DNA of 64,000 nt from Serratia nematodiphila DZ0503SBS1 (GTDB lineage Bacteria > Pseudomonadota > Gammaproteobacteria > Enterobacterales > Enterobacteriaceae): the NCBI RefSeq assembly GCF_000738675.1, contig NZ_JPUX01000001.1:868001-932000 (forward strand), read 5' to 3'. The position numbers were made by a program, and so were the translations under genes. The notes beneath the pieces are model-generated. The model made no database searches. It saw only the letters and a program-made list of their open reading frames with translations, and had not been told where the DNA came from. Within the stretch, counting starts at the first letter, position 1. Every line of letters begins with the position of its first letter. This document shows positions 1-64,000 of this stretch, piece by piece.

Positions 1-712
<712 letters not shown>

Positions 713-713
<1 letters not shown>

Positions 714-739
714 AAAAAAGCGCGGCCTCGGGCCGCGCT
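713..739 (-). terminator. Rho-independent terminator of rsmC
   Basis: A 9-bp GC-rich stem (AGCGCGGCC/GGCCGCGCT, 719-727 and 731-739) with a 3-base loop is flanked on the left by a run of A. Read on the minus strand this is a stem followed by a U tract, just after the rsmC stop. It may also stop the plus-strand reductase transcript. Confidence 0.75.
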
Positions 740-763
740 CTGTCGTTTTCCGCCAACGGAAAC

Positions 764-1804
764 TTATTTTTTCTTCGGCGCGCGCGGCGGGCGGCCGACG
801 GTCGCCTGGTACACCTTGAAGCGGCCGTTTTGCGCCAGCACTTCGTGGCTGCCGAAGGTGGCGTCCAGAATGTCCGGGTAGGGCAGGAAGGCGTTGGCGA
901 CGATGCGCAACTGGCCGCCGATCGGCAGGTGCTTCACCGCGCCGCGGATCAGCGTTTCGGCAGCGGTCAGGCTGGTCTGCAGCCCGTCGTGGAACGGCGG
1001 GTTGGAGATGATCATGTCGAAACGGCCGGTGATATCGGAGTAAACGTTGCTGACGATCACTTCGCCTTCGATGCCGTTGGCGGCCAGCGTTGCGCGGCTG
1101 GATTCCACCGCGGCGGCATTGACGTCGCTGAGGGTCAGTTTCACCTTCGGCGACAGCTTGGCCATCACCGAGGCCATGACGCCGGCGCCGCAGCCGATGT
1201 CCAGCACCTTGCCTTTCATGTGTTTTTCCAGCGTCGACAGCAGCAGCGAGCTGCCGACGTCCAGGCCGTCGCGGCTGAACACGCCCGGCAGCGTTTTCAC
1301 TTCCAGATCGTGCAGCTGATAGCTGTCCCACCACTCGTTCAGGTCGAACTCGGTCTGCGCGTCCAGGCGGCCGTGATACAGGCCGCAGCGGCGCGCGCTG
1401 TCGATTTTCACCAGCGTGACGTGGCCTTCCAGCGTTGGCTCGGCGCTGCGCACGCCGCTGCGGTTTTCACCGACCACGAACACGTCCGCGCCCACCGGCA
1501 GCAGCGCCAGCAGGTTGCACAGCTGGAATTGCGCTTCCTGCTTGCTCTTCGGCCAGTAGTAAACCAGCGTGTCGCAGTCGGCGACGAAAGCGGGATCGAC
1601 GGTCAAACCGAACTGCACGTTATCGCCCATCGTCCGGTTCAGTAACTGCCAGTGATGGTATTGCTGAGTGTGGACGCGCACGTCCGCGGCCTCGAATTGG
1701 GCCGGCAGGCTGTCCTGCAGGTCGCCGGCAAACAGCACGCGGCGTTCGATAAATTCATCACTGTGGCGCAGCATGACTTCACTGGCGGGGGTTAATGCAG
1801 ACAT
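764..1804 (-). CDS. rsmC: 16S rRNA m2G1207 methyltransferase RsmC
   Basis: RsmC transfers a methyl group from S-adenosylmethionine to N2 of G1207 of 16S rRNA in the 30S subunit. The 346-residue product has the family's duplicated architecture: an N-terminal degenerate methyltransferase domain and a C-terminal active one, with the SAM-binding motif VLDIGCGAG near residue 203 and the catalytic NPPF near residue 268. The frame extends upstream to 1960, but the ATG at 1804 ([10 protein letters not shown]) gives the normal family length and follows a good ribosome binding site (CCAGGAGCC). It is divergent from holD with about 145 bp between them, the same arrangement as in E. coli. Confidence 0.96.
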
Positions 1805-1950
1805 CAGATATTGGCTCCTGGAAATGAGACCGGGGATTATAGAGCTTTGTGGCGATATGTTCGACGGGTTTGTTGGCGCGGGCTGCGCGGGTTTGTTAGC
1901 ATAGCGCGGCGCATGGCAGGCATGGCGCACCACAACGGGTAGGAATCGGC

Positions 1951-2388
1951 ATGGCATCAAAACGCGACTGGCTGTTACAACAACTGGGTATTACGCAGTG
2001 GACATTGCGCCGCCCGGGCGTGTTGCAGGGCGAAGTGGCGGTCAGTCTGCCACCCGAGGCGCGCCTGCTGGTGGTGGCGCAGACGCTGCCGGCGCCCGAC
2101 GATCCGCTGTTTTGCGACGTGCTGCGCAGCCTGGGGCTGACGCCGGCGCAAACCTACAGCCTGACGCCGGAACAGGTGGCGATGCTGCCTGCAGAGACCG
2201 CATGCAACAGTTGGCGGCTGGGCGTGGCGGAACCGCTCGCGGTCGCCGGCGCGCAGCTACACAGCCCGGCGCTGGCCGAGCTTTCCCAAGACGCGGGGGC
2301 CAAACGCGCCCTCTGGCAGCAGATTTGTCATCATGAACACGATTTCTACCCTGACGGCGGCCGACCTGGCCACGGCCTTCAACATTGA
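1951..2388 (+). CDS. holD: DNA polymerase III psi subunit
   Basis: HolD (psi) links the clamp-loader tau/gamma complex, through chi (HolC), to single-stranded DNA-binding protein. The product is 145 residues, near the usual 137. The N-terminal stretch [17 protein letters not shown] is the chi-interacting segment typical of enterobacterial HolD. The 3' end overlaps rimI by 56 bases in another frame, an overlap also known in E. coli, so the two genes are probably translationally coupled. Confidence 0.93.
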
Positions 2389-2776
2389 GCAAGCCAGCCA
2401 CGCTTTCCCCTGGACGGAAACCACCTTCGCCAGCAATCAGGGCGATCGCTACCTTAACCTGAAGCTGAGCGCCGATGGGGAGATGGCGGGTTTCGCCATC
2501 ACGCAGATCGTGCTGGACGAAGCCACGCTGTTCAACATCGCCATTCATCCGCAGCACCAGCGCCGGGGCTTTGGCCGCCTGCTGCTCAACGCGTTGATCG
2601 AACAGCTGGAGAGCCGCGGCGTGGTCACGCTGTGGCTGGAGGTGCGCGCCTCCAACCAGGCGGCGATCGCGCTGTATGAAGATCTCGGTTTCAACGAAGT
2701 CACCGTGCGCCGCAATTATTACCCGAGCGCCCACGGCCGCGAAGACGCGATCGTGATGGCGCTGCCGCTGGCGTAA
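2333..2776 (+). CDS. rimI: Ribosomal protein S18-alanine N-acetyltransferase RimI
   Basis: RimI is a GNAT-fold enzyme that acetylates the N-terminal alanine of ribosomal protein S18. The 147-residue product carries the acetyl-CoA pyrophosphate loop in HQRRGFGRLL (about residues 75-84) and the GNAT-terminal segment YEDLGFNEVTVRRNYY. Its length matches the E. coli enzyme. It starts inside holD. In E. coli yjjG follows, but here the next gene is prfC after about 150 bp, so yjjG is absent from this position. Confidence 0.95.
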   Translation: MNTISTLTAADLATAFNIEQASHAFPWTETTFASNQGDRYLNLKLSADGEMAGFAITQIVLDEATLFNIAIHPQHQRRGFGRLLLNALIEQLESRGVVTLWLEVRASNQAAIALYEDLGFNEVTVRRNYYPSAHGREDAIVMALPLA

Positions 2777-2927
2777 TCAGCCCGGCCGGAAAAAGCATTG
2801 ATTGTCACCGGTTGGCAAATCGGCGAAAATGCCCGGCTGTTATCTTTTATTCACCGCTTTGCCCGGCGCCGCGATCGGCGCGTTCTGATGATGTCGCAGG
2901 GCGGACTAACCGTAGAACCTGAAAACC

Positions 2928-4517
2928 ATGTCTCCTAGTGAATTTGCCCGCGAAGTCTCCAAAAGAAGAACTTTCGCCATCATCTCGCACCCCGATGCCG
3001 GTAAAACCACCATTACCGAAAAAGTGCTGCTGTTCGGACAGGCGATCCAGACCGCCGGTACGGTAAAAGGCCGCGGCTCCAGCCAGCACGCCAAATCCGA
3101 CTGGATGGAAATGGAAAAGCAGCGCGGGATCTCGATCACCACCTCGGTGATGCAGTTCCCGTACCGTGACAGCCTGGTCAACCTGCTGGATACCCCGGGG
3201 CACGAAGACTTCTCCGAAGATACGTATCGCACCCTGACCGCGGTCGACTGTTGTCTGATGGTGATCGACGCCGCCAAGGGCGTTGAGGATCGCACCCGCA
3301 AGCTGATGGAAGTCACCCGCCTGCGCGACACGCCGATCCTGACCTTCATGAACAAGCTGGACCGCGACATTCGCGATCCGATGGAAGTGATGGATGAAGT
3401 TGAGCGCGAACTGAAGATCGCCTGCTCGCCCATCACCTGGCCGATCGGCTGCGGCAAGCTGTTCAAGGGCGTTTACCACCTGTACAAGGATGAAACCTAC
3501 CTGTACCAGACCGGTAAAGGCCACACCATTCAGGAAGTGCGCATCGTCAAGGGCCTGAACAACCCAGAGCTGGATGCGGCGGTGGGCGAAGATCTGGCGG
3601 CGCAGCTGCGCGATGAGCTGGAGCTGGTGCAGGGCGCTTCTCACGAGTTCGATCAGGAAGCTTTCCTGAGCGGCGAGCTGACGCCGGTGTTCTTCGGTAC
3701 CGCACTCGGCAACTTCGGCGTGGATCATATGCTGGACGGCCTGGTGGCCTGGGCGCCGGCGCCGATGCCGCGCAAAACCGACACCCGCGAAGTGACGGCG
3801 GCGGAAGAGAAATTCACCGGCTTCGTGTTCAAGATCCAGGCCAACATGGATCCGAAGCACCGCGACCGCGTGGCCTTTATGCGCGTGGTGTCCGGCCGTT
3901 ATGAGAAGGGCATGAAGCTGCGCCAGGTGCGCACCGGCAAAGACGTGGTGATCTCCGACGCGCTGACCTTTATGGCCGGCGACCGTTCGCACGTGGAAGA
4001 AGCCTACCCGGGCGACATTATCGGTCTGCACAACCATGGCACCATTCAGATCGGCGATACCTTCACCCAGGGTGAAGACATGAAGTTCACCGGCATTCCG
4101 AACTTCGCGCCGGAACTGTTCCGCCGCATTCGCCTGCGCGATCCGCTGAAGCAGAAACAGTTGCTGAAGGGGCTGGTGCAGCTGTCCGAAGAGGGCGCGG
4201 TGCAGGTGTTCCGCCCGATCGCCAACAACGATCTGATCGTCGGCGCGGTCGGCGTGCTGCAGTTCGACGTGGTGGTGGCGCGCTTGAAGAGCGAGTACAA
4301 CGTGGAAGCGCTGTATGAATCGGTCAACGTGTCGACCGCGCGCTGGGTCGAGTGCGACGACGTGAAGAAGTTCGAAGAGTTCAAGCGCAAGAACGAGATC
4401 AACCTGGCGCTGGACGGCGGGGACAACCTGTCCTACATCGCGCCGACCATGGTGAACCTCAACCTGACGCAGGAACGCTATCCTGACGTGACCTTCCGCA
4501 AAACCCGCGAACACTGA
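2928..4517 (+). CDS. prfC: Peptide chain release factor 3
   Basis: RF3 is the translational GTPase that removes RF1/RF2 from the ribosome after peptide release. At 529 residues it has the exact E. coli length. The G domain shows the P loop SHPDAGKTT (20-28), the switch II region DTPGHED and the NKLD guanine-specificity motif, followed by EF-Tu-like domains 2 and 3. Similarity to the E. coli protein is very high throughout. The ribosome binding site before the ATG is weak. The gene ends the transcription unit and a hairpin follows. Confidence 0.97.
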
Positions 4518-4523
4518 TAAATC

Positions 4524-4548
4524 GGCAGGGCGCCCGGTGCGCCCTGCC
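4524..4548 (+). terminator. Hairpin after prfC, probable terminator
   Basis: A perfect 10-bp stem (GGCAGGGCGC/GCGCCCTGCC) with a 5-base loop lies 7 bases after the prfC stop. The run after it (AATCTCCCTC) has few T, so termination may be partial or Rho-assisted. Confidence 0.5.
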
Positions 4549-4737
4549 AATCTCCCTCATCCTCACTCCGCTAATTAATAAAACTTCCTCACCTTTTATG
4601 CCGCAAACCGATATCGCCAGGCAGCGTTCGTTAGGCCTGCGTTTTCCGCCGCATGGTCTATCTTTAACGAGATGTCTGCACATTGCTTGAGAGTAAATCA
4701 CTGTAATACGCTGATTGTTTGGTGAGTTATTCTGATG

Positions 4738-4755
4738 TGTTGCCGATAGGAGACA
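4738..4755 (+). promoter_or_regulatory. Degenerate GlrR-type site upstream of osmY
   Basis: The sequence reads TGTT-N10-GACA, one mismatch from TGTC-N10-GACA, the motif reported for the sigma-54 activator GlrR (QseF/YfhA) at glmY. Its right half lies in GATAGGAGACAG, which is repeated as AATAGGTGACAG 75 bases downstream. Spacing and repetition suit a multi-site enhancer, but binding is inferred. Confidence 0.4.
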
Positions 4756-4811
4756 GTCTGTTTCCTTAAATATCAATGAGATGACTGTTTTACCGTTTCG
4801 TGTCACTTAGT

Positions 4812-4831
4812 CTGTCGTCAATAGGTGACAG
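4812..4831 (+). promoter_or_regulatory. TGTC-N10-GACA dyad (GlrR-type enhancer site) upstream of osmY
   Basis: CTGTC (4812-4816) and GACAG (4827-4831) form a perfect inverted repeat with 10 bases between them, an exact match to TGTC-N10-GACA. A wider dyad TGTCAC (4801-4806)/GTGACA (4825-4830) shares the right half. The site is centred about 100 bp before the transcription start expected from the sigma-54 promoter at 4893, a normal enhancer distance. Confidence 0.55.
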
Positions 4832-4892
4832 TTTTTTGATTAAAAATCCGACTCAATGCTTTTTTTGTTTGATTTTTAAGGTGTTTATGGAG

Positions 4893-4909
4893 TTGGCACG
4901 GCGGTTGCA
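4893..4909 (+). promoter_or_regulatory. Sigma-54 (RpoN) -24/-12 promoter of osmY
   Basis: TTGGCACG (4893-4900), four bases, then TTGCA (4905-4909) is an essentially perfect match to the sigma-54 consensus YTGGCACG-N4-TTGCW, with the invariant GG and GC correctly spaced. The start of transcription would be near 4920, about 110 bases before the osmY ATG. No equally good sigma-70 hexamer pair is evident nearer the gene. E. coli osmY is known for sigma-S control, so sigma-54 control would be a departure. Confidence 0.7.
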
Positions 4910-5032
4910 ATATTCCTGTCGTGAACGCTTAATCGTATAGCGATGATGAAGTATTTACCGAGAGGCCGCGTGAAGGCGGCTGAAGGGTTCCGGCGCTCTG
5001 GCGCTGGGGCCCCCAACAAAAGGAAGAGATCG

Positions 5033-5647
5033 ATGAAAAAGACCAAATTTGCACACTCGCTGATGGCTGTTGTTTTGGGTTCTGCTTTGGTGAGCGGCAC
5101 TGCGCTGGCCGAAGACAGTCTGCTCAACAAGGCGTCTAACGCCGCGGACAGTGCCGGTGCCAAAATCGATAGCTCCATGAAAAAAGTTGACGGTTACATG
5201 GATGACAGCGCGATAACGGCTAAAGTTAAAAGTGCGTTGGTGGACGATAAAACCATCAAAAGCACTGACATTTCGGTGAAAACCGAAAAAGGCACCGTGA
5301 TCCTGAGCGGGTTTGTCGGCAGCCAGGCGCAGGCGGAGCATGCGGTTGCGGTTGCCGGTAAGGTGGAAGGCGTCAAAACCGTCAGCGACAAGCTGCACGT
5401 GAAAGATGAAGCCAACCAGTCGATCAAATCGTATGCCGGCGACACCGCCACCACCAGCGAGCTGAAAGCCAAGCTGCTGGCCGATGACATCGTGCCGTCG
5501 CGCAATGTGAAAGTGGAAACCACCGATGGCGTGGTGCAGCTTTCCGGTGAGGTGAAAACGCAGGCGCAGTCTGAGCGTGCCGAAAGCATCGCCAAGGCTA
5601 TCGACGGCGTGAAAAGCGTGAAAAACGACCTGGTGGTCAAGCCGTAA
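5033..5647 (+). CDS. osmY: Periplasmic BON-domain chaperone OsmY
   Basis: OsmY is a hyperosmotically induced periplasmic protein that acts as a chaperone, for example for autotransporters. The 204-residue precursor has a clear Sec signal peptide (MKKTKFAHS..., cleavage after ALA at residue 26) and two BON domains, about residues 58-125 and 138-203. It is highly similar to E. coli OsmY, including [16 protein letters not shown]. The frame is open from 4943, but the ATG at 5033 follows AGGAAGAG and begins the signal peptide, so it is the start. The gene heads a probable osmY-ytjA-csbD-yjjU-yjjV series. Confidence 0.95.
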
Positions 5648-5688
5648 TCCCGCCAGGCGCCCGTAACAAGTAACAACAAGCCGCATCT

Positions 5689-5712
5689 GTCGGGCCGTCA
5701 AGGCGGCCCGAC
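5689..5712 (+). terminator. Hairpin between osmY and ytjA
   Basis: A 9-bp stem GTCGGGCCG/CGGCCCGAC with a 6-base loop lies 42 bases after the osmY stop. The bases after it are A-rich, not T-rich. It is more likely a partial stop or an mRNA-stabilising 3' structure than a full terminator. Confidence 0.35.
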
Positions 5713-5807
5713 GTGTACCACCAAAAAAAGAAACTGATTTGCCGTCGACGTCCGGTGTCGGGGCGGTAGACGGCAGCGAATTTTTTCACAATGGTAAGGA
5801 GAAGCTT

Positions 5808-5969
5808 ATGTTTCGTTGGGGCATTATCTTTTTAGTCATCGCGCTTATCGCTGCGGCACTGGGGTTCGGTTCGCTGGCGGGCACCGCCGCCTGGGCCGCC
5901 AAAGTCGTGTTCGTTGTCGGCATCATCCTGTTCCTGGTCAGCCTGTTCACCGGCCGTCGGCGCCCTTAG
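5808..5969 (+). CDS. ytjA: Small two-helix membrane protein YtjA (DUF1328)
   Basis: This 53-residue protein has two hydrophobic helices (about residues 5-22 and 28-46) separated by a short GTAAW turn, ending in the basic tail GRRRP. It matches the UPF0391/DUF1328 family of YtjA, whose biochemical function is not established. The frame is open from 5739, but the ATG at 5808 directly follows AAGGAGAAGCTT, an excellent ribosome binding site, and gives the family length. The osmY-ytjA order is shared with E. coli. Linkage to OsmY and CsbD points to a role in envelope or osmotic stress. Confidence 0.9.
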
Positions 5970-6037
5970 CCGGCCGGCATTTTCCTGCAAACTGTAACAA
6001 AGCTTAATTCCTTTTCTCACCTCGGGGAGGGCCGGCC

Positions 6038-6223
6038 ATGAACAGCGACATCATCGTCGGGCGCTGGAAACAGCTGAAAGGTCAGGTATGGCAGGCGTGG
6101 GCCGAATGGTCCGGCAGCGATGGTGCCTGGTTGGCCGGCAGCAATGATTTCCTCGTCGGCGTGCTGCAAGAGGATTACGGAAGAGAGCGAGACGCGGTAT
6201 CCTCGGAGAAAACGTCTCACTGA
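6038..6223 (+). CDS. CsbD-family small stress protein
   Basis: The 61-residue hydrophilic protein contains the CsbD/YjbJ pattern: GRWKQLKGQV near the start, a central ...GSNDFLVGVLQEDYG segment, and a charged C-terminus. CsbD-family proteins are general-stress proteins of unknown mechanism. A strong ribosome binding site (GGGGAGGG) precedes the ATG. The stop codon lies 10 bases before the TTG proposed for yjjU and its TGAGGA forms that gene's ribosome binding site, so the two are probably coupled. E. coli has no CsbD gene at this point between ytjA and yjjU. Confidence 0.85.
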   Translation: MNSDIIVGRWKQLKGQVWQAWAEWSGSDGAWLAGSNDFLVGVLQEDYGRERDAVSSEKTSH

Positions 6224-6233
6224 GGATGCCAAG

Positions 6234-7352
6234 TTGGGATACAGAATACCCATCACGCTCGGCAATATAGAACCGCTGGCGTCTAAACCTTTTCGACCAG
6301 GAAAAATGGCGTTGGTCTGCGAAGGCGGCGGCCAGCGCGGCATTTTCACCGCCGGCGTGCTGGACGAGTTTCAGCGCGCGGGCTTTAACCCTTTCGATCT
6401 GCTGATTGGCACGTCGGCCGGCGCGCAAAATCTGTCCGCCTATATCTGCGGGCAGATGGGCTACGCGCGCCGGGTGATCACCCGTTACACCACCTCGGCC
6501 CAGTTCTTCAATCCGCTGCGCTTCGTGCGCGGCGGGCATCTGATCGATCTCGATTGGCTGGTTGATACGGCGGCGGCGCAGATGCCGCTGGCGATGGACG
6601 TGGCGGAACAGCATTTTATCGACGGGCGCGAATTCCTGCTGTGCGCCTGCCGCAGCGACGATTTCGAACCGGCCTATCTGCCGGCGCAGCGTGAACGCTG
6701 GCTGCCGGCCATCAAGGCGTCCAGCGCCATTCCCGGCTTTTACCGTCAGGGCGTGGAGTTGGACGGCGTCAGCTATCAGGACGGCGGCATCAGCGATGCG
6801 ATCCCGGTGGAAGAGGCCTACCGCCGCGGCGCCGACACCATCGTGGTGATCCGCACCGTGCCTTCGCAAATGTACTACACCCCGCAGTGGATGAAGCGCA
6901 TGGAGCACTGGCTGAGCGACAGCAGCCTGCAGCAGATGGTGCGCATCCTGCAGCATCATGAGCAAAGCTATCACCGCATCCAGCGCTTTATCGAGAAGCC
7001 GCCGGGCAAGCTGCGCATCTTCGAGATCTTCCCGCCTAAGCCGCTGGCCAGCAATGCGCTGGGCAGCCGACTGGGGGCGCTCAATCAGGATTATCACCTG
7101 GGGCGCCGCTGCGGCCGCTACTTCCTGGCCACCGTCGGCCAGTGGATGGCGCAGCAGGAACCGGACGGTATCAAGGTGCAAAAATCGTTGTCGCGCCGCC
7201 TTATCCAGCCGGAGAACGTCAGAATGCCTTCGCCGATCGTGACCGACATCGCCATGTCGCCCGATCTCACGGCGCAGCCGGAGGCTGCGGTGGCGGCGCC
7301 GAAGCTCATTCTGCCGGGCGATCTGCCGCCGGGTGAAGGGGGCGCGCTGTGA
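6234..7352 (+). CDS. yjjU: Patatin-like phospholipase/acyl hydrolase YjjU
   Basis: This predicted serine hydrolase has the patatin catalytic elements: the oxyanion loop GGGQRG (31-36), the nucleophile elbow GTSAG (Ser61) and the catalytic aspartate in YQDGGISDAIP (Asp183). The first 300 residues closely match E. coli YjjU, whose physiological substrate is unknown. I place the start at TTG 6234: TGAGGA lies 7 bases upstream and translation from there begins [M]GYRIPITLGN, aligning with E. coli MGQRIPVTLGN. The ATG at 6120 would overlap the CsbD gene entirely. The product is 372 residues. Its stop overlaps the yjjV start. Confidence 0.88.
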   Translation: MGYRIPITLGNIEPLASKPFRPGKMALVCEGGGQRGIFTAGVLDEFQRAGFNPFDLLIGTSAGAQNLSAYICGQMGYARRVITRYTTSAQFFNPLRFVRGGHLIDLDWLVDTAAAQMPLAMDVAEQHFIDGREFLLCACRSDDFEPAYLPAQRERWLPAIKASSAIPGFYRQGVELDGVSYQDGGISDAIPVEEAYRRGADTIVVIRTVPSQMYYTPQWMKRMEHWLSDSSLQQMVRILQHHEQSYHRIQRFIEKPPGKLRIFEIFPPKPLASNALGSRLGALNQDYHLGRRCGRYFLATVGQWMAQQEPDGIKVQKSLSRRLIQPENVRMPSPIVTDIAMSPDLTAQPEAAVAAPKLILPGDLPPGEGGAL

Positions 7353-8131
7353 GCTACGCCTTTACCGACACCCACTGCCATTTCGATTTCCCGCCCTTTA
7401 CCGGACATGAGGCCGAGAGCCTGACGCGGGCGGCAAGCGCCGGCGTGCAGCGCATCATCGTCCCGACGGTTACCGCCGATCGCTTCACGCGGGTGCTGCG
7501 GCTGGCGCAGGATCACGCGCCGCTGTTCGCCGCGTTGGGGCTGCACCCGCTGTATATCGCGCAGCATCATGAGCCGCAGCTGGAACAGCTGGCGGCGCTG
7601 TTGGCCGAACGGCCGCGCAAGCTGGTGGCGGTGGGGGAGATCGGGCTCGATCTGTATATGGACAACCCGCAGTTCGAGCGCCAGCAAAGCGTGCTGCTGG
7701 CCCAACTGAGGCTGGCGAAACAGCATGACCTGCCGGTGATCCTGCACTCGCGGCGTACCCACGATCAGCTGGCCGCGGCGCTGCGGCGCATGCAGCTGCC
7801 GCGTCGCGGCGTGGTGCACGGCTTCGCCGGCAGCCTGTCGCAGGCGCAGGCGTTTATCCGCCTCGGCTATTACATCGGCGTGGGCGGCACCATCACCTAT
7901 GAGCGGGCGCAGAAAACGCGCGGCGTGATGGCGCAGCTGCCGCTTGAGGCGCTGCTGCTGGAGACGGATGCGCCGGACATGCCGCTGGCCGGTTATCAGG
8001 GGCAGCCGAATCGCCCCGAGCGTGCCGCCGAGGTGTTTCACGCGCTGTGCGAGCTGCGGCCGGAACCGGCCGACGAGATCGCCGCTCATCTGCAACGCAA
8101 TACCCAGTCACTGTTTGCCATGCCGGATTGA
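7349..8131 (+). CDS. yjjV: TatD-family metal-dependent hydrolase YjjV
   Basis: The 260-residue protein is a TatD/amidohydrolase-fold metallohydrolase. It has the metal-binding DTHCHFD at the N-terminus, VGEIGLD with the bridging acid, ILHSRR, and LLETDAP near the end. TatD proteins are generally deoxyribonucleases; YjjV's exact substrate is not defined. The start is GTG at 7349, whose GTGA overlaps the TGA stop of yjjU, so the two are translationally coupled. A large CRP-like dyad follows almost at once and belongs to the next gene. Confidence 0.92.
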   Translation: MSYAFTDTHCHFDFPPFTGHEAESLTRAASAGVQRIIVPTVTADRFTRVLRLAQDHAPLFAALGLHPLYIAQHHEPQLEQLAALLAERPRKLVAVGEIGLDLYMDNPQFERQQSVLLAQLRLAKQHDLPVILHSRRTHDQLAAALRRMQLPRRGVVHGFAGSLSQAQAFIRLGYYIGVGGTITYERAQKTRGVMAQLPLEALLLETDAPDMPLAGYQGQPNRPERAAEVFHALCELRPEPADEIAAHLQRNTQSLFAMPD

Positions 8132-8137
8132 TGAGCT

Positions 8138-8236
8138 TATAACGTGACTTGTGTCACGTTATAGGATTTTCATTTGCGTCTCGTTGTATACATTTGTGAC
8201 ATAAATCGGTGCGAGGGTGACCTCGCTCAGTATAAT
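8138..8236 (+). promoter_or_regulatory. Double-CRP promoter (deoP2-like) of the nucleoside transporter gene
   Basis: A perfect 11-bp inverted repeat, TATAACGTGAC and GTCACGTTATA (8138-8148, 8153-8163), contains the CRP core GTGA-N6-TCAC centred at 8150.5. A second, half-conserved CRP site (TGTGA-N6-TCGGT, 8195-8210) is centred 52 bp downstream at 8202.5. A consensus TATAAT lies at 8231-8236, which puts the start near 8243 and the CRP sites near -40.5 and -92.5. Two CRP sites about 53 bp apart is the layout of E. coli deoP2, where CytR binds between them; the interval here holds CytR-like half-sites (TTTGCG, GTTGTA). Confidence 0.65.
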
Positions 8237-8314
8237 CCCCCCGAAACTCTCCAATAGCAGACCTCTCTTCATGAGCAGGGATGTATTTTATTTTTTGCAA
8301 CAGGGAAACTTTGC

Positions 8315-9592
8315 ATGCAACTCATCATGAGTCTGGTCGGTATGGCGGTGCTGATCGCCATTGCGGTGCTGCTCTCCAGCAACCGTCGGGCCATCAAATT
8401 GCGCACCGTGGTGTGGGCGTTCATCATTCAGGTCGGCATCGGCGCGCTGGTGCTGTACGTGCCGCTGGGCCGCAGCATTCTCGGCAGTATGTCTAACGGC
8501 GTGGCAAACGTTATCGCCTACGGCAATCAGGGCATTTCGTTCATCTTCGGCGGGCTGGTGTCCGACAAGATGTTCGAGGTGTTCGGCGGCGGCGGCTTCG
8601 TATTCGCGCTGCGCGTCCTGCCGGTGATCGTGTTCTTCTCCTCGCTGATTGCGGTGCTGTACTACCTCGGCATCATGCAGTTGGTGATCCGCGTGTTGGG
8701 CGGCGGCCTGCACAAGCTGCTGGGCACCTCGCGCACCGAATCGCTGTCGGCGACCGCCAACATTTTCGTTGGCCAGACCGAAGCGCCGCTGGTGGTACGC
8801 CCCTATATCGCCACCATGAGCCAGTCAGAACTGTTCGCCGTGATGTGCGGCGGCCTGGCCTCGGTAGCCGGTTCGGTGTTGGCGGGGTACGCGCAGATGG
8901 GCGTGCCGCTGGAATATCTGATCGCCGCGTCCTTCATGGCCGCGCCGGGCGGGCTGCTGTTCGCCAAGCTGATGGTGCCGGAAACCGAGCAGACCCACGA
9001 TAAAGACGATGCGATGAAGCTGATCGCCGAAGAGGATCGTCCGGCCAACGTGATCGATGCGGCGGCTTCCGGCGCGGCTTCCGGCATGCAGCTGGCGCTG
9101 AACGTCGGTGCGATGCTGCTGGCGTTTATCGCGCTGATCGCTTTGCTTAACGGTATTCTCGGCGGTATCGGCGGCTGGTTCGATTATCCGCAGCTGTCGC
9201 TTGAACTGATCCTCGGCTGGGTGTTCTCGCCGATCGCTTTCCTGATCGGCGTGCCGTGGAGCGAGGCGATGACCGCCGGTTCGTTCATCGGCCAGAAGAT
9301 CATCGTCAACGAATTCGTCGCCTACATGAACTTCGGCGCCTATCTGCGCCCGGATGACGTAGTGGCGGCGGAAGGCCTGCAGGTGCTGTCGACGCACACC
9401 AAGGCGATCATCTCCTTTGCGCTGTGCGGCTTCGCCAACCTCTCCTCGGTGGCGATCTTGCTGGGCGGTCTGGGCAGCATGGCGCCCAACCGTCGCCACG
9501 ACATCGCGCGCTTCGGTCTGAAGGCCGTGGCGGCCGGCACGCTGTCCAACCTGATGAGTGCCACCATCGCCGGCTTCTTCCTGGCGCTGTAA
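8315..9592 (+). CDS. NupC/NupX-type concentrative nucleoside transporter
   Basis: This 425-residue inner-membrane protein belongs to the CNT family of cation/nucleoside symporters. It shows the family core: the N-terminal gate region, [12 protein letters not shown] after the first re-entrant hairpin, [14 protein letters not shown], the second hairpin with NEFVAYMNF, and [12 protein letters not shown] near the end. It is closer to the NupX/YeiJ branch than I would expect for classical NupC, so I give no symbol. An AGGGA lies before the ATG. Its place before deoC and its CRP/CytR-type promoter strongly suggest nucleoside uptake feeding the Deo pathway. In E. coli yjjI/yjjW occupy this site. Confidence 0.9.
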
Positions 9593-9652
9593 GTCATCAC
9601 GGAGCCCGCGACGGCGCGACCGATCGCGGGACTCCGCCTATACTCTAAGCAA

Positions 9653-9675
9653 CGCGGGTGTTTGCCGCACCCGCG
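9653..9675 (+). terminator. Hairpin after the nucleoside transporter gene
   Basis: An 8-bp GC stem CGCGGGTG/CACCCGCG with a 7-base loop is followed by ATCTTCAGCCGCTTCTTT. A weaker imperfect hairpin (9600-9637) precedes it. The T content is modest, so termination is likely but not certain. Confidence 0.4.
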
Positions 9676-9701
9676 ATCTTCAGCCGCTTCTTTAGCGAAT
9701 T

Positions 9702-9776
9702 TGTGAACGATATCGCGTTATTTTGTGATGCTCTTCACATATAATTCCGGTCTGTTACAGTGCTATTTCATATAGT
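9702..9776 (+). promoter_or_regulatory. deoCABD promoter region with consensus CRP site
   Basis: TGTGA-N6-TCACA (9724-9739) is a full consensus CRP site. A second half-conserved one, TGTGA-N6-TCGCG, lies 22 bp upstream (9702-9717). A -10-like TATAGT is at 9771-9776. A leader of about 180 bases follows to the deoC ATG and contains a small hairpin (GGGAAC-N3-GTTCCC, 9885-9899). I could not identify a convincing DeoR operator. Confidence 0.55.
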
Positions 9777-9962
9777 GTGACGATGAACGCGAATCGCCTC
9801 CGGCATTCGTGTTCAAATAGCTATTACTGGCCGGCCGCAAGGCGGGTGGCCATGTGCGGTGAGAAGGATCTCAGTTGCCGCCGCGGGAACGCCGTTCCCC
9901 AGCGCTATCTTCATGGAACCAAGTCCGCTCGCCAACACCCAGGTACTCAGTTGGAGAGTTTT

Positions 9963-10742
9963 ATGACCGAATTAACCGCAGCAGCGCAACGTGCGCTGAA
10001 CTTGATGGATTTAACCACGCTGAATGATGATGACACCGACGAGAAAGTGATCGCGCTCTGTCGTCAGGCCAACAGCCCGGCCGGCCACACGGCGGCCATC
10101 TGCATCTACCCGCGTTTTATCCCGGTGGCGCGTAAGGCGCTGCGCGAGCAAGGCACGCCGGACATCCGCATCGCCACCGTGACCAACTTCCCGCATGGCA
10201 ATGACGATATCGACATCGCGCTGGCGGAAACCCGCGCGGCGATCGCCTATGGCGCGGATGAAGTGGACGTGGTGTTCCCATACCGTGCGCTGATCGCCGG
10301 CAACGAACAGGTCGGCTTCGAGCTGGTGAAACAGTGCAAGCAGGCTTGCCAGGCGGCTAACGTGCTGCTGAAAGTGATCATCGAAACCGGTGAGCTGAAA
10401 CAGGCCGATTTGATCCGCAAGGCGTCCGAGATCGCCATCAAGGCCGGGGCTGACTTTATCAAGACCTCCACCGGCAAGGTGCCGGTCAACGCCACCCTGG
10501 AGAGCGCCGAGCTGATGATGTCGGTGATCCGCGATCTGGGCGTGGCGAAGACGGTGGGCTTCAAGCCGGCCGGCGGCGTGCGCACCGCGGAAGACGCGCT
10601 GCATTATCTGCAACTTGCCGATCGTATTCTGGGCGAGGGGTGGGCCGATGCGCGGCATTTCCGCTTTGGCGCTTCCAGCCTGCTGGCCAGCTTGCTGACC
10701 GCGCTGGGCCACCAGACCCAGACCGCCGGCGGCGGCTACTGA
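9963..10742 (+). CDS. deoC: Deoxyribose-phosphate aldolase
   Basis: DeoC cleaves 2-deoxyribose-5-phosphate to glyceraldehyde-3-phosphate and acetaldehyde by a Schiff-base mechanism. At 259 residues it equals the E. coli enzyme, and the catalytic residues fall at the same numbers: Asp102 (EVDVVF), Lys167 (DFIKTSTGK, Schiff-base lysine) and Lys201 (VGFKPAGG). The frame is open from 9777, but the ATG at 9963 follows GGAG and gives the conserved N-terminus. It is the first gene of deoCABD, and deoA begins 66 bases after its stop. Confidence 0.97.
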
Positions 10743-10808
10743 TCGATTTCGTTGGCGGGCGCCAGGCGCGCCCGTCTGCACCGACTCTCGGCGACACAGG
10801 GGGATGCC

Positions 10809-12131
10809 TTGTTCCTGGCTCAAGAAATTATTCGTAAGAAACGCGACGGCCAGCCGTTAAGCGAAGCGGAAATCCGCTTTTTCATCAACGGCATTCGCGA
10901 CAATGTGGTGTCGGAAGGGCAGATCGCCGCGCTGGCGATGACCATTTATTTCCATGACATGAGCATGCCGGAGCGCGTGGCGCTCACCATGGCGATGCGC
11001 GATTCCGGCACCGTGCTGGACTGGAAGAGTTTGGCGCTGAACGGCCCGATCGTCGACAAGCATTCGACCGGCGGCGTGGGCGACGTGACCTCGCTGATGC
11101 TCGGCCCGATGGTGGCGGCCTGCGGCGGCTATGTGCCGATGATCTCCGGCCGCGGCCTGGGGCATACCGGCGGCACGCTGGACAAGCTGGAAGCTATTCC
11201 GGGTTTCAATATTTTCCCGGACGATAACGCCTTCCGCAAAATTATTCAGGACGTCGGCGTGGCGATCATCGGCCAGACCAGCTCGCTGGCGCCGGCGGAC
11301 AAACGTTTTTACGCCACCCGCGACATCACCGCCACCGTGGATTCTATCCCGCTGATCACCGCCTCCATTCTGGCCAAGAAACTGGCGGAAGGGCTGGATG
11401 CGCTGGTGATGGACGTGAAGGTCGGTTCCGGCGCCTTTATGCCGACCTACGCCCTGTCGCAAGATTTGGCGCAGGCGATCGTCGGCGTGGCCAACGGCGC
11501 GGGCTGCAAGACCACCGCGCTGCTGACCGACATGAACCAGGTGCTGGCCTCCAGCGCCGGCAATGCGGTGGAAGTGCGCGAAGCGGTGCGCTTCCTGACC
11601 GGCGAATACCGCAATCCGCGCCTGCTGGAAGTGACGCTGGCGCTGTGCGTGGAGATGCTGCTGTCCGGCGGCCTGGCGAATGACGAGGCCGATGCGCGCG
11701 CCAAACTGCAGGCGGTGCTGGACAACGGCAAGGCGGCGGAAGTGTTTGGCCGCATGGTCGCGGCGCAGCAAGGGCCGATAGACTTCGTCGAACGTTATGA
11801 TAGCTATCTGCCGGCGGCAACGCTGAGCAAGCCGGTGTATGCTGAAAATCCGGGCATCATCAGCGCCATGGATACCCGCGCGCTGGGCATGGCGGTGGTT
11901 TCGCTGGGCGGCGGCCGCCGCCGGGCGAGCGACGCCATCGATTACAGCGTCGGTCTGACCGAGGTGGCGCGCCTGGGTGATAAGGTGGATGCCCAGCAGC
12001 CGCTGGCGATGATCCACGCCAACGATGAAGAGAGCTGGCAGCAGGCGGCCGATGCGGTGCGTAGCGCAATGACGCTGAGCGACAAGGCGCCGGAGGCGAC
12101 GCCGGTGGTGTATAAGCGCGTCACGGAATAA
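10809..12131 (+). CDS. deoA: Thymidine phosphorylase
   Basis: DeoA splits thymidine with phosphate to thymine and 2-deoxyribose-1-phosphate. The start is TTG at 10809: AGGGGGA lies about 5 bases upstream, and translation from there ([M][13 protein letters not shown]) gives 440 residues, exactly the E. coli length. The upstream ATG at 10752 would add unrelated sequence. The pyrimidine phosphorylase signature is present around [16 protein letters not shown], with phosphate-binding KHSTGGVGD and the substrate-binding [10 protein letters not shown] stem-loop without a T run (12146-12170) separates it from deoB and may tune or stabilise the operon mRNA. Confidence 0.96.
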
Positions 12132-12201
12132 CCCAAGAATCAGGAACGGCCGCGGCTTTTTCGCGGCCGTCCAAAGCGTGAGAACACGCAGGAGAGCACA
12201 G

Positions 12202-13425
12202 ATGAAACGCACATTTATTATGGTATTGGACTCCTTCGGCATCGGCGCCAGCGAAGACGCCGAACGTTTTGGCGACCAGGGTTCCGACACTCTGGGCCAC
12301 ATCGCCGAGGTTTGCGCGCGCGGTGAAGCCAACGTGGGCCGCCAGGGCCCGCTGACGCTGCCTAACCTGAGCCGCCTGGGGCTCGGCAAAGCGGCGGAAG
12401 AGTCCACCGGCAACTTCCCGCAGGGGCTGGATCGCAATGCCGATATCATCGGCGCTTACGCATACGCCAGCGAGCTCTCTTCCGGTAAAGACACGCCGTC
12501 GGGCCACTGGGAAATCGCCGGCGTGCCGGTACTGTTCGACTGGGGCTACTTCAAGGACGAGCACAACAGCTTCCCGCAGGCGCTGCTGGATAAGCTGGTG
12601 GAGCGCGCCAACCTGCCGGGCTACCTGGGCAACTGTCACTCATCCGGCACCGTGATCCTCGATCAGCTGGGCGAAGAGCACATGAAAACCGGCAAGCCGA
12701 TTTTCTACACCTCCGCCGACTCGGTGTTCCAGATCGCCTGCCATGAAGAAACCTTCGGCCTGGATCGCCTGTACGAGCTGTGCGAAATCGCGCGTGAAGA
12801 GCTAACCGAAGGCGGTTACAACATCGGCCGCGTGATCGCGCGTCCGTTCGTCGGCGACAAGCCGGGCCACTTCCAGCGCACCGGCAACCGCCACGATCTG
12901 GCGGTAGAGCCGCCGGCGCCGACCGTGCTGAAAAAGCTGGTGGACGAGAAGGGCGGCGAAGTGGTGTCGATCGGTAAAATCGCCGACATCTATGCCAACG
13001 TCGGCATCACCAAGAAGGTGAAGGCAACCGGCATCGACGCGCTGTTCGACGCGACCCTGATTGAAATGGAAAAGGCCGGCGACAACACCATCGTGTTCAC
13101 CAACTTCGTGGACTTCGACTCCTCTTACGGCCACCGCCGCGACGTGGCGGGCTACGCCGCCGCGCTGGAGCTGTTCGACCGCCGCCTGCCGGAGCTGCTG
13201 AAGCTGGTGAAAGACGAAGACATCATCATCTTCACCGCCGACCACGGCTGCGACCCGACCTGGCCGGGCACCGATCACACCCGTGAGCACATCCCGGTGC
13301 TGGTCTACGGCCCGAAAGTGAAACCGGGCTCGCTGGGCCACCGCGAGACCTTCGCCGACATCGGCCAGACCGTCGCCAATTATTTTGGCCTGTCGCCGAT
13401 GGATTATGGTAAGACCCTGTTTTAA
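12202..13425 (+). CDS. deoB: Phosphopentomutase
   Basis: DeoB interconverts (deoxy)ribose-1-phosphate and (deoxy)ribose-5-phosphate, linking the phosphorylases DeoA/DeoD to the aldolase DeoC. The product is 407 residues, as in E. coli. It is an alkaline-phosphatase-superfamily metalloenzyme with the Mn-binding [10 protein letters not shown] at the N-terminus, [10 protein letters not shown] around the phospho-acceptor threonine, and [18 protein letters not shown] carrying the C-terminal metal ligands. The ATG at 12202 follows GGAGAG; an in-frame ATG at 12178 is less likely. Confidence 0.97.
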
Positions 13426-13521
13426 TTCGTGAGTTTAAGGCGGTGGCGCAGTTGGCCGCCGTCTGACATACCACGGCTTATACGTTTAACGCTATTTAAT
13501 ACGATTTAAAGGAAGAGAATT

Positions 13522-14253
13522 ATGGCTACGCCGCACATTAATGCTGAGATGGGTGATTTCGCTGACGTAGTACTGATGCCGGGCGATCCGCTGCGCGCAA
13601 AATACATCGCCGAAACCTTCCTGGAAGGCGCGGTGGAAGTGAACAACGTGCGCGGCATGTTGGGCTTCACCGGCACCTACAAAGGCCGCCGCATCTCCGT
13701 AATGGGCCACGGCATGGGCATCCCGTCCTGCTCGATCTATGCGCGCGAGCTGATCGCCGAGTTCGGCGTGAAGAAGATCATTCGCGTGGGTTCCTGCGGC
13801 GCGGTGCGTGACGATATCAAACTGCGCGACGTGGTGATCGGCATGGGCGCGTGCACCGACTCCAAGGTGAACCGTCTGCGCTTCAAGGACAACGACTACG
13901 CGGCGATCGCCGACTTCGACATGGTGCGCAACGCGGTCGACGCCGCGGCGGCGCAGGGCATCCCGGCGCGCGTGGGCAACATCTTCTCCGCCGATCTGTT
14001 CTACACCCCGGATCCGGACATGTTCCAGGTGATGAAGAAGTACGGCATCCTGGGCGTGGAAATGGAAGCGGCCGGCATCTACGGCGTGGCGGCGGAGCTG
14101 TACGAAGAGTTCGGCTGTAAAGCGCTGACCATCTGCACCGTGTCCGACCACATCCTGCGTCACGAAGCGACCACGGCGGCGGAACGCCAGACCACCTTTA
14201 ACGAAATGATCGTTATCGCGCTGGAATCCGTGCTGCTGGGCGACAAAGCGTAA
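13522..14253 (+). CDS. deoD: Purine-nucleoside phosphorylase DeoD
   Basis: DeoD is the hexameric purine nucleoside phosphorylase that converts (deoxy)ribonucleosides to the free base and pentose-1-phosphate. The 243-residue product carries the NP-I family features: [13 protein letters not shown] at the phosphate site, [30 protein letters not shown] and the catalytic Asp in CTVSDHI. A strong AAGGAAGAG precedes the ATG. It is the last deo gene, about 95 bases after deoB, with a hairpin just downstream. Confidence 0.97.
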
Positions 14254-14259
14254 TACCGC

Positions 14260-14284
14260 GGCGGGCGTCGTCATGGCGCCCGCC
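14260..14284 (+). terminator. Hairpin at the end of the deo operon
   Basis: An 8-bp stem GGCGGGCG/CGCCCGCC with a 9-base loop begins 7 bases after the deoD stop. The following sequence has no long T run, so it is only a probable terminator. Confidence 0.5.
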
Positions 14285-14287
14285 CGT

Positions 14288-14387
14288 CAATCTATTCACT
14301 CCGCACGGCCGATTTTTTGCTAACGCTTTACCTTCCTGCCATTTAACGCTATTACTTCCTCTATCAATCTATTCACCAATCTATTCA
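14288..14387 (+). repeat. Three copies of CAATCTATTCA before hipH
   Basis: The 11-mer CAATCTATTCA occurs exactly at 14288-14298, 14365-14375 and 14377-14387. The last two are adjacent direct repeats on a 12-bp period and end 4 bases before the hipH start codon. The position suggests an operator or a translation-initiation element for the downstream winged-helix HipA-like protein. Confidence 0.7.
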
Positions 14388-14391
14388 TCCG

Positions 14392-15735
14392 ATGCTCACC
14401 GTTGAACAAGTTTTGCGTCATGGGCCGGCCACGGCTCGTCAACTGACAGAAGCGTTGGGCATCAGCCAGCCGACGCTATCGCGCCGTATCCGCGAACTGG
14501 CGGGCGCCGTATTGATCCTCGGTAAAGGTAAGGCGACGCGCTATGTATTGCGGCGCGGGATCGGCGGTGAGAGGCAGTTTCCGCTGTATCGGGTTGATGA
14601 ACGGGGTAAGGCGCACCTGTTTGCCACGCTTTGCCCGCTGTATCCTGCCGATAACTGTGCGGTGTGCGATGAGCGCAGCGGAGAGTGGCAGCTCTATGAC
14701 GGCCTGCCATGGTATCTGAATGACCTGAGGCCGATTGGCTTTCTTGGGCGAGCCTGGGGCAAAGCGGCGGCCCACGAGTTGAATTTGCCGGAGGATGTGC
14801 GGCGATGGGATGAGGGCCAACGTCTGTTGGCGCTCTGCCGTTATGGCGAAGACATGACCGGCGATTTGCTGCCTGGCGCCGACAGCTATCAGCGTTGGTT
14901 GATGCGGGAGACTGCCGTCGCTATCGCGGCGGAAGATAAAACCGAGCGTTACGCCGCATTGTCTGTCCAGGCGCTGGCCGGGGAGTTGGTGGGTTCCTCC
15001 GCCGGTGGCGAACAACCCAAATTTGCCGCCTATGCTGAGCTGACGCCTGGGCATCGTGCGCATGTTTTGGTGAAGTTCAGTCTGGCGCCGACGCATGCCA
15101 TTGCACAGCGCTGGAGCGATTTGCTGATCGCCGAGTCACTGGCGTTGCAGACGGTCGCCGCTGCGGGATTGCCTGCCGCAACGGCGCAAATCCTGTTTGG
15201 CGCCGATCGACAATGCTTTTTAGAGGTAGAGCGCTTTGATCGCATCGGCGAAGAAGGGCGGGTGGCGATGGTGTCACTGGAGGCGCTGGATGCCGAGTTC
15301 AGCGGCAGCGGCCATGCCAACTGGGTTGTGGCGGCTAATCGGTTATTGCAGCAAGGCGTGATTGATCGCTCTGCCTGCCAACGGATTGCCCTGTATTGGG
15401 CCTTTGGCCGCTTGATCGCCAATAGCGATATGCACCAGGGTAATCTGTCGTTCTTGCGGCCAACGCAGCGGCCGGTCATGTTGGCGCCTTTGTACGATAT
15501 GCTGCCGATGGCTTTTGCCCCGGCAAGCAGCGGCAATCTGCGCCACGACGCAGTGGAGATCCGTTTGAGCAATGAGGTGAGCGGCGCCGTCTGGCGGCAA
15601 GCGGAGCTATTGGCTCTCGAGTTCTGGCGGCGCACGGCGCAACATGACGACCTCAGCGAGGCGTTCCGGGCGATTGCCGAGCAAATGCTGGCGCAACTGC
15701 AGAAACTGCACGAACGCATTCAACGCCTGGCCTGA
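14392..15735 (+). CDS. yjjJ: HipA-like kinase-fold protein with N-terminal winged helix (YjjJ/HipH)
   Basis: The 447-residue protein has an N-terminal winged helix (about residues 1-55, with TARQLTEALGISQPTLSRRIREL as the recognition unit) and a HipA-type kinase domain. The latter shows a glycine-rich loop GSSAGGEQPKF (201-211), the catalytic loop NSDMHQGN (344-351) and a metal-binding Asp369 in PLYD. It corresponds to E. coli YjjJ (HipH), which also follows deoD and has been described as a solitary HipA-type toxin. No HipB-like partner gene is adjacent, so the fused winged helix may supply DNA binding. No clear ribosome binding site precedes the ATG; direct repeats occupy that place. Confidence 0.88.
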   Translation: MLTVEQVLRHGPATARQLTEALGISQPTLSRRIRELAGAVLILGKGKATRYVLRRGIGGERQFPLYRVDERGKAHLFATLCPLYPADNCAVCDERSGEWQLYDGLPWYLNDLRPIGFLGRAWGKAAAHELNLPEDVRRWDEGQRLLALCRYGEDMTGDLLPGADSYQRWLMRETAVAIAAEDKTERYAALSVQALAGELVGSSAGGEQPKFAAYAELTPGHRAHVLVKFSLAPTHAIAQRWSDLLIAESLALQTVAAAGLPAATAQILFGADRQCFLEVERFDRIGEEGRVAMVSLEALDAEFSGSGHANWVVAANRLLQQGVIDRSACQRIALYWAFGRLIANSDMHQGNLSFLRPTQRPVMLAPLYDMLPMAFAPASSGNLRHDAVEIRLSNEVSGAVWRQAELLALEFWRRTAQHDDLSEAFRAIAEQMLAQLQKLHERIQRLA

Positions 15736-15736
15736 G

Positions 15737-16417
15737 TTACTCCTTCTTCGGCGCTTCCTGCTTTGTCTCCGGCGCATCCTCGTCGTCTTCCACCGTATTG
15801 CCTTCTTCCAGTGGCGTGTTGGCGGTCAACAGGTACGGCGACTGCTGCCAGCGGCTGCGGCGGTGCTGCAGCAGGGTGCGCGCCAGAATGATGCCGATCG
15901 CCAGCGCCAGCAGGATCATCAGGCGCAGCAGGTTGGTGGTGTTGTCCACCTGTTTGGATTCGGTCGCCAGCACGTGGGTGTCGAGGGTAATGCGGATAAA
16001 GCCGATCGGGCCGTCTTTGCCCTGAATGGATTCGACCAACTGGTGGTTGAAGTAGCTGCCGGCGCGTTTGCCGTCGAGCGACAGGCGATCGCGTATACTT
16101 ATCTGCTCCCCGGCGTGGGAGACCAGCGTGCCGTCCAACTGATACACGCTGACGTCGAGAATGCGGCTGTGATCGGTGAGCTGCTTGAGGATGGCGTCGA
16201 TGCGCGGGTTGTTGCCGTCGTCGTCCAGCAGCGGCGCCAGGCTGTAGGCGACCTGTTTGGTCAGCGTCTGCGCCAGCTCTTCCACCTGCTCGGATCGCGC
16301 CATTTGGTGACTCAGGCTAAAATAAGAGGCGCCCTGCATCAGCAGCACCAGCAAAGCCAGGCAAATCAGGATAATAGCGGTGCGGTGCAGGCGAAATTTC
16401 AGTTTAGCGCGAGCCAT
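15737..16417 (-). CDS. ytjB: Membrane-anchored protein YtjB (Smp family)
   Basis: This 226-residue protein has a basic N-terminus, a transmembrane helix (about 13-31), a periplasmic domain of some 120 residues, and a second transmembrane helix (about 160-182) followed by a charged acidic/basic tail. It matches the SMP family represented by E. coli YtjB, encoded divergently from serB as here. Function is unknown. The topology resembles sensor proteins without an output domain. The stop lies one base after the hipH stop, so the two genes are tightly convergent with no visible terminator. Confidence 0.88.
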   Translation of the reverse strand: MARAKLKFRLHRTAIILICLALLVLLMQGASYFSLSHQMARSEQVEELAQTLTKQVAYSLAPLLDDDGNNPRIDAILKQLTDHSRILDVSVYQLDGTLVSHAGEQISIRDRLSLDGKRAGSYFNHQLVESIQGKDGPIGFIRITLDTHVLATESKQVDNTTNLLRLMILLALAIGIILARTLLQHRRSRWQQSPYLLTANTPLEEGNTVEDDEDAPETKQEAPKKE

Positions 16418-16527
16418 GCAGGTTCCTTGGGCATCGGGGACACTTTATGTTGCCAGAACCGCTGGCGATAGGATAGCTTGATGCGTCGTTTTATCATGCA
16501 GCGTTTTTGTCCATTCAGGAGTCAATG

Positions 16528-17505
16528 ATGTCAAACAGTCTGACCTATTGCGATCTTCCGGCGGAGATCTCTCAATGGCCGGGTCTTCCCCTTTCGCTCA
16601 GCGGCGACGAAGTGATGCCGCTGGACTACCGGGCGGGCAATACCGGGTGGCTGTTATACGGCAGGAAGCTGGACAAGGCGCGCATTACCCAATTCCAACG
16701 CAAGCTGGGCGCGGCGATGGTGATCGTCACCGCCTGGGGCGTGGACGACTATCAGGTGGTGCGCCTGGCGGGCACCTTGACGCCGCGCGCCAAGCTGTTG
16801 GCGGCGGAGAGCGGGCTGGACGTGGCGCCGCTCGGCAAGATCCCGCACCTGCGCACGCCGGGGCTGCTGGTGATGGACATGGATTCGACGGCGATCGAGA
16901 TCGAGTGCATCGACGAGATCGCCAAATTGGCGGGCGTCGGCGAACAGGTGGCGGAAGTCACCGAACGCGCGATGCGCGGCGAGCTGGACTTTACCGCCAG
17001 CCTGCGCCAGCGTGTCGGCACGCTGAAAGGGGCCGACGCCAACATCCTCAAGCAGGTGCGCGACGAGCTGCCGTTGATGCCGGGGCTGACCAGCCTGGTG
17101 GGCAAGCTGCAGGCGATGGGCTGGCATGTGGCGATCGCCTCCGGCGGCTTCACCTACTACGCCGAATACCTGCGCAACCGGCTGCGGCTGGTGGCGGCGG
17201 CGGCCAATGAGCTGGAGATCCGCGACGGCAAGCTGACCGGCGAAGTGCTGGGGCCGGTGGTGGACGCGCAGTTTAAAGCCGACACGCTGCTGCGGCTGGC
17301 GGAGAAGCTGGAGATCCCGCTGGCGCAAACCGTGGCTATCGGCGACGGCGCCAACGATTTGAAAATGATGCAGGCGGCGGGGCTGGGCATCGCCTACCAC
17401 GCCAAGCCGAAAGTGTATGAAAAAGCGCAGGTATCGATCCGGCATGCGGATTTGATGGGCGTGCTGTGTATTCTCACCGGCAGCCTGAAACACGAAGTGC
17501 GATAA
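16528..17505 (+). CDS. serB: Phosphoserine phosphatase
   Basis: SerB performs the last step of serine biosynthesis, dephosphorylating L-phosphoserine. The 325-residue product has the N-terminal regulatory half typical of enterobacterial SerB and a HAD phosphatase core. Motif I is DMDST (117-121), followed by the substrate-recognition EIECIDEIA, motif II in IASGGFTYY and motif IV in AIGDGANDLKMM. Of two adjacent ATGs (16525, 16528), the second is better spaced from CAGGAG and begins MSNSLTYCDLP like E. coli. It is followed closely by radA. Confidence 0.97.
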   Translation: MSNSLTYCDLPAEISQWPGLPLSLSGDEVMPLDYRAGNTGWLLYGRKLDKARITQFQRKLGAAMVIVTAWGVDDYQVVRLAGTLTPRAKLLAAESGLDVAPLGKIPHLRTPGLLVMDMDSTAIEIECIDEIAKLAGVGEQVAEVTERAMRGELDFTASLRQRVGTLKGADANILKQVRDELPLMPGLTSLVGKLQAMGWHVAIASGGFTYYAEYLRNRLRLVAAAANELEIRDGKLTGEVLGPVVDAQFKADTLLRLAEKLEIPLAQTVAIGDGANDLKMMQAAGLGIAYHAKPKVYEKAQVSIRHADLMGVLCILTGSLKHEVR

Positions 17506-17524
17506 CGAAAGATTGAGGTAAGAC

Positions 17525-18910
17525 GTGGCAAAAGCGGCAAAACGGGCATTTGTGTGCAATGAGTGCGGGGCGGACTATCCGCGTTGGCAGGGGCAGTGCA
17601 GCGCCTGTCATGCCTGGAACACCATCACGGAAGTGCGTGTGGCCGCGTCGCCCGCCGCGGCGCGCAACGATCGCCTCAGCGGCTATGCCGGCGACGCCGG
17701 CGTCAGCAAGGTGCAGAAACTGTCGGAAATCAGCCTGGAGGCGCTGCCGCGCTTCACCACCGGCTTTCTCGAGTTCGACCGCGTGCTGGGCGGCGGCGTG
17801 GTGCCCGGCAGCGCGATTCTGATCGGCGGCAACCCCGGCGCCGGCAAGAGCACCCTGTTGCTGCAGGTGTTGTGCAAGCTGTCTGAACAGATGAAAACCC
17901 TGTACGTCACCGGTGAGGAGTCGCTGCAGCAGGTGGCGATGCGCGCTCACCGTCTGGGGCTGCCGACCGGCGGCCTGAACATGCTGTCGGAAACCAGCAT
18001 CGAGCAGATCTGCCTGATCGCCGAGCAGGAACAGCCGAAGCTGATGGTGATCGACTCGATTCAGGTGATGCACATGGCGGACATTCAGTCTTCGCCGGGC
18101 AGCGTGGCGCAGGTGCGGGAAACCGCCGCCTACCTGACGCGCTTCGCCAAGACGCGCGGCGTGGCGATCGTGATGGTCGGCCACGTCACCAAAGACGGCT
18201 CGCTGGCCGGGCCAAAAGTGCTGGAACACTGTATCGACTGTTCGGTGCTGCTGGACGGCGACGCCGATTCCCGCTTCCGTACCCTGCGCAGCCACAAGAA
18301 CCGCTTCGGCGCGGTCAACGAGCTGGGGGTGTTCGCCATGACCGAACAGGGGTTGCGCGAAGTCAGCAACCCGTCGGCGATCTTCCTCAGCCGCGGCGAT
18401 GAGGTCACTTCCGGCAGCTCGGTGATGGTGGTGTGGGAAGGCACCCGTCCGCTGCTGGTGGAGATCCAGGCGCTGGTGGATCACTCGATGATGTCCAACC
18501 CGCGCCGCGTGGCGGTGGGCCTGGAGCAGAACCGGTTGGCGATCCTGCTGGCGGTGCTGCACCGGCACGGCGGGCTGCAGATGTCGGATCAGGACGTGTT
18601 CGTCAACGTGGTCGGCGGGGTGAAAGTCAGTGAGACCAGCGCCGATCTGGCGTTGCTGATGTCGCTGGTCTCGAGCCTGCGCGATCGGCCGCTGCCGAAC
18701 GATCTGGTGGTGTTCGGCGAAGTGGGGCTGGCGGGGGAAATTCGCCCGGTGCCGAGCGGCCAGGAGCGGATCTCCGAAGCGGCCAAGCACGGCTTCAAGC
18801 GCGCCATCGTGCCGCACGGCAATATGCCGAAAAAGCCGCCGGCCAACATGCAGGTGTTCGGGGTCAAGAAGCTGGCGGACGCGCTGGACGTGCTGGAAGA
18901 GTTTTATTAA
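17525..18910 (+). CDS. radA: DNA repair ATPase/branch migration factor RadA
   Basis: RadA drives branch migration in recombination intermediates. The 461-residue protein shows the N-terminal zinc finger (Cys11, Cys14, Cys25, Cys28), the RecA-like Walker A GGNPGAGKST (101-110), the RadA-specific KNRFG motif (258-262) and a C-terminal Lon-protease-like domain. Translation starts at GTG 17525 after TTGAGGTAA. It lies 19 bases behind serB and is probably cotranscribed with it. nadR follows but has its own promoter with a NadR box. Confidence 0.97.
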   Translation: MAKAAKRAFVCNECGADYPRWQGQCSACHAWNTITEVRVAASPAAARNDRLSGYAGDAGVSKVQKLSEISLEALPRFTTGFLEFDRVLGGGVVPGSAILIGGNPGAGKSTLLLQVLCKLSEQMKTLYVTGEESLQQVAMRAHRLGLPTGGLNMLSETSIEQICLIAEQEQPKLMVIDSIQVMHMADIQSSPGSVAQVRETAAYLTRFAKTRGVAIVMVGHVTKDGSLAGPKVLEHCIDCSVLLDGDADSRFRTLRSHKNRFGAVNELGVFAMTEQGLREVSNPSAIFLSRGDEVTSGSSVMVVWEGTRPLLVEIQALVDHSMMSNPRRVAVGLEQNRLAILLAVLHRHGGLQMSDQDVFVNVVGGVKVSETSADLALLMSLVSSLRDRPLPNDLVVFGEVGLAGEIRPVPSGQERISEAAKHGFKRAIVPHGNMPKKPPANMQVFGVKKLADALDVLEEFY

Positions 18911-18941
18911 TGTCGCCGACGGCGAGCAAGATATGCTATTT

Positions 18942-18959
18942 TGTTTAGCATACTAAACG
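18942..18959 (+). promoter_or_regulatory. NadR box in the nadR promoter
   Basis: TGTTTA-GCATAC-TAAACG matches the NadR operator TGTTTA-N6-TAAACA at 11 of 12 specified bases. It sits between a -10-like TATGCT (18933-18938) and the nadR ribosome binding site (GGAGG), where repressor binding would block initiation. This implies autoregulation; binding is inferred. Confidence 0.7.
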
Positions 18960-18968
18960 GAGGTAGCC

Positions 18969-20243
18969 ATGCCGCAATTTGATTACCTGAAGACGTCCAT
19001 CAAGCAAAAAGGCTGCACGTTGCAGCAGGTGGCGGATGCCAGCGGCATGACCAAGGGCTATCTGAGCCAGCTGTTGAACGACAAGATCAAAAGCCCGAGC
19101 GCGCAAAAGCTGGAAGCGCTGCACCGTTTTCTCGGGCTGGAGTTCCCGCGTAAAGAGGTTAAAGTCGGCGTGGTGTTTGGTAAATTTTACCCGCTGCACA
19201 CCGGCCACATCTACCTGATCCAGCGCGCCTGCAGCCAGGTGGATGAGCTGCACGTCATTTTGTGCCACGACGAGCCGCGCGACCGCGAACTGTTCGAGAA
19301 CAGTTCGATGTCGCAACAGCCGACGGTCAGCGATCGCCTACGCTGGCTGCTGCAGACCTTCAAGTACCAGAAAAACATCCATATCCACTCGTTCGACGAG
19401 CAGGGCATCGAGCCCTACCCGCACGGCTGGAACGTGTGGAGCGACGGCATGAAGGCCTTTATGGAACAGAAAGGCATCGTGCCGAGCTTTATCTATTCCA
19501 GCGAAGCGCAGGATGCGCCGCGTTACCGCGAGCATCTGGGCATCGAAACCATTCTGGTCGATCCCGAGCGTTCGTTCATGAACATCAGCGGCAATCAGAT
19601 CCGCCAGGATCCGTTCCGCTACTGGGATTACATCCCGACCGAGGTGAAGCCGTTCTTCGTGCGCACCGTGGCGATCCTCGGCGGCGAGTCGAGCGGCAAA
19701 TCGACGCTGGTCAACAAGCTGGCCAACATCTTCAACACCACCAGCGCCTGGGAATATGGCCGCGATTACGTGTTCTCGCACCTGGGCGGCGACGAGATGG
19801 CGCTGCAGTACTCCGACTACGACAAAATTGCCCTCGGGCAGGCGCAATACGTGGATTTCGCGGTCAAGTACGCCAACAAGGTGGCATTTATCGATACCGA
19901 TTTCGTCACCACCCAGGCGTTTTGCAAAAAGTATGAGGGGCGTGAACACCCCTTCGTGCAGGCGCTGATCGACGAATACCGTTTCGATCTGGTGATCCTG
20001 CTGGAAAACAACACGCCGTGGGTGGCGGACGGCCTGCGCAGCCTCGGCAGTACCGCCGATCGGCTGGCGTTCCAGCGCCTGCTGGAGGAGATGCTGCGCG
20101 CCAACAATATCGAGTATGTGCACGTTGAGTCCAGCGATTACGAGGAGCGCTTCCTGCGCTGCGTCGAGCTGGTGCAACAGCTGCTGGCGGCGGACGCCGG
20201 CCGGTTGGCGAACGCGCCCGCCCAGCATCACGCCGCAGGCTGA
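18969..20243 (+). CDS. nadR: Trifunctional NAD regulator NadR
   Basis: NadR represses NAD biosynthesis genes and also carries NMN adenylyltransferase and ribosylnicotinamide kinase activities. The 424-residue product shows all three parts: an N-terminal HTH (about 16-37, GCTLQQVADASGMTKGYLSQ), the nucleotidyltransferase GKFYPLHTGH (71-80) and a kinase Walker A GGESSGKST (238-246). It is highly similar to the 410-residue E. coli protein. The extra length is a short alanine-rich tail. The ATG follows GGAGG, and a NadR box overlaps the presumed start of transcription. Confidence 0.97.
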   Translation: MPQFDYLKTSIKQKGCTLQQVADASGMTKGYLSQLLNDKIKSPSAQKLEALHRFLGLEFPRKEVKVGVVFGKFYPLHTGHIYLIQRACSQVDELHVILCHDEPRDRELFENSSMSQQPTVSDRLRWLLQTFKYQKNIHIHSFDEQGIEPYPHGWNVWSDGMKAFMEQKGIVPSFIYSSEAQDAPRYREHLGIETILVDPERSFMNISGNQIRQDPFRYWDYIPTEVKPFFVRTVAILGGESSGKSTLVNKLANIFNTTSAWEYGRDYVFSHLGGDEMALQYSDYDKIALGQAQYVDFAVKYANKVAFIDTDFVTTQAFCKKYEGREHPFVQALIDEYRFDLVILLENNTPWVADGLRSLGSTADRLAFQRLLEEMLRANNIEYVHVESSDYEERFLRCVELVQQLLAADAGRLANAPAQHHAAG

Positions 20244-20376
20244 GCAAAATTAGCGTAATGTGCGATCGCGCGGCAGAAACGGCCGCCCTGGCGCACATTT
20301 AACGGCTTGTTTAAACATGGTTCATTCGACAGCGACTACGTTAAGCTTTTCTTTACAATAACGCTTAGAAGAAGAC

Positions 20377-21810
20377 ATGTCTTATCGCTTGCTCGCTCTT
20401 TGGTTGGTCTGCTATGCCGCAGCCTGGACGCTGCTGACTGTTCATCTCGATCCTACCCTGCCTTACGACGCCGTCGAGGCGCTCAACTGGGGTCTCAACG
20501 GCGAATGGGGCTCACCGAAAAACCCGTGGCTGGTCGGGGCGGCGATGCAGCCGGCGATCGGGTTCTCGTGGCTGCCGCTGAACCTGTACTGGTATGGCGG
20601 GCACTTCATCGCCATCGCCATCGGCATGTTGGGCGTCTGGCTGTTGGCGCGCCGGCTGAGCGGCAGCACCTCGCTGGCCTGGATGGCGCTGTTGACGCTC
20701 AACCTGTCCGGCATCATCAATTTCGACATCATTCCCTACAACGACAATTACCTGTTGGTGATGCTGTGGCCGTGGATGGCGCTGTTTTTCCACCTGGCTA
20801 TTTCGCGTTCGGCCAACTGGTGGCCGGCCTTCGCGCTGACGGCCGGTTTGGCGATGATGGCGAAGTACTCGACCTTCGCCTTCGTCTATTTCGCCGCGCT
20901 GTCGACGCTGTTCGTACCGCAGATCCGCCGCTGTTATCGCCAGCCGCAGTTCTATCTGGCGGTGGCGATCTGGTTGGCGCTGGTGTTGCCGAACGTGTTC
21001 TGGTTGTGGAACCACGATTTCGCCGCCTTCAAGTGGGTGGATTCGCAGATCAAGATGCAGCTCAATCTCGACATGCTGCAGTCGCTGCTGCTGGTGTTCT
21101 ATCCGTCGCTGGTGCTGTGGGGGATCCTGCGGCGCAGCGGGGCGGTGCTGGCCTGGCCATCGGCGTTGCCGATGCGGGTGTTGCTGTGGGTCTACCTGTT
21201 GCCGCTCGGCATCATTACCTTCTGGTTCTCTTTCAACGTCGGCGGCCGGCTGACCGAATGGTTGCAGCCGTTCTTCATGCTGGCGCCTGCGCTGTTGGTC
21301 GGTTGCGTGCGCCAGCCGCCGGTGCGTTCGCTGCGCGCGGCGACCATTGGTCTGATGTGCGCGGCGCTGGCGGTCTACCTGGGGTATGCCGCGGTGATGC
21401 TGGGCAACGTGCGCAACGCCGGCCAGAAAATGGTGGGTATCAAGACGTTCAGCGCCGAGGTGGAGCGGCAGTGGCAGGAGCGGTATGGCGTTGAACTGCG
21501 CTACGTCGGCGGCGAATACCTGTCGCAGTGGATGACGGTGTACGCCGGTTCCCGGCCGCGAACCATTACGCGTTGGTCCAATCATACGCGGCCGAATATC
21601 TACAACGTCAACATCAGCTATCCGCAGATTGCGCAGCACGGCGTTGCCCTGTTCGGGCGGTTGGGTGAGGACTGCGCGCGCAGCGACTTCGGCGGCGAGT
21701 TGGCCCACTGGCCGAAGATGCGCCTCGATTGGCAGCAGACGCTGACGTTCCGCGCCGATCCGCATAGCGACGAGCAGACGCTGTGCGTCGGCTTCGTTCG
21801 TCCGCAGTAA
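20377..21810 (+). CDS. PMT/ArnT-type membrane glycosyltransferase
   Basis: The 477-residue polytopic protein has about ten transmembrane segments, with an N-terminal helix followed by a periplasmic loop carrying YDAVEA (Asp31...Glu34), the position of the catalytic acid in GT-C enzymes. The C-terminal 110 residues are soluble. It fits the PMT_2/GT39-GT83 superfamily, which uses polyprenyl-phosphate sugars to modify proteins or lipids such as lipid A. Donor and acceptor cannot be assigned. It has no partner genes (no flippase or undecaprenyl-sugar synthase) here and is not found between nadR and ettA in E. coli. Confidence 0.8.
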   Translation: MSYRLLALWLVCYAAAWTLLTVHLDPTLPYDAVEALNWGLNGEWGSPKNPWLVGAAMQPAIGFSWLPLNLYWYGGHFIAIAIGMLGVWLLARRLSGSTSLAWMALLTLNLSGIINFDIIPYNDNYLLVMLWPWMALFFHLAISRSANWWPAFALTAGLAMMAKYSTFAFVYFAALSTLFVPQIRRCYRQPQFYLAVAIWLALVLPNVFWLWNHDFAAFKWVDSQIKMQLNLDMLQSLLLVFYPSLVLWGILRRSGAVLAWPSALPMRVLLWVYLLPLGIITFWFSFNVGGRLTEWLQPFFMLAPALLVGCVRQPPVRSLRAATIGLMCAALAVYLGYAAVMLGNVRNAGQKMVGIKTFSAEVERQWQERYGVELRYVGGEYLSQWMTVYAGSRPRTITRWSNHTRPNIYNVNISYPQIAQHGVALFGRLGEDCARSDFGGELAHWPKMRLDWQQTLTFRADPHSDEQTLCVGFVRPQ

Positions 21811-21841
21811 CGGCGGCGCGCCGCGCCGCCGCGATTCAGGC

Positions 21842-22843
21842 TCAGTAAGCGATAACCAGCTTGCCTTGCATATGGCCGCCGAGCAGCTGTTGATGCGCGG
21901 CGGTCAGCGTGTCTACCGACAGCCCGTGCAGGGTTTCGCTCAGTGTGGTGCTCAGCTTGCCCTCGTCCAGCAGCTGCGCCACCTGCTGCAGGATCTTGCC
22001 CTGCTGCGCGATGTCCGGGGTGGTGAACATGCTGCGGGTGAACATGAATTCCCAGTGCAGCGCGGCGCTTTTCAGCTTCAACGCGTTTTGATCCAACGGC
22101 TGCGCGTTCTCGACGATGGTGCAGATATGGCCGAGCGGCGCGATCAGTTCGGCCATCGCCGGCCAGTGGCCGTCGGTATCGTTCAGACACAGGATGTAAT
22201 CCACCTGCTCGATGCCCTGCTGCGCCAGGTTACCTTTCAGATCGCGGTAGTCCACCACCAGATCGGCGCCGCGCTCACGGCACCAGGCGGCGGATTCCGG
22301 TCTTGATGCGGTGGCGATCACTTTCACCTTGCTGCGCAGTGCGGCCAGCGGAATGGCCAGCGAGCCGACCCCGCCGGCGCCGCCGATGATCAGCAGCGTC
22401 TTGTGCTCCGGCGCGTCCTGAATGTTCAGGTGTTCGAACAGCGCCTCCCAGGCGGTAAGGGCGGTGAGCGGCATGGCGGCGGACTCGGCCCAGTTCAGGC
22501 TGCGCGGCTTGTGCGCGGCGATGCGTGAGTCGATCAGTTGGTGGCTGCTGTTGCTGCCGGGGCGGGTGATGTCGCCGGCGTACCACACTTCATCGCCGGG
22601 CTTGAAGCCGCTGACGCCGTTGCCCACGTCCACCACGACGCCGCTGGCGTCCCAGCCGAGAATGCGCGGCTGCTGCAGGCCGTTTTTCTGCAGACCGGCG
22701 TGCACTTTGGTGTCCACCGGGTTGACCGACGCCGCTTTCACTTCCACCAGCAGATCGTACTGGCCGGGAACCGGCATCTCCGGTGAGATTTCGATGAAAT
22801 CGGCGGGGTTCTGCGGGTCTACGGCAATGGCTTTTATCGACAT
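21842..22843 (-). CDS. Zinc-type alcohol dehydrogenase-like (quinone reductase family) oxidoreductase
   Basis: This 333-residue medium-chain dehydrogenase/reductase belongs to the ZADH/quinone oxidoreductase branch. It has the N-terminal GroES-like domain (ASVNPVDTKVHAG) and a Rossmann domain with the NADPH-binding LIIGGAGGVGSLAIPLA. The cysteine ligands of true zinc enzymes are lacking, so it is probably zinc-free. The ATG at 22843 follows AAAGGAG; the longer frame to 22909 has no such signal. It is transcribed divergently from a LysR-type regulator 97 bp away, which is its likely controller. The natural substrate is unknown. Confidence 0.9.
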   Translation of the reverse strand: MSIKAIAVDPQNPADFIEISPEMPVPGQYDLLVEVKAASVNPVDTKVHAGLQKNGLQQPRILGWDASGVVVDVGNGVSGFKPGDEVWYAGDITRPGSNSSHQLIDSRIAAHKPRSLNWAESAAMPLTALTAWEALFEHLNIQDAPEHKTLLIIGGAGGVGSLAIPLAALRSKVKVIATASRPESAAWCRERGADLVVDYRDLKGNLAQQGIEQVDYILCLNDTDGHWPAMAELIAPLGHICTIVENAQPLDQNALKLKSAALHWEFMFTRSMFTTPDIAQQGKILQQVAQLLDEGKLSTTLSETLHGLSVDTLTAAHQQLLGGHMQGKLVIAY

Positions 22844-22940
22844 GATTGTACTCCTTTCAAATGATGCCCCCAGTGTAGACCCGCGACAGTGGGGTGATAA
22901 GATGGACAATATCTAACGGAGTGTTCGTTTAAGGTGAACA

Positions 22941-23852
22941 ATGGAATTCAAACAACTGCAGGACATGGCGTTGTTCGCGCTGGTGGCGGAGTGCGGCAGT
23001 TTTACCGCCGCCGCGCAGCGCGTTGGGTTGCCGAAATCCAGCGTCAGCCAGCGCATCAGCCAGCTCGAGCAGACGCTGGGGCTACGGCTGCTCAATCGCA
23101 CCACGCGCCAGCTGAACCTGACCTTCGCCGGTGAGCGTTATCTGGAACATTGTCAGGCCATGATGTCTGCTGCCGAGCGGGCCGATCTGGCGTTGCAGCG
23201 GCTGCGAGATAACCCGAGCGGCCGCCTGCGCATCTCGACGCCCGCCGGGCTGGGGGCGACCCTGGTGGCGCGGCTGGCAGCGGATTTTCAGCGCCAGTAC
23301 CCGGACGTTTCGCTGGAGGTGTCGGTGTCCGACGCCATGGTGGATCTGGTGCAGGAAGGTTACGACGCCGCGCTGCGCACCGGCAAGCCACAGGACTCTT
23401 CGCTGATCGGCCGCCGTCTCGGGTATGCGCCGCGCTATCTGTTGGCCGCACCGTCCTATTTGGCGCAGCACCCGCCGATCGAACATCCGCAACAGCTGCA
23501 GCAGCATCGCTGCATCGCCCACCGCGCCTGGACGGCCTGGAACCTGCGCTGCGGCGATGACTACTACCGTTGGCAGCTGCCGCTGGCGCACACCACCGAC
23601 AATCTGCTGTATGCGCGCGAATGCGCCATCGCCGGCGCGGGGATCACGCTGCTGCCGGCGTTTCTCAGCCGCGAGGTGGTGGCGCAGAAACTGTTGGTGG
23701 AGGTGCTGCCGGCGTGGCGCGCAGAAGGGAATGAGCTATATCTGGTCTACCCGAGCCGCAAGCTGAATTCCGCGGCGTTGGCCTGCTTCATCGATGTGGT
23801 GCTGCAGCATCCGGCGTTCGACGACTACGCCCGCGAGCTGGCGCGGGAGTAA
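22941..23852 (+). CDS. LysR-family transcriptional regulator
   Basis: The 303-residue protein has the LysR N-terminal winged helix (about residues 5-63, with FTAAAQRVGLPKSSVSQRISQLE as the HTH) and a C-terminal effector-binding domain. The sequence is of the AaeR/DmlR-like subgroup common in enterobacteria. Its divergent arrangement with the oxidoreductase at 21842-22843 is the classic LysR layout, so it probably controls that gene in response to an unknown small molecule. A terminator follows the stop immediately. Confidence 0.9.
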   Translation: MEFKQLQDMALFALVAECGSFTAAAQRVGLPKSSVSQRISQLEQTLGLRLLNRTTRQLNLTFAGERYLEHCQAMMSAAERADLALQRLRDNPSGRLRISTPAGLGATLVARLAADFQRQYPDVSLEVSVSDAMVDLVQEGYDAALRTGKPQDSSLIGRRLGYAPRYLLAAPSYLAQHPPIEHPQQLQQHRCIAHRAWTAWNLRCGDDYYRWQLPLAHTTDNLLYARECAIAGAGITLLPAFLSREVVAQKLLVEVLPAWRAEGNELYLVYPSRKLNSAALACFIDVVLQHPAFDDYARELARE

Positions 23853-23877
23853 AAAAAGGCGCCGCATGCGGCGCCTT
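23851..23877. terminator. Bidirectional terminator between LysR gene and ettA
   Basis: A perfect palindrome AAGGCGCC...GGCGCCTT (23856-23877) is flanked on the left by an A run. On the minus strand it is a strong intrinsic terminator for ettA with a long U tract. On the plus strand the U tract is short. Confidence 0.75.
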
Positions 23878-23882
23878 GGGTA

Positions 23883-25550
23883 TTACTTGGCGATCTTCTT
23901 GTACTTGATGCGGTGCGGCTCGAGCGCGTCGGCGCCCAGCGTACGCTTCTTGTACTCTTCGTACTCGGTGAAGTTGCCTTCGAAGAATTCCACCTTGCCC
24001 TCGTCCTGGTAGTCCAGGATGTGGGTGGCGATACGGTCGAGGAACCAACGGTCGTGCGAGATCACCATGGCGCAGCCAGGGAATTCCAGCAGGGCGTTTT
24101 CCAGCGCGCGCAGGGTTTCGATATCCAGATCGTTGGTCGGTTCATCGAGCAGCAGTACGTTGCCGCCAACCTGCAGCAGCTTGGCCAGATGCAGACGGCC
24201 ACGCTCACCGCCGGACAGCTCGCCCACGCGTTTGCCCTGATCGACACCCTTGAAGTTGAAGCGGCCGACATAGGCGCGGCTTGGCATCTCGGTGTTGCCG
24301 ATGCGCATGATGTCCTGCCCGCCGGAGACTTCTTCCCACACGGTTTTCGAACCGTCCATGTTGTCGCGGAACTGATCGACGGACGCCAGCTTGACGGTAT
24401 CGCCCAGCACAATGCTGCCGGAATCAGGCTGCTCCTGGCCGGACATCATGCGGAACAGCGTGGATTTACCCGCGCCGTTCGGGCCGATGATGCCGACGAT
24501 CGCGCCTTTCGGCACCGAGAACGACAGGTCGTCGATCAACAGGCGGTCGCCATAGGACTTACGCAGGTTGCTGACTTCGACCACTTTATCGCCCAGGCGT
24601 GCGCCAGGCGGAATGAACAGCTCGTTGGTTTCGTTACGTTTCTGATATTCGGTGTTGTTCAGCTCTTCAAAGCGGGCCAGGCGGGCCTTGCCTTTGGACT
24701 GACGGCCTTTGGCGCCCTGACGCACCCACTCCAGCTCTTTCTCGATCGACTTGCGACGGGCGGCTTCGGCGGACGCTTCCTGTGCCAGACGCGCGTCTTT
24801 CTGCTCCAGCCAGGAGGAGTAGTTGCCTTCCCATGGAATGCCTTCACCGCGGTCAAGTTCGAGGATCCAGCCGGCCACGTTATCCAGGAAGTAACGGTCG
24901 TGGGTGATCGCTACCACGGTGCCTTCGAAATCGTGCAGGAAGCGTTCCAGCCAGGCCACGGACTCGGCGTCCAGGTGGTTGGTCGGTTCGTCCAGCAGCA
25001 GCATGTCCGGCTTTTCCAGCAGCAGGCGGCACAGCGCGACGCGGCGGCGTTCACCGCCGGACAGGTGGGCGATTTTGGCGTCCCAGTCCGGCAGGCGCAG
25101 CGCATCGGCGGCGCGTTCCAGCTGGGCGTTGAGGTTGTGACCGTCGTGCGCCTGAATGATCTCTTCCAGGCGACCCTGTTCGGCGGCCAGCTTGTCGAAG
25201 TCTGCGCCTTCTTCCGCGTACAGCGCGTACACTTCGTCCAGGCGCTTCAGCGCGCCGACCACTTCCGCCAGCGCTTCTTCCACCGACTCACGCACGGTGT
25301 GTTCGAGGTTAAGCTGCGGCTCCTGCGGCAGATAAGCGATCTTGATGCCCGGCTGCGGGCGCGCTTCCCCTTCGATATCGGTATCGATGCCGGCCATGAT
25401 GCGCAGCAGGGTGGACTTACCGGCGCCGTTCAGGCCCAGCACGCCGATTTTGGCCCCAGGGAAGAAGCTCAGGGAGATGTTTTTCAAAATATGACGCTTC
25501 GGCGGTACCACCTTGCCGACGCGGTGCATGGTATAGACGTATTGAGCCAC
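23883..25550 (-). CDS. ettA: Energy-dependent translational throttle protein EttA (ABC-F)
   Basis: EttA binds the ribosomal E site and gates entry into elongation according to the ATP/ADP ratio. At 555 residues it matches E. coli EttA in length and nearly throughout. It has two ABC domains with Walker A motifs GLNGAGKST and GPNGAGKST, two LSGGERRR/LSGGERGR signatures, DEPTNHLD and DEPTNDLD Walker B segments, and the basic inter-domain linker. There is no transmembrane domain, as expected for ABC-F. It lies downstream of the yfi operon on the same strand, with about 140 bp on its 5' side. Confidence 0.97.
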   Translation of the reverse strand: MAQYVYTMHRVGKVVPPKRHILKNISLSFFPGAKIGVLGLNGAGKSTLLRIMAGIDTDIEGEARPQPGIKIAYLPQEPQLNLEHTVRESVEEALAEVVGALKRLDEVYALYAEEGADFDKLAAEQGRLEEIIQAHDGHNLNAQLERAADALRLPDWDAKIAHLSGGERRRVALCRLLLEKPDMLLLDEPTNHLDAESVAWLERFLHDFEGTVVAITHDRYFLDNVAGWILELDRGEGIPWEGNYSSWLEQKDARLAQEASAEAARRKSIEKELEWVRQGAKGRQSKGKARLARFEELNNTEYQKRNETNELFIPPGARLGDKVVEVSNLRKSYGDRLLIDDLSFSVPKGAIVGIIGPNGAGKSTLFRMMSGQEQPDSGSIVLGDTVKLASVDQFRDNMDGSKTVWEEVSGGQDIMRIGNTEMPSRAYVGRFNFKGVDQGKRVGELSGGERGRLHLAKLLQVGGNVLLLDEPTNDLDIETLRALENALLEFPGCAMVISHDRWFLDRIATHILDYQDEGKVEFFEGNFTEYEEYKKRTLGADALEPHRIKYKKIAK

Positions 25551-25692
25551 GTTGCTCTAAGCCTCTCTATATCAGTATTTATAGGATGTCTGGCGGCATG
25601 AGTGTAGCCCGTTTCGATCTCGGATCCCAGACATCGCTCAGCGATCGCTAAGTATAACCGTTTATGCGCCGATAAAGGCGCATATTGGTGGC

Positions 25693-26190
25693 TTATGGCG
25701 TGACGACGATCGCGACGCGGCGGTTTTCCGCACGGCCGCTGGAGGTGCGGTTATCGGCAACGGGATCGCGCTTGCCCATGCCGCGGGTTTCGATATTGGC
25801 GCGCGGAATGCCGACGCTGGCCAGCAGATCGGCCACCGCATCGGCGCGGCGCAGGGAGAGCTGATCGTTATAGCTGTCTTCACCGTAGTTGTCGGTATGG
25901 CCGTCCAGGCGGAACTTGGTGATGCCGACGCTCAGCAGCGCACGGCCCATCTTCTGTACCGTCTCGGTGCTTTCCGGGTTCAGTTTGCCGATGTTGTTGC
26001 CGAACAGCACCTTATCCGACAGGCCGAACTCCCAGCCGTTATCGGTCAGTTTGAAGCCCTGCGATTGCAACAGCGCGACCTGCTCGGGTGTCAGGCCCTG
26101 CGGTTTGCTCTGGCAGCCGGCGAGCGCCAGCAGAGCGACGAACATCATCGTCAGCAGTGAAAAACGGCCTTTAAAAAGTTGCTGTATCAT
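25693..26190 (-). CDS. yfiB: Outer-membrane OmpA-like lipoprotein YfiB
   Basis: YfiB is the outer-membrane arm of the YfiBNR system; it sequesters the periplasmic inhibitor YfiR and so releases the diguanylate cyclase YfiN. The 165-residue precursor has a lipobox LALAGC with Cys26 and Gln at +2 (outer-membrane sorting). Its C-terminal OmpA/peptidoglycan-binding domain shows FRLDGHTDNYG and LSLRRADAVADLL. The start is the ATG at 26190, 8 bases after AGGGA; a TTG at 26196 is too close to that signal. It is third in yfiR-yfiN-yfiB. Confidence 0.88.
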   Translation of the reverse strand: MIQQLFKGRFSLLTMMFVALLALAGCQSKPQGLTPEQVALLQSQGFKLTDNGWEFGLSDKVLFGNNIGKLNPESTETVQKMGRALLSVGITKFRLDGHTDNYGEDSYNDQLSLRRADAVADLLASVGIPRANIETRGMGKRDPVADNRTSSGRAENRRVAIVVTP

Positions 26191-26228
26191 AGTCAAAATC
26201 CCTAGTTCAAGTGTTATAGCCGGGGCTC

Positions 26229-27476
26229 TTATTTATGTATAGCCAGCCGCCAGCCTCCGTTATAACGATGCTTTGCCTGATACATCGCATCGTCAGCTTC
26301 GTGCAAAAGACCCTGAGGCGTCGACGCGTGATCAGGGTACAGCGCAATACCGATACTCAGAGAGGTGATGACCGCCTCGTCGTTCGGCAGAATGACCGGT
26401 TGCGTCATGCAGTCGATGATGTTGTCAGCGATCTGCAAGACATCTTCCGTGCTGTGTACCGGCGCCAGCAGCACGGCGAATTCATCCCCTCCCAGGCGGG
26501 CGACCAGATCGGTCTCGCGCAGCTGCGCGCGAATGCGCCCGGCAATGGTGGTCAGCACCGCATCGCCTGCGGCGTGGCCGTAACTGTCGTTCACCTCCTT
26601 GAAGCGATCGCCGTCGATAAACAGCACCGCCAATTTCGCCGGCGGTTCGATATCGCCCAGCGCGCGGCTCAGCCGCCCTTCGAAGAAGGCGCGGTTCGGC
26701 AAGCCGGTCAGGCTGTCGTGCGTCGCCCGGTGAGCCAGCGAGTCGTTCTCCTGCTTCAGATGGGCCTGCCAGGCCTCCAGCTCGTCGAGCAAGCCGTTGA
26801 AATCGTTGCTGAGCTCATGCAGCTCGGCGATAGGCGCTGACGGCACCCGCAGGCCGAAGGTACGATCGCGGCGCACCGCATGCGCCACGTTGGCGATGTC
26901 GTCCAGCGAACTGACGATGCCGACCAGCATGCGGCGCGACAGCACCAGGGCGCACAGGGTGCTGAGCACCAGGCAGGCGATCATGCCGACCATGCCGCGC
27001 AACAGGAAACGCAGCAGGCTGCCGCCGTTGCCGCTCAGCCAGACCTGGCCGACCTGCTTGCCCTCGTGGGTGATAGGCAGAATGACCGGTTCGGGCAGCG
27101 CCCAGTGCGCGACGATCTGCTCCAGGCCGTGCAGCGGCCCATCGGTAGGATGGCGCCAGTTGGCCAGCATCTTGCCGTTGTTGTCGAGGATCCGTGCGTC
27201 TGATACCTCTTCGTTGGAGGATATCAGCATCAGCGCCTCGCGCGCGGCGGTGCGGTCTTCAAACACCACGGCGGCCTCGACGGTATAGCTGATGGAGCGC
27301 GCGATCAGGTGCAGGTTGTGATTGGCATAGGCGCGCAACGCAAACAGCGCCACCAGCGTCAAAAAGATGCCGGCGGTGCCGACGGCGATCAGCGCCAGCC
27401 CAAGATGCACCCGCTGCAGCACTCGGCCCAGCGTCGGGCGCGCATTGCCGGAGCGGTTTCTACGCAACAGCCTCAT
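26229..27476 (-). CDS. dgcN: Membrane diguanylate cyclase YfiN/DgcN
   Basis: YfiN makes cyclic di-GMP when freed from periplasmic YfiR, promoting biofilm and reducing motility or division. The 415-residue protein has transmembrane helix 1 (about 23-48), a CHASE8-type periplasmic domain, helix 2 (about 155-180), a HAMP-like linker with DFNGLLDELEAWQ, and a C-terminal GGDEF domain. The active site RLGGDEF (GGDEF at 329-333) is intact, and RETD lies exactly five residues upstream (320-323), the canonical inhibitory I-site. Its start overlaps the yfiR stop (ATGA). Confidence 0.92.
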   Translation of the reverse strand: MRLLRRNRSGNARPTLGRVLQRVHLGLALIAVGTAGIFLTLVALFALRAYANHNLHLIARSISYTVEAAVVFEDRTAAREALMLISSNEEVSDARILDNNGKMLANWRHPTDGPLHGLEQIVAHWALPEPVILPITHEGKQVGQVWLSGNGGSLLRFLLRGMVGMIACLVLSTLCALVLSRRMLVGIVSSLDDIANVAHAVRRDRTFGLRVPSAPIAELHELSNDFNGLLDELEAWQAHLKQENDSLAHRATHDSLTGLPNRAFFEGRLSRALGDIEPPAKLAVLFIDGDRFKEVNDSYGHAAGDAVLTTIAGRIRAQLRETDLVARLGGDEFAVLLAPVHSTEDVLQIADNIIDCMTQPVILPNDEAVITSLSIGIALYPDHASTPQGLLHEADDAMYQAKHRYNGGWRLAIHK

Positions 27477-28078
27477 AGCGGCGGCGCCTGTTTGCGTGCC
27501 AGCTGCAACACGTTGGGGTGAACGCGCACGCCGCTGCGCGCCAGAGCGTCCAGGTTGACTTTGAAACTGGCCTGGTCCCCATCAATCTGCAGGCAAAATG
27601 CGCTGCCGGCGGAGCATTCGCTATCGTTCTCGCTGATGCTGAGAATGGAGTTGCCGGAAATACGCTGCATGAAATTTTGTCTCTGCGCGGCGGTGATGTT
27701 CCCTAAGTAGATGACATCACAGCCGGTACTCAGCGTTGGGCTATCGAACGGCACGCGCTCGGCTTTAATCGGACGCGGCGCGCTCAGCAGGATCGGATCA
27801 AACAGCCCTTCGGCATACTGGGTGGGTGCGGTCACGCACAAGCGGATCGGATTAGGTTCACGCGACCAGCGTGCGTAGCTGATGATGCCTACCACTACGG
27901 TCGTCACGGCGTGCGTGCGCTTTTGATAGGGATCAGCGGCGGCGTGCGCAGGCTCGGACAACGTCAGCAGCACCAACAAAACGATCAGCAGCAGGCGGCC
28001 GATATTCAGGCGTGCGTCAAGGAAGCCCGGTTCGGGGCTTTTTGCGCAACGCATCGCTATCGCGGTCTTATTCACCAT
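27473..28078 (-). CDS. yfiR: Periplasmic inhibitor of YfiN, YfiR
   Basis: YfiR binds the periplasmic domain of YfiN and keeps the cyclase off; release occurs through YfiB or redox change. From the ATG at 28078 the product is 201 residues. It has an unusually long N-region, a hydrophobic core at about 27-40 and a signal cleavage after AHA (residue 46). The conserved C-terminal part includes the disulfide pair C-x6-C (SECSAGSAFC) and VNLDALARSGVRVHPNVLQLARK, closely like E. coli YfiR. An alternative ATG at 28054 would shorten the leader by 8 residues; neither has a strong ribosome binding site. It is first in the operon. Confidence 0.85.
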   Translation of the reverse strand: MVNKTAIAMRCAKSPEPGFLDARLNIGRLLLIVLLVLLTLSEPAHAAADPYQKRTHAVTTVVVGIISYARWSREPNPIRLCVTAPTQYAEGLFDPILLSAPRPIKAERVPFDSPTLSTGCDVIYLGNITAAQRQNFMQRISGNSILSISENDSECSAGSAFCLQIDGDQASFKVNLDALARSGVRVHPNVLQLARKQAPPL

Positions 28079-28717
28079 CTTCACCCGCCATTCCGGCCTG
28101 ATCCACTGCTCGCAGGCCGTGGCCTGACAAGGAAAAATCCGGCCCGCTTGAAGGGACAATCGTTTTGCTGAAAGCTGTCAGTCGCACTGCCTAATGAACA
28201 CTATCTAACCCATAATTGGCGCGGATTGTATTATAAGATGTCTTCGTTGGGCGCTTTATGTGCTGTTTTCTCGGAATTATCTTACTTATTTTTGATAGTA
28301 TAAAAATGCCCACCCGGGTTTGCCACCGCTTTTCTGCAAAGTTGGCGCGTTTAGCCCGCTGTCAGGCGATTTGCGCAACGGTGGCGCCATATAACAAATC
28401 AAATAATGTGATGACTAATAATTAAAAAGTATTTTACTTCTCCAATAAGCGCCGGGGCAGCTAATAAAAATCCGGTGGCTGGAAATATCCCGCCGGCCTG
28501 ATTTGTCAGCCAAAGTAAACGTTTTTACCTGGCCCGCGTCATGGCGATACACTTCTTCTTCTACAGTATTGAATGGATAAGCGATTGCGCTGTCTATGGT
28601 AGATATCCGCGTCCGGGCCGTGCGCCCGGCTTTATTTTGTCCCGCGGCGCCGTGGTGCGGCGGTCACCGGGGGAGCTGGGCGGCTCCTGCGGTATAACCA
28701 GTGAGGAAAGAGCGAGG
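28079..28717. promoter_or_regulatory. Divergent yfiR-slt intergenic region (639 bp)
   Basis: No supportable gene lies here. The open frame upstream of slt (from 28541) is an extension without a ribosome binding site or family similarity. On the minus strand a TATAAT at 28235-28230 could serve yfiRNB, though its -35 is weak. The central part is AT-rich. Toward slt there is a GC hairpin followed by a T-rich run at 28613-28640. Confidence 0.4.
28613..28640 (+). terminator. Terminator-like hairpin in the slt leader
   Basis: CCGGGC (28613-28618) and GCCCGG (28624-28629) form a GC stem with a 5-base loop, followed by CTTTATTTTGT. It lies about 80 bases before the slt start and could end a short leader transcript or small RNA. 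This is a sequence observation only. Confidence 0.35.
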
Positions 28718-30646
28718 ATGGTCAAGGTGGACAAGCGACGGCTGTTGGCAATGGGCCTGTGTCTGACGGCGTTTTCAGGCGCGGCGCTGGCGGATTCTCT
28801 GGATGCGCAACGTCAGCGTTACCAGCAGATCAAACAGGCGTGGGATGGCAATCAGATGGACGTGGTGGCGCAGCTGATGCCGACGCTGCGCGATTACCCG
28901 CTTTATCCTTACCTGGAATACCGCGAGCTGACACAGGATCTGAGCCAGGCGGGGTTCTCCGAGGTGAACGACTTTATCAAACGCCACCCGACGCTGCCGC
29001 CGGCGAAATCACTGGTGCCGCGCTTCGTCAATGAACTGGCGCGGCGCGAAGACTGGCGCACTCTGTTGGCCTTCAGCGCGCAGCCGCCCAAACCGGTGGC
29101 GGCGCGCTGCAACTATTACTACGCCAAATGGGCTACCGGCGACCAGCAGGCGGCCTGGAGCGGTGCCGATGAACTGTGGCTGAACGGCAAAACGCTGCCG
29201 GGCGCCTGCGATCGTCTGTTCAGCGTCTGGCGCGGCGCAGGCAAGCAAACGCCGCTGGATATTCTGGCGCGCATGAAGCTGGCGTTGAAAGAGGGTAACA
29301 GTTCGCTGGTCAGCAACCTTTATAACCAGTTGCCGGCCGACTATCAGACCATGGGCAACGCCCTGGTGCGCTTGCAAAACGATCCGACCACCGTGGAAGC
29401 CTTCGCCCGCAGCGTGGGGCCGACTGACTTTACCCGCGCCGCTACCGGCATCGCCTTTGAACGCCTGGCGCGGCAGGATGTGGAAAACGCACGGGCGATG
29501 ATCCCGACGCTCGCGCGGCTGCAGAAAATGAGCGACGACGAACGGCTGGGGTTGGAAGAGGCGGTGGCCTGGCGCCTGATGGGCAGCGACGCTACCTACG
29601 AGCAGGCGCAGTGGCGCGATCGGGTGATCCTGCGCAGCCGTTCGCCTTCGCTGTTGGAGCGCCGGGTGCGCATGGCGTTGGGCAACGGCGATCGGCAGGG
29701 CGTCGCGACCTGGCTGGCCCGCCTGCCGGAAGAGTCGCGCAACAAGGATGAGTGGCGCTACTGGCGCGCCAGTCAACTGATGGACGAAGGCAAACGCGCC
29801 GAAGGCGAGGAGATGTTGCGTAACCTGATGACCGAACGCGGCTTTTATCCGATGGTGGCGGCGCAGAAGCTGAACGCCACTTATCCGGTGATGGTGGCGG
29901 TGGCGGCCAAGCCGCGCACGTCGCTGGTCGACGGGCCGGAGGTCGCCCGGGTGCGCGAGCTGATGTACTGGAATATGGACAACCTGGCCCGCAGCGAGTG
30001 GGGCTCTTACGTCGCCAGCCGCAGCCGGCCGGAACAAGAAGCGCTGGCGCGCTACGCCTTTGAGCAAAAATGGGCCGATCTGAGCGTGCAGGCGACCATC
30101 GTCGGCAAGCTGTGGGATCATCTGGAGGAGCGCTTCCCGGTCGCCTGGCCGCAGGAGTTCCGCCGCGCGACCGATGACAAGGGGATCACCACCAGCTACG
30201 CGATGGCGATCGCGCGTCAGGAGAGCGCCTGGAATCCGAAAGCGCAGTCGCCGGTTGGCGCTACCGGCCTGATGCAGGTGATGCCGCGCACCGCGCAGCA
30301 TACGGTGCAGATGTTCAATATTCCCGGTTACGTCGGCCCGAGCCAGCTGTTCGATCCACAGACTAACATCACCATCGGCACCAGCTATCTGGAGTCGGTC
30401 TATCAGCAGTTCGGCCGCAACCGCATTCTGTCGAGCGCCGCCTATAATGCCGGCCCGTCGCGGGTGAATACCTGGCTGGGCAACAGCGCGGGGCGGATCG
30501 ATCCGGTGGCGTTCATCGAAAGCATTCCGTTCTCGGAAACCCGCGGCTACGTCAAGAATGTGTTGGCCTATGATGCGTTTTACCGCTATCTGACGCACCG
30601 GCCGGCCAAGGTGCTGACCGACGCCGAGTGGCAGAGACGTTATTGA
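28718..30646 (+). CDS. slt: Soluble lytic murein transglycosylase Slt70
   Basis: Slt cleaves the glycan strands of peptidoglycan between MurNAc and GlcNAc with formation of 1,6-anhydroMurNAc. The 642-residue precursor has a signal peptide (cleavage after ALA, residue 25), the long alpha-helical U- and L-domain superhelix, and a C-terminal lysozyme-like domain. In the latter the catalytic Glu502 lies in ARQESAWNPKAQS, followed by GLMQVMP and AAYNAGPSRV. The ATG at 28718 follows GCGAGG and gives the E. coli length. The frame is open from 28541 but without support for an earlier start. Confidence 0.96.
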   Translation: MVKVDKRRLLAMGLCLTAFSGAALADSLDAQRQRYQQIKQAWDGNQMDVVAQLMPTLRDYPLYPYLEYRELTQDLSQAGFSEVNDFIKRHPTLPPAKSLVPRFVNELARREDWRTLLAFSAQPPKPVAARCNYYYAKWATGDQQAAWSGADELWLNGKTLPGACDRLFSVWRGAGKQTPLDILARMKLALKEGNSSLVSNLYNQLPADYQTMGNALVRLQNDPTTVEAFARSVGPTDFTRAATGIAFERLARQDVENARAMIPTLARLQKMSDDERLGLEEAVAWRLMGSDATYEQAQWRDRVILRSRSPSLLERRVRMALGNGDRQGVATWLARLPEESRNKDEWRYWRASQLMDEGKRAEGEEMLRNLMTERGFYPMVAAQKLNATYPVMVAVAAKPRTSLVDGPEVARVRELMYWNMDNLARSEWGSYVASRSRPEQEALARYAFEQKWADLSVQATIVGKLWDHLEERFPVAWPQEFRRATDDKGITTSYAMAIARQESAWNPKAQSPVGATGLMQVMPRTAQHTVQMFNIPGYVGPSQLFDPQTNITIGTSYLESVYQQFGRNRILSSAAYNAGPSRVNTWLGNSAGRIDPVAFIESIPFSETRGYVKNVLAYDAFYRYLTHRPAKVLTDAEWQRRY

Positions 30647-30672
30647 TTTTGACGGCCCTATGGTATGCTGCT

Positions 30673-30690
30673 GTACTAGTTAAATAGTAT
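30673..30690 (+). promoter_or_regulatory. TrpR operator upstream of trpR
   Basis: GTACTAGTTAAATAGTAT differs at only two positions from the symmetrical trp operator core GTACTAGTTAACTAGTAC. It lies just before the trpR start, as expected for the known autoregulation of trpR. It overlaps the first in-frame ATG (30689), which argues for the ATG at 30701 as the start. Confidence 0.8.
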
Positions 30691-30700
30691 GGTGGCTGCC

Positions 30701-31030
30701 ATGACGCAATTATCATTAAACGACCCCGCTCTTTCAGAACAAGGCAATGAGGATTGGCTGCGCTTCGTCGCGCTGCTGCAGAATTCGTTTGCGCAAGAAC
30801 TGCATCAACCGCTGCTGCAGCTGATGCTGACGCCGGACGAGCGCACCGCGCTGGGCACCCGGGTACGGATCATTCAGGAATTGATGCGCGGCGAGATGAG
30901 CCAGCGCGAGCTGAAAAATGAACTGGGCGCGGGGATCGCCACCATCACCCGCGGTTCAAACAGCCTGAAAGCGGCGTCGCCCGCGCTGAAACAGTGGCTT
31001 GAGCAGCAGCTGCTGCACGATGCGCCCTAG
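30701..31030 (+). CDS. trpR: Trp operon repressor TrpR
   Basis: TrpR is the dimeric, tryptophan-activated repressor of trp, aroH and mtr. The 109-residue product keeps the all-helical core and the DNA-reading unit [25 protein letters not shown] essentially unchanged from E. coli. The N-terminal arm is variable. I prefer the ATG at 30701 to that at 30689 because the operator covers the earlier one and the length then matches the family. The position between slt and yjjX is the E. coli order. Confidence 0.95.
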
Positions 31031-31041
31031 CAGGCTCTTCG

Positions 31042-31560
31042 CTATTGCTGATAGATGGCGTTGTGGAACGGCACCAGCGCCAGCAGCAACGCTTGATGGT
31101 AAACGCTGGTGCGGCTCAGCCGGCCGTCGGTGAAGACGCCGATGGCGCCGCCCTGGCGCTTCACTTCGGCGTTACCGGTGATCGCCGCCATTTCGCTGCC
31201 CAATTCGCGACCGGCGCGAATACCTTGTAAGATGACTTCCGGCAGCATCAGGCTCGCCGAGCGGGATTCGCCGCGGATGTGCGGGTTCTCTATGGTCATC
31301 CAGGCGAAGGTCATATTCTCTTCAATCCCGGCTTCCACGCCGACCCAAAAATCGGCCTCGGGCCTGACCTGGCGCGCTTCCATCACGCGTTGACGCGAGC
31401 CGGTGCGGGTTTCGTGATTGCCTATTGGCTGCAGCGAGACACCGCTGGCGACGTCAACGGATTCAATGCGGTATTGGCCTGCGCCAAAGACGTCATCGAA
31501 GGCCAGTTGAATAGCCTTGATCTTTGCCGGGTTGGTAGTTGCAGCGACAACATGGTACAT
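31042..31560 (-). CDS. yjjX: Inosine/xanthosine triphosphatase YjjX
   Basis: YjjX hydrolyses the non-canonical nucleotides ITP and XTP (house-cleaning NTPase). The 172-residue product shows the family N-terminus [28 protein letters not shown] and the C-terminal [25 protein letters not shown]. The frame is open to 31659, but the ATG at 31560 gives the family length and first residues. It is convergent with trpR (11 bp apart) and divergent from gpmB, whose start is about 100 bp away. Confidence 0.94.
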
Positions 31561-31661
31561 AACGGGTTTGATATCCTTCTGGCCGATACGCCGGGCAGCG
31601 GCAAAAGCGCCACCGGGCCGGGGATAAATGCAAATTTCACGCAGTATAACGGAAAACAAAA

Positions 31662-32309
31662 ATGTTACAGGTATACCTCGTTCGCCATGGCGAAACGGAA
31701 TGGAACGCGGCTCGCCGCATCCAGGGTCAGTCCGACAGCCCGTTAACCGCCATGGGTGAACACCAGGCCCGTCTGGTCGCCAGGCGCGTCAGCAAAGAAG
31801 GCATTACGCACATCATTACCAGCGATCTGGGGCGCACGCGCCGCACCGCACAGATCATCGCCGACGCCTGTGGCTGCGAAGTGATTAGCGATCCGCGTTT
31901 GCGTGAGCTGCACATGGGGGTTCTGGAAGAACGCCTGATCGACGGTTTGACGCCGCAGGAAGAGCAGTGGCGCAAACAGATGGTCGATGGTACTCCTGAC
32001 GGCCGAATCCCTCAAGGCGAATCCATGGAGGAGCTGGGCGAGCGCATGCGCGCCGCGCTGGAGAGTTGCCTGATGCTGCCTGAAGGCAGCAAGCCGCTGC
32101 TCGTCAGTCATGGTATCGCGTTGGGGTGTTTGATCAGTACGGTGCTGGGGCTGCCGGCCTATGCGGAACGCCGCCTGCGCTTGCGCAACTGCTCACTGTC
32201 GCGCGTCGATCACCAGCAGAGCCCGTGGCTGGCTTCCGGCTGGATCGTGGAAACGGCGGGCGATGTCACGCATCTGGACACGCCCGCGTTGGACGAACTG
32301 CAGCGTTAA
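31662..32309 (+). CDS. gpmB: Phosphoglycerate mutase-like phosphatase GpmB
   Basis: The 215-residue protein belongs to the histidine phosphatase superfamily, with the catalytic [10 protein letters not shown] at residues 6-15 and the second histidine in [10 protein letters not shown]. It is close to E. coli GpmB along the whole length. The family name is phosphoglycerate mutase, but enzymes of this branch often act as phosphatases, so mutase activity is not certain. Its TAA stop overlaps the stop codon of the convergent rob gene. Confidence 0.93.
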
Positions 32310-33175
32310 CGCCGAATCGGGATCAGGTAATCGCACTTGATCTCGATAGGTGCCTGATGCGGACGGCGCTCGCCTTTCGGATAGAAGCGCTCGATGTCGT
32401 GCCCTTTGCGGCGCGTCAGCTGGAGCGCCGGCAGGCAGGTGCCGTAGACCGTCAGAATAAAGTCTTGCAGTCCCTCGGTGGGCCCTTCGTAGCTGAACAT
32501 CGCAAACTCACCGCCCGGCAACACCAGCGGCTGGCCTTCCTGTACCTTGTCAGGCACCTGATCCGGCTCCAGCGCCGTGGTGTACAGCACTTCCTGTTCG
32601 TCATCCTTCTCCTGGCTCGGTCGCGAGTGATGCAGCCCGTACAGCACCGGCGGCAGGGTTTCGACGTCACCGAGGAACTGACGCCAGAACTGTGAGCGCA
32701 GTTCGGTGCGCACGGTGGTGATCTGTTCCAGCGTACAGGAGTAGCTTTGGGTCAGGCCGACCAGCTGCTTGTCCGGCAGCGAGACGAATTCCGGCTGCGG
32801 CAAGGTGAAGGCTCCCAGACGGATCGGCGGACAGATGCCGAATGCATTCCAGTCTTCGGCGCGGCGGTACAGCGCCGGCGTTTGCGCAAACTGTTTTTTG
32901 AAGGCGCGGGTGAAGGTCTGCTGCGAGTCGAAGCGATATTGCAGGGCGATATCCAAAATCGGCCGGCTGGTCAAACGCAGCGCGACGGCGGCTTTGGACA
33001 GCCTCCTTGCCCGGATGTAAGCACCGATGGCGTTACCGGTAATATCTTTGAACATCCGTTGCAGATGCCATTTGGAGTAGCCTGCCTTGGCCGCCACGTT
33101 ATCCAGCGACAAGGGTTGGTCCAAATGGCTTTCCAGCCAGCTAAGCAGATCACGAATGATACCGGCTTGATCCAT
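32306..33175 (-). CDS. rob: AraC/XylS-family regulator Rob
   Basis: Rob is an abundant activator of the mar/sox/rob regulon (efflux, porin control, stress), activated post-translationally by bile salts and other ligands. The 289-residue protein has two N-terminal HTH motifs (LSLDNVAAKAGYSKWHLQRMFK and ILDIALQYRFDSQQTFTRAFKK) and a C-terminal GyrI-like ligand-binding domain, with the exact length of E. coli Rob. The gene is convergent with gpmB with overlapping stop codons, an overlap of 4 bp, so no intrinsic terminator separates them. Confidence 0.95.
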   Translation of the reverse strand: MDQAGIIRDLLSWLESHLDQPLSLDNVAAKAGYSKWHLQRMFKDITGNAIGAYIRARRLSKAAVALRLTSRPILDIALQYRFDSQQTFTRAFKKQFAQTPALYRRAEDWNAFGICPPIRLGAFTLPQPEFVSLPDKQLVGLTQSYSCTLEQITTVRTELRSQFWRQFLGDVETLPPVLYGLHHSRPSQEKDDEQEVLYTTALEPDQVPDKVQEGQPLVLPGGEFAMFSYEGPTEGLQDFILTVYGTCLPALQLTRRKGHDIERFYPKGERRPHQAPIEIKCDYLIPIRR

Positions 33176-33517
33176 AGATCTTCCTCGTAAAGCTTGGGGG
33201 TAGGAACCCGAACTGTTGATTCGTCACGCTGGTGCTGCGCTATCAGACCGATCCATGAGCCATTATGCGTTGCACTCTTTGCCTCTGCTGCGCATGCCGC
33301 GCCAGAGTTGGATTGGGGTACACCGTAGTGGGCGCAAAGAAATAACGACGCCGCATCATAGCAATTTTTTTACTCCGCGACTCTCAAAGATTTTTGTCAC
33401 GCTCTGTGCTAAAACGGACGGTGCGGACCCGTAAAAAACCGATTCCGTGAGCTTAGACATAAATAATGGCGACCGCCGAACCTATTTTTGCGGCAAGGTT
33501 ATACCGGAGTTAAGTAA
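33176..33517. promoter_or_regulatory. Divergent rob-creA intergenic region (342 bp)
   Basis: No gene is supportable here. The open frame at 33216-33434 has no ribosome binding site and no recognisable protein. The stretch should contain the rob and creA promoters. I looked for a marbox and found none convincing. Confidence 0.4.
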
Positions 33518-33997
33518 ATGAAAAAAAGCTGGATATTTTTATTCGGTTTGGTTTGCGCAACCGTTGGCAGCGCGCAGGCGGAGCAGGTGGGCTCCGTTGA
33601 TACGGTGTTTAAATTGTTGGGGCCGGACCACAAAATCGTGGTGGAAGCGTTCGACGATCCGGATGTTAAAAATGTAACTTGTTATATCAGCCGCGCCAAA
33701 ACCGGCGGCATCAAAGGCGGCCTGGGGCTGGCGGAAGACACCGCCGACGCGGCCATTTCCTGCCAGCAGGTGGGGCCTATCGAGCTGAGCGACAAGATCA
33801 AAAACGGCAAGGCGGAAGGCGATGTGGTGTTCCAGAAACGCACCTCGCTGGTGTTCAAGAAGTTGCAGGTGGTGCGCTTCTATGACGCCAAGCGCAATTC
33901 GTTGATTTACCTTAGCTATTCCGACAAGGTGATCGACGGTTCGCCGAAGAACGCGTTGAGCGCGGTGCCGATCATGCCGTGGGCTGAGACGAAATAA
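33518..33997 (+). CDS. creA: CreA-family periplasmic protein
   Basis: The 159-residue precursor has a signal peptide ([10 protein letters not shown]..., cleavage after AQA at residue 21) and the CreA domain, including [24 protein letters not shown] and [20 protein letters not shown]. Function is unknown. In E. coli creA precedes the two-component genes creBC and the Cre regulon gene creD; none of these is present here, and the next gene is the convergent arcA. creA therefore stands alone, with a shared terminator at its 3' end. Confidence 0.92.
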
Positions 33998-33998
33998 A

Positions 33999-34030
33999 AA
34001 AACGGGGTTCAGCATGCTGAACCCCGTTTT
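33999..34030. terminator. Bidirectional terminator between creA and arcA
   Basis: A perfect 32-bp palindrome has stem AAAACGGGGTTCAGCA and its complement. It has a T run on one side and an A run on the other, so it can end both convergent transcripts. Confidence 0.9.
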
Positions 34031-34048
34031 CATGACGGCAGGCCGGAA

Positions 34049-34765
34049 TTACTCTTCCAGATCGCCGCAGAAGCGGTAGCCTTCGCCGTGAATGGTGGCG
34101 ATGATTTCCGGCGTATCCGGCGTCGATTCGAAGTGTTTGCGAATGCGACGGATGGTGACGTCCACGGTGCGGTCATGCGGCTTCAGCTCGCGGCCGGTCA
34201 TTTTCTTCAGCAGTTCGCCGCGCGACTGGATCTTGCCCGGGTTTTCGCAGAAGTGCAGCATGGCGCGGAATTCGCTGCGCGGCAGCTTGTACTGTTCGCC
34301 GGCCGGGCTGATCAAAGAGCGGCTGTTGATGTCCAGCTCCCACCCGTTGAACTTGTAGCTCTCGACCAGACGGCGCTCTTCGCCGAGGCTGCCCAGGTTC
34401 ATGGTGCGCGACAGCAGGTTGCGCGCGCGGATGGTCAGCTCACGCGGGTTGAACGGCTTGGTGATGTAATCGTCGGCGCCGATTTCCAGGCCGAGGATTT
34501 TGTCCACTTCGTTATCGCGACCGGTCAGGAACATCAAGGCGACGCTGGCCTGTTCACGCAGTTCGCGCGCCAACAGCAGGCCGTTTTTGCCTGGCAGGTT
34601 GATGTCCATGATGACCAGATTGATATCATTTTCAGACAGGATATTGTGCATCTCTGCACCATCATTGGCTTCATGAACAATGTAGCCTTCCGCCTCGAAA
34701 ATGCTCTTCAGGGTGTTACGAGTGACTAACTCGTCTTCGACAATCAGAATGTGCGGGGTCTGCAT
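34049..34765 (-). CDS. arcA: Aerobic respiration control response regulator ArcA
   Basis: ArcA is the OmpR-family response regulator that, phosphorylated by ArcB, represses respiratory genes under low oxygen. The 238-residue product has the receiver domain with acidic pocket Glu10-Asp11, phospho-acceptor Asp54 ([10 protein letters not shown]), Lys in YITKPFN, and the C-terminal winged helix ending in [13 protein letters not shown]. It is almost identical to the E. coli protein. The upstream region on the minus strand is long and gene-poor, fitting the multiple promoters known for arcA. Confidence 0.97.
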
Positions 34766-35394
34766 ATTTGCTACCTAAAATTGCCAACAAAATAGAAAAT
34801 CGGAAGTACAGAAGTCTTTGTTTTCTTAGAGGAGGGCAGAGATAGCGCCACGTTCCCTCTCAGCAAATGACTAAAGTACGTAAACTCGTTCTTGATGCAC
34901 TTTCCATCTCATGTCAACAAGATCGCTAGCCTGGTGGGGATGCTGTTCCCTACAACCCCTTGGGTGCCGAAACGGCGCATATCCTAACCCCATTAACAGC
35001 AATATAACAGCGCGTGCCGAATTCATCACCCAACAAAACTACGCTTTGTTGACATATATCAAATTCAATTGTAGCACGTTAACAGATTTGTGAAAAACAC
35101 TTACAGAAATGCCAGTTTAAGTCACAGAACCTCAAATTCTGTGAACGATTCAGCATTATCCGGCCCGATAGGATACAATTATTCGCTTATTGATCATCGC
35201 GTTGTTTTAACTTATTGATAAATAAACACAGTAAAACATAAGCGCGAATAATGACTATTACGATGGGTTTATTAGCTCAACGAGCCGTTTAATCTTGTTT
35301 GTTGCTATTAACGCGTTTATTGTTACGTAATTGTAAATATAAGCGGGCGCTGCGCCATCGTCAAAAACGCAGGCCCGCCTTCGGTGGAAGAGTG
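34766..35394. promoter_or_regulatory. arcA upstream region (629 bp)
   Basis: The stretch is much more AT-rich than the surroundings. Its arcA-proximal part should hold the arcA promoters and leader. The only coding-like sequence is the 20-codon yjjY-like frame at 34867-34929. The rest, to the methyltransferase start, contains AT-rich sequence with no structure I can name. Confidence 0.5.
34867..34929 (+). CDS. yjjY-like 20-codon open frame next to arcA
   Basis: The frame begins MTKVRKLVLDALSI and stops at TAG after 20 codons. The first 14 residues resemble the start of the 46-residue E. coli YjjY, which lies in the same place and direction next to arcA. Here the frame ends early. There is no good ribosome binding site. 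It may be a shortened or decayed yjjY, or the conservation may reflect the antisense arcA leader rather than a peptide. Confidence 0.4.
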   Translation: MTKVRKLVLDALSISCQQDR

Positions 35395-36081
35395 ATGCAG
35401 CTTCATATTGTTTTAGTGGCTCCGGCGCGGCCGGAAAATGTCGGCGCGGCGGCGCGCGCGATGAAAACCATGGGCTTCACGTCGTTGCGCATCGTCGACA
35501 GCGAGGCGCACCTGCAGCCGGCGGCGCGCTGGGTGGCGCACGGTGCCGGCGAGATCCTCGACGGCGTGCAAACGTTCGCCACGCTGGAACAGGCGCTGGC
35601 GGGCGTGGATTTTACCGTCGCCACCACCGCCCGCAGCCGCGCGCGCTTTCACTACTACTGTACGCCGCCCGAACTGCTGGAACAGCTGAGCGAGCGTAAG
35701 CAGTGGGTCGGCCAGGCCGCGCTGGTGTTCGGCCGCGAAGATTCCGGCTTGACCAACGAAGAGCTGGCGTTGGCGGACTTGCTGACCGGCGTGCCGATGC
35801 AGGCGGACTATCCGTCGCTTAACCTGGGCCAGGCGGTGATGGTGTACTGCTATCAGCTGGCTAGCCTGATGGGTGTCAATACGCCACAGGAAACGGCGGC
35901 GTCGGAAGGGCAGCTTAAGGCGCTGCGCCGCCGCGCCGATGCCTTGTTGAGCGCGTTGGAGGTCGGCGATGACCAAAAATTGCGCGACTGGCTGCACCAG
36001 CGCCTCGGCGCGCTGCAACAACGAGATACGGCGATGCTGCATACGCTGCTGCACGATATCGAAAAAAAACTCGCCAAGTGA
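35395..36081 (+). CDS. yjtD: TrmJ-like SpoU-family RNA 2'-O-methyltransferase (LasT/YjtD)
   Basis: The 228-residue protein is a SPOUT (trefoil-knot) methyltransferase related to tRNA(Cm32/Um32) methyltransferase TrmJ. It has LVAPARPENVGAAARAMKTMGF at the N-terminus, VFGREDSGLTNEEL in motif 2 and YPSLNLGQAVMVYCYQL in motif 3, and matches E. coli LasT/YjtD in length. The RNA target is not established. The ATG at 35395 follows GGAAGAG; the earlier in-frame ATG at 35299 would add a basic, non-conserved stretch. It lies between arcA and thrL as in E. coli. Confidence 0.93.
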   Translation: MQLHIVLVAPARPENVGAAARAMKTMGFTSLRIVDSEAHLQPAARWVAHGAGEILDGVQTFATLEQALAGVDFTVATTARSRARFHYYCTPPELLEQLSERKQWVGQAALVFGREDSGLTNEELALADLLTGVPMQADYPSLNLGQAVMVYCYQLASLMGVNTPQETAASEGQLKALRRRADALLSALEVGDDQKLRDWLHQRLGALQQRDTAMLHTLLHDIEKKLAK

Positions 36082-36225
36082 TAGCGGCTCCATCAGACGG
36101 TTACCCAGCGTGATCCACTAGTAAATAGGCTTTAAGTTGTTTTTTTGTTCTGTCATTTTGCTTTTCACCTGTTGCATCGCGCATTACCGCCGCTGAACGG
36201 AAAATAAGCAAAAAAAAGAAATAGT

Positions 36226-36254
36226 TTGACTTGGGATAGCGATTGCTTTAACCA
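36226..36254 (+). promoter_or_regulatory. thr operon promoter
   Basis: TTGACT (36226-36231), a 17-base spacer and TAACCA (36249-36254) match the E. coli thrL promoter hexamers, and the AACCAATA stretch around the -10 is conserved too. The leader peptide follows about 20 bases downstream. Confidence 0.7.
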
Positions 36255-36275
36255 ATAGAGGGGACAGAGTATTTC

Positions 36276-36362
36276 ATGAGACAGACAGACAACATGCGCA
36301 ACATCAGCCTGAAAACCACAATTATTACCACCACCGATACCACAGGTAACGGGGCGGGCTGA
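36276..36362 (+). CDS. thrL: thr operon leader peptide ThrL
   Basis: The leader peptide senses charged tRNA-Thr and tRNA-Ile for attenuation of thrABC. Its control run [10 protein letters not shown] has seven Thr and two Ile codons within ten, then GNGAG and TGA; E. coli ThrL also ends TTGNGAG. Two in-frame ATGs exist: 36276 (28 residues) and 36294 (22 residues, MRNISLK, nearer the E. coli 21). I list the longer because GAGGGGACAGAG precedes it. The Asp codon breaking the Thr run is unusual. Confidence 0.88.
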
Positions 36363-36380
36363 CGCGCACAGGAAACACAG

Positions 36381-36417
36381 AAAAAAGCCCGCACCTAATC
36401 AGTGCGGGCTTTTTTTT
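36381..36417 (+). terminator. thr attenuator (intrinsic terminator)
   Basis: The stem AGCCCGCAC/GTGCGGGCT (36386-36394, 36402-36410), extended by A:T pairs, has a 7-base loop and a run of eight T. It lies 18 bases after the thrL stop and 26 before thrA, the expected place for the attenuator. Confidence 0.95.
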
Positions 36418-36442
36418 CGGCTTAAATTCGGAGAGATCACAC

Positions 36443-38902
36443 ATGCGAGTGCTGAAATTTGGCGGAACCTCGGTGGCGAATGCAGAACGTTTTCTGCGCG
36501 TCGCCGACATCATGGAGAGTAATGCGCGTCAGGGACAGGTAGCCACGGTCTTGTCCGCCCCCGCAAAGATCACCAACCATCTGGTGGCAATGATCGACAA
36601 AACGGTGGCGGGCCAGGACATTCTGCCGAATATCAGCGACGCCGAGCGGATCTTTGCCGACCTGCTGAGCGGCCTGGCGCAGGCGCTGCCGGGCTTTGAA
36701 TACGATCGTTTGAAAGGCGTGGTCGATCAGGAGTTCGCGCAGCTCAAACAGGTGTTGCACGGGGTCTCGCTGTTGGGGCAGTGCCCGGACAGCGTCAACG
36801 CGGCGATCATCTGCCGCGGCGAAAAGCTCTCCATCGCCATCATGGAAGGGGTGTTCCGCGCCAAGGGTTATCCGGTCACGGTGATCAACCCGGTGGAGAA
36901 ACTGCTGGCGCAGGGCCACTACCTGGAGTCTACCGTGGATATCGCCGAGTCCACGCTGCGCATCGCCGCCGCGGCGATCCCGGCCGACCACATCGTGCTG
37001 ATGGCCGGTTTCACCGCCGGTAACGACAAGGGTGAGCTGGTGGTGCTGGGCCGCAACGGCTCCGACTATTCCGCCGCGGTGCTGGCCGCCTGCCTGCGCG
37101 CCGACTGTTGCGAAATCTGGACCGACGTCGACGGCGTGTATACCTGCGATCCGCGCACCGTGCCGGACGCCAGGCTGCTGAAATCGATGTCGTACCAGGA
37201 GGCGATGGAGCTTTCCTATTTCGGCGCCAAAGTGCTGCACCCTCGCACCATCACGCCGATTGCCCAATTCCAAATTCCTTGCCTGATAAAAAACACCTCC
37301 AACCCGCAGGCTCCCGGCACGCTGATCGGCAAAGACAGCACCGATGCCGATATGCCGGTGAAAGGCATCACCAACCTGAATAATATGGCGATGATCAACG
37401 TCTCCGGCCCGGGCATGAAAGGCATGGTCGGCATGGCTGCGCGGGTGTTCGCCGTGATGTCGCGCGCCGGCATTTCGGTGGTGTTGATCACCCAATCCTC
37501 TTCCGAATACAGCATCAGCTTCTGCGTGCCGCAGGGCGAACTGCAGCGCGCCCGCCGCGCGCTGGAGGAGGAGTTCTATCTGGAATTGAAAGATGGCGTG
37601 CTGGATCCGCTGGACGTCATGGAGCGCCTGGCGATCATCTCGGTAGTCGGCGACGGCATGCGCACCCTGCGTGGCATTTCAGCGCGCTTCTTCTCCGCGC
37701 TGGCGCGCGCCAACATCAATATCGTCGCCATCGCCCAGGGCTCTTCCGAGCGTTCAATCTCGGTGGTGGTCAGCAATGATTCCGCCACCACCGGCGTGCG
37801 CGTCAGCCACCAGATGCTGTTCAACACCGATCAGGTGATCGAAGTGTTCGTCATCGGCGTCGGCGGCGTCGGCGGGGCGCTGATCGAGCAGATCTACCGC
37901 CAACAGCCGTGGCTGAAGCAAAAACATATCGATCTGCGGGTGTGCGGCATCGCCAACTCGCGCGTGATGCTGACCAACGTGCACGGCATCGCGCTGGACA
38001 GCTGGCGGGACGAGCTGGCCGGCGCGCAGGAACCGTTCAATCTCGGCCGCCTGATCCGGCTGGTGAAGGAGTATCACCTGCTGAACCCGGTGATCGTCGA
38101 CTGTACCTCCAGCCAGGCGGTGGCCGATCAGTATGTGGACTTCCTGGCGGACGGCTTCCATGTGGTAACGCCGAACAAAAAGGCCAACACCTCGTCGATG
38201 AACTATTATCAGCAACTGCGCGCCGCCGCCGCCGGTTCGCACCGCAAGTTCCTCTACGACACCAACGTCGGCGCCGGTCTGCCGGTGATCGAGAACCTGC
38301 AAAACCTGCTGAACGCCGGCGATGAGCTGGTGCGTTTCTCCGGCATCCTGTCCGGTTCGCTGTCCTTTATTTTTGGCAAGCTGGATGAAGGGCTGTCGCT
38401 GTCGGCGGCGACTCTGCAGGCCAGAGCCAATGGCTACACCGAGCCGGATCCGCGCGACGATCTGTCCGGTATGGACGTGGCGCGCAAGCTGCTGATCCTG
38501 GCGCGCGAAGCCGGTTACAAGCTGGAGCTGAGCGATATCGAGGTCGAGCCGGTGCTGCCGCCGTCCTTCGACGCGTCGGGCGACGTGGACACCTTCCTGG
38601 CGCGGTTGCCGGAGCTGGATAAAGAGTGCGCGCGCAACGTGGCCAATGCCGCCGAGCAAGGCAAGGTGCTGCGCTATGTCGGCCTGATCGACGAGGGGCG
38701 CTGCAAGGTGCGCATTGAGGCGGTGGACGGCAACGATCCGTTGTATAAAGTGAAGAACGGCGAGAACGCGCTGGCCTTCTACAGCCGTTATTATCAGCCG
38801 CTGCCGCTGGTGCTGCGCGGCTACGGCGCCGGTAACGATGTGACCGCAGCGGGCGTGTTCGCCGATCTGCTGCGCACACTGTCATGGAAGTTGGGAGTTT
38901 AA
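36443..38902 (+). CDS. thrA: Bifunctional aspartokinase I / homoserine dehydrogenase I
   Basis: ThrA catalyses the first and third steps of threonine synthesis: phosphorylation of aspartate and NADPH-dependent reduction of aspartate semialdehyde to homoserine. The 819-residue protein has the aspartokinase signature [17 protein letters not shown] at its N-terminus, two ACT regulatory domains in the centre (threonine feedback), and a homoserine dehydrogenase domain with the nucleotide-binding [17 protein letters not shown] and the [12 protein letters not shown] motif. Length and sequence match E. coli ThrA (820). thrB begins one base after its stop. Confidence 0.98.
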
Positions 38903-38903
38903 T

Positions 38904-39833
38904 ATGGTTAAGGTGTATGCACCGGCCTCGATCGGTAACGTCAGCGTCGGTTTTGATGTGCTGGGCGCGGCGGTTTCGCCGATCGACGGCACGCTGCTGG
39001 GCGACTGCGTCAGCGTGGAAGCCGCCGAGACGTTCAGTCTGCAAAACGCCGGGCGCTTCGTCAGCAAGCTGCCGGCCGAGCCGAAAGAGAACATCGTTTA
39101 TCAATGCTGGGAGCGTTTCTGCCAGGAGATCGGCCGCGAAGTGCCGGTGGCGATGCGGCTGGAAAAGAACATGCCGATCGGATCGGGGCTGGGCTCCAGC
39201 GCTTGTTCGGTGGTGGCCGGGCTGATGGCGATGAACGAATTTTGCGATCGCCCGCTGGATAAGACGACGCTGCTCGGTCTGATGGGCGAGCTGGAAGGCC
39301 GCATTTCCGGCAGCGTGCATTACGACAACGTGGCGCCTTGCTACCTGGGCGGCCTGCAGCTGATGCTGGAAGAAGAAGGCATCATCAGCCAGGAAGTGCC
39401 GTGCTTCGACGATTGGCTGTGGGTCATGGCCTATCCGGGCATCAAGGTCTCCACCGCCGAAGCGCGCGCCATTTTACCCGCGCAGTACCGCCGTCAGGAT
39501 TGCATCAGCCACGGCCGTTATCTGGCCGGCTTTATTCACGCCTGCCACACCCGGCAGCCGCAGCTGGCCGCCAAATTAATGCAGGACGTGATCGCCGAGC
39601 CGTACCGCACCCGGCTGCTGCCGGGCTTCGCCGAAGCGCGCAAGGCGGCGCAGGAGATCGGCGCGCTGGCCTGCGGCATCTCCGGCTCCGGCCCGACGCT
39701 GTTCGCCGTCTGCAACGACGGCGCCACCGCGCAACGCATGGCCGCCTGGCTGCAACAACACTATCTGCAAAACGACGAAGGTTTTGTTCATATTTGCCGT
39801 CTGGATACCGCAGGCGCTCGACTACTGGGATAA
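38904..39833 (+). CDS. thrB: Homoserine kinase
   Basis: ThrB phosphorylates homoserine. The 309-residue protein belongs to the GHMP kinase family, with the ATP-binding [17 protein letters not shown] and the C-terminal [12 protein letters not shown] motif. It starts one base after the thrA stop and ends three bases before thrC, so all three thr genes are translated from one message. Confidence 0.98.
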
Positions 39834-39836
39834 CGC

Positions 39837-41126
39837 ATGAAACTGTACAACCTTAAGGATCACAACGAGCAGGTCAGCTTCGCGCAGGCGATCAAACAAG
39901 GCCTGGGCAAGCAGCAGGGGCTGTTCTTCCCGCTGGAGCTGCCGGCGTTCGAACTGACCGAAATCGACCAACTGCTGGAGCAGGATTTTGTCACCCGCAG
40001 CAGCCGTATTCTGTCGGCCTTTATCGGCGAAGAGGTGCCGGAAGCGGCGTTGAAGAAACGCGTACAGGCCGCCTTTGAGTTCCCGGCGCCGGTGGCGAAA
40101 GTGACGGAAGACGTCTCCTGTCTGGAGCTGTTCCACGGCCCGACGCTGGCGTTCAAAGACTTCGGTGGCCGCTTTATGGCGCAGATGCTGGCGGAAGTGG
40201 CCGGCGATCAGCCGGTGACCATTTTGACCGCCACCTCCGGCGACACCGGCGCCGCGGTGGCGCATGCCTTCTACGGCCTGAAAAACGTACGGGTGGTGAT
40301 CCTGTATCCACAGGGCAAAATCAGCCCGCTGCAGGAAAAGCTGTTCTGTACCCTGGGCGGCAACATCCACACCGTGACGATCGACGGCGACTTCGACGCC
40401 TGTCAGGCGCTGGTGAAGCAGGCGTTCGACGATCAGGAATTGAAAGACGCGCTGCACCTGAACTCGGCCAACTCGATCAACATCAGTCGCTTGCTGGCGC
40501 AGATCTGCTACTACTTCGAGGCGGTGGCGCAGCTGCCGCAGGAAGCGCGCAATCAGCTGGTGATTTCGGTGCCGAGCGGCAACTTCGGCGATCTGACCGC
40601 CGGGTTGCTGGCCAAATCGCTGGGCCTGCCGGTGAAGCGCTTCATCGCCGCCACCAACGCCAACGACACCGTGCCGCGCTTCCTGACCAGCGGCCAGTGG
40701 CAGCCGCACGCCACGGTCGCGACGCTGTCCAACGCCATGGACGTCAGCCAGCCAAACAACTGGCCGCGCGTGGAAGAGCTGTTCCGTCGCAAGGTCTGGC
40801 AGTTGAAAGAGCTGGGTCACGCGGCGGTCAGCGACGAGACCACCAAAGACACGATGCGTGAGCTGGCCGAGCTGGGCTATATCTCCGAACCGCACGCGGC
40901 CATCGCCTACCGCGCGCTGCGCGATCAGCTGCAGGAAGGGGAGTTCGGTCTGTTCCTCGGCACCGCGCATCCGGCCAAGTTTAAAGAGAGTGTGGAAGCT
41001 ATCCTCGGCCAGGAACTGCCGTTGCCGAAAGCGCTGGCGTTGCGGGCCGATCTGCCGCTGCTGTCGCACACGCTGCCGGCCAGTTTCGGCGAGCTGCGCA
41101 CGTTCCTGATGGGGCTGCCGGCCTGA
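39837..41126 (+). CDS. thrC: Threonine synthase
   Basis: ThrC converts O-phosphohomoserine to threonine with pyridoxal phosphate. The 429-residue product has the PLP-lysine segment GPTLAFKDFGGRFMAQ, the phosphate-binding TSGDTGAAVAHA and SVPSGNFGDLTAG, and the normal enterobacterial length. It is the last gene of thrLABC and is followed by an intrinsic terminator shared with the convergent yaaA. Confidence 0.98.
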   Translation: MKLYNLKDHNEQVSFAQAIKQGLGKQQGLFFPLELPAFELTEIDQLLEQDFVTRSSRILSAFIGEEVPEAALKKRVQAAFEFPAPVAKVTEDVSCLELFHGPTLAFKDFGGRFMAQMLAEVAGDQPVTILTATSGDTGAAVAHAFYGLKNVRVVILYPQGKISPLQEKLFCTLGGNIHTVTIDGDFDACQALVKQAFDDQELKDALHLNSANSINISRLLAQICYYFEAVAQLPQEARNQLVISVPSGNFGDLTAGLLAKSLGLPVKRFIAATNANDTVPRFLTSGQWQPHATVATLSNAMDVSQPNNWPRVEELFRRKVWQLKELGHAAVSDETTKDTMRELAELGYISEPHAAIAYRALRDQLQEGEFGLFLGTAHPAKFKESVEAILGQELPLPKALALRADLPLLSHTLPASFGELRTFLMGLPA

Positions 41127-41147
41127 AGTTCGGCAGGGTAAAATGCG

Positions 41148-41174
41148 AAAAGCCGTCTTGCGACGGCTTTTTTT
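41148..41174. terminator. Bidirectional terminator between thrC and yaaA
   Basis: AGCCGTC (41151-41157), loop TTGC, GACGGCT (41162-41168) and then seven T form an intrinsic terminator for thrABC. The A run on the left serves the minus strand. The yaaA stop codon lies inside the T run. Confidence 0.9.
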
Positions 41175-41949
41175 ATGCTTGTTCCGGGCGTTTGAACACC
41201 AGCTCGTTGCCCTGCGAGGCGGCTTCGTCGAAGGCGTAGCCTTCCAGGTTGAAGTCCGCCAGCTGCTCGCTGCGCGTCAGGCGGTTTTTGATGATAAAGC
41301 GGCTCATCAACCCGCGCGCTTTCTTGGCGTAGAAGCTGATGACCTTGAACTTGCCGTTCTTCTCGTCGAGGAACACCGGTTTGATCAGCGAACCGTGCAA
41401 CTTGGCCGGTTTCACCGCTTTGAAATACTCGTCGGAGGCCAGGTTGACCACCACGTCGTCGCCCTGTTGCTCCAGCGCTTCGTTGAGCTTTTGGGTGATC
41501 TGATCGCCCCAGAAGCTGTACAGATCTTTGCCCTTCGGGTTTTCCAGCTTGATGCCCATCTCCAGCCGGTACGGCATCATCAGATCGAGCGGCCGCAGCA
41601 CGCCATACAGGCCGGACAGCATGCGCAAATGCTGCTGGGCGAAGTCGAAATCGGCTTCGTTGAAATCCTGCGCCTGCAGGCCGGTATAAACATCGCCCTT
41701 GAACGCCAGCAACGCCTGGCGGGCATTGTCCAGGGTAAATTTCGGCTGCCATTCGCTAAAGCGCGCGGCGTTGAGCCCGGCCAGCTTGTCGCTGATGCTC
41801 ATCAGGCTGGCGATTTGCGCCGGCGTCAGCGCGCGGCAAATTTTGATAAGCCGCTGAGATTTGTCCAGCAGTTCGGGCTGCGTGAAGCGTTCTGTCGCCA
41901 GCGGGCTTTCGTAATCGAGCGTTTTTGCAGGGGAAATAATAACGAGCAT
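41173..41949 (-). CDS. yaaA: Peroxide stress protein YaaA
   Basis: YaaA (DUF328) limits free intracellular iron during hydrogen peroxide stress and is under OxyR control in E. coli; it adopts a DNA-binding fold. The 258-residue product has the family's N-terminus [23 protein letters not shown], the central [17 protein letters not shown] and C-terminal [16 protein letters not shown]. The ATG at 41949 gives exactly the E. coli length and follows AGGAT; the open frame to 42042 is not needed. Confidence 0.95.
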
Positions 41950-42054
41950 GGCCAGATCCTGTTTATCCAAGTGCGCATACTGTAGCAAAAAGCGCGGAAA
42001 AAAGGGGCAATCAGTCCAATAGGCGGGGCGTGCATCGCACACGCCCCGGAATAC

Positions 42055-43491
42055 TCAGCGCGGCGGCTGCTTGTCGTCCCACACGCCCGGCTCCAGCTGC
42101 GATTTCAGCTCTGGGTAGCGGTTGGCGTCGAAGGTCGGCAGTTTGCCCAGGCGGCGCTGGCGATGGTAATCGTCGGCCAGCTTCAGCGCCACCCGCGACA
42201 GCAGCAGGATCGCCGTCAGGTTGGTGATCGCCATCAGCGCCATGGAGGTATCCGCCATTTTCCACACCAGCGGCAGCTCCGCCAGCGCGCCGAACATCAC
42301 CATGCCCAGCGCCACGCAGCGGAAAATCAGCAGGCCGCCCGGATGATTGTGTTCGAGGAACACCAGGTTGCTCTCGGCATAGGCGTAGTTGGCGATGATC
42401 GAGGTAAAGGCGAAGAAGAAGATGGCGATAGCGACGAACGGCGTGCCCCAACTGCCGACGGCGGTCGACAGCGCGCGCTGGGTCAGATCGATGCCGCTGA
42501 TGCTGTCGGTCGGCTGATCGAGAATGCCGGAGGAGAGGATGATCGCCGCGGTGGCGCTGCAGATGACGATGGTGTCGATAAATACCCCGAGCATCTGCAC
42601 GTAGCCCTGTGAAGCGGGATGCGGCGGATAAGGCGAGGCGGATGCCGCCGCGTTGGGCGCCGATCCCATGCCGGCTTCATTGGAGAACAGGCCGCGCTGC
42701 ACGCCCTGGGTCATCGCCTGGGAGATACCGTAACCGACGGCGCCGGCCGCGGCTTCCTGCAGGCCGAAGGCGCTTTTGAAGATCAGCGTCAGGATCGCCG
42801 GCATGTGCTCGATGTTATGGCCAATCACCCAGAGAGCCAGCAGCAGGTAGGCGCCGGCCATCAGTGGCACCACCAGCTCGGCCACTTTGGCGATGGAGCG
42901 GATGCCGCCGAAGATCACCACGCCGCTCAGCAGCACCAGACCGATGCCGACGTGCAGCGGCTGTAAGTGGAAGGCGACGGCGGAAGCTTGCGCGATGGAG
43001 TTGGCCTGCACGGCGTTGAACACCAGACCGAATGCGATGATCAGGAAGATCGAAAACAACACGCCCATCCAGCGCATGCCAAGGCCTTTTTCCATGTAAT
43101 AGGCCGGGCCGCCACGGTAGTTGCCGTTATCGTCTTTGGTTTTATAGAGCTGAGCCAGCGAGCTTTCCACAAATGAGGTGGCCATGCCGATAAACGCCAC
43201 CACCCACATCCAGAAGATGGCGCCGGGGCCGCCGGCGGTCAGGGCGATGGCGACGCCGGTCAGGTTGCCGGTGCCGACGCGCGCTGCCAGCGTGGTGCAC
43301 AGCGCCTGGAAAGAGGAGATGCCGGCGCTGTCGCTTTTATTGCTGTTTTTCAACACCGAGAACATGTGGCTGAAGTGGCGGAGCTGAATAAAGCGGGTGC
43401 GCAGCGTGAAGTAAATGCCGGTGCCGAGCAGCAGATAAATCAGCACCGACCCCCACAAAATGTTGTTTATAAAATTCATCAGGTCCGTCAA
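42055..43491 (-). CDS. Sodium/alanine symporter (AGCS family) YaaJ-like
   Basis: The 478-residue inner-membrane protein belongs to the alanine or glycine:cation symporter family. It shows GTGNLTGVAIALTAGGPGAIFWMW in the substrate/cation region, GMATSFVESSLAQLYK, and FSNEAGMGSAPNAAA, the family signature. I place the start at TTG 43491 because AGGAGGG lies 5 bases before it and the resulting N-terminus aligns with E. coli YaaJ; the ATG at 43479 is 17 bases from that signal. It has the genomic position of yaaJ, but similarity is moderate, so the exact substrate (alanine, glycine or serine) is open. Confidence 0.9.
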   Translation of the reverse strand: MTDLMNFINNILWGSVLIYLLLGTGIYFTLRTRFIQLRHFSHMFSVLKNSNKSDSAGISSFQALCTTLAARVGTGNLTGVAIALTAGGPGAIFWMWVVAFIGMATSFVESSLAQLYKTKDDNGNYRGGPAYYMEKGLGMRWMGVLFSIFLIIAFGLVFNAVQANSIAQASAVAFHLQPLHVGIGLVLLSGVVIFGGIRSIAKVAELVVPLMAGAYLLLALWVIGHNIEHMPAILTLIFKSAFGLQEAAAGAVGYGISQAMTQGVQRGLFSNEAGMGSAPNAAASASPYPPHPASQGYVQMLGVFIDTIVICSATAAIILSSGILDQPTDSISGIDLTQRALSTAVGSWGTPFVAIAIFFFAFTSIIANYAYAESNLVFLEHNHPGGLLIFRCVALGMVMFGALAELPLVWKMADTSMALMAITNLTAILLLSRVALKLADDYHRQRRLGKLPTFDANRYPELKSQLEPGVWDDKQPPR

Positions 43492-43874
43492 TGGATCCCT
43501 CCTCTTATCGAAATTTAATGCGCACCTTGCAGCATCCACCGCAGGTGAAAAACATTGGCCTATTTTTTACAAGAGCTTAGCTGGAATCTGTCCGGCGTCA
43601 GTCGATTAAGATTTTTCGCAGATTAGCGGACGAATTGCATCAATTTTTTCGAATTTAACATAATTTATTCGGACAATAGCACGTTATTGCCTTTCCATCC
43701 GCTCGGTAATGGCGAAAGATATCGGCGTAAACGGTTGCTCGCCCAAGGATAAAACAGATGCTTGTGCGCCGCGGTTTTCCAGCCTTGCACCGGGCTTGGC
43801 GCATGTTATTATCAGGGTAGGGCATGGTTGAACAATGCCAAAAGTTCATGCACAAACGATGAGATAATGCCAAC
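43492..43874. promoter_or_regulatory. Divergent symporter-talB intergenic region (383 bp)
   Basis: No convincing gene is present; the frame at 43655-43912 on the minus strand runs into talB and resembles nothing known. On the plus strand TTGCAC (43785-43790), 16 bases, TATTAT (43807-43812) form a sound sigma-70 promoter for talB with a leader of about 55 bases. The left half is AT-rich. Confidence 0.55.
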
Positions 43875-44828
43875 ATGACCGACAAATTAACTTCCCTGCG
43901 CCAGCTGACCACGGTGGTTGCAGATACGGGTGATATCGCGGCAATGAAGCTGTATCAACCGCAGGACGCCACAACCAACCCTTCGCTGATCCTCAATGCA
44001 GCCCAAATTCCTGAATACCGCAAACTGATTGACGAAGCCATCGCCTGGGCGCGCGGCCAGAGCAGCGATCGCGAGCAGCAAATCGCCGATGCCGCCGACA
44101 AGCTGGCGGTCAACATCGGTCTGGAGATCCTCAAACTGGTTCCCGGCCGCATCTCCACCGAGGTGGACGCGCGTCTGTCTTACGACACCGTTGCCAGCGT
44201 GGCCAAGGCCAAGCGCCTGATCAAGCTGTACAACGAAGCCGGCATCAGCAACGATCGCATTCTGATCAAACTGGCCTCGACCTGGCAGGGCATCCGCGCG
44301 GCGGAGCAGTTGGAGAAAGAAGGCATCAACTGTAACCTGACGCTGCTGTTCTCCTTCGCTCAGGCTCGCGCCTGTGCCGAAGCCGGCGTTTACCTGATCT
44401 CGCCGTTCGTCGGCCGTATCCTCGACTGGTACAAAGCCAACGGCGACAAGAAAGAGTTCGCCCCGCACGAAGATCCGGGCGTGATCTCCGTGACCGAAAT
44501 TTACCAGTATTACAAACAGCACGGCTACAACACCGTGGTGATGGGCGCCAGCTTCCGCAACGTCGGCGAAATCATCGAACTGGCCGGCTGCGACCGCCTG
44601 ACCATCGCGCCTGCGCTGCTGAAAGAGCTGGCGGAGAGCGAAGGCGCGCTGGAGCGCAAACTGTCTTATACCGGTGAAGTGAAGGCGCGTCCTGCCGCAC
44701 TGACCGAACCTGAGTTCTACTGGCAGCACAACCAGGATCCGATGGCGGTTGAGAAACTGACCGACGGCATCCGCAAGTTCGCCGTAGACCAGGGCAAACT
44801 GGAAAAAATGATCGCCGACCTGCTGTAA
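43875..44828 (+). CDS. talB: Transaldolase B
   Basis: TalB moves a dihydroxyacetone unit between sedoheptulose-7-phosphate and glyceraldehyde-3-phosphate in the pentose phosphate pathway. The 317-residue product equals E. coli TalB. The first signature [10 protein letters not shown] lies near residue 35. The Schiff-base lysine is in [13 protein letters not shown], the second signature, about residue 132. A strong intrinsic terminator follows the stop. Confidence 0.98.
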
Positions 44829-44848
44829 TTCCCGCAGATTGCGCAGTA

Positions 44849-44875
44849 AAAAGGTGGCTCAGGCCACCTTTTTTT
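44849..44875 (+). terminator. Intrinsic terminator of talB
   Basis: The stem GGTGGC/GCCACC (44853-44858, 44863-44868), extended by A:T pairs, has a TCAG loop and is followed by seven T. A second GC-rich inverted repeat (44886-44901) follows without a T run. Confidence 0.93.
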
Positions 44876-44979
44876 ATGCCCGACGCCCCCGCAGGCGGGG
44901 GAAGCCCTTATACTCTCGGCAATGACAACAGAACGGGAGACGAACCCGTTCGAACCCCATCAGGCTGTAGAGGTTACGC

Positions 44980-45567
44980 ATGGATATTTTACGTATTGGT
45001 TTGGTTTCCGTTTCCGACCGCGCTTCCGGCGGCGTTTACCAGGATAAAGGCATTCCGGCGCTGGAGGAGTGGCTGGCCGGCGCGCTGGCGACGCCGTTCA
45101 AGCTGGAAACACGGCTGATCCCCGATGAGCAGACGCAAATTGAACAGACGCTGTGCGAACTGGTGGACGAAATGGGCTGCCATCTGGTGCTGACCACCGG
45201 CGGCACCGGGCCGGCGCGCCGCGACGTCACCCCCGACGCCACGCTGGCGATCGCCGATCGCGTGATGCCCGGCTTCGGCGAGCAAATGCGTCAGATCAGC
45301 CTACACTATGTGCCAACGGCAATTCTTTCTCGCCAGGTGGGGGCGATCCGCAAACAGGCGCTGATCATCAACCTGCCCGGCCAACCGAAGTCGATCAAGG
45401 AAACGCTGGAAGGGGTAAAGGATGAGCAGGGCAATGCGGTGGTGCACGGCATCTTCGCCAGCGTGCCTTACTGCATTCAACTGCTCGACGGGCCTTACGT
45501 CGAAACGCACGCCGCGGTGGTAGCAGCATTTCGGCCAAAGAGCGCGCGTCGCGAGATAAACCTCTAA
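44980..45567 (+). CDS. mog: Molybdopterin adenylyltransferase
   Basis: Mog (MogA) adenylates molybdopterin, preparing it for molybdate insertion by MoeA. The 195-residue protein matches E. coli Mog in length and carries the molybdopterin-binding TTGGTGPARRDVTPDA, followed by PGFGEQMR and the conserved INLPGQPKSIKETL. A good AGAGG precedes the ATG. In E. coli mog also follows talB. Confidence 0.97.
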   Translation: MDILRIGLVSVSDRASGGVYQDKGIPALEEWLAGALATPFKLETRLIPDEQTQIEQTLCELVDEMGCHLVLTTGGTGPARRDVTPDATLAIADRVMPGFGEQMRQISLHYVPTAILSRQVGAIRKQALIINLPGQPKSIKETLEGVKDEQGNAVVHGIFASVPYCIQLLDGPYVETHAAVVAAFRPKSARREINL

Positions 45568-45691
45568 ATTTCAGCAATCTGCGAGATCGGCTTCAGCCCG
45601 TCTGGTGTGAAAATAATTTGCCGCTATAGTAAGGATTCTTTTACAGAAAGCCTGCGGCTTTTATTTTTACAGCCTTTACCGACGGTGCCCT

Positions 45692-46999
45692 ATGCCTCAC
45701 GACACTAATCGCCGGCTGAACCGGCAAGACTACAAAACGCTGACGTTGGCCGCGTTGGGCGGCGCGCTGGAGTTTTACGACTTCATCATCTTCGTGTTCT
45801 TCGCCGCCGTGGTCGGCGATCTGTTCTTCCCGGCGGACATGCCGGAATGGCTGCGGCTGGTGCAAACCTTCGGCATCTTCGCCGCCGGCTATCTGGCCCG
45901 CCCGCTGGGCGGCATCGTGATGGCGCACTTCGGCGATCTGGTCGGCCGCAAAAAGATGTTTACCCTGAGCATTCTGCTGATGGCGTTGCCGACGCTGGCG
46001 ATGGGCCTGCTGCCGACCTACGCCAGCATCGGCATCGCCGCGCCGCTGTTGCTGCTGCTGATGCGCGTGCTGCAGGGGGCGGCGATCGGCGGTGAGGTGC
46101 CGGGCGCCTGGGTCTTTGTCGCCGAACACGTGCCGCGCCGGCGCATCGGCTTCGCCTGCGGCACGCTGACCGCCGGGCTGACGGTGGGCATCCTGCTGGG
46201 CTCGGTGGTGGCGACGGTGATCAACACCACGCTCAGCCCGCAGAGCATTGCCGGCGGCGGCTGGCGCATTCCATTCCTGCTTGGCGGCATGTTCGGCCTG
46301 GTGGCGATGTACCTGCGCCGCTGGCTGCAGGAAACGCCGATCTTTATCGAGATGCAGGCGCGTAAAGCGCTGGCCGAAGAACTGCCGTTAAAATCGGTGG
46401 TGCTCAACCACAAACGGGAAGTGGCGGTGTCGATGCTGCTGACCTGGCTGCTCTCCGCCGGCATCGTGGTGGTGATCCTGATGACCCCGACCTATCTGCA
46501 AAAGCAGTTCGGCATCGCGCCGGCCTTGACGCTGCAGGCCAACAGCATCGCCACCATCATGTTGATCGCCGGCTGCATCGTCGCCGGTTTGTCGGCTGAT
46601 CGCTTCGGCGCCAGCAAAACGCTGGTGGTCGGCAGTGTACTGCTGGCCGGCTGCAGCTGGCTGTTCTATCAGACGGTGGGCGTGCGCCCGGAAATGCTGT
46701 TCGCCTGTTATGCTCTGGTGGGGTTCAGCGTAGGCGTGGTGGGGGCCGTACCGTACGTGATGGTGCGGGCATTCCCGGCGGAAGTGCGGTTTACCGGTAT
46801 CTCGTTCTCATATAACGTCTCGTACGCTATTTTTGGCGGTTTAACCCCTATTTTTGTGACATTGATCATGAAATTAACCCCGTTAGCGCCCGCTTACTAT
46901 GTGTTGGCGCTGTCGCTCATCGGGCTGCTGCTCGGCTTCTACCTGCATCGTGACCTGAACAGCGAAGCCGGGGAGCGGCGAGCCGGCTCCTACAGCTAA
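45692..46999 (+). CDS. MFS transporter of the metabolite:H+ symporter (MHS) type
   Basis: The 435-residue protein has twelve predicted transmembrane segments. Its MHS features are an N-terminal LAALGGALEFYDFIIFVFFA helix, the loop motif GDLVGRKKMF (motif A) after helix 2, RVLQGAAIGGEVPGAWVFVAEH in helix 4, and a long middle loop LRRWLQETPIF. MHS proteins import organic acids or osmolytes (KgtP, ProP, ShiA); the substrate here cannot be assigned. There is no gene between mog and satP in E. coli, so this is an accessory insertion sharing its terminator with satP. The ribosome binding site is weak. Confidence 0.88.
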   Translation: MPHDTNRRLNRQDYKTLTLAALGGALEFYDFIIFVFFAAVVGDLFFPADMPEWLRLVQTFGIFAAGYLARPLGGIVMAHFGDLVGRKKMFTLSILLMALPTLAMGLLPTYASIGIAAPLLLLLMRVLQGAAIGGEVPGAWVFVAEHVPRRRIGFACGTLTAGLTVGILLGSVVATVINTTLSPQSIAGGGWRIPFLLGGMFGLVAMYLRRWLQETPIFIEMQARKALAEELPLKSVVLNHKREVAVSMLLTWLLSAGIVVVILMTPTYLQKQFGIAPALTLQANSIATIMLIAGCIVAGLSADRFGASKTLVVGSVLLAGCSWLFYQTVGVRPEMLFACYALVGFSVGVVGAVPYVMVRAFPAEVRFTGISFSYNVSYAIFGGLTPIFVTLIMKLTPLAPAYYVLALSLIGLLLGFYLHRDLNSEAGERRAGSYS

Positions 47000-47025
47000 A
47001 AAAAAGCCCTGCAGTGCAGGGCTTT
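47000..47025. terminator. Bidirectional terminator between MHS transporter gene and satP
   Basis: AAAAAGCCCTGCA-G-TGCAGGGCTTTTT is a near-perfect palindrome with A and T runs at either side, between two convergent stop codons. Confidence 0.9.
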
Positions 47026-47043
47026 TTCATCAGGGGTGGGCGA

Positions 47044-47643
47044 TTACGCCGTGACCGGTGAGGCCGCGACGCGCGCCGGAGCCGGTTCGCCAATCGGCAG
47101 CACGGTGCGGCCGTATTGCTCGTTGAGTACTTCGGCCATCGCCAGGTAAATGGCGCTGGCGCCGCAGATAATCCCTTCATAGCCGGCGAAGGTCAGCAGC
47201 GTGTGGTTGCCGGTGATGTTGCCGACGGCCAGCAGGGCGAACAGCAGCGTCAGGCTGGCGAACACGAACTGCAGCACGCGGTTGGCGCCCAGGGTGCCGA
47301 AGAACATGAATAGGGTGAAGACGCCCCACAGCGCCAGGTAGATGCCCAGCACGTGGGCTTCGGTGGCCTCTGCCAGGCCCAGACGCGGCAGCAGCAGCAG
47401 GCCGACCAGGCTCAGCCAGAAGCTGCCGTAGGCGGTGAAGGCGGTCATGCCGAAGGTGTTGCCCTTCTTGTACTCCAGCAGACCGGCCAGGATCTGGGCC
47501 AGGCCACCGAAGAAAATCCCCATGCTGATGATGGCGGAGTTCAGTGGGAAAAAGCCCGCGTTGTGCAGGTTCAGCAAGACGGTGGTCATCCCGAAGCCCA
47601 TCAGGCCGAGAGGGCCGGGATTCGCCAACTTGTTGGTGTGCAT
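47044..47643 (-). CDS. satP: Acetate/succinate uptake channel SatP
   Basis: SatP (YaaH) belongs to the AceTr/GPR1-FUN34 family of acetate/succinate permeases. The 199-residue protein has six transmembrane helices and the family signature NPGPLGLMGFGMTT at the N-terminus, LLEYKKGNTFG and GVFTLFMFFGTLG. The ATG at 47643 follows AGAGGA; the frame runs on to 47730 without similarity. In E. coli yaaW, mbiA and yaaI lie between satP and dnaK; here the next gene is dnaK. Confidence 0.95.
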   Translation of the reverse strand: MHTNKLANPGPLGLMGFGMTTVLLNLHNAGFFPLNSAIISMGIFFGGLAQILAGLLEYKKGNTFGMTAFTAYGSFWLSLVGLLLLPRLGLAEATEAHVLGIYLALWGVFTLFMFFGTLGANRVLQFVFASLTLLFALLAVGNITGNHTLLTFAGYEGIICGASAIYLAMAEVLNEQYGRTVLPIGEPAPARVAASPVTA

Positions 47644-47814
47644 AAGTCCTCTGCGATAACAGAAAATTAACGGAAACAGCGAATTAAAATCATAAATGGT
47701 CTGAATGGCCAAAAAATCGAAGTTTTCCACCAGAGCGCGCGCATCATAATGATCCCCGCAACCGTAAACAATGATCTGAATGACGATAAAAAAGAAATTT
47801 TTTTCGCCTTGCCC

Positions 47815-47843
47815 CTTGATGCCGGGTTGGATGGCCCCATCTT
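47815..47843 (+). promoter_or_regulatory. Sigma-32 heat-shock promoter P1 of dnaKJ
   Basis: CTTGATG (47815-47821), 13 bases, CCCCATCTT (47835-47843) reproduces the E. coli dnaK P1 elements (CTTGATG ... CCCCAT) with the same spacing. Transcription would start near 47850, about 117 bases before the dnaK ATG. Confidence 0.88.
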
Positions 47844-47892
47844 ATTTGCAACCGCAGCTGCTAACCGCGGGTCGCACTGAGATATCGGGCAG

Positions 47893-47919
47893 TTGAAAAG
47901 CAAAAAATCGCCCGCATAT
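47893..47919 (+). promoter_or_regulatory. Second dnaK promoter (P2-like)
   Basis: GGGCAGTTGAAAA followed 12 bases later by CCCGCATAT aligns with E. coli dnaK P2 (GGGCAGTTGAAA ... CCCCTAT). The -10 has one departure from the sigma-32 consensus. Confidence 0.65.
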
Positions 47920-47966
47920 AGGTTAGCAACCTGACTGATTATGAATTTTTTAGTGGAGACGTTTAG

Positions 47967-49880
47967 ATGGGCAAAATTATTGGTATCGACCTGGGTACGA
48001 CCAACTCTTGCGTAGCAATTATGGATGGTGCCAAGGCACGCGTGCTGGAAAACGCCGAGGGCGACCGCACCACTCCTTCTATTATCGCATATACCCAGGA
48101 CGGTGAAACTCTGGTTGGCCAGCCGGCTAAGCGTCAGGCAGTCACCAACCCTGAAAACACCCTGTTCGCCATCAAGCGCCTGATCGGTCGCCGCTTCCAG
48201 GATGAAGAAGCGCAGCGCGACAAAGCGATCATGCCGTACAAAATCGTCGAAGCCGACAACGGCGACGCCTGGCTGGAAGTAAAAGGCCAGAAAATGGCTC
48301 CGCCGCAGATCTCTGCGGAAGTGCTGAAAAAAATGAAGAAAACGGCGGAAGATTACCTGGGCGAACCGGTAACTGAAGCGGTTATCACCGTACCGGCTTA
48401 CTTCAACGATGCCCAGCGTCAGGCGACCAAAGACGCCGGCCGTATCGCGGGTCTGGAAGTCAAGCGCATCATCAACGAACCGACCGCGGCGGCCCTGGCC
48501 TATGGCCTGGACAAAGAAGTCGGCAACCGCACCATCGCGGTTTATGACCTGGGCGGCGGTACTTTCGATATCTCCATCATCGAAATCGACGACGTTGACG
48601 GCGAAAAAACCTTTGAAGTGCTGGCGACCAACGGTGATACCCACCTGGGGGGCGAAGACTTCGACAGCCGTCTGATCAACTATCTGGTGGAAGAGTTCAA
48701 GAAAGATCAGGGCATCGATCTGCGCAACGATCCGCTGGCGATGCAGCGTCTGAAAGAAGCCGCTGAGAAAGCGAAGATCGAACTGTCTTCCGCTCAGCAG
48801 ACCGACGTTAACCTGCCGTACATCACTGCAGACGCGACCGGTCCAAAACACATGAACATCAAAGTGACTCGCGCCAAACTCGAGTCGCTGGTTGAAGATC
48901 TGGTTGCGCGCTCTATCGAACCGCTGAAAGTGGCGCTGAAAGACGCTGGCCTGTCGGTTTCCGACATTCAGGACGTGATCCTGGTGGGCGGCCAGACCCG
49001 TATGCCAATGGTGCAGAAGAAAGTCGCAGACTTCTTCGGCAAAGAGCCGCGTAAAGACGTGAACCCGGACGAAGCGGTTGCCGTGGGCGCTGCGGTACAG
49101 GGCGGCGTGTTGGCCGGTGATGTGAAGGACGTTCTGCTGCTGGACGTGACCCCGCTGTCGCTGGGTATCGAAACCATGGGCAGCGTGATGACGCCGCTGA
49201 TCACCAAAAACACCACGATCCCGACCAAGCACAGCCAGGTGTTCTCTACTGCGGAAGACAACCAGTCTGCGGTGACCATCCACGTGCTGCAGGGTGAGCG
49301 TAAGCGCGCCAGCGATAACAAATCTCTGGGCCAGTTCAACCTGGACGGCATCCAGGCGGCACCGCGCGGCATGGCGCAGATCGAAGTGACCTTCGATATC
49401 GATGCCGACGGCATCCTGCACGTGTCTGCCAAAGACAAGAACACCGGCCGTGAGCAGAAGATCACCATCAAGGCATCTTCTGGCCTGAACGAAGACGAAA
49501 TCCAGAAAATGGTGCGCGACGCCGAGCTGAACGCTGAAGCGGACCGCAAGTTCGAAGAGCTGGTGCAGACGCGTAACCAGGCGGATCACCTGATCCACGG
49601 CACGCGTAAGCAGCTGGAAGAAGCGGGCGACAAACTGCCGGCGGAAGACAAAACGGCGATCGAAGCAGCGCTGAAAGATCTGGAAGCGGCGGTGAAAGGC
49701 GAAGATAAAGCCGAGATCGAAGCGAAGACCCAGGCGTTGGTGCAGGTTTCCGGCAAACTGCTGGAAATGGCTCAGGCGCAGCAGGCTCAGCAGGGTGCTG
49801 ACGCCGGCGCGGACAACGCGGCGCAGAAAGACGACGACGTGGTTGACGCCGAGTTCGAAGAAGTTAAAGACAAAAAATAA
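47967..49880 (+). CDS. dnaK: Hsp70 chaperone DnaK
   Basis: DnaK binds exposed hydrophobic segments of proteins in an ATP-dependent cycle with DnaJ and GrpE and holds sigma-32 inactive. The 637-residue product has the actin-like ATPase domain from [12 protein letters not shown] at the N-terminus through the phosphate-2 motif [13 protein letters not shown], the linker [15 protein letters not shown], the substrate-binding beta domain and lid, and the C-terminal EEVKDKK. The ATG follows GTGGAGACG. An antisense open frame of over 600 codons (47667-49598) is a composition shadow. Confidence 0.98.
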
Positions 49881-49929
49881 TCGCCCTTAAGCGGGCACGG
49901 GGCGGCCGAGGTGCCGCTCCCGGAAACCA

Positions 49930-49961
49930 GCACGGGCGTCGAGGCAACTCTGCGCCCGTGC
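49930..49961 (+). other. Stem-loop between dnaK and dnaJ
   Basis: GCACGGGCG and CGCCCGTGC (49930-49938, 49953-49961) form a 9-bp stem with a 14-base loop and no T run, 26 bases before dnaJ. It may lower dnaJ expression relative to dnaK or stabilise mRNA ends. Confidence 0.6.
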
Positions 49962-49986
49962 ACGCATGTTAAGGGTAAGCGAAAGA

Positions 49987-51111
49987 ATGGCGAAGAAAGA
50001 CTATTACGAGATTCTCGGCGTCAGCAAGACGGCGGATGAACGTGAGATCAAAAAGGCGTACAAACGCCTGGCGATGAAATACCATCCTGACCGCAACCAG
50101 GAACAAGACGCCGAAACCAAGTTTAAAGAAGTTAAAGAAGCTTACGAAGTTCTGACCGACGACCAGAAACGCGCGGCCTACGACCAGTATGGGCACGCAG
50201 CCTTTGAACAGGGCGGCATGGGCGGCGGTGGCTTTGGCGGCGGCGCCGACTTCAGCGATATCTTTGGCGACGTGTTTGGCGACATCTTCGGCGGAGGCCG
50301 CCGTCAGCGCGCCAGCCGCGGTTCCGATCTGCGCTATAACATGGAGCTGACCCTCGAGGAAGCGGTACGTGGCGTCACCAAAGAGATCCGCATCCCGACG
50401 CTGGAAGAGTGCGACGTCTGCCACGGCAGCGGCGCCAAACCGGGCAGCTCGCCGGTCACCTGTCCAACCTGTCACGGCCAGGGCCAGGTGCAGATGCGTC
50501 AGGGCTTCTTCACCGTGCAGCAGGCGTGTCCGCACTGCCATGGCCGCGGTCAGATCATCAAAGATCCGTGCAACAAGTGCCATGGCCACGGCCGGGTAGA
50601 AAAATCCAAGACGCTGTCGGTGAAAATTCCGGCCGGCGTCGATACCGGCGACCGCATTCGCCTGGCGGGTGAAGGTGAAGCCGGCGAACACGGCGCACCG
50701 GCGGGCGATCTGTACGTTCAGGTGCAGGTGAAGGCGCACCCGATCTTCGAGCGTGAAGGCAACAACCTGTACTGTGAAGTGCCGATCAACTTCGCCATGG
50801 CGGCGCTGGGCGGCGAGATTGAAGTGCCGACGCTGGACGGCCGGGTGAAACTGAAGGTGCCTTCGGAGACCCAAACCGGCAAGCTGTTCCGCATGCGCGG
50901 CAAGGGCGTGAAATCGGTGCGTGGCGGCAGCCAGGGCGACCTGCTGTGCCGCGTGGTGGTGGAAACCCCGGTCAATCTGAACGACAAGCAGAAGCAACTG
51001 CTGCGTGAGCTGGAAGAGAGCCTGGGTGGCCCGTCCGGCGACAAGAACAGCCCGCGTTCGAAGAGCTTCTTCGACGGGGTGAAAAAGTTCTTTGACGATC
51101 TGACTCGCTAA
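49987..51111 (+). CDS. dnaJ: Hsp40 co-chaperone DnaJ
   Basis: DnaJ delivers substrates to DnaK and stimulates its ATPase. The 374-residue protein has the J domain with the HPD motif (KYHPDRN), a Gly/Phe-rich linker, and four zinc-finger repeats CxxCxGxG ([32 protein letters not shown]), then the two C-terminal substrate-binding domains. The frame is open from 49966 but the ATG at 49987 ([11 protein letters not shown]) is the family start. Confidence 0.98.
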
Positions 51112-51138
51112 CCTGCTGTTTCTGTTGGCTTATGTGCG

Positions 51139-51168
51139 AACCCCGGGCTTCTGTCCCGGGGTTTTTAT
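51139..51168 (+). terminator. Intrinsic terminator of dnaKJ
   Basis: AACCCCGGG/CCCGGGGTT (51139-51147, 51155-51163) with a 7-base loop is followed by TTTTTATTT, 28 bases after the dnaJ stop. Confidence 0.93.
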
Positions 51169-51347
51169 TTGCGCGCCGAACCGCTAATTCCACAACGTAA
51201 ATGTGACTTATTCGTGCTTTTTATCGGTTTTTTCGAGCTGTTTAGCATTTATAAACTTATTTTTTCGAACTAAAACGCCCTCTATACTCACTTCATGACT
51301 GTGGTTCGCAGGGCGCTGCGCCTTGCACAGATTTGGAGAGACGTATT

Positions 51348-52514
51348 GTGACCAACATCATTCGTCAATTTTTACGTCAGGAAGCCGCGGGCGGTATCAT
51401 TCTGATCGCGGCGGCGATCGTCGCCCTGATCATGGCCAACACCCCGGCGCAGGGGATCTATCAGGCATTCCTTAACCTGCCGGTGATGGTGAAGGTCGCT
51501 TCGCTGGAGATCGCTAAACCGCTGCTGCTGTGGATCAACGACGGGCTGATGGCCATCTTCTTCCTGGTGGTGGGGCTGGAGGTCAAGCGCGAGCTGATGC
51601 AAGGCTCACTGTCCGGGCGTGACAAGGCGGTGTTTCCGGCGATCGCCGCACTGGGCGGCATGTTGGCGCCGGCGCTGATTTACCTGCTGTTCAACGGCGC
51701 GGATGACGTCACCCGCCAGGGCTGGGCGATCCCGGCCGCGACCGACATCGCCTTTGCGCTGGGCGTCATGGCGCTGCTGGGCAACCGCGTGCCGACCAGC
51801 CTGAAAGTGTTCCTGCTGGCGTTGGCGATCATCGACGACCTGGGCGTGATTATCATCATCGCGCTGTTCTACACCCACGAAGTGTCGATGGTGGCGCTGG
51901 GCGTGGCGGCGGCGGCGACGGCGCTGCTGGCGGTGATGAACTGGCGAGGCGTGGGCAAGACCTCGCTGTACATGATAGTCGGCCTGGTGCTGTGGGTGGC
52001 GATCCTCAAGTCGGGGGTGCATGCGACGCTGGCCGGGGTGATCGTCGGCTTTATGATCCCGCTGAACGTGAAGAAGGGGCCATCGCCGTCGGAGACGCTG
52101 GAGCATGAGCTGCACCCGTGGGTGGCGTTCATGATACTGCCGCTGTTCGCTTTCGCCAACGCCGGGGTCTCTTTGCAGGGCGTATCGCTGGAGGGATTGA
52201 CCTCGCTGCTGCCGGTCGGGATTGCGGCCGGCCTGTTTATCGGCAAGCCGTTGGGGATTTTCCTCTTCAGCCTGCTGGCGGTGAAAATGGGCATCGCCCG
52301 TTTGCCTGAAGGCATCGGCTTCAAACAGGTGTTTGCCGTTTCGGTGCTTTGCGGCATTGGTTTCACCATGTCGATTTTTATCGCCTCGCTGGCGTTCGGC
52401 GATGCGGATGCGGCGCTCAGCACCTATTCCCGCCTGGGGATCCTGTTGGGCTCCACCACTGCGGCGGTGGTAGGGTATGGATTACTGCGTCTGGCGTTGC
52501 CGCGCGTGCGTTAA
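51348..52514 (+). CDS. nhaA: Na+/H+ antiporter NhaA
   Basis: NhaA exports Na+ or Li+ in exchange for two protons and protects against salt and alkali. The 388-residue protein has the exact E. coli length and twelve transmembrane segments, with the ion-binding aspartate pair in [13 protein letters not shown] and the crossing-helix motif [11 protein letters not shown]. The start is GTG 51348, 9 bases after GGAG; the TTG at 51333 would overlap that signal. A TATACT at 51283 is a candidate -10. nhaR follows, as in E. coli, where NhaR activates nhaA in response to Na+. Confidence 0.96.
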
Positions 52515-52520
52515 TCCTGA

Positions 52521-52541
52521 ATGTGCCCGGTAAGGGCACAT
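52521..52541 (+). terminator. Hairpin after nhaA
   Basis: ATGTGCCC/GGGCACAT with a 5-base loop lies 6 bases after the nhaA stop. A/T-rich but not T-run sequence follows, so it may attenuate rather than stop transcription into nhaR. Confidence 0.4.
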
Positions 52542-52706
52542 AATAAAATGGCTGGTCGGAGCTGTACGGTATAAAATATGTGCAGCTTCGGCCGTTCTTC
52601 GTTGGGACTAATGGGGCTATACGTTGTCTGAAGCAGGGAAAGGAAGTTTGTCGCTCGTCACGGCACACCGTTTGCCGCTGCGAAACGTTGTTAAGGAGAG
52701 CCGCTC

Positions 52707-53606
52707 GTGAGGATGTCGCATATCAACTTTAATCACCTTTACTATTTCTGGCAGGTCTGCAAGGCCGGTTCCGTGGTCGGTGCCGCCGAAGCGTTGTTTC
52801 TGACGCCGCAGACCATCACCGGCCAGATCAAAGCGCTGGAAGAGCGGTTGGACGGCAAGCTGTTCAAACGCCAGGGGCGCGGGTTGGTGCCTTCGGAGCT
52901 GGGGCAGTTGGTGTTCCGCTATGCCGACAAGATGTTTATGCTCAGCCAGGAAATGCTGGATATCGTCAACTACCGCAAAGAGTCCAACCTGTTGTTCGAC
53001 GTCGGCGTAGCGGACGCGCTGTCGAAGCGGCTGGTCAGCCAGGTATTGGAAACGGCGGTGGTGGTGGACAACGAGCAGATCCACCTGCGTTGCTTTGAAT
53101 CGACGCACGAGATGCTGCTGGAGCAGCTCAGCCAGCACAAGCTGGATATGATCCTGTCGGATTGCCCGGTGGACTCCAGCCAGCAGGAAGGGCTGTTCTC
53201 GCTGAAGCTGGGCGAGTGCGGCATCAGCTTTTTCTGTCGCCAGCCGGCGCCGGAGCTGCCGTTCCCGGCTTGTCTGGAGCAGCGCAAGCTGCTGATCCCC
53301 GGCCGCCGTTCGATGCTGGGGCGCAAGCTGCTCAACTGGTTCAATACGCAGGGCATTCAGGTGGAAATTCTGGGCGAGTTCGACGATGCGGCGCTGATGA
53401 AGGCCTTTGGCATGTACCACAATGCGATCTTCGTGGCGCCGACGCTGTATGCGCAGGATACCTACAACGATGACAACGTGGTGGAGATTGGGCGCATTGA
53501 CAGCGTGCAGGAGGAGTATTACATCATCTTCGCCGAGCGCATGATCCAGCATCCGGCGGTGCAGCGCGTCTGCAACAAAGACTTCTCGGCGCTGTTTTCC
53601 TGCTAG
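52707..53606 (+). CDS. nhaR: LysR-family activator NhaR
   Basis: NhaR senses Na+ and activates nhaA; in E. coli it also activates osmC and pgaABCD. The 299-residue protein has the LysR winged helix (about residues 5-65, [23 protein letters not shown]) and effector domain and is very similar to E. coli NhaR (301). The start is GTG 52707, which is 8 bases from AAGGAG; the ATG two codons later (52713) is farther than optimal. It is separated from nhaA by about 190 bp. Confidence 0.96.
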
Positions 53607-53627
53607 AGGTTCACTGAACGCAGGACG

Positions 53628-53657
53628 TAAAAAAACCGGCCTGAGCCGGTTTTTTTA
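53628..53657. terminator. Bidirectional terminator between nhaR and rpsT
   Basis: ACCGGC-CTGA-GCCGGT is flanked by a run of seven A and a run of seven T, giving an intrinsic terminator for both convergent genes. Confidence 0.92.
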
Positions 53658-53677
53658 TCAAGCAGATAACGAAATGC

Positions 53678-53941
53678 TTATTGCATTGCGTTGATGCGTG
53701 CAGTCAGGTTTGACTTATGACGCGCTGCTTTGTTTTTGTGGATCAGGCCTTTAGCTGCCTGACGGTCCACCAGTGGCTGCATTACCAGGAATGCATTTTG
53801 TGCTGCTTCTTTGTCGCCAGCTGCGATAGCTGCGTCTACCTTCTTGATGAAGGTACGCACCATTGAGCGACGGCTTGCGTTATGCTTGCGGCGTTTCTCA
53901 GACTGTACGGCGCGTTTCTTAGCTGATTTGATATTAGCCAA
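53678..53941 (-). CDS. rpsT: 30S ribosomal protein S20
   Basis: S20 is a basic three-helix protein of the 30S subunit that binds helices 9 and 44 of 16S rRNA. The 87-residue product equals the E. coli protein in length and nearly in sequence ([18 protein letters not shown] at the start, [10 protein letters not shown] at the end). The start codon is TTG at 53941, as in E. coli, where the rare UUG start is part of S20 autoregulation; GGGAG lies upstream. Confidence 0.97.
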
Positions 53942-53989
53942 GGTCCAACTCCCAAATATATTCTATTGAGGACAATTCAAAGGCCGAGG

Positions 53990-54018
53990 AATATGCCCTT
54001 TTAGCCTTCGTTTGTCAA
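53990..54018 (-). promoter_or_regulatory. rpsT promoter
   Basis: On the minus strand TTGACA (54018-54013), 17 bases and CATATT (53995-53990) form a strong sigma-70 promoter. Transcription would start near 53983, about 42 bases before the S20 start codon. Confidence 0.8.
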
Positions 54019-54273
54019 TGGATTTGTGCAAATAAGCGCCGTTTGTACAGGCGGCACTCGCTACGTTGTGATGGCGCAGGATTTTACCAGCTTCGCTCTT
54101 GGGAATACAGTGTTTCGCGAGAAAATTCGCCAATGATTTGCCGCGGCGGGCGCAAGCCGTTGGCCGCGGTCGAGAATCGGCCCGGCGGCGCCGGATAAAC
54201 TGCGGTGAAGCCGTTTCACGCGCAGATTATCTCCGGTATGGTATGTCTATTACATAAAGGCACCAATCGCGGG

Positions 54274-54302
54274 TTAACCTTACCGGCTGTACAAGGTATA
54301 AT
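54274..54302 (+). promoter_or_regulatory. ribF promoter
   Basis: TTAACC (54274-54279), a 17-base spacer and a consensus TATAAT (54297-54302) lie 30 bases before the ribF start, so transcription would begin near 54309. The rest of the 390-bp rpsT-ribF gap (53942-54331) shows no gene. Confidence 0.65.
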
Positions 54303-54331
54303 CCGCCGATTTCCACTGTTTTGAGCCAGCT

Positions 54332-55270
54332 ATGGAGCTAATTCGCGGCATTCACAATATCCGGGCGCGCCACCATGGTTGCGTGCTCACCATCGGCAAC
54401 TTTGACGGCGTGCATCGCGGCCATCAGGCGCTGCTGGAGCAGTTGAAGCAACAAGGGCAACGCCTCGGGCTGCCGGTGATGGTCATGATCTTTGAGCCGC
54501 AGCCGCTGGAGATGTTCGCCGCAGACAAGGCGCCGGCCCGTTTGACGCGCCTGCGCGACAAGGCCAACTATCTGGCGCAGGCGGGCGTTGATTACCTGCT
54601 GTGCGTCAAGTTCGATCCGCGTTTCGCCGCCAACACCGCGCAGGCGTTCGTCGCCGAGCTGCTGGTGGAAAAACTGGGCGTCAAATTCCTCATGGTGGGG
54701 GATGATTTTCGCTTTGGCGCCGGGCGTCAGGGCGATTTTCCGCTATTGCAGCAGGCCGGAAAAGAGTACGGCTTCGACGTGGTCAGCACCCCGACCTTCC
54801 GCGAAGGCGAGCGGCGCATCAGCAGCACCGCGATCCGCACTGCGCTGAGCGAGGACGATCTGCCGCTGGCGGAGACCCTGCTGGGCCACCCGTACAGCAT
54901 TTCCGGGCGCGTGGTGCACGGCGACGAGCTGGGGCGCACCATCGGCTTCCCGACCGCCAATTTGCCGCTCAAGCGTCTGGTGGCGCCGGTGAAAGGAGTG
55001 TATGCGGTGGAAGTGTACGGCCTGGGGCCGAAGCCGCTGCCGGGCGTGGCCAATATCGGCACGCGCCCGACCGTCGCCGGCGTGCGCCAGCAGCTGGAAG
55101 TGCATCTGCTGGATGTCACAATGGATCTTTACGGGCGCCATATTGAGGTGGTGCTCCGCGCAAAATTGCGCAATGAACAGCGGTTTGCTTCGCTCGATGC
55201 CCTGAAGCAGCAAATCGCCAATGATGTGGTGACGGCCCGGAAGTTCTTCGGGCTACAGACACCGGTTTAA
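54332..55270 (+). CDS. ribF: Bifunctional riboflavin kinase/FAD synthetase
   Basis: RibF makes FMN from riboflavin and then FAD. The 312-residue protein has the N-terminal nucleotidyltransferase domain ([16 protein letters not shown] with the HxGH-like motif, and the ISSTAIR adenylyl motif near residue 166) and the C-terminal flavokinase domain ([23 protein letters not shown]). It starts the ribF-ileS-lspA-fkpB-ispH series found in all enterobacteria and has the usual length. Confidence 0.97.
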
Positions 55271-55302
55271 TCTCTATAGCCGAAAACGGAACCGAGAATC
55301 TA

Positions 55303-58119
55303 ATGAGTGACTACAAGAATACCCTGAACTTGCCGGAAACAGGGTTCCCGATGCGCGGCGATCTCGCCAAGCGCGAACCTGGCATGCTGCAACGTTGGTA
55401 TGAACAGGATCTGTACGGGATTATTCGTACTGCCAAAAAGGGCAAAAAAACCTTCATTTTGCATGACGGCCCTCCGTATGCGAACGGCAGCATTCACATT
55501 GGTCACTCGGTTAACAAGATTCTCAAAGACATTATCATCAAGTCGAAAGGGATGGCCGGCTTCGACTCGCCTTATGTGCCGGGTTGGGATTGCCACGGCC
55601 TGCCGATCGAACTGAAGGTTGAGCAACTGTACGGCAAGCCGGGCGAGAAGCTGACGGCGGCCGAGTTTCGCCAGAAGTGCCGCGAATACGCGGCCGAGCA
55701 GGTTGAAGGCCAGAAGAAGGACTTCATCCGTCTGGGCGTGTTGGGCGACTGGGATCGTCCATACCTGACCATGGACTTCAAAACCGAAGCCAACATCATC
55801 CGCGCGCTGGGCAAGATCATCAGCAACGGGCACCTGCTGAAAGGCGCCAAGCCGGTTCACTGGTGCACCGACTGCGGCTCGTCGCTGGCGGAAGCGGAAG
55901 TGGAGTATTACGACAAGACTTCGCCGTCGATCGACGTGTCCTTCCATGCGGCCGACGCGGCTGCCGTGGCGGCCAAGTTCGGCGTGAGCCACTTCAACGG
56001 CGCCATTTCGCTGGTTATCTGGACCACCACGCCGTGGACCTTGCCGGCCAACCGCGCGATCTCGCTGCACCCGGACTTCACCTATCAACTGGTGCAGGTT
56101 GACGGCCAGTGCCTGATCCTGGCGGCCGAACTGGTGGAAAGCGTGATGAAACGCGCCGGCATCACCGAGTGGACGGTGCTGGGCAGCTGCAAAGGTGCCG
56201 ATCTGGAGCTGTTGCGCTTCAAACACCCGTTCATGGACTTCGACGTGCCGGCGATCCTCGGCGAGCACGTGACGCTGGACGCCGGTACCGGTGCGGTGCA
56301 TACCGCGCCGGGCCACGGCCCGGACGACTTCGTGATCGGCCAGAAATACGGCCTGGAAGTGGCCAACCCGGTAGGGCCGAACGGCTGCTACCTGACCGGC
56401 ACCTACCCGCTGCTGGACGGCAAGTTCGTCTTCAAGGCCAACGATCTGATCGTCGATCTGCTGCGTGACAAAGGCGCGCTGCTGCACGTCGAGAAGTTCC
56501 TGCACAGCTATCCGTGCTGCTGGCGCCACAAGACGCCGATCATCTTCCGCGCCACGCCGCAATGGTTCATCAGCATGGATCAGAAAGGCCTGCGTCAGCA
56601 GTCGCTGGAAGAGATCAAGGGCGTGCAGTGGATCCCGGATTGGGGCCAGGCGCGCATCGAAATGATGGTGGCCAACCGCCCGGACTGGTGCATCTCGCGT
56701 CAGCGCACCTGGGGCGTGCCGATGTCGCTGTTCGTGCATAAAGAGACCGAGCAGCTGCACCCGCGCAGCGTTGAGCTGATGGAAGAAGTGGCCAAGCGCG
56801 TCGAGCAAGACGGCATTCAGGCCTGGTGGGATCTGGACGCGGCCGACATCCTCGGCGCGGAAGCCGCCGACTACGTGAAAGTGCCGGATACGCTGGACGT
56901 GTGGTTCGATTCCGGTTCCACCCACGCCTCGGTTGTCGACGTGCGCCCTGAGTTTAACGGCCACGGCGCCGACATGTATCTGGAAGGCTCCGACCAACAC
57001 CGCGGCTGGTTCATGTCATCGCTGATGATTTCCACCGCGATGAAGGGCAAGGCGCCGTACAAGGAAGTGCTGACCCACGGCTTCACCGTCGACGGCCAGG
57101 GCCGCAAGATGTCCAAGTCGATCGGCAATACCGTCAGCCCGCAGGACGTGATGAACAAGCTGGGCGGCGACATTCTGCGTCTGTGGGTGGCGTCGACCGA
57201 TTACACCGGCGAGATCGCGGTGTCCGACGAGATCCTCAAGCGTTCCGCCGACGCTTACCGCCGCATCCGCAACACCGCGCGCTTCCTGCTGGCCAACCTG
57301 AACGGGTTTGAGCCAAGCACCGATTGCGTGGCGCCGGAAGACATGGTGGTGCTGGATCGCTGGGCGGTCGGCCGCGCGCTGGCGGCGCAGCAGGATATCG
57401 AGCAGGCTTACGCCAACTACGATTTCCACGAAGTGGTGCAGCGCCTGATGCAGTTCTGCTCGGTCGAGATGGGCTCCTTCTACCTGGATATCATCAAGGA
57501 TCGTCAGTACACCGCCAAGAGCGACAGCGTCGCTCGCCGCAGCTGCCAGACCGCGCTGTATCACATCGTCGAAGCGCTGGTGCGCTGGATGGCGCCTATC
57601 ATGTCGTTCACCGCAGACGAGATCTGGGGCTTCATGCCGGGCAAACGCGCGCAGTACGTGTTCACTGAAGAGTGGTACGACGGTCTGTTCGGGCTGGCGG
57701 AAGGCGAGCCGATGAACGACGCTTTCTGGGCTGAGCTGCTGAAAGTGCGCGGTGAAGTGAACAAGGTGCTGGAGCAGGCGCGTGCCGACAAACGCCTCGG
57801 CGGTTCGCTGGAAGCGGCGGTGACGCTGTATGCCGACAGCGAGTTGGCGGCGCGTCTGAACAGCCTGCAGGATGAGCTGCGCTTTGTGTTGTTGACCTCT
57901 GCGGCAAGCGTTGCGCCATTGGCGGAGGCGCCGGCCGACGCGCAGGCCTCCGAGCTGCTGAAAGGGCTGAAGATCGCCTTCAGCACGGCGCCAGGTGAGA
58001 AGTGCCCGCGCTGCTGGCATTACACCACCGATATCGGCCTGGTGGCGGAGCATGCAGACATCTGCGGCCGCTGTGTGAGCAACGTCGCCGGTGACGGCGA
58101 GAAGCGTAACTTTGCCTGA
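55303..58119 (+). CDS. ileS: Isoleucyl-tRNA synthetase
   Basis: IleS charges tRNA-Ile and edits misactivated valine. The 938-residue protein equals the E. coli enzyme. It shows the class I HIGH motif in [10 protein letters not shown] (near residue 65), the CP1 editing domain ([13 protein letters not shown]), KMSKS at 602-606, and the C-terminal zinc site CPRCWHY...CGRC. It is the second gene of the ribF-ispH series, 32 bases behind ribF. Confidence 0.98.
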
Positions 58120-58132
58120 GAACTTGCGCCTG

Positions 58133-58642
58133 ATGAGTAAACCAATTTGTTCGACCGGCCTGCGTTGGCTGTGGGTTGTAGTGGCGGTGCTGGCGCTGGA
58201 TTTCGGCAGCAAACAGTGGATCCTCGCTAACTTTACGCTGGGCCAGTCCCAGCCGTTGATCCCGTCGTTCAACCTGTTTTACGCGCGCAACTACGGCGCC
58301 GCGTTCAGCTTCCTGGCCGACCATGGCGGTTGGCAGCGTTGGTTCTTTGCCGGCATCGCCATCGCCATCGTCGCGGTGCTGCTGGTGATGATGTACCGCA
58401 GCACCGCGCAGCAGAAGCTGAACAACATCGCCTACGCCTTTATTATCGGCGGGGCGTTGGGCAACCTGTTCGATCGCCTGTGGCACGGTTTCGTGGTCGA
58501 CTTCATCGACTTCTACGTCGGTGATTGGCACTACCCGACCTTCAATCTGGCGGACAGCTTTATCTGCGTGGGTGCGGCGATGATCGTGCTGGAAGGTTTC
58601 CTGTCGCCGGCGAGCAAAGGCGCAAAGAGTAAAGGTGAGTAA
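58133..58642 (+). CDS. lspA: Lipoprotein signal peptidase (signal peptidase II)
   Basis: LspA cleaves the signal peptide of diacylglyceryl-modified prolipoproteins in the inner membrane. The 169-residue protein has four transmembrane helices and the two catalytic aspartates in [18 protein letters not shown] and [11 protein letters not shown], with the [10 protein letters not shown] motif. The ATG at 58133, 13 bases after the ileS stop, begins [14 protein letters not shown] like E. coli [14 protein letters not shown]; the frame runs 14 codons into ileS without need. Confidence 0.96.
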
Positions 58643-58643
58643 T

Positions 58644-59114
58644 ATGACGGCTCAGGTTATCAGTGACAGCGCGGTGCTGGTTCACTTTACGCTGAAACTG
58701 GAAGACGGTTCGACCGCCGAATCCACCCGCAGCAGCGGCAAACCGGCGCTGTTCCGTCTGGGTGACGGCAGCCTGTCGGCGCCGCTGGAAGAGCAACTGC
58801 TCGGCCTGCGCGCGGGCGACAAGTGCGCCTTTACCCTGCAGCCGGAAGCGGCGTTCGGCGCGGAGAACCCGGATCTGGTTCAGTTCTTCTCGCGCCGCGA
58901 CTTCGCGGAAACCGGCGTACCGGACGTGGGCACCATCATGCTGTTTACCGCCATCGACGGCAGTGAAATGCCGGGCGTGGTGCGCGCGGTGGCGGAGGAT
59001 TCGATCACCGTCGATTTCAACCATCCGCTGGCGGGCCATCCGGTGACCTTCGACATCGAAGTGCTGGAGATTGATCCGCAGCAGGAGGAGACGCATGCAA
59101 ATATTGCTGGCTAA
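58644..59114 (+). CDS. fkpB: FKBP-type peptidyl-prolyl isomerase FkpB (SlpA)
   Basis: FkpB is a cytoplasmic SlyD-like prolyl isomerase and chaperone. The 156-residue protein has the split FKBP domain with an inserted flap ([21 protein letters not shown] ... [10 protein letters not shown]) and the C-terminal [21 protein letters not shown]. The ATG at 58644 lies a few bases after AAAGGTGAG; the GTG at 58635 sits inside that signal and is rejected. lspA ends one base earlier. The 3' end overlaps ispH by 20 bases. Confidence 0.95.
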
Positions 59115-60048
59115 CCCGCGCGGCTTCTGCGCCGGGGTTGATCGTGCGATCAGCATCGTGGAACGTGCGCTGGAGCTGTACGGTGCGCCGATCTACGTGC
59201 GACATGAAGTGGTGCACAACCGCTACGTGGTCGACAGCCTGCGTGAGCGCGGCGCCGTGTTTATCGAAGAGATCGCCGAAGTGCCGGACGGCTCTATCCT
59301 GATCTTTTCGGCGCACGGCGTTTCTCAGGCGGTGCGCGCCGAAGCCAAGGCGCGCGATCTGACCATGCTGTTCGACGCCACCTGTCCGCTGGTGACCAAG
59401 GTGCATATGGAAGTGGCGCGCGCCAGCCGCCGCGGCACCGAAGCGATTCTGATCGGTCACGCCGGGCACCCGGAGGTGGAAGGCACCATGGGCCAGTACA
59501 GCAACCCGCAGGGCGGCATGTACCTGGTCGAGTCGCCGGAAGACGTGTGGAAGCTGCAGGTGAAAGACGAAAACAACCTGTGCTTCATGACGCAGACCAC
59601 GCTGTCGGTGGATGATACCTCGGACGTGATCGACGCGCTGCGTCAGCGTTTCCCGAATATTATCGGTCCGCGCAAGGATGACATTTGCTACGCCACCACC
59701 AACCGTCAGGAAGCGGTGCGCAACCTGGCTGGCGATGCGGACGTGGTGCTGGTGGTGGGGTCGAAGAACTCCTCCAACTCTAACCGTCTGGCGGAACTGG
59801 CGCAGCGCGTCGGCAAACCGGCTTATCTGATCGATTCGGCGGCGGATATTCAGGAAAGCTGGCTGAGCGAAGCGCGCAATATCGGCGTTACCGCCGGCGC
59901 CTCGGCACCGGATGTGCTGGTGCAGGAGGTGATCTCCCGCCTGAAAGCGCTGGGCGGCCTGGACGTGCATGAAATCAGCGGGCGTGAAGAGAACATCGTG
60001 TTCGAAGTGCCGAAAGAGCTACGCGTGGACGTCCGTCAGATTGACTGA
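59095..60048 (+). CDS. ispH: 4-hydroxy-3-methylbut-2-enyl diphosphate reductase
   Basis: IspH is the last enzyme of the MEP pathway, reducing HMBPP to IPP and DMAPP with a [4Fe-4S] cluster. The 317-residue protein has the three cluster cysteines in [24 protein letters not shown] and [11 protein letters not shown]. The ATG at 59095 follows AGGAGGAG within the end of fkpB. It ends the ribF operon; an intrinsic terminator follows. In E. coli rihC is next, whereas here an accessory cluster begins. Confidence 0.98.
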
Positions 60049-60067
60049 GGTGCGTGAGTGAATGACA

Positions 60068-60098
60068 ACGGGGAGCTTAGGCTTCCCGTTTTTTTTTG
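60068..60098 (+). terminator. Intrinsic terminator after ispH
   Basis: ACGGGGAGC and GCTTCCCGT (60068-60076, 60081-60089; one G-U pair) with a TTAG loop are followed by a run of ten T. It marks the right border of the conserved ribF-ispH operon. Confidence 0.93.
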
Positions 60099-60320
60099 GA
60101 ATGCCAACGGCATTAAAAATAAAATGCTGAGTATATTCAAATTTTCTGCTAACTAAAGTCAAATTTATTCTGAGTATTTGAAGTAGCGGTGGCGTCATTA
60201 AATATATAGGCTGAATGAAGTCATTAAATAGAATATCATTAGGCTGCAATCTAAATAGGGCCTGGTGTCGTCAACGTGATTACAATAATTACAATAGTAG
60301 TCTTGCAGATGTTTCTTATT
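60099..60320. other. AT-rich junction between ispH and the isocyanide cluster
   Basis: About 220 bases with no supportable gene are far richer in A/T than the flanking core genes. Short direct repeats are visible, such as GTCATTAAATA at 60195-60205 and 60220-60230. I see no integrase, tRNA end or insertion-sequence end. The composition suggests an insertion border. Confidence 0.5.
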
Positions 60321-61247
60321 TTATTCTTGTCGAATCTGTTCTAGGTCGTTTAATCCTCTCTCCTTTAAATAGAGCTTCATATGCTCCAGCAATCGCCGGA
60401 CTTTTAATGGCTGGATCTCCCGTCGCGGCATAATGGCATAGCAATTAATTTCCGGTAATCGCCAGTCGGGCAATATTTCAATCAGCTCGCCGCTGCGCAA
60501 CTCTCGCTCGACGTTGGCGAAGAAATTGCGAATGATGCCTTTGCCGGTCAGCGCCAGCTCCTTCATCGCCATGCCGCTGTTGGTGAACAGTCGCCCGGTC
60601 ATGCGCATGCGGTGCTCGCCGCCGTCGCGATGGATCAGGCGAACAAACTGCGGATTGCCGAGCGGCGTAAAGGTGACCCAATGATGATGGGTCAGCGCCT
60701 GCGGCGAATCCGGCACCCCGTGGTGTGCCAGGTAGGCCGGGGAAGCGCACAGCACTTCGCGGCAGCGCGCCAGCCGCGTTGAGACGTAGCTGGAGTCAGC
60801 CAGCGCGCCGCCGCGTATTGCCAGATCGATGCGTTGCGCGATGAGGTCTATTCTCTCATCGTGGATTTCCAACCGCAGCGTGATGCGCGGGTGTTCGTCG
60901 AGGAAGCTCTGCAGCGCCGGCACCAGATAATGGGTGGCGAATTCGGTCGAGGTGGCGACGCGCAGTTCACCGACCAGCTCGCCGCGCAGCGCGGCGATCC
61001 GCTGTTGCCCGCGCTCGGCGGCGTGGATCATCAGCAGACAATCTTCATAAAAGCACAATCCGGCTTCGGTCAGGCTCAATGAGCGCGTCGATCGCAACAG
61101 TAATTGAATGCCCAGATGTTCCTCCAGCTGGCGAATATGCTGGCTGACGGCCGATGTCGTCATGCCCAATTCTTTTGCCGCCATGCTGAATGCGCCACAA
61201 TCGACCACTTTTGAGAAAATGGCCATGCGTTTTAAAATATTGCTCAT
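60321..61247 (-). CDS. LysR-family regulator divergent from the isocyanide cluster
   Basis: The 308-residue protein has the LysR winged helix (about residues 3-62, FSMAAKELGMTTSAVSQHIRQLE) and an effector-binding domain, of the DmlR/AaeR-like subgroup. It reads away from the isocyanide synthase gene with 191 bp between them, the usual layout for a regulator of the neighbouring operon. An inverted repeat GTTAAG-N5-CTTAAC lies just outside its start codon. It is therefore the probable regulator of the cluster; the effector is unknown. Confidence 0.88.
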   Translation of the reverse strand: MSNILKRMAIFSKVVDCGAFSMAAKELGMTTSAVSQHIRQLEEHLGIQLLLRSTRSLSLTEAGLCFYEDCLLMIHAAERGQQRIAALRGELVGELRVATSTEFATHYLVPALQSFLDEHPRITLRLEIHDERIDLIAQRIDLAIRGGALADSSYVSTRLARCREVLCASPAYLAHHGVPDSPQALTHHHWVTFTPLGNPQFVRLIHRDGGEHRMRMTGRLFTNSGMAMKELALTGKGIIRNFFANVERELRSGELIEILPDWRLPEINCYAIMPRREIQPLKVRRLLEHMKLYLKERGLNDLEQIRQE

Positions 61248-61252
61248 AGTTT

Positions 61253-61269
61253 GTTAAGCACAACTTAAC
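61253..61269. promoter_or_regulatory. LysR-type operator (T-N11-A) between regulator and cluster
   Basis: GTTAAG (61253-61258) and CTTAAC (61264-61269) form a perfect 6-bp inverted repeat with a 5-base spacer, satisfying the T-N11-A rule of LysR-type sites. It lies 5 bases from the regulator's start codon, where binding would repress the regulator and could activate the divergent operon. Confidence 0.6.
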
Positions 61270-61438
61270 CTAGATTGTGAGTTATACGGGCTAATAATAT
61301 AGCACCATCTTTCCTATATTGCCTGAAGCATATAAACGACGGGCTGATTATTATTTTTCATGCGCTTTATCTCTTTTTGATAAATCTTATTGCGCTTGCC
61401 AATAATACACCCGCGCCACATCGCAACAGGAGCTCATT

Positions 61439-62407
61439 GTGGATAGCGCACAGAAAAAAGAAGAAATAGCATTAAAAATCCTACGTGAATTATTGCAATA
61501 TCGACGTCGCCTCATTGCCGACGATGCTTCTCTGGCTGAAGAAGAGCGGCAGGTCACTCAGGTGCAATTGCCGCGCATTCGGGCATTCATTGAAAACGAC
61601 CAGCGCATCGAATTCGTGCTGCCGGCTTTTCCGACCAAGTCACCCAACGCCAATAAGGTGATAGGCGCGGCGCCGGACATGGCGGAGCGGCTGTCGCTGA
61701 TCTTCCTCAACTCGCTGTGCCAGCGCATTCAACTCTATTACCCGCCGGGCGCGCATATCGTTATCTGTTCCGACGGCCACGTGTTCGGCGATCTGATCCG
61801 CGTCAGCGACGAAGCGATCAACCATTATCAACGTGAGATTGAAAGCCTGCTGCATGAAGTAGGCGCAACCCACCTGAGCGTGTTCAACCTCGGCGATGTC
61901 AAAGGCCTGGCGGAGCATACCGATGACTACGATCTGCTGCGCCGGCTGTTGGTGGACGGCTATGCCGAATCGGAAGAGGCGATCAAGCGCCAGCTGATGC
62001 AGGACGAGCAGGGATTAATGCTGTATCGCGCCATCACGCGCTTCTTGTATGAAGACAGCCAGCTGCCGGGCTACAGCGGTTCCAACGCCGCGCTGCAAAA
62101 AGACGCCAAACGGCGCGCCTGCGGCGTTATCCAGCGCAGCTGGGCCTGGGGCAACCTGCTGGCCCAGCATTTCCCGGCGGCGATCCGCCTGTCGATTCAC
62201 CCGCAGCCGGCCGACAGCCTGAAGATAGGCATCCACATGATGCCGACCAAAGACGACTGGCTGACGCCGTGGCATGGCGTGGCAGCCAACGTGAACGGCC
62301 AGTTCGTGCTGATGAAGCGTAAAGATGCGCAGAGCCTGAACGGCGAATTGGTGGAGATCCGCGGCACGCCGAGCCATTACCTGATCGAACAACCGCAGAT
62401 GGCCTGA
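61439..62407 (+). CDS. isnA: Isocyanide (isonitrile) synthase, PvcA/DIT1/IsnA family
   Basis: Enzymes of this family turn the amino group of tyrosine or tryptophan into an isocyanide using ribulose-5-phosphate as the source of the extra carbon. The 322-residue protein shows the DIT1/PvcA landmarks FPTKSPNANK (64-73), YPPGAHIVICSDGHVFGD (101-118) and RAITRFLYED in the second half. Translation starts at GTG 61439, 6 bases after CAGGAG. isnB follows 96 bases downstream on the same strand. Product specificity cannot be read from the sequence; the isnA-isnB-GT order suggests a tyrosine-derived vinyl isonitrile. Confidence 0.92.
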   Translation: MDSAQKKEEIALKILRELLQYRRRLIADDASLAEEERQVTQVQLPRIRAFIENDQRIEFVLPAFPTKSPNANKVIGAAPDMAERLSLIFLNSLCQRIQLYYPPGAHIVICSDGHVFGDLIRVSDEAINHYQREIESLLHEVGATHLSVFNLGDVKGLAEHTDDYDLLRRLLVDGYAESEEAIKRQLMQDEQGLMLYRAITRFLYEDSQLPGYSGSNAALQKDAKRRACGVIQRSWAWGNLLAQHFPAAIRLSIHPQPADSLKIGIHMMPTKDDWLTPWHGVAANVNGQFVLMKRKDAQSLNGELVEIRGTPSHYLIEQPQMA

Positions 62408-62503
62408 GGCCGCTGCAGGCTTTTGCGCCCGAAATCCTGGCGGACGCGTTTTTGACGGCACGTTGCCGTGTGAGCAGCACATTCGATGCAAGGAGAATCA
62501 CCG

Positions 62504-63367
62504 ATGAATAACCAACCGCTTAATTGCCATATTCAACCGAATACCCCGTTTGGCGCGATCCTGACGCCGCAGCATCCGGGGCAAAAGATCGGCGAACTGC
62601 CGGTGGCAGCGCTGCGGGCGCTGGCGCAGGAGCATCACTTGCTGGTGCTGCGCGGATTCGACTCCGGTTTCAGTGATGGGGAGGTTCTGACGCGCTACGC
62701 CGAGCAGTGGGGCGAGATCATGATGTGGCCGTTTGGCGCGGTGCTGGACGTGAAGGAACATCCGGACGCCAAGGATCATATTTTCGACAGCAGCTACGTC
62801 CCGCTGCATTGGGATGGCATGTATAAGCCGACTATTCCCGAGTTCCAGCTGTTCCACTGCGTGGCGGCTCCGTCGCCGGACGAAGGCGGGTGCACGACCT
62901 TCGTCGACACCACGCGCTTGCTGGCCAATACGGACGAAGCGTTGCTGGATCAGTGGCTGTCGGTCTCGATCACCTACCGCATCAAGCAGGTGGTGCATTA
63001 CGGCGGTGAAGTCTGTTCGCCGCTGGTGGTGCAGCACCCGAACGGCAGGGGCTTGATCATGCGCTACAATGAACCGCCGACGGAGGGGAAAAAATTCCTC
63101 AATCAACATGCGCTGGAATATCACGGCGTGCCGGAACAACAGCAGGAACAGTTCCACCACACTCTGCAGCAGCATCTGTACGATCCGCGTCACTATTATG
63201 CCCACCAATGGCAACAGGGCGACGTGGTGGTGGCGGACAACTTCTCGCTGTTGCACGGCCGCGAGGGCTTTACCGCCCGTTCCGCGCGTCATTTGCAGCG
63301 CGTGCATATTCAGAGCAACCCGGTGTGCGCCAATCTGGCGCTGAAGCCGGCTAACGCAGAAGCGTAA
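62504..63367 (+). CDS. isnB: Fe(II)/2-oxoglutarate-dependent oxygenase, PvcB/IsnB type
   Basis: PvcB/IsnB enzymes act on the isocyanide acid made by PvcA/IsnA, giving decarboxylated vinyl-isonitriles or related products. The 287-residue protein is a TauD-like jelly roll with the iron ligands His102, Asp104 (PLHWDGM) and His251 (SLLHGRE), and a 2-oxoglutarate-binding Arg262. The ATG at 62504 is 8 bases after AAGGAG; the ATG at 62486 precedes that signal. The gene ends 9 bases before the glycosyltransferase, so they are cotranscribed. Confidence 0.92.
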   Translation: MNNQPLNCHIQPNTPFGAILTPQHPGQKIGELPVAALRALAQEHHLLVLRGFDSGFSDGEVLTRYAEQWGEIMMWPFGAVLDVKEHPDAKDHIFDSSYVPLHWDGMYKPTIPEFQLFHCVAAPSPDEGGCTTFVDTTRLLANTDEALLDQWLSVSITYRIKQVVHYGGEVCSPLVVQHPNGRGLIMRYNEPPTEGKKFLNQHALEYHGVPEQQQEQFHHTLQQHLYDPRHYYAHQWQQGDVVVADNFSLLHGREGFTARSARHLQRVHIQSNPVCANLALKPANAEA

Positions 63368-63376
63368 AGGAGCATT

Positions 63377-64000
63377 ATGGCAAGGATATTGATGGCGGCA
63401 GTCGCCACTCCGGGGCACGTTTACCCGATGTTGGCCATCGCTCGCCACCTGATTGCCCAAGGGCATCAGGTGCGGGTGATGACCGGCGCGCTGTTCCGCG
63501 AACGCGCCGAGGCGGTGGGCGCGAGCTTCGTGCCGTTCGACGCGCAGGTGGATTTCGATTACCGCCACCTGGAGCAGCACTTCCCCGAGCGCGCCGCCCT
63601 GCCGCCGGGCAATGCACAGATGGCGCTGGCGCTGAAAGATTTCTTCGCCGCGCCGATCCCGCTGCTGGATCGGCAACTGCGTGCGACTATCGCTGCCGAA
63701 GACACCGATCTGCTGATGGTGGAGAACTGCTTCTACGGCGTGCTGCCGCTGCTGCAGTCCGCCGAACGGCCGCCGGTCTTCGGTATCGGGGTCACGCCGC
63801 TGTCGTATTCCTCGCGCGACGCCATTTTCTATGGCCCGCGCATCCCGCCGGCGCTGCTGCCGCAGGCGCTGACCCGTGAGCAGCTGGTGGATGAAGAAAC
63901 GCGCGTGCTGCTCGATGAGGTGCAGCAGAGCTTCGATGTGGCGCTGGTGCAGGCGGGGGGACGGGCGCTGGATCGCCCGTTCACCGATGCGTTGATCGGC
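63377..64000 (+). CDS. GT1-family glycosyltransferase, N-terminal part (runs off window)
   Basis: The frame opens with ATG 63377 after AAAGGAG and stays open for 208 codons to the window end. The N-terminus MARILMAAVATPGHVYPMLAIARHL is that of GT-B enzymes of family GT1 (macrolide/UDP-glucuronosyl transferase type), with His14 at the position of the catalytic base. GT1 enzymes glycosylate small hydrophobic acceptors. The nucleotide-sugar-binding C-terminal half lies outside. Placement directly after isnAB suggests that it glycosylates the isonitrile product, as in rhabduscin-type clusters. Confidence 0.88.
   Translation, partial: MARILMAAVATPGHVYPMLAIARHLIAQGHQVRVMTGALFRERAEAVGASFVPFDAQVDFDYRHLEQHFPERAALPPGNAQMALALKDFFAAPIPLLDRQLRATIAAEDTDLLMVENCFYGVLPLLQSAERPPVFGIGVTPLSYSSRDAIFYGPRIPPALLPQALTREQLVDEETRVLLDEVQQSFDVALVQAGGRALDRPFTDALIG

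Follow-up and report, generated by a model that had tools for sequence, protein, structure and literature searches.

What does the isnA-isnB-glycosyltransferase operon beside ispH in Serratia make? The locus lies at the end of the window, the 64,000-nucleotide stretch of Serratia nematodiphila DZ0503SBS1 analysed here, and a preliminary description of that stretch had left the identity of the product and its function open. That description missed a prior knockout: in Serratia marcescens CH-1, deletion of a "pvc cluster" (sma0021; GenBank KC291199) delays swarming and raises biofilm, and ICDH-coumarin, an iron chelator, is reported as the product by LC-MS and NMR (PMC5109203). Because that locus has been knocked out and a coumarin reported for it, function and product are contested rather than simply open. 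The CH-1 cluster and the present locus are almost certainly orthologous, since a gene count starting at thrA places isnA 21st, in agreement with the name "sma0021", and only one IsnA is encoded in the genome, no second PF05141 gene being found in it. The kind of operon is already known; what is added here is a challenge to the published product assignment. Probably, the three genes constitute a complete, vertically kept route to a rhabduscin-type glycosylated vinyl isonitrile.

Gene organization of the locus

An isocyanide synthase gene, an oxygenase gene and a GT1-type glycosyltransferase (GT) gene had been described in tight order on the plus strand, and all three were found in the claimed places (Table 1) with family matches beyond chance. 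They appear to form one three-gene operon, co-transcription being suggested by the spacing. The cluster is cut by the window end, as had been noted: reading past 64 kb completed the GT (424 aa) and revealed no longer cluster. The GT is followed by a stem-loop with a T run at about 64673-64692, a candidate terminator of a kind detected near the chance rate (four sites versus 3.5 in shuffles), and then by dapB, which starts at 64915. The start of isnB was moved from 62486, which gives a 293-aa reading, to the ATG at 62504, which has a good ribosome site; the latter is likely the true start, because an in-frame stop lies just upstream of this position in four of the 26 Serratia isnB genes.

Table 1. 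Features of the isn locus, in window coordinates.
Feature	Position	Strand	Basis
Divergent LysR-family gene, candidate regulator	60321..61247	-	PF00126, PF03466
Perfect dyad GTTAAG-N5-CTTAAC, candidate LysR box	61253..61269	.	5 bp upstream of lysR start
isnA, predicted L-tyrosine isonitrile synthase, 322 aa, GTG start	61439..62407	+	NF045653, PF05141
isnB, predicted Fe(II)/2OG desaturase of vinyl-isonitrile (PIsnB) type, 287 aa	62504..63367	+	7TCL match, marker residues
GT, GT-B glycosyltransferase of EryCIII/MGT type	63377..64000 in window, whole gene to 64651	+	PF06722, PF03033, PF00201

Enzyme families and the predicted pathway

IsnA was taken from the outset for a PvcA/DIT1-type isocyanide synthase, and it exceeds the cut-offs of both PF05141 (281.7 bits against 26.4) and the curated equivalog for L-tyrosine isonitrile synthase, NF045653 (631.6 bits against 600); it is also homologous to 9dhm, 9dh4 and 3e59. 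Enzymes of this family combine the nitrogen of tyrosine with a carbon from ribulose-5-phosphate, as stated in PMC7949033. Membership of the family is established for the present IsnA and its chemistry is taken from the family: it would join the amino nitrogen of L-tyrosine to the ribulose-5-phosphate carbon to give tyrosine isonitrile.

IsnB matches TauD/PF02668 (162.4 bits, cut-off 27) and scores 396 bits against 7TCL, the PIsnB of Photorhabdus luminescens, versus 281 bits against Pseudomonas aeruginosa PvcB. The iron triad HxD...H (H108, D110 and H257) and the carboxylate-anchoring R272 are present in 26/26 Serratia sequences, so the earlier assignment to the PvcB family of Fe(II)/2OG oxygenases with intact ligands stands; it can be sharpened to the PIsnB type. 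Indeed, all 26 also carry K114 and N195, corresponding to K107 and N188 of PIsnB (Serratia residues in 293-aa numbering, counts from the corrected ATG 62504-type start). In PMC9467999, vinyl-isonitrile formers have K/R at the first of these positions and N/H at the second. The PvcB-type pair, Leu and Cys, as found in Pseudomonas mangiferae PvcB, does not occur among the 26. The marker-residue alignment was made without short or broken rows (isnA, isnB, GT and lysR of PL152, isnA of carotovorum, lysR of brasiliense). Since substitution of either marker residue on its own left the product unaltered in the same study, these residues correlate with selectivity but alone do not fix the product. IsnB is predicted from them to be of the vinyl-isonitrile rather than the PvcB type, and would desaturate tyrosine isonitrile with loss of CO2 to 4-(2-isocyanovinyl)phenol.

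The third gene, a GT in all 26 carriers, was correctly recognized as a GT1-type glycosyltransferase and belongs to the EryCIII/MGT-type GT-B enzymes (PF06722, 72.9 bits, with PF03033 and PF00201 also matched). It may transfer a dTDP-activated deoxysugar to the phenol; the donor is most likely dTDP-4-acetamido-4,6-dideoxygalactose (Fuc4NAc) from the enterobacterial common antigen route. The RffG, RffH, WecE and WecD families all exceed a cut-off in this genome, and WecE does so in 28/30 Serratia, including every carrier. By contrast, the dTDP-L-rhamnose route gave no RmlC match here and a best RmlD of 51.6 bits (cut-off 224). A sugar derived from dTDP-Fuc4NAc is therefore more likely than rhamnose, and dTDP-Fuc4NAc is the donor that we infer for the GT. 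A product of byelyankacin type, with the same aglycone and alpha-L-rhamnose, is very improbable: byelyankacin is known from an Enterobacter sp. and RmlC and RmlD are over cut-off in 14/30 Serratia, but 12 of the 26 carriers (this genome and 11 others) lack both over cut-off and have kept the GT.

A gene set like that of rhabduscin clusters, isnA, isnB and a homologous GT, is thus accompanied by a supply of a 4-acetamido-4,6-dideoxyhexose donor. With this enzyme combination in one operon, the glyco-isonitrile proposed in the preliminary description is the best supported product class, and the end product may be rhabduscin or a close analogue.

In Xenorhabdus, the rhabduscin cluster (XNC1_1221-1223 of X. 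nematophila) shares both gene content and gene order with the Serratia operon. Against 19 Xenorhabdus loci, X. nematophila not among them, the Serratia proteins are 68-72% (IsnA), 52-57% (IsnB) and 54-57% (GT) identical, whereas the Serratia flanking genes ispH, dapB and lysR were matched in none of them. For Photorhabdus the values are 68-72% for IsnA, 58-61% for IsnB and 62-64% for the best GT copy in each of eight genomes; unlike in Serratia, the GT genes are remote from the isnAB loci, with two or three copies in 7/8 genomes. Pectobacterium isnA-isnB-GT loci are closer (IsnA 72-77%, full-length GT 65-69%) and have different neighbours; at two of them (L019 and L059) only isnA was found, and L053 and others are pieces. 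The same three arms appear in the trees of IsnA and of the GT, namely Xenorhabdus, Photorhabdus, and Serratia with its sister Pectobacterium; two of these arms include known rhabduscin producers (PMC6386379; PMC13005658). Each of the four genera forms one group in the IsnA tree built without two very long outgroup rows (Phaseolibacter and P. mangiferae); with both, Serratia broke up. The GT tree was built without an outgroup from the best match per locus, with second Photorhabdus copies not cleanly separated and some near-duplicate rows. No characterised member was found on the Serratia/Pectobacterium GT arm, and over its C-terminal (donor) half the Serratia GT shares just 54-56% identity with its Xenorhabdus and Photorhabdus counterparts.

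The published coumarin

PMC5109203 is the only published chemistry found on this Serratia locus, and it counts against a rhabduscin-type product; no report of rhabduscin from Serratia was found in the literature. In that study, overexpression of pvc enriched the compound, none was observed when the cluster was deleted, and the purified ICDH-coumarin chelates Fe3+ and restored swarming of the mutant. The near-certain identity of the two loci adds to the case for ICDH-coumarin (paerucumarin) as the operon's product, in which case this Fe3+ chelator would switch off RssAB signalling and the third gene would be accessory. Furthermore, ring hydroxylation in trans could come from an HpaBC pair encoded about 78 kb upstream of isnA. 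Nevertheless, this assignment is unlikely, because the third gene encodes a GT instead of a PvcC monooxygenase, no dedicated pvcC was found, and IsnB is predicted in all 26 Serratia to be of PIsnB rather than PvcB type. A genome-wide search for PvcC (E up to 1e-5) returned one match only, HpaB-2 (1082 bits, cut-off 885), within a hpa catabolic cluster, and none of the three operon genes is a PvcD homologue. In the pvcABCD locus of P. mangiferae, with ptxR, a PvcC-like and a cytochrome-like gene, both judged by eye, stand where Serratia has the GT; its PvcA and PvcB are 61% and 46% identical to the Serratia proteins, and the nearby LysR 31%. The main text of PMC5109203 presents the cluster as an ICDH-coumarin pathway and contains no word beginning with "glycosyl". 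The mass also disagrees: the m/z of 204.03023 quoted for negative-ion ESI corresponds to [M-H]- of C10H7NO4, whereas ICDH-coumarin, C10H5NO4, is expected at 202.0146 in negative mode or at 204.0291 as [M+H]+.

Both chemistries may be combined, if a vinyl-isonitrile glycoside is the native product and strong overexpression yields a shunt catechol or coumarin through HpaBC or other hydroxylases, as isolated in 2016. In the strain used for purification of the compound, an arabinose promoter drove overexpression of the cluster (PMC5109203), HpaBC is present, and a PvcC homologue occurs in the same 26/30 genomes as isnA. This compromise is nonetheless improbable: PIsnB in vitro gave mainly the vinyl isonitrile, plus a minor hydroxylated product.

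Distribution, regulation and meaning

Returning to the rhabduscin-type route, its genes belong to the genus at large. Among 30 Serratia genomes searched, 26 have isnA and the four others are reduced genomes; the order lysR-isnA-isnB-GT is the same in all 26 carriers, and in 25 of them ispH was seen to precede it. A stop inside isnA of one genome (G003) is merely an earlier natural stop, and the gene is intact with 312 aa from the aligned start. No cluster remnants above noise were found in the four reduced genomes within at most 1.5 kb on either side of dapB, a span reaching ispH in two of them. The three genes have diverged in step with ispH (r 0.83 for isnA, 0.89 for isnB and 0.93 for the GT, over pairs that are not independent). 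Because of this and of the presence in 26/30 members, a local or recent insertion can be discarded, and the earlier reading of an insertion after ispH, peculiar to an insect pathogen, found no support. Spread by plasmids was rejected as well, a plasmid collection having only relatives below 60% identity (13 records). Median dN/dS values of 0.049 (isnA), 0.060 (isnB) and 0.119 (GT) show that the genes are under purifying selection, and the operon is probably vertically kept.

The divergent LysR (PF00126, 75.1 bits; PF03466, 125.9 bits) adjoins isnA in 26/26 carriers and probably tunes expression by acting at the dyad. The dyad is the sole perfect match in 64 kb, with one more at one mismatch (20340), against a chance expectation of 0.02 for up to one mismatch; its arms are intact in 25/26 Serratia, and the 5-base spacer is variable. 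In S. marcescens CH-1 the pvc cluster is RssB-repressed, expression being held down by RssB~P (PMC5109203). The same control may apply to the orthologous operon here.

Rhabduscin-type compounds inhibit copper oxidases of the tyrosinase/phenoloxidase class, and rhabduscin blocks insect blackening. An effect of the Serratia operon on insect hosts may be supposed from this. The Xenorhabdus cluster inhibits phenoloxidase, yet is dispensable for killing Spodoptera, and a supernatant of Serratia entomophila Mor4.1 showed no phenoloxidase inhibition, which counts against a rhabduscin-type product (PMC6386379).

There is about an even chance that what the Serratia "pvc" locus really makes is a glycosylated vinyl isonitrile and not the published isocyano-coumarin, and that the class is then a core trait of the genus. 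If so, compounds examined chiefly in nematode symbionts, as blockers of insect immunity, would belong to a genus dwelling in soil, plants and the clinic. A candidate inhibitor of tyrosinase/phenoloxidase would then be present in each of the 26 non-reduced Serratia genomes searched; another known target of the rhabduscin aglycone is the human alternative complement pathway, which it inhibits (PMC4683029). The published account of swarming and biofilm control in S. marcescens rests on the coumarin iron chelator assigned to this locus. The compound tied through RssAB to both behaviours would instead be a glycosylated vinyl isonitrile, perhaps acting on copper or iron enzymes or on metal sensing, and if it is a rhabduscin-type inhibitor of copper oxidases, the mechanism of the RssAB loop would need rethinking.

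Layout and inheritance of the operon in Serratia

The isnA, isnB and glycosyltransferase (GT) genes between ispH and dapB are read as one predicted operon, since the isnB stop and the GT ribosome site overlap. In E. coli, rihC is presumably the gene between ispH and dapB. The scan that gave the stem-loop behind GT found four terminator-like sites against 3.5 in shuffles, a count meaningless in itself.

Features of the isonitrile locus (positions beyond 64000 were read past the window end)
Feature	Position	Remark
ispH	59071-60048	upstream flank of the locus
LysR gene	60321-61247	divergent from isnA
Dyad GTTAAG-N5-CTTAAC	61253-61269	perfect; 5 bp before the lysR start
isnA	61439-62407	
isnB	62504-63367	longest reading from 62486
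GT	63377-64651	completed by reading beyond the window end (L002)
Terminator-like stem-loop	about 64673-64692	just 3′ of GT; 8 pairs, 7 of them G-C, plus a T run
dapB	start 64915	followed by carA and carB

One copy of isnA is present in each of 26 out of 30 Serratia genomes searched at E up to 1e-20; the four genomes without it are 1.5–3.6 Mb in size, and the source genome is 5.22 Mb, with the window at G000:C1:868001-932000. The isnA of the window and its Serratia ureilytica counterpart (L012) share 98% identity. The block lysR-isnA-isnB-GT has the same order in all 26 carriers. It is preceded by ispH in 25 of them (the exception, locus L079, begins near a contig start), whereas dapB follows within the fetched stretch in 21, so that the ispH side of the locus is constant and the dapB side variable. 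In the other five carriers (L078, L079, L080, L091, and L092), other DNA intervenes behind GT and dapB was not found within about 3 kb (2.9–3.6 kb read); in L011, which shares its contig with L092, the distance from GT to dapB is about 5 kb.

All the isn genes evolve under purifying selection: median dN/dS is 0.049 for isnA, 0.060 for isnB, and 0.119 for GT, with 0.039, 0.078, and 0.051 for the comparison genes ispH, dapB, and carA, respectively. Furthermore, their divergence correlates with the ispH distances (r = 0.83, 0.89, and 0.93 for isnA, isnB, and GT). The presence in 26 of 30 genomes, the constant block, the purifying selection and the distances tracking ispH make the operon an old vertically inherited trait of the genus, missing from reduced genomes. 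A recent insertion is thereby ruled out, and the preliminary description, in which the cluster was "inserted after ispH," is not supported.

Enzymes, related clusters and the sugar

IsnA scores 631.6 bits with the L-tyrosine isonitrile synthase model (curated cut-off, 600), and the solved structures 9dhm, 9dh4, and 3e59 align with nearly its whole length. The best alignment of IsnB is to 7TCL, the vinyl-isonitrile former PIsnB of Photorhabdus luminescens (396 bits), followed by Pseudomonas aeruginosa PvcB (281 bits). Two positions separate the product types, with K/R and N/H in enzymes that form vinyl isonitriles and L and C in those that form isocyanoacrylates; this rule correctly predicted an untested enzyme, and single changes at either position did not switch the product (PMC9467999). 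IsnB has K and N there, together with the iron and carboxylate ligands, in all 26 Serratia carriers; K/R plus N is found in 40 of 41 rows from outside Serratia, and the single Pseudomonas row has L and C. GT is of the EryCIII/MGT type, and among solved structures the calicheamicin transferases CalG4 and CalG1 come closest by sequence, at low similarity. All 69 GT rows share H14 and an Asn-Gly-Gly motif, some of them near-duplicates, and a His of this kind is, we assume, the usual catalytic base.

Across the family, GT was found in eight of 198 sampled genomes (three of them Serratia) and in five of 154 genera. Trees of IsnA (66 rows) and GT (69 rows), built without outgroup, have the same three arms: Xenorhabdus, Photorhabdus, and Serratia plus Pectobacterium. 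Homologues of isnAB in S. marcescens were noted earlier (PMC6386379). Established rhabduscin producers, X. nematophila (absent from the rows and placed by genus) and P. luminescens (PMC6386379; PMC13005658), belong to two of the arms, and the simplest reading of these trees is therefore that the Serratia arm would make the same product. A switch to another sugar on this arm is possible.

In genome G125, from a different genus of the family, GT (L098:7166-8446) is 70% identical, has no isnAB within the surrounding 16 kb, and joins Pectobacterium in the GT tree; two adjoining distant IsnA homologues (39% and 31%) lie on a different contig (G125:C26:267706-270407; L132, L133). Perhaps another isonitrile pathway uses the same transferase there. 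Seven of eight Photorhabdus genomes (G225-G232; L115-L130) harbor two to three GT copies, mostly adjacent and outside the isnAB loci, possibly for different sugars or acceptors. Some Pectobacterium loci (L019, L053, and L059) have isnA alone or pieces of the cluster.

The sugar of rhabduscin (C17H20N2O5) is a 4-acetamido-4,6-dideoxyhexose, and E. coli obtains such a donor through its common-antigen route. WecE is over the cut-off in 28 of 30 Serratia genomes, including all 26 carriers, and RffG, RffH, WecD, and WecE family proteins are encoded together in the source genome. This genome also encodes another WecE-like transaminase that passes the curated cut-off, at G000:C1:776612-777736 (within L114, G000:C1:772000-781500); the common-antigen cluster is about 420 kb away. 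The Xenorhabdus cluster yields rhabduscin in E. coli (PMC6386379). A known alternative is byelyankacin, in which an aglycone of the same type carries rhamnose (PMC10420840). RmlC and RmlD, both needed for dTDP-L-rhamnose, pass their cut-offs together in 14 of 30 Serratia genomes; 12 of the 26 carriers lack the rhamnose route and keep GT. The source genome is one without an RmlC match, and its best RmlD match reaches 51.6 bits where the cut-off is 224.

The coumarin published for S. marcescens CH-1

A study of S. marcescens CH-1 refers to "sma0021, annotated as pvcA" and to "pvcABC" (PMC5109203). Counted from thrA (36443) in the window, isnA is gene number 21, with genes named by eye (nhaR seen) and the sma numbering convention assumed, and the source genome has no second PF05141 gene; the CH-1 pvc locus is thus almost certainly this isnA locus. 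The published product is ICDH-coumarin, assigned by LC-MS and NMR on an overexpressing strain; the deletion mutant, in which it was not observed, was rescued by the compound (PMC5109203). We consider it improbable that this structure is the operon product. It sits badly with the IsnB type (K and N, not L and C), with a glycosyltransferase as the third gene, when no word beginning "glycosyl" occurs in the main text of that study, and with the missing dedicated PvcC: the single genome match is HpaB-2 (44% identical) in a 4-hydroxyphenylacetate cluster, although ring hydroxylation in trans by HpaBC could occur. The quoted m/z of 204.03023, stated as negative-ion mode, also conflicts with the structure, being the [M-H]- of C10H7NO4, 2 H above ICDH-coumarin, and five one-proton singlets are listed (PMC5109203), against three C-H protons in the structure as read here. 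However, the [M+H]+ of ICDH-coumarin, 204.0291, is near the quoted value, and the ion modes were possibly mixed up in the text. Among titles and abstract openings of the open-licence literature, no report of a Serratia glyco-isonitrile or challenge to ICDH-coumarin was recognised; a review of swarming inhibitors contains the term twice (PMC7027876).

Regulation, insect hosts and swarming

The dyad is the sole perfect match in the window and suits a candidate LysR-type site. Of the 26 Serratia carriers, 25 keep both arms intact and L096 deviates; the spacer takes the forms CACAA (13), TTCAA (11), and TACAA (1). In CH-1, RssB~P binds upstream of the cluster, from -349 to +38 of pvcA, and represses it (PMC5109203); this stretch would span the dyad if the spacing is equal.

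Products of rhabduscin clusters inhibit insect phenoloxidase; in the same report, X. nematophila without the cluster killed Spodoptera no less, and S. entomophila Mor4.1 supernatant gave no phenoloxidase inhibition (PMC6386379). S. entomophila is not among the loci named here, and, with these results, an insect role of the operon in Serratia is a guess. Effects of the locus on swarming and biofilm are already in print: deletion of the CH-1 cluster delayed swarming and raised biofilm (PMC5109203).
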